This document shows, in pieces, positions 1-8,711 of a DNA stretch of 8,711 nt. How positions within the stretch are numbered: the first letter of the stretch is position 1; each line of letters begins with the position of its first letter. The notes beneath the pieces are model-generated. The model was not told where the DNA came from. It made no database searches and saw nothing but the letters and a program-made list of their open reading frames with translations. The stretch covers positions 2,244 to 10,954 of the forward strand of contig DFYG01000097.1 in assembly GCA_002382605.1 (NCBI GenBank), written 5' to 3'. The position numbers were made by a program, and so were the translations under genes. The DNA is from Synergistaceae bacterium UBA4088. Its GTDB lineage: Bacteria; Synergistota; Synergistia; Synergistales; Thermovirgaceae.

Positions 1-2
1 CC

Positions 3-131
3 TGGTTTATGTTAAAGAATGCCCTTGTTCTGCCTCTTTCTCTGGGTCTCGATCCAGTTATCAACGGTTTTAAAATGGCGATCGAGGCTCTTCCCGGCCG
101 TAATGAAAAAATCACTTTTCCCCCAAGGTGA
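3..131 (+). CDS. 3' end of an unidentified upstream gene (partial)
   Basis: A reading frame is open from the left edge of the window for 42 codons and stops at TGA 129-131. It ends in a plausible soluble C-terminus (…EALPGRNEKITFPPR). The stop lies inside the ribosome-binding region of the next gene, seven bases before its ATG, a spacing typical of translationally coupled operon genes. The context (manC and a glycosyltransferase follow on the same strand) suggests a polysaccharide-biosynthesis gene, but no family motif is visible in this short tail and I do not recognise it. It could be a chance open frame, although no other frame here runs as cleanly into the manC start. Confidence 0.4.
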   Translation, partial: WFMLKNALVLPLSLGLDPVINGFKMAIEALPGRNEKITFPPR

Positions 132-137
132 GAGTTG

Positions 138-1577
138 ATGATTCCTGTTATTCTGGCGGGCGGTTCCGGCACCAGGCTCTGGCCAATTTCCAGGCAGCTG
201 AACCCCAAGCAGTTTCTGAAGATCCTGGGAGAGAAGACCATGCTCCAGCAGACACTGGGGAGGCTTCAGGGGCTGCCTTGCAGTAGCCCAATAGTGGCCT
301 GCAACGAGGAACACCGTTTCCTGGCCGGGGAACAGATGCTCGAGATGGGGGTAAAGGACTTCTCCATCATCCTTGAACCCTCCCCGAAGAACACGGCACC
401 GGCCATAGCCCTGGCCGCTATTCATGCGATAGATCAAGGATCGGATGAAGGCAGGGACGGCGATCCCATCCTCCTGGTCCTGCCCGCCGACCACATCATT
501 GCCGATGAGGACGCCTTCCGGAATGCCGTGGTTGAGGCCCTGCCAGCCGCAAGAAGGGGTAGGCTCGTCACCTTCGGCATAGTTCCCGAAAGGCCCGAGA
601 CTGGTTACGGCTACATCGAAAGAGGAAAAGAGCATCAGGACAACAGCAACATCTACGAAGTTGCTTCCTTCAGGGAAAAACCGGACGAAGAGACCGCCAG
701 GGGATACATCGAGAGCGGAAAGTACTGCTGGAACAGCGGCATGTTCCTCCTCAGGGCCGAAACATACCTGGAAGAACTTCAAAGACACGCGCCCAAGGTC
801 TACGAAGCCTGCATCGGAGCCATGAAGAAAACGGAAAAGGACCTTGACTTCATCCGCATAGACAAAAAGACCTTTGAAACCTCCCCTCCCGTCTCGATAG
901 ACTACGCCGTGATGGAGAGGACAAACCTGGCTTCGGTTGTTCCGCTGGATGCCGGCTGGAGCGACATGGGTTCCTGGACCTCCCTGTGGGAAGTCAGCGA
1001 CAAGGACCAAGATGGTAACGCCCTTTCGGGTGACGTGAAGATCATTGATACGAAGGACTCTTTCCTCAGGGCCGAGAGCCGCCTTGTCGCGGCATTGGGT
1101 GTGAAGGACCTGGTTGTTGTGGAGACCAAGGACGCGGTTCTTGTGGCCCGCAAGGATCAGGTGCAGAAGGTGAAGGACCTTGTCGAGGAGATAAGACAGA
1201 ACGGCCGCCACGAGCACCTGAACCAGCGGGAGGTCTTCAGGCCCTGGGGCTCCTACGACAGTCTGGAGACGGGTGAGCGGTTCCAGGTAAAGCGGATCAG
1301 GGTCAAGCCCGGAGCCGGGCTGTCCCTTCAGATGCACCACCATCGCGCTGAGCACTGGATAGTTGTAAAGGGTTCCGCCAAGGTTACCATAGATGGCGAG
1401 ACAATTTTTCTTACAGAAAACGAATCCACCTTCATCCCCGTGGGGAAGTCGCACCGTCTGGAGAACCCTGGGAAGATACCCCTGGAACTGATAGAGGTGC
1501 AGTCAGGGAGCTACCTGGGAGAGGACGATATTGTCAGGCTGGAGGATAGTTATGGTAGAAAAGCAAGACACAAGTAA
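138..1577 (+). CDS. manC: Bifunctional mannose-1-phosphate guanylyltransferase / mannose-6-phosphate isomerase (type II)
   Basis: This cytoplasmic enzyme makes GDP-mannose from mannose-1-phosphate and GTP, and the fused isomerase domain interconverts fructose-6-phosphate and mannose-6-phosphate. The 479-residue product has the usual length for the ManC/AlgA/XanB family. The N-terminus carries the sugar-nucleotidyltransferase signature G8-G-S-G-T-R13-L-W-P16 followed by P23-K24, where the lysine is the expected phosphosugar/nucleotide contact. The F178-R-E-K-P182 motif of the family is present. From about residue 360 comes the cupin isomerase domain, beginning near RPWGSYDSL, with metal-binding type residues Q398-M-H-H-H402-R-A-E405-H406. 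I chose ATG 138 rather than TTG 135 because AAGGTGAG at 125-132 is better spaced from it and the family protein begins near this point. The 3' end overlaps the next gene by 26 bases, so the two are probably co-translated. The long minus-strand open frame across it is a shadow. Confidence 0.95.
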
Positions 1578-2919
1578 TTTCTCCGGGTGGCTCGACCTTG
1601 CATTGTTCAGGTTGGCCCGGCACGTAACGGCCCGCCCCCTGGAGAAACGGTTCGCTCTGGGATTGCTTGAAAAAGCTCCATCCCTAAAAAAATGGGTCAA
1701 AGCCAAAGTGGTCGGGAACAATGCCACTCTCAAATATCCCCGGGATGTCCCCTGCAGGAGTAACCTCTTTGTCGACGCCTCCAGGCTTGCCGGGGAGGAC
1801 GGCAATACGGGGATCCCAAGGGTCACCCGCAGTGTGCTTTTCTCCTTGATGGAAGATCCACCTGAAGGCCTGAACGTCGTCCCGGTTTTTGCGACAAGGA
1901 GACAGCCCGGGTATTTCGAGTTAAAGGGGCATGTTTTGCCTTTTGAACAACGGAATGCTTCTTCGCCCGGTGCTGACAAAGATCCTTCACCGATCAGTTT
2001 CGGCAGTGGAGATATTTTTCTTTGCCTCGACTACAACCCATTGCTTATGAACATACAGCAATACTACCTTTCTGCCATCATGAAAGAAGGAGTCAAGATC
2101 TATTCCCTCGTCCATGATCTCATCCCAATCCGTATGCCAGAGAAATGTCCTCCCGGTCTGAGGGAAACGCACGAAGACTGGTTAAGGGCAATCCTTCGCT
2201 TCAAAGGTGCGATCTGTGTTTCAAGAACGGTTGCTGAAGATCTCCGCCGGTGGATCCTGGAGGAAGCGCCTGAAAAGAAGGACCGTTTCCACATCGGGTG
2301 GTTCCATCTTGGGGCGGACTTTGAAAGATTCCCCCCCCTGAACGAATCCGTATCAAAAGAGTTATCCTGCAAAAAGGACCTCTCTGTCAGGCCCTTTATT
2401 CTTATGGTCGGGACGGTAGAGGGGAGAAAAGGATATTCCCAGGCCCTTGAAGCTTTCGAGGTTCTTTGGAACAGAGGGAAAGAGGTCTCTTTGGTGATCG
2501 CCGGGAAAGAAGGTTGGTTTGTCAAGGAGCTTGTAAGAAGGATACGTTCTCACCCGGAACTTGGCAAAAGGCTCTTCTGGTTCGAGGAGCTGTACGATGA
2601 ACAGTTGTCTGAGCTCTACTGTACCTGCAGTGCTCTTCTGATGGCATCGGAGAGCGAGGGTTTCGGCCTGCCCCTTGTCGAAGCTGCGAGAGCGGGAGCA
2701 CCACTTATTGCCAGGGATCTTCCGATCATGCGGGAAGTGACAGGAGGAAACGCCTTCTTCTTCAAAGGCGAGACCGCAGTTGAACTGGCGGATTCGATCG
2801 AGAAGTGGTTCGATCTTTTTAATAAAGGCGTACATCCAAAGCCTGATGACGTTCCCTGGAGAACCTGGGCGCAGAGTTCAAGGCAATTGACAGAAACCAT
2901 CCTGGCAATGGAAAGATAA
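1552..2919 (+). CDS. GT4-family glycosyltransferase (probably mannosyl- or rhamnosyltransferase)
   Basis: This is a 455-residue retaining glycosyltransferase of the GT-B fold, expected to transfer a sugar from a nucleotide donor during O-antigen, capsule or exopolysaccharide assembly at the inner face of the membrane. The C-terminal donor-binding half opens with [16 protein letters not shown] and carries the GT4 E-x7-E motif as E369-G-F-G-L-P-L-V-E377, preceded by LLMASES. The segment [20 protein letters not shown], from about residue 72, resembles the start of the GT4 domain in mannosyl/rhamnosyltransferases of polysaccharide clusters. The 70 residues before it look like a divergent, basic extension. 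I chose ATG 1552 because GGAGG lies at 1541-1545 with six bases between; a TTG at 1531 is in frame but lacks a site. The start lies inside manC, and this coupling suggests GDP-mannose or a derivative such as GDP-rhamnose as donor. That is inference from context; sequence alone does not fix donor or acceptor. Confidence 0.88.
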
Positions 2920-2992
2920 GACACTGCAAGGATCCTGCTTCAGGCCTCGAAGAACCTCTTTGATACTCTCATGAAAGGAGATCCGGTGTCAC

Positions 2993-3014
2993 ATGTCCAC
3001 GGGCTGTTGCCCAA
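2993..3014 (+). repeat. Left terminal inverted repeat of the deleted element
   Basis: This arm pairs with 3305-3326. Read inward from both ends the arms are identical except at the sixth base (C here, A at the other end) and the eleventh base (G here, C at the other end). Pairing stops at both edges, which is the pattern of insertion-sequence ends and not of a transcription terminator. Confidence 0.65.
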
Positions 3015-3034
3015 TCGGGGTTTGTTCAAACCGA

Positions 3035-3271
3035 TCAGGCAGGACAATAAGCCTGTTGATGGATGCAGCTGAGAGGGACCCTGCCGAGAAATCTTAAAAA
3101 AAGGGAACAGGCCCTCGAAAGGTTTGGTACCAATAACCGGGCTGTTGCTGCCGGGCTTTTTACCGGCCTGTTCTCCCGGCTGACCAGCACCTGGATGTTC
3201 TGTACGGCACAGGTCAGGTACTCCTGGATCCCCATCATGGCGAACACACCCTGGCAGTATCCATTTTACCG
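3035..3271 (-). pseudogene. Transposase C-terminal fragment (IS1182-like), remnant
   Basis: On the minus strand a frame open from about 3271 to a stop near 3035 contains GIQEYLTCAVQNIQVLV at about 3235-3180. That pattern resembles the conserved last helix of IS1182-type DDE transposases (…Q.YLTA.VQNIKRL…), which follows the catalytic glutamate. The rest of the fragment is low in recognisable features, and everything upstream, including the catalytic DDE residues, is missing. It sits within the 22-base inverted repeats at the place expected for the transposase 3' end. The family name is from memory and moderate confidence; that it is transposase debris is more secure. Confidence 0.45.
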
Positions 3272-3304
3272 GGAATTACCGCTTTTCCCCTTCATTTACG
3301 CCAT

Positions 3305-3326
3305 TTGGGCAACAGGCCGTTGACAT
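3305..3326 (-). repeat. Right terminal inverted repeat of the deleted element
   Basis: Partner of 2993-3014, with 20 of 22 positions complementary. The IS4-type transposase remnant begins immediately to the right, so the two elements are either nested or were joined by a deletion. Confidence 0.65.
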
Positions 3327-3329
3327 TAC

Positions 3330-3648
3330 CTACAAAGCCAATGAAGACCCGGTTCGGGAGCATTCCACCGTCAGGAATTCCATGGAGGTTTTTTGCAAAG
3401 AAGACCGGCAACAACCTTTCCAAAATGTAGACCGGTTCTTTCACGTAACACAACTGAGGTAGACACAGATCGAGAGGGAAAACGATCGGCCCTTGCAAGA
3501 TGGCAAAAAAGCATCGAAACGAACTGGGTCCAGGAACGAAAGCTCTTTGAATGACGCTTAAGCACGGTGTTTGATGACCAGTTTGAAGAAAATCGATGCG
3601 CGAAACTTGACCAAGTATTTGACTGAACAGGCTTGCAGTCTTTAGCAT
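3330..3648 (-). pseudogene. IS4-family transposase (DUF4372 type), frameshifted N-terminal remnant
   Basis: Read on the minus strand, CCTCC at 3656-3660 is a good GGAGG ribosome binding site for an ATG at 3648-3646, and the protein begins MLKTASLFSQILGQVSRIDF, the typical start of DUF4372-containing IS4-family transposases. The match then jumps to another frame at about 3559-3485, where KRHSKSFRSWTQF is followed by VSMLFCHLARAD, the next conserved block (commonly H.KGFSSWDQFVAMLFCQLA.A). A weaker continuation (SLSICVYLSC) lies in the third frame. At least two frameshifts therefore break the gene, and the catalytic domain is gone: what follows runs into the inverted repeat of the neighbouring element. 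It is a dead remnant, perhaps 100 of the usual roughly 380-400 residues. Confidence 0.72.
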
Positions 3649-3823
3649 TGGTCTGCCTCCTTCTCCTGGGAAGATTCGTGTTGGGAAACCAATGATATCC
3701 CAAGGTTGCGGGAGGCACTTTTAATTTCTGCAAAAAGCTATTTTGGACAAGTCTGTAGTGGCAATAAACATAAGCATGGTAAGGGGAAAACGCTTTCTAT
3801 CAAATTGAAGGAGTAAAAAGCCT

Positions 3824-4495
3824 ATGGATTTAAAAACGATGGTGCGAGAGGCCATGTCCCGGCATCCCAGGACGCTTACTGAAATTGTAGAAGAAGTACT
3901 GCGCACCGCCATAACCCAAGGAATATTAAAGCCGGGTGACAAACTATCCGCCGAAGATCTGGCGGCGGAATTCGGAGTGAGCCGGATGCCAGTACGTGAA
4001 GCGCTAAGAAAGCTAGAAACGGTGGGGCTGGTGGTAATTCGGCCTCAGAAAGGCGTTGAGGTTTCCCGGCTTTCCTTGGAAGAATTAAGGGAGCTGGCGG
4101 ATATCCGGGTTGCCTTGGAATGCATGGCCGTAAAGCTTGCTCTGCCTCGTTTGACCCCGACCAAATATGAAGAGTTGCAAGAAATAATTGAAGAAATGAA
4201 TAGAGAACGGGATGATGCTCGGATCTTCAACCTGGCATGGGATTTCCATGTCCTTCTCTATGAGGCTGCCAACAATACCCAACTACAAGAATTTATCGCT
4301 CAGGTTAGGGTTAACTTTGACAGGTATCTTTGGTTCTATCAGGCAACTTTTAAAGATGCAGGGGAGATACACAGGAAGTTATTCGAAGTTATAAAAGGGG
4401 GCAATGCCGAAGAAGCGGTCAAGGCTATGGAAGAGCACATACGTCAAACTGAAAAAAAGGTGGTGGATATGGTCGAGAGACAAACAAATTTCTAA
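3824..4495 (+). CDS. GntR-family transcriptional regulator, FadR/FCD subfamily
   Basis: This 223-residue protein is a ligand-responsive DNA-binding regulator. The N-terminal winged helix (about residues 17-80) shows the GntR signature: I30-x-x-G33-x-L-K-P-G38-x-K-L, then L46-A-x-E-F-G-V-S-R54-M-P-V-R58-E-A-L-x-x-L-E-x-x-G-L. The C-terminal FCD domain has the expected metal-ligand set of one Asp and three His: D93 in the ADIR segment, H142 in WDFHVLL, H183 in HRKLF and H205 in EEHI. FCD domains typically bind small organic acids near such a metal. ATG 3824 is preceded by AAGGAG at 3808-3813 (spacing 10). The gene is divergent from nothing and lies 81 bases before the transporter, so it probably regulates the downstream transport and reductase genes and itself, with a carboxylate-like inducer; this is inference. 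I could not find a clear palindromic operator on either side. Confidence 0.93.
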   Translation: MDLKTMVREAMSRHPRTLTEIVEEVLRTAITQGILKPGDKLSAEDLAAEFGVSRMPVREALRKLETVGLVVIRPQKGVEVSRLSLEELRELADIRVALECMAVKLALPRLTPTKYEELQEIIEEMNRERDDARIFNLAWDFHVLLYEAANNTQLQEFIAQVRVNFDRYLWFYQATFKDAGEIHRKLFEVIKGGNAEEAVKAMEEHIRQTEKKVVDMVERQTNF

Positions 4496-4576
4496 AAAAG
4501 AGTTTCTGATGGAACAAATATATCGGTTTTACGCAAAAAGGGTATATGAAACCAAACTAACATAGGAGGTGTAGTA

Positions 4577-5830
4577 ATGAGCCGCAAACCACATTACGCT
4601 TGGATTATTCTGACTGGGGCGTGGCTAGCCTTCATGGGGGTCGGTCTTATCAGATTCGTATATCCCTATGTCGTCCCGATAATGGAAGAAACCTTAGGCT
4701 TATCGCATGCTGTGATGGGCATTATCATATCATGCTTCTTCTGGGCCGATACCGTTATGAGGATAGTCTGGGGCATACTTTCTGATAGGTTTGGCACTCG
4801 GTTGACTACGCTGCTAGGGTTGGTCCTGCTGTCCGTGGGTTTTTTCATAATGTCATTCGCCACTGGAATATCCAGCCTTGCCATAGGGTTTACTGTTAGC
4901 GGAGTGGGAGCCGCGGCGCTCTTCATCATGCCATCGCCTCTTCTATCGCGTTGGTTCGGCCAGCGCAGGAGAGCTACCGCGATCGGCATTGTGACCACTG
5001 CAGCCACGGTAGTGACGATTGTGGCGGGTTTTATTGTCCCTCTTGTTCTGACCAATAATCCGTATAATGTCATTTGGCGAACCGAGGCGATCTTCGTCTT
5101 GGTGATCCTGGCAGTCAATTTCTTTATCCTTACCAATTCTCCGGCCGAGAAGGGGCTGACACCGTACGGTGCAAGTGTAGAAGAGCTGGAGACGATCAAA
5201 GTTACCAGAAAGGGCAATGTGTGGGACAGGGAAAGCATTTTACGCGTGCTTAAGGATGGAGCTTTCTACCAGATCGCCGGCTCTTATTTTGTGTACGGCG
5301 TCGCGTATACCGGCGTGCTGACTTTCTTGGTTGGCTACTTCAAGGAAGTGGGCTGGACTGCTGGTGCGGCCAGCCAGCTCATCGCCCTGTTCGGGATGGC
5401 CGGGCTGATTGGCGCCCTGGTCTGGGGCGCGGTCGGCGATCGCCTGGCCAAGCGGTATGTGTTTGGTATGACGCTAGGAATGCAAGGCATCGGGATTCTA
5501 GTGCTGGTGCTTGCGGGGCAGACGCCAGCCATGGCCTACCTGGGGATGATACTATTTGGGCTCGGTGGTTCTGGGCCGGTAGTGATGATCTCGGCCATTC
5601 AGGCAGACTACTTCGACAGGAGCACTATCGGCACAAGCTTCGGTCTCTGTGCGGCCTGCTTCAGCATCGCCTCTGCAGTCAGCCCAATCATTGGCGGAGT
5701 CCTTGCTGATTCTACCGGTACGCTGCGCTCAGCCCTACTTATGGGCCTAGTGGGGAGTATCATCGGAGCGGTGCTCATCTCACTGCTGGCAGAGCCGCGG
5801 ACTGTTAAGGCTGTTCCCAAATCAAGGTAA
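4577..5830 (+). CDS. MFS transporter, probably importing an organic anion or zwitterion for the reductase
   Basis: The 417-residue product has the 12 hydrophobic segments of a major facilitator, starting with TM1 at about residues 8-30. The MFS motif A between TM2 and TM3 is G66-I-L-S-D70-R-F-G-T-R75, and its second-half copy is GAVGDRLAKR, before TM9. A polar loop (about residues 190-215, with PAEKGLTPYGASVEELE) separates the two halves; PxxKGLxPYG-type loops are common in OFA and related carboxylate carriers of this superfamily. ATG 4577 is preceded by a near-ideal AGGAGGTG at 4564-4571 with five bases of spacing. The gene ends 14 bases before the next start, so it is surely co-transcribed with the two Grd-like genes. 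Its substrate is unknown; from context it is likely the compound that the reductase uses, such as an amino acid, N-methylated glycine or related carboxylate. The direction of transport is not visible in the sequence. Confidence 0.9.
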   Translation: MSRKPHYAWIILTGAWLAFMGVGLIRFVYPYVVPIMEETLGLSHAVMGIIISCFFWADTVMRIVWGILSDRFGTRLTTLLGLVLLSVGFFIMSFATGISSLAIGFTVSGVGAAALFIMPSPLLSRWFGQRRRATAIGIVTTAATVVTIVAGFIVPLVLTNNPYNVIWRTEAIFVLVILAVNFFILTNSPAEKGLTPYGASVEELETIKVTRKGNVWDRESILRVLKDGAFYQIAGSYFVYGVAYTGVLTFLVGYFKEVGWTAGAASQLIALFGMAGLIGALVWGAVGDRLAKRYVFGMTLGMQGIGILVLVLAGQTPAMAYLGMILFGLGGSGPVVMISAIQADYFDRSTIGTSFGLCAACFSIASAVSPIIGGVLADSTGTLRSALLMGLVGSIIGAVLISLLAEPRTVKAVPKSR

Positions 5831-5844
5831 ACGGGGGTATGGTT

Positions 5845-7140
5845 ATGAGGTTACAACTGCAGAAGTTCAATGTTAAACATGTCGACTTTGCAGATCAGAC
5901 AGCATTTGATGGTGGCGTCCTCCATATAAACAAGGAGGAACTAAAGGCATTGTTAGAAGCGGACGCCAGGTTCAACAGGTTCGATATTGAGCTGACCCAT
6001 CCGGGGGAGAGCGTCCGCATCCTTCAGGTTGCTGATATAATCGAGCCGCGGGCCAGAAGGGATGGGGGAGACTTCCCAGGCATCCTGAGCCCGAGAGTCA
6101 CGATTGTGGGCAACGGCATCACCGACGTGTTGAGCGGCGCCGCAGTGGTGCTGATCGATGAGTGCGGTAACAACTGTGGAGTTACCCATGATGCAGTCGG
6201 AAATACCATCGACATGAACGGCCCGGGGGCTGAAATCACCACCTATGGCAAAACTTGCAATATCTGCCTGATTCCGTATGCCGCGGATAGCGTAGATATA
6301 ACAGAGGATGACTTCAAAATCGCTTGCAAGGTCGCTGGACTGAAGGCGGCAGTATACCTGGCCCAGGCGTGCAAGAACCTGGAACCGGACGAAGTGGAAG
6401 TGTACGAACTGCCCCCAACGGCCGAAGCGTCCAAAGGTGTGGAGCACCTACCCAGGGTAGTCTATATATTCAACATGTACCGGTATTACCTGAAGGATGA
6501 GTTCGCCATCTACGGGCACACGTATTCATGGTTCCCGTCGGTGTTTATGCATCCGAATGAGTTCTTTGATGGCGCCGTGGTCAATCCTTATCTGAACGCC
6601 AACGGCCCTTCGCCGGCCACGATCGACACCCACACGATTCAGAATCACCCTGTGATTAAGGAGCTCTATCAGCGACACGGTAAGGAACTATGCTTCCTTG
6701 GTGTAATTCCCACAGTGGCTCAACTGGAAGAATCCTCAGTGGAAATGCAGGCGAACGTGGCTGTAAAGCTAGCCATGTCACTTGGGGCTGATGGGATCAT
6801 CCTGACCAAGGCCCCGGGCGGCTCTCCCCAACTGGACGTCGCTCGGGCTGCTATAAAGGCCGGAGAGCTTGGTATGAAAGCGGTGCTTATCCTGGATGAT
6901 ATCGCAGCCCGTTCGCCCGACGGAAAATTCCGGGCCAACGGCATCATGTACGATGATCCCGGAGCAAGCACTATTGTAAATACGGGCAATTGTTCAGAAA
7001 TCGCCAAGCTGCCTTCTGTGGAGCGTACGATCGGCCACCATGTTGACGGAGCCAAGGGTGAACTGAGGCGAATCCGTATCGCCCTCATCGGCCAGGGCGG
7101 ACAGTTTGGAAATACACACACGGTTGAGGTGGAGTACTAG
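5845..7140 (+). CDS. Glycine/sarcosine/betaine reductase component B, GrdE-family subunit (divergent, substrate unknown)
   Basis: In the known enzymes GrdE, GrdG and GrdI are proproteins that self-cleave at an Asn-Cys bond; the Cys becomes a pyruvoyl group that binds the substrate amine. The 431-residue product follows the GrdE plan: MRLQLQKF start, GVLHINKEEL, DIELTHPGESVRI, a D-I-I-E-P-R block, DMNGPGAE, AGLKAAVYLAQACKNLEPDEVEVYE, GADGIILTK and the late TIGHH motif. Two features are odd. Residues 242-271, which align with the GrdE cleavage region between DGA and N-x-P-V-I, contain no cysteine, so the usual pyruvoyl precursor is missing; Ser256 or nearby Thr residues are the only possible substitutes. 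There are also two cysteine pairs, C107-x3-C111 and C138-x2-C141, that could hold a metal. I chose ATG 5845 over ATG 5839 because the GGGGG at 5833-5837 is better spaced (seven bases) and the family starts MRL. Comparison with GrdE is from memory. Confidence 0.85.
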   Translation: MRLQLQKFNVKHVDFADQTAFDGGVLHINKEELKALLEADARFNRFDIELTHPGESVRILQVADIIEPRARRDGGDFPGILSPRVTIVGNGITDVLSGAAVVLIDECGNNCGVTHDAVGNTIDMNGPGAEITTYGKTCNICLIPYAADSVDITEDDFKIACKVAGLKAAVYLAQACKNLEPDEVEVYELPPTAEASKGVEHLPRVVYIFNMYRYYLKDEFAIYGHTYSWFPSVFMHPNEFFDGAVVNPYLNANGPSPATIDTHTIQNHPVIKELYQRHGKELCFLGVIPTVAQLEESSVEMQANVAVKLAMSLGADGIILTKAPGGSPQLDVARAAIKAGELGMKAVLILDDIAARSPDGKFRANGIMYDDPGASTIVNTGNCSEIAKLPSVERTIGHHVDGAKGELRRIRIALIGQGGQFGNTHTVEVEY

Positions 7141-7203
7141 GCCGCTCAAGATAGCCTCTGTTTTTGGCAATAACGTCATCAAGATGAGGAGGGATGATTG
7201 TTT

Positions 7204-8514
7204 ATGGAGCCCAAGTTGAAAGTGGTACAGTATGTGAACCAATTCTTCGGCCAGTTGGGCGGCGAAGAGAAGGCATTCGTCGAGCCCCAGGCCAGAGAAG
7301 GGGCAGTAGGTGTAGGCCTGGCCACGCAGAAGGCGCTGGGCGACCGTGGTCAGGTGGTTGCTACGGTGATGTGTGGCGACAACTACGCTGGAGAACGCCT
7401 CGAGGAGGCCACCGCACTGATCACTGAGATGATCGGCAAGTATTACCCGGACCTGGTGATTGCTGGGCCGGCTTTCAACGCCGGACGTTACGGTGTGGCG
7501 GCAGGGGCCGTGTGTCAGGCGGTACAAGAGAAGCTGGGCATCCCGGCAGTAACTGGGATGTATAAAGAGAACCCTGGTGTCGATCTGTACAGGGATCAGG
7601 TGTACATCATCGAAGCGGGTGATTCTGCCAAGGATCTACAGAGCACGATCGAACGTATGGTTAACCTCGGGCTCAAGCTGCTTGCCAAGCAACGGATTGG
7701 GAAGCCGCGCGAGGAAGGCTATTTCAGCCGCGGTCTCCTGGTTAATGAGCTTTCGGACAAAACCGCGGCGGAGCGTGGGGTAGACATGCTGGTGGCGTTA
7801 CTTAAAGGCGAACCCATCGAGCCAGAGTTGAGGCTTGCCACCTACGATAAGGTGAAGCCTGCCCCCGCGGTCGACAAACTGAAGATAGCCAAAGTCGCCT
7901 TGGTCACCGACGGCGGCCTGGTCCCGACAGGTAACCCGGATAAACTCGAATGGATGGCGGCGACTAAATACGTCAAGACAGACCTTGCAGGTCGCAAGAC
8001 GTTATCTGGTGGTGAGTTTTACGCCAACCATACGGGCTACGATACCACCGAGGTCAACGCCAACCCCCTGCGGCTTGTCCCCTTTGACGTAATGCGCGAG
8101 TTGGAAGATGAGGGGGTAATCCAGAAGCTCCACCCTACACTATACTCCACCACAGGCGTGGCGACGACGATAGAGTACTCCCAGCAAATCGGAAAAGGAA
8201 TTGCCAAGGAATTAAAAGACGCCGGTGTTAACGCTGTGATCTTGACTTCAACCTGAGGGACCAGTACGCGTTGCGGTGCAACGCTGGCCAAGGAAATCGA
8301 GCGTGAAGGGATTCCCGTGGCCCACATCACCAGTCTTCCTAACATCGCAGCAATGGCGAACAGCAACCGAATTGTACAAGCCAATGGTATTGTTCATCCG
8401 GTTGGAGATGCGTCTCTATCGCCCGAGGAGGAGAAGGAGGTGCGGTGGACTATCGTGCAGAAAGCGCTAGAGGCCCTGCAGACCAATTTGGACACCCAGC
8501 GTTTGTTTAAGTAA
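7204..8514 (+). CDS. GrdB/GrdF/GrdH-family reductase component B subunit, selenoprotein (Sec at TGA 8254-8256)
   Basis: This is the second component B subunit. In the known reductases its selenocysteine attacks the substrate bound by the pyruvoyl partner and passes the product on to selenoprotein A. The frame reaches TGA at 8254-8256 and continues in the same frame with unbroken family sequence (…VILTST-U-GTSTRCGATLAKEIEREGIPV…) to TAA at 8512-8514, giving 436 residues with Sec at 351. Both length and Sec position are those of GrdB. The start MEPKLKVVQYVNQFFGQLGG matches the family N-terminus. A hairpin follows the TGA. The family motif U-x2-C-x2-C is here U351-x2-S354-x2-C357, with AGT for the middle residue. 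ATG 7204 gives the family-like N-terminus; an in-frame TTG at 7198 is closer to GAGGAGGG (7186-7193) and cannot be excluded. Any annotation that stops at 8256 is truncated by 86 residues. The substrate is unknown. Confidence 0.92.
8254..8256 (+). other. In-frame TGA decoded as selenocysteine
   Basis: The codon lies inside an otherwise uninterrupted GrdB-family frame. Conserved sequence on both sides (ILTST before, RCGAT-x3-EIER-x-GIP after) places it exactly at the known Sec position of the family. Use of this codon means the host must carry selA, selB, selC and selD, none of which is in the window. Confidence 0.93.
8257..8287 (+). promoter_or_regulatory. Bacterial SECIS-like hairpin downstream of the Sec codon
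   Basis: Eleven bases after the TGA, GCGTTG (8268-8273) pairs perfectly with CAACGC (8279-8284) around the loop CGGTG. CCA (8261-8263) can pair with TGG (8285-8287) beneath a four-base bulge (GTAC), lengthening the stem. The loop guanines lie about 19-20 bases after the TGA, within the range for bacterial SECIS elements that recruit SelB. The hairpin overlaps the codons for the R-C-G-A motif, so its sequence is constrained twice. Confidence 0.75.
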
Positions 8515-8527
8515 AAAATAACCTGGT

Positions 8528-8575
8528 TTTACTGGGGGACATGTACCCACTCGGTTCCCCTGTTCCCCCAGTAAA
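8528..8575. repeat. 12-base perfect inverted repeat: possible terminator or REP-like hairpin
   Basis: TTTACTGGGGGA (8528-8539) pairs completely with TCCCCCAGTAAA (8564-8575) across a 24-base loop that can itself form a small ACC/GGT hairpin (8545-8547 with 8553-8555). It sits 13 bases after the stop of the selenoprotein gene, where a terminator is expected, but no U-run follows on the plus strand. The alternating GGGGGACATGTACCC and GGTTCCCC blocks look like the dispersed REP-type hairpins of some anaerobes that are moved by REP-associated tyrosine transposases. Both readings are inferences. Confidence 0.6.
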
Positions 8576-8644
8576 GAATACATCAAGGTTCGCCAAAAAT
8601 CATCTATGATGGTCAATAGTCAGCTCAATACAGGAGATGGGGGC

Positions 8645-8711
8645 ATGGAGAAAAAACCGCTCAGATTGACGGTGTATTACGATTACGTCTGACCCTGGTG
8701 CTATGTCGGCC
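8645..8711 (+). CDS. DsbA/FrnE-like thioredoxin-fold oxidoreductase, Sec-containing (UPWC), 5' end only
   Basis: AGGAG at 8632-8636 precedes ATG 8645 by eight bases. The frame reads MEKKPLRLTVYYDYV, then TGA at 8690-8692, then PWCYVG to the window edge. The DsbA/FrnE/2-hydroxychromene-2-carboxylate isomerase family begins with a beta strand ending in D-x-x-C-P-W-C-Y-x-G, so the TGA falls exactly on the first active-site cysteine and is most simply read as selenocysteine (Sec16, motif U-P-W-C19). Sec replacing the first Cys of a CxxC redox pair is the usual way selenoproteins arise, and DsbA-like selenoproteins are known from metagenome surveys (memory, not checked). The downstream SECIS region lies mostly outside the window. 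It follows the Grd-like genes after a hairpin, so it may have its own transcript. A nonsense mutation of an ordinary CPWC protein is the alternative. Confidence 0.78.

Follow-up and report, generated by a model that had tools for sequence, protein, structure and literature searches.

DsbA-like proteins with selenocysteine (Sec) in a UxxC active site are an already known type, reported in 2005 (PMC1088965) and 2008 (PMC2398784) and listed in a 2026 review (PMC13188914). In the accessible parts of these sources they appear as Sargasso Sea DsbA-like (COG2761), GOS DsbA 1 and 'DsbA-like protein form 1' (PF01323), and, according to a figure legend of the earliest paper, a bacterial SECIS is predicted downstream of the UGA of the DsbA-like selenoprotein (PMC1088965). 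The gene described here has the same PF01323 domain and a predicted Sec in UxxC (PMC1088965, PMC2398784, PMC13188914); it differs in that it adjoins a Grd-like reductase, in a Synergistota genome, whereas a GrdE/GrdB operon goes unmentioned for the known UxxC DsbA proteins in the accessible parts of those papers.

Fluoroacetate reductase of Cloacibacillus porcorum (Synergistota) is encoded by the operon farACEB, whose products include a transporter of the MFS type and a radical-SAM protein; according to the accessible part of the source, FarB lacks the CxxC that is said to protect Sec, and FarE lacks the processing cysteines (PMC10838667). Our locus shares with this system the MFS transporter and a GrdE/GrdB-like pair with the same cysteine losses (PMC10838667), but its accessory gene encodes DsbA(Sec) and not the radical-SAM protein FarC. 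For D-proline reductase, PrdC, which uses NADH and has a thiol-selenol group, has been proposed to reduce PrdB (PMC3091704, accessible part), an arrangement that resembles our proposal of a second thiol-selenol redox protein re-reducing a Sec subunit.

Results

Gene start and continuation beyond the scaffold gap

The window, that is, the whole stretch of 8,711 nucleotides analysed here, belongs to a genome (G000) of 185 contigs that is 81% complete. It closes with the first 22 codons and one further base of a DsbA/FrnE-like gene (8645..8711, + strand; the 22nd codon ends at 8710), assigned by Pfam DSBA and by an intact ortholog in genome G392. The ATG (8645-8647) lies eight bases past an AGGAG (8632..8636, + strand), which from its sequence is the likely ribosome-binding site, and the frame reads MEKKPLRLTVYYDYV, an in-frame TGA (8690..8692, + strand) and PWCYVG. 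This TGA, which 21 of the 47 related named-genome loci also carry within UPWC, is predicted to encode Sec as the first residue of U-P-W-C. Judged by eye, MEKKPLRLTVYYDYV lacks a hydrophobic leader. A search for tRNA genes on the window's contig found none.

N runs border the window on either side (L003 2145-2243 and 10955-11022), and its right edge is the start of a 68-N scaffold gap (contig 10955-11022) in the 11,400-base contig. The preliminary description had suggested looking for a continuation past 8711, and a matching C-terminal half is indeed present on the same contig beyond this gap: the contig reads on with PLVFPERM and then GINQIPTFVLNDSYAVVGAQPYEVFQLVLEQMAQGV up to a TGA stop codon, with the frame unchanged at the stated length of the N run. 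The gene extends to contig position 11397, and its stop ends three bases short of the contig end. The post-gap part matches Pfam DSBA at 2.6e-22 (80 bits vs a gathering threshold of 25.6), and comparison of the window with G392 over 125 codons indicates purifying selection after the UGA (pN 0.22, pS 0.81). Because the N run offers space for 23 residues where the intact ortholog has 57, its length is an estimate; the frame across the gap is therefore likely, the assembly alone leaving it unproven.

A hairpin after the UGA

The SECIS-like hairpin proposed earlier for the bases after the TGA is present in relatives, and the window's own copy shows its 5' arm only (TCGGCC, 8706..8711, + strand), with the loop and the 3' arm under the N run. 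The same six bases occur in L007 and L008, where the full hairpin is readable, and in the 21 UPWC rows the hairpin begins 14 bases past the UGA. Of 30 Sec rows, 28 have all five core pairs intact, as against one of 17 Cys rows (L010); as a test this contrast is impure, since the Cys rows include many that are more distantly related. The 30 Sec rows are the 21 UPWC rows and nine more, with L115 (which repeats the gene of L006), L125 and L131 left out; by eye, L125 and L131 keep five and four of the five core pairs, respectively. The 17 Cys rows exclude L137 and six other CPxC loci. Two Sec rows break the pattern, namely L142, in which two core pairs fail, and L114, the G392 ortholog, which has lost the outermost of seven pairs and keeps the other six, one of them via a C-G to U-A double change.

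Double changes occur in four pairs of the hairpin. The sixth pair is seen as C-G, A-U, U-A and G-C, and fails (C-C) in 13 Sec rows of the Dehalococcoidia/SAR202 type. The covariation score was 0.278 vs 0.115 in shuffles that ignore relatedness (0/500 as high), and controls slid along the alignment reached at most 0.158. Single-sequence folds after the UGA, compared with codon shuffles, gave a weak signal (z between -1.92 and +1.3 for the 21 Sec rows), the lowest z of all (-2.03) belonging to a Cys row (L009), and the five pairs that RNAalifold predicted from 21 rows include no double change. As single folds and RNAalifold thus give little, the case for the hairpin rests on the wider alignment together with the Sec/Cys contrast. 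The genome itself encodes selA (552 bits, over the cut-off). Taken with the 21 UPWC relatives and the SECIS-bearing GrdB gene described below, selA and the covarying hairpin support the prediction that UGA is read as Sec in the DsbA-like gene. The position of the TGA, at the first active-site residue, is on this comparative evidence not a product of chance.

Two other loci of the alignment deserve mention. L010, the CPWC DsbA of an Anaerolineaceae genome (position 9917), keeps all seven hairpin pairs and is the tree neighbour of L008, a UPWC row; its sequence looks like a recent Sec-to-Cys change. L006, a Peptococcaceae contig, carries a tRNA-Sec gene at 4227-4306 (Rfam RF01852, 64 bits), about 5.6 kb ahead of its UPWC DsbA, among ORFs that by eye resemble 2-hydroxyacyl-CoA dehydratase and aldo/keto reductase.

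Relatives and fold of the DsbA-like protein

A protein search returned 634 proteins at E <= 0.001, the best 120 of which were examined. Within these 120, the closest are P0002 (94% identity) and P0003 (89%, Synergistaceae), whose database entries omit 30 and 43 N-terminal residues, respectively, and start only past the active site. Such truncation is how gene callers behave at a UGA and hence its expected mark; the earlier expectation that standard callers would miss the gene thus holds for its nearest relatives. P0004-P0006 are full-length and have CPWC. Homologues with UPWC or CPWC, which had likewise been anticipated, account for 21 and 2 of the 47 named-genome loci, and the rest comprise one UPYC locus (another family), six other CPxC loci and 17 in which no motif was found. 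By name, 19 of the UPWC loci are of Chloroflexota type, one is from Dormiibacterota and one from Peptococcaceae; both CPWC loci are from Anaerolineaceae.

We also sampled 398 genomes from the phylum of the Peptococcaceae genome (Bacillota), using a DsbA threshold of 1e-25. Matches were obtained in 30 of them, and the loci read as Sec at the site in 12 (one of which, L115, is the same gene as L006) and as Cys in 16, with two unread (L128, L141). Within the phylum of the window, 15 of 185 genomes have a DsbA match at 1e-10, the window genome counted, and the only close match is that of the window itself. In a tree, a single 10-row clade (100/100) unites the window with P0002, P0003, G392, P0008, P0009, L006 and three CPWC proteins, P0004-P0006. 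Among viral contigs, 22 pattern matches included no relative; 194 plasmid records matched, each at <60% identity, and most of the 20 examined were named DsbA family oxidoreductase.

Neither the window protein nor any of four relatives reached the cut-off of an NCBIfam model. The sole match of the window protein at 0.001 was NF041057, the Rcas_1661 family thioredoxin-like (seleno)lipoprotein, with 47 bits where the cut-off is 190, over the C-terminal half only (relatives 37-57). The G392 ortholog, which scores 121 bits with Pfam DSBA, was modelled with AlphaFold (pLDDT 92). Closest to this model in the PDB is FrnE from Deinococcus radiodurans, with a TM of 0.86 (query) to 5co3; kappa GST and 2-hydroxychromene-2-carboxylate isomerase are among the other structural neighbours. 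FrnE (5co3/5cnw) is also the best match by sequence (2.5e-32). Its chain has 260 residues, compared with about 200 for the window protein with its predicted active-site Sec; FrnE itself has Cys in the active site, plus further motifs. PrdC has a fold unrelated to that of the DsbA-like protein. The Pfam match, the 21 UPWC loci with TGA and the FrnE fold support the initial assignment as a Sec-containing DsbA/FrnE-like protein with U-P-W-C. By title, no bacterial Sec-FrnE appeared in the mostly non-subscription literature searched.

Genes upstream and an altered GrdE/GrdB pair

The four genes upstream described here lie on the + strand. A GntR/FCD-family regulator (3824..4495), identified by a profile match and without a match on the G392 contig, is followed by an MFS transporter (4577..5830; 70% identical to the MFS at the same place in G392), a GrdE-like subunit (5839..7140; Pfam Gly_reductase 1.3e-93) and a GrdB-like selenoprotein subunit (7204..8514, start codon by eye; Pfam GRDB 3.5e-136). 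From its sequence, the in-frame TGA of the GrdB-like gene (8254..8256, + strand) is predicted to encode Sec; it is followed directly by a SECIS (8257..8294, + strand; L003 10500-10537) that matches Rfam SECIS_4 with 41.3 bits (gathering 38).

GrdB-like and DsbA-like genes are 130 bases apart. This spacing includes a strong hairpin (8528..8575, + strand), formed by the inverted repeat TTTACTGGGGGACA / TGTTCCCCCAGTAAA with arms at 8528-8541 and 8561-8575 and no T run after it; the stretch 8515-8590 folds at -26.3 kcal/mol (z -2.8). No such repeat was seen between the same genes in G392; it could be an mRNA stability element or a mobile repeat element.

The GrdE-like subunit lacks the pyruvoyl-forming GNC-VSAC motif (GNCVSACDKN), which was found in 19 of 20 readable control loci (L094 was excluded from this count, an N run of its contig lying at the site) and is missing in L099, the window and G392; the site reads NPYLNANGPSPATID in the window and NSYLNANLSSPASMD in G392. 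GrdE-like matches of genome G196 (L075-L079) are likewise without it. In GrdB, 20 of 21 control loci have UGTC-TRC and L099 has UGSG-TRC, whereas the window and G392 have UGTS-TRC, with Ser in place of the first Cys of the canonical CxxC next to Sec. L099 (G387) holds a further Grd-like pair, one that lacks the pyruvoyl motif (SGNH) and carries UGSG in its GrdB; the DNA retrieved around it contains no DsbA. Since the same cysteine losses occur there with no DsbA nearby, the loss does not require a DsbA partner.

Regarding component B, the pair has the Gly_reductase and GRDB domains and a predicted Sec in GrdB, but neither the pyruvoyl Cys nor the CxxC after Sec. GrdB exceeds the cut-off of the general model TIGR01918 only and reaches no substrate-specific NCBIfam model, and GrdE scores 169.7 against the FarE model, whose cut-off is 675. 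These NCBIfam cut-offs led us to reject a simple assignment to glycine, sarcosine, betaine or fluoroacetate reductase. FarC is absent from the interval between GntR and DsbA, where GntR, MFS, GrdE, GrdB and DsbA leave no room for it. Lacking both the pyruvoyl motif and the CxxC by Sec, the pair points to an unassigned Grd-type reductase beside fluoroacetate reductase. Contig C57 of the same genome carries TrxA, GrdE, GrdA (TGA), GrdB, GrdC and GrdD genes, and a GrdA acceptor therefore exists in this genome.

Recurrence of the gene block

The block MFS - GrdE-like - GrdB(UGA)-like - DsbA(UGA)-like was found in two genomes of two phyla, that of the window and G392, which belongs to the Bacillota sample. 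On the G392 contig the order is the same, with identities to the window of 70% (MFS), 67% (GrdE) and 74% (GrdB, TGA). The G392 DsbA is complete, has TGA at UPWC and is 58% identical to P0004, 63% to P0002 and 57% to the readable window protein. At 1e-70, GrdE matches occur in 20 of the 398 genomes, G392 having 67% identity and the others 38-41%, and this list overlaps the DsbA list of 30 genomes (1e-25) in G392 only. The nearest GrdE relatives in a protein search were P0123-P0126 at 69-74% and P0128 (Anaeropeptidivorans) at 59%, within a range of 54-74% for P0123-P0136.

No DsbA match was found in the stretches of 21 other grd loci (8-13.5 kb each, some ended by contig ends), which were two of the window's own genome, one of G005 and 18 of the 19 others from the GrdE list (G234 left out). 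Conversely, a GrdE match at 1e-10 is absent from 14 of 15 DsbA genomes (12/13 Sec, 2/2 Cys; 15 of the 47 loci were used). The link to a GrdE/GrdB-like pair drawn in the preliminary description thus recurs in another phylum, but fails as a general rule. Given that the DsbA family is mostly without Grd and the block is nevertheless shared, the family is a general one and the link a property of this operon type.

Close DsbA and close GrdE matches occur in the window genome alone among 185 genomes of its phylum, the next GrdE, in G005, having 42% identity. GrdE was present in one of 13 genomes of the class of G392, namely G392 itself, and in none of 59 of the class of G349 (1e-85); in the phylum to which the Anaerolineales genome G187 belongs, 400 genomes gave no match at 1e-75, an empty answer that is uninformative by method. 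G196, a Chloroflexi genome, has six GrdE-like matches (L075-L080), some in tandem on small contigs, as well as a UPWC DsbA (L023).

Discussion

The same run of genes in another phylum suggests that the DsbA-like protein serves the Grd-like reductase. Our preferred reading, to which we give about an even chance, is that the window ends in the start of a DsbA/FrnE-like gene with a predicted Sec at UPWC, whose product would act as a thiol/selenol reductant dedicated to the GrdE/GrdB-like reductase of the genes just upstream. The substrate would be a small carboxylate, imported by the MFS transporter, for which a Schiff base is unneeded, and the Sec of GrdB would attack its activated carbon. As GrdB no longer has the Cys next to its Sec, the DsbA-like protein would use its selenol/thiol pair to open, in trans, the selenenyl-sulfide, selenenic acid or adduct that arises on that Sec, by analogy with the action proposed for PrdC on PrdB (PMC3091704, accessible part). 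The DsbA-like protein would then be re-reduced by the thioredoxin system of the cell, and the carboxymethyl group may still go to the GrdA encoded elsewhere in the genome. Oxidation or isomerisation is also possible as the working direction of the DsbA-like protein. Several findings weigh against a dedicated reductant: the block is known from two genomes only, most members of the DsbA(Sec) family have no Grd in their genomes, L099 shows the same cysteine losses with no DsbA nearby, the outermost hairpin pair is broken in the G392 ortholog, and 130 bases with a strong hairpin lie ahead of the DsbA-like gene, which leaves co-transcription with GrdB a conjecture. A bolder form of the idea, which we put forward only tentatively, is a selenium-to-selenium relay in which the resolving Cys has moved from GrdB (UGTC to UGTS) to the seleno-DsbA, giving a self-contained reductase of non-amine carboxylates that is perhaps GrdA-free.

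A general cytosolic seleno-FrnE for thiol or oxidative-stress housekeeping could have landed beside the Grd-like genes and been co-moved with them by horizontal transfer. The UPxC DsbA proteins of Chloroflexota and of the Bacillota sample are indeed mostly without Grd, and the sole close DsbA and GrdE among 185 Synergistota genomes fit the transfer of a whole block. However, the same adjacency is kept across two phyla at only 57-74% protein identity and is therefore long-lasting, and both operon DsbAs fall within the single 10-row clade (100/100). We regard a housekeeping protein as possible at this position, if rather doubtful.

Alternatively, the seleno-DsbA could shape or repair the GrdE/GrdB-like subunits and carry no electrons per turnover. 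An accessory protein for GrdB has a precedent in the far operon, whose radical-SAM protein is proposed, in the accessible part of the source, to activate or reactivate FarB (PMC10838667). But the FrnE-type fold of the model would suggest thiol exchange, and the GrdE-like protein is without the cysteine that would require processing, which makes a maturation factor improbable. It is highly improbable that the protein takes a catalytic step on the substrate itself, with a selenol like that of kappa GST or HCCA isomerase forming or opening a substrate adduct: both enzymes are among the structure neighbours of the predicted model, but the UxxC pair is retained and FrnE is closest by sequence and by fold. 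Finally, a pseudogene or sequencing error, with the TGA as a true stop in a broken copy, is next to negligible and was rejected, even though the assembly gap lies directly past the TGA and the copy is not read in one piece, because 21 named-genome loci and G392 share the TGA at this codon, the hairpin covaries and the open C-terminal half is under purifying selection.

With the seleno-DsbA type known, what appears to be new is the position of DsbA(Sec) after MFS - GrdE-like - GrdB(Sec)-like; in the literature searched, mostly non-subscription, we found no report of a linkage between DsbA(Sec) and GrdE/GrdB. Standard annotation loses this gene, as the two closest database copies, both without the active site, illustrate. 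Its place in a Grd-type operon of two phyla provides a concrete, testable partner for such a selenoprotein.
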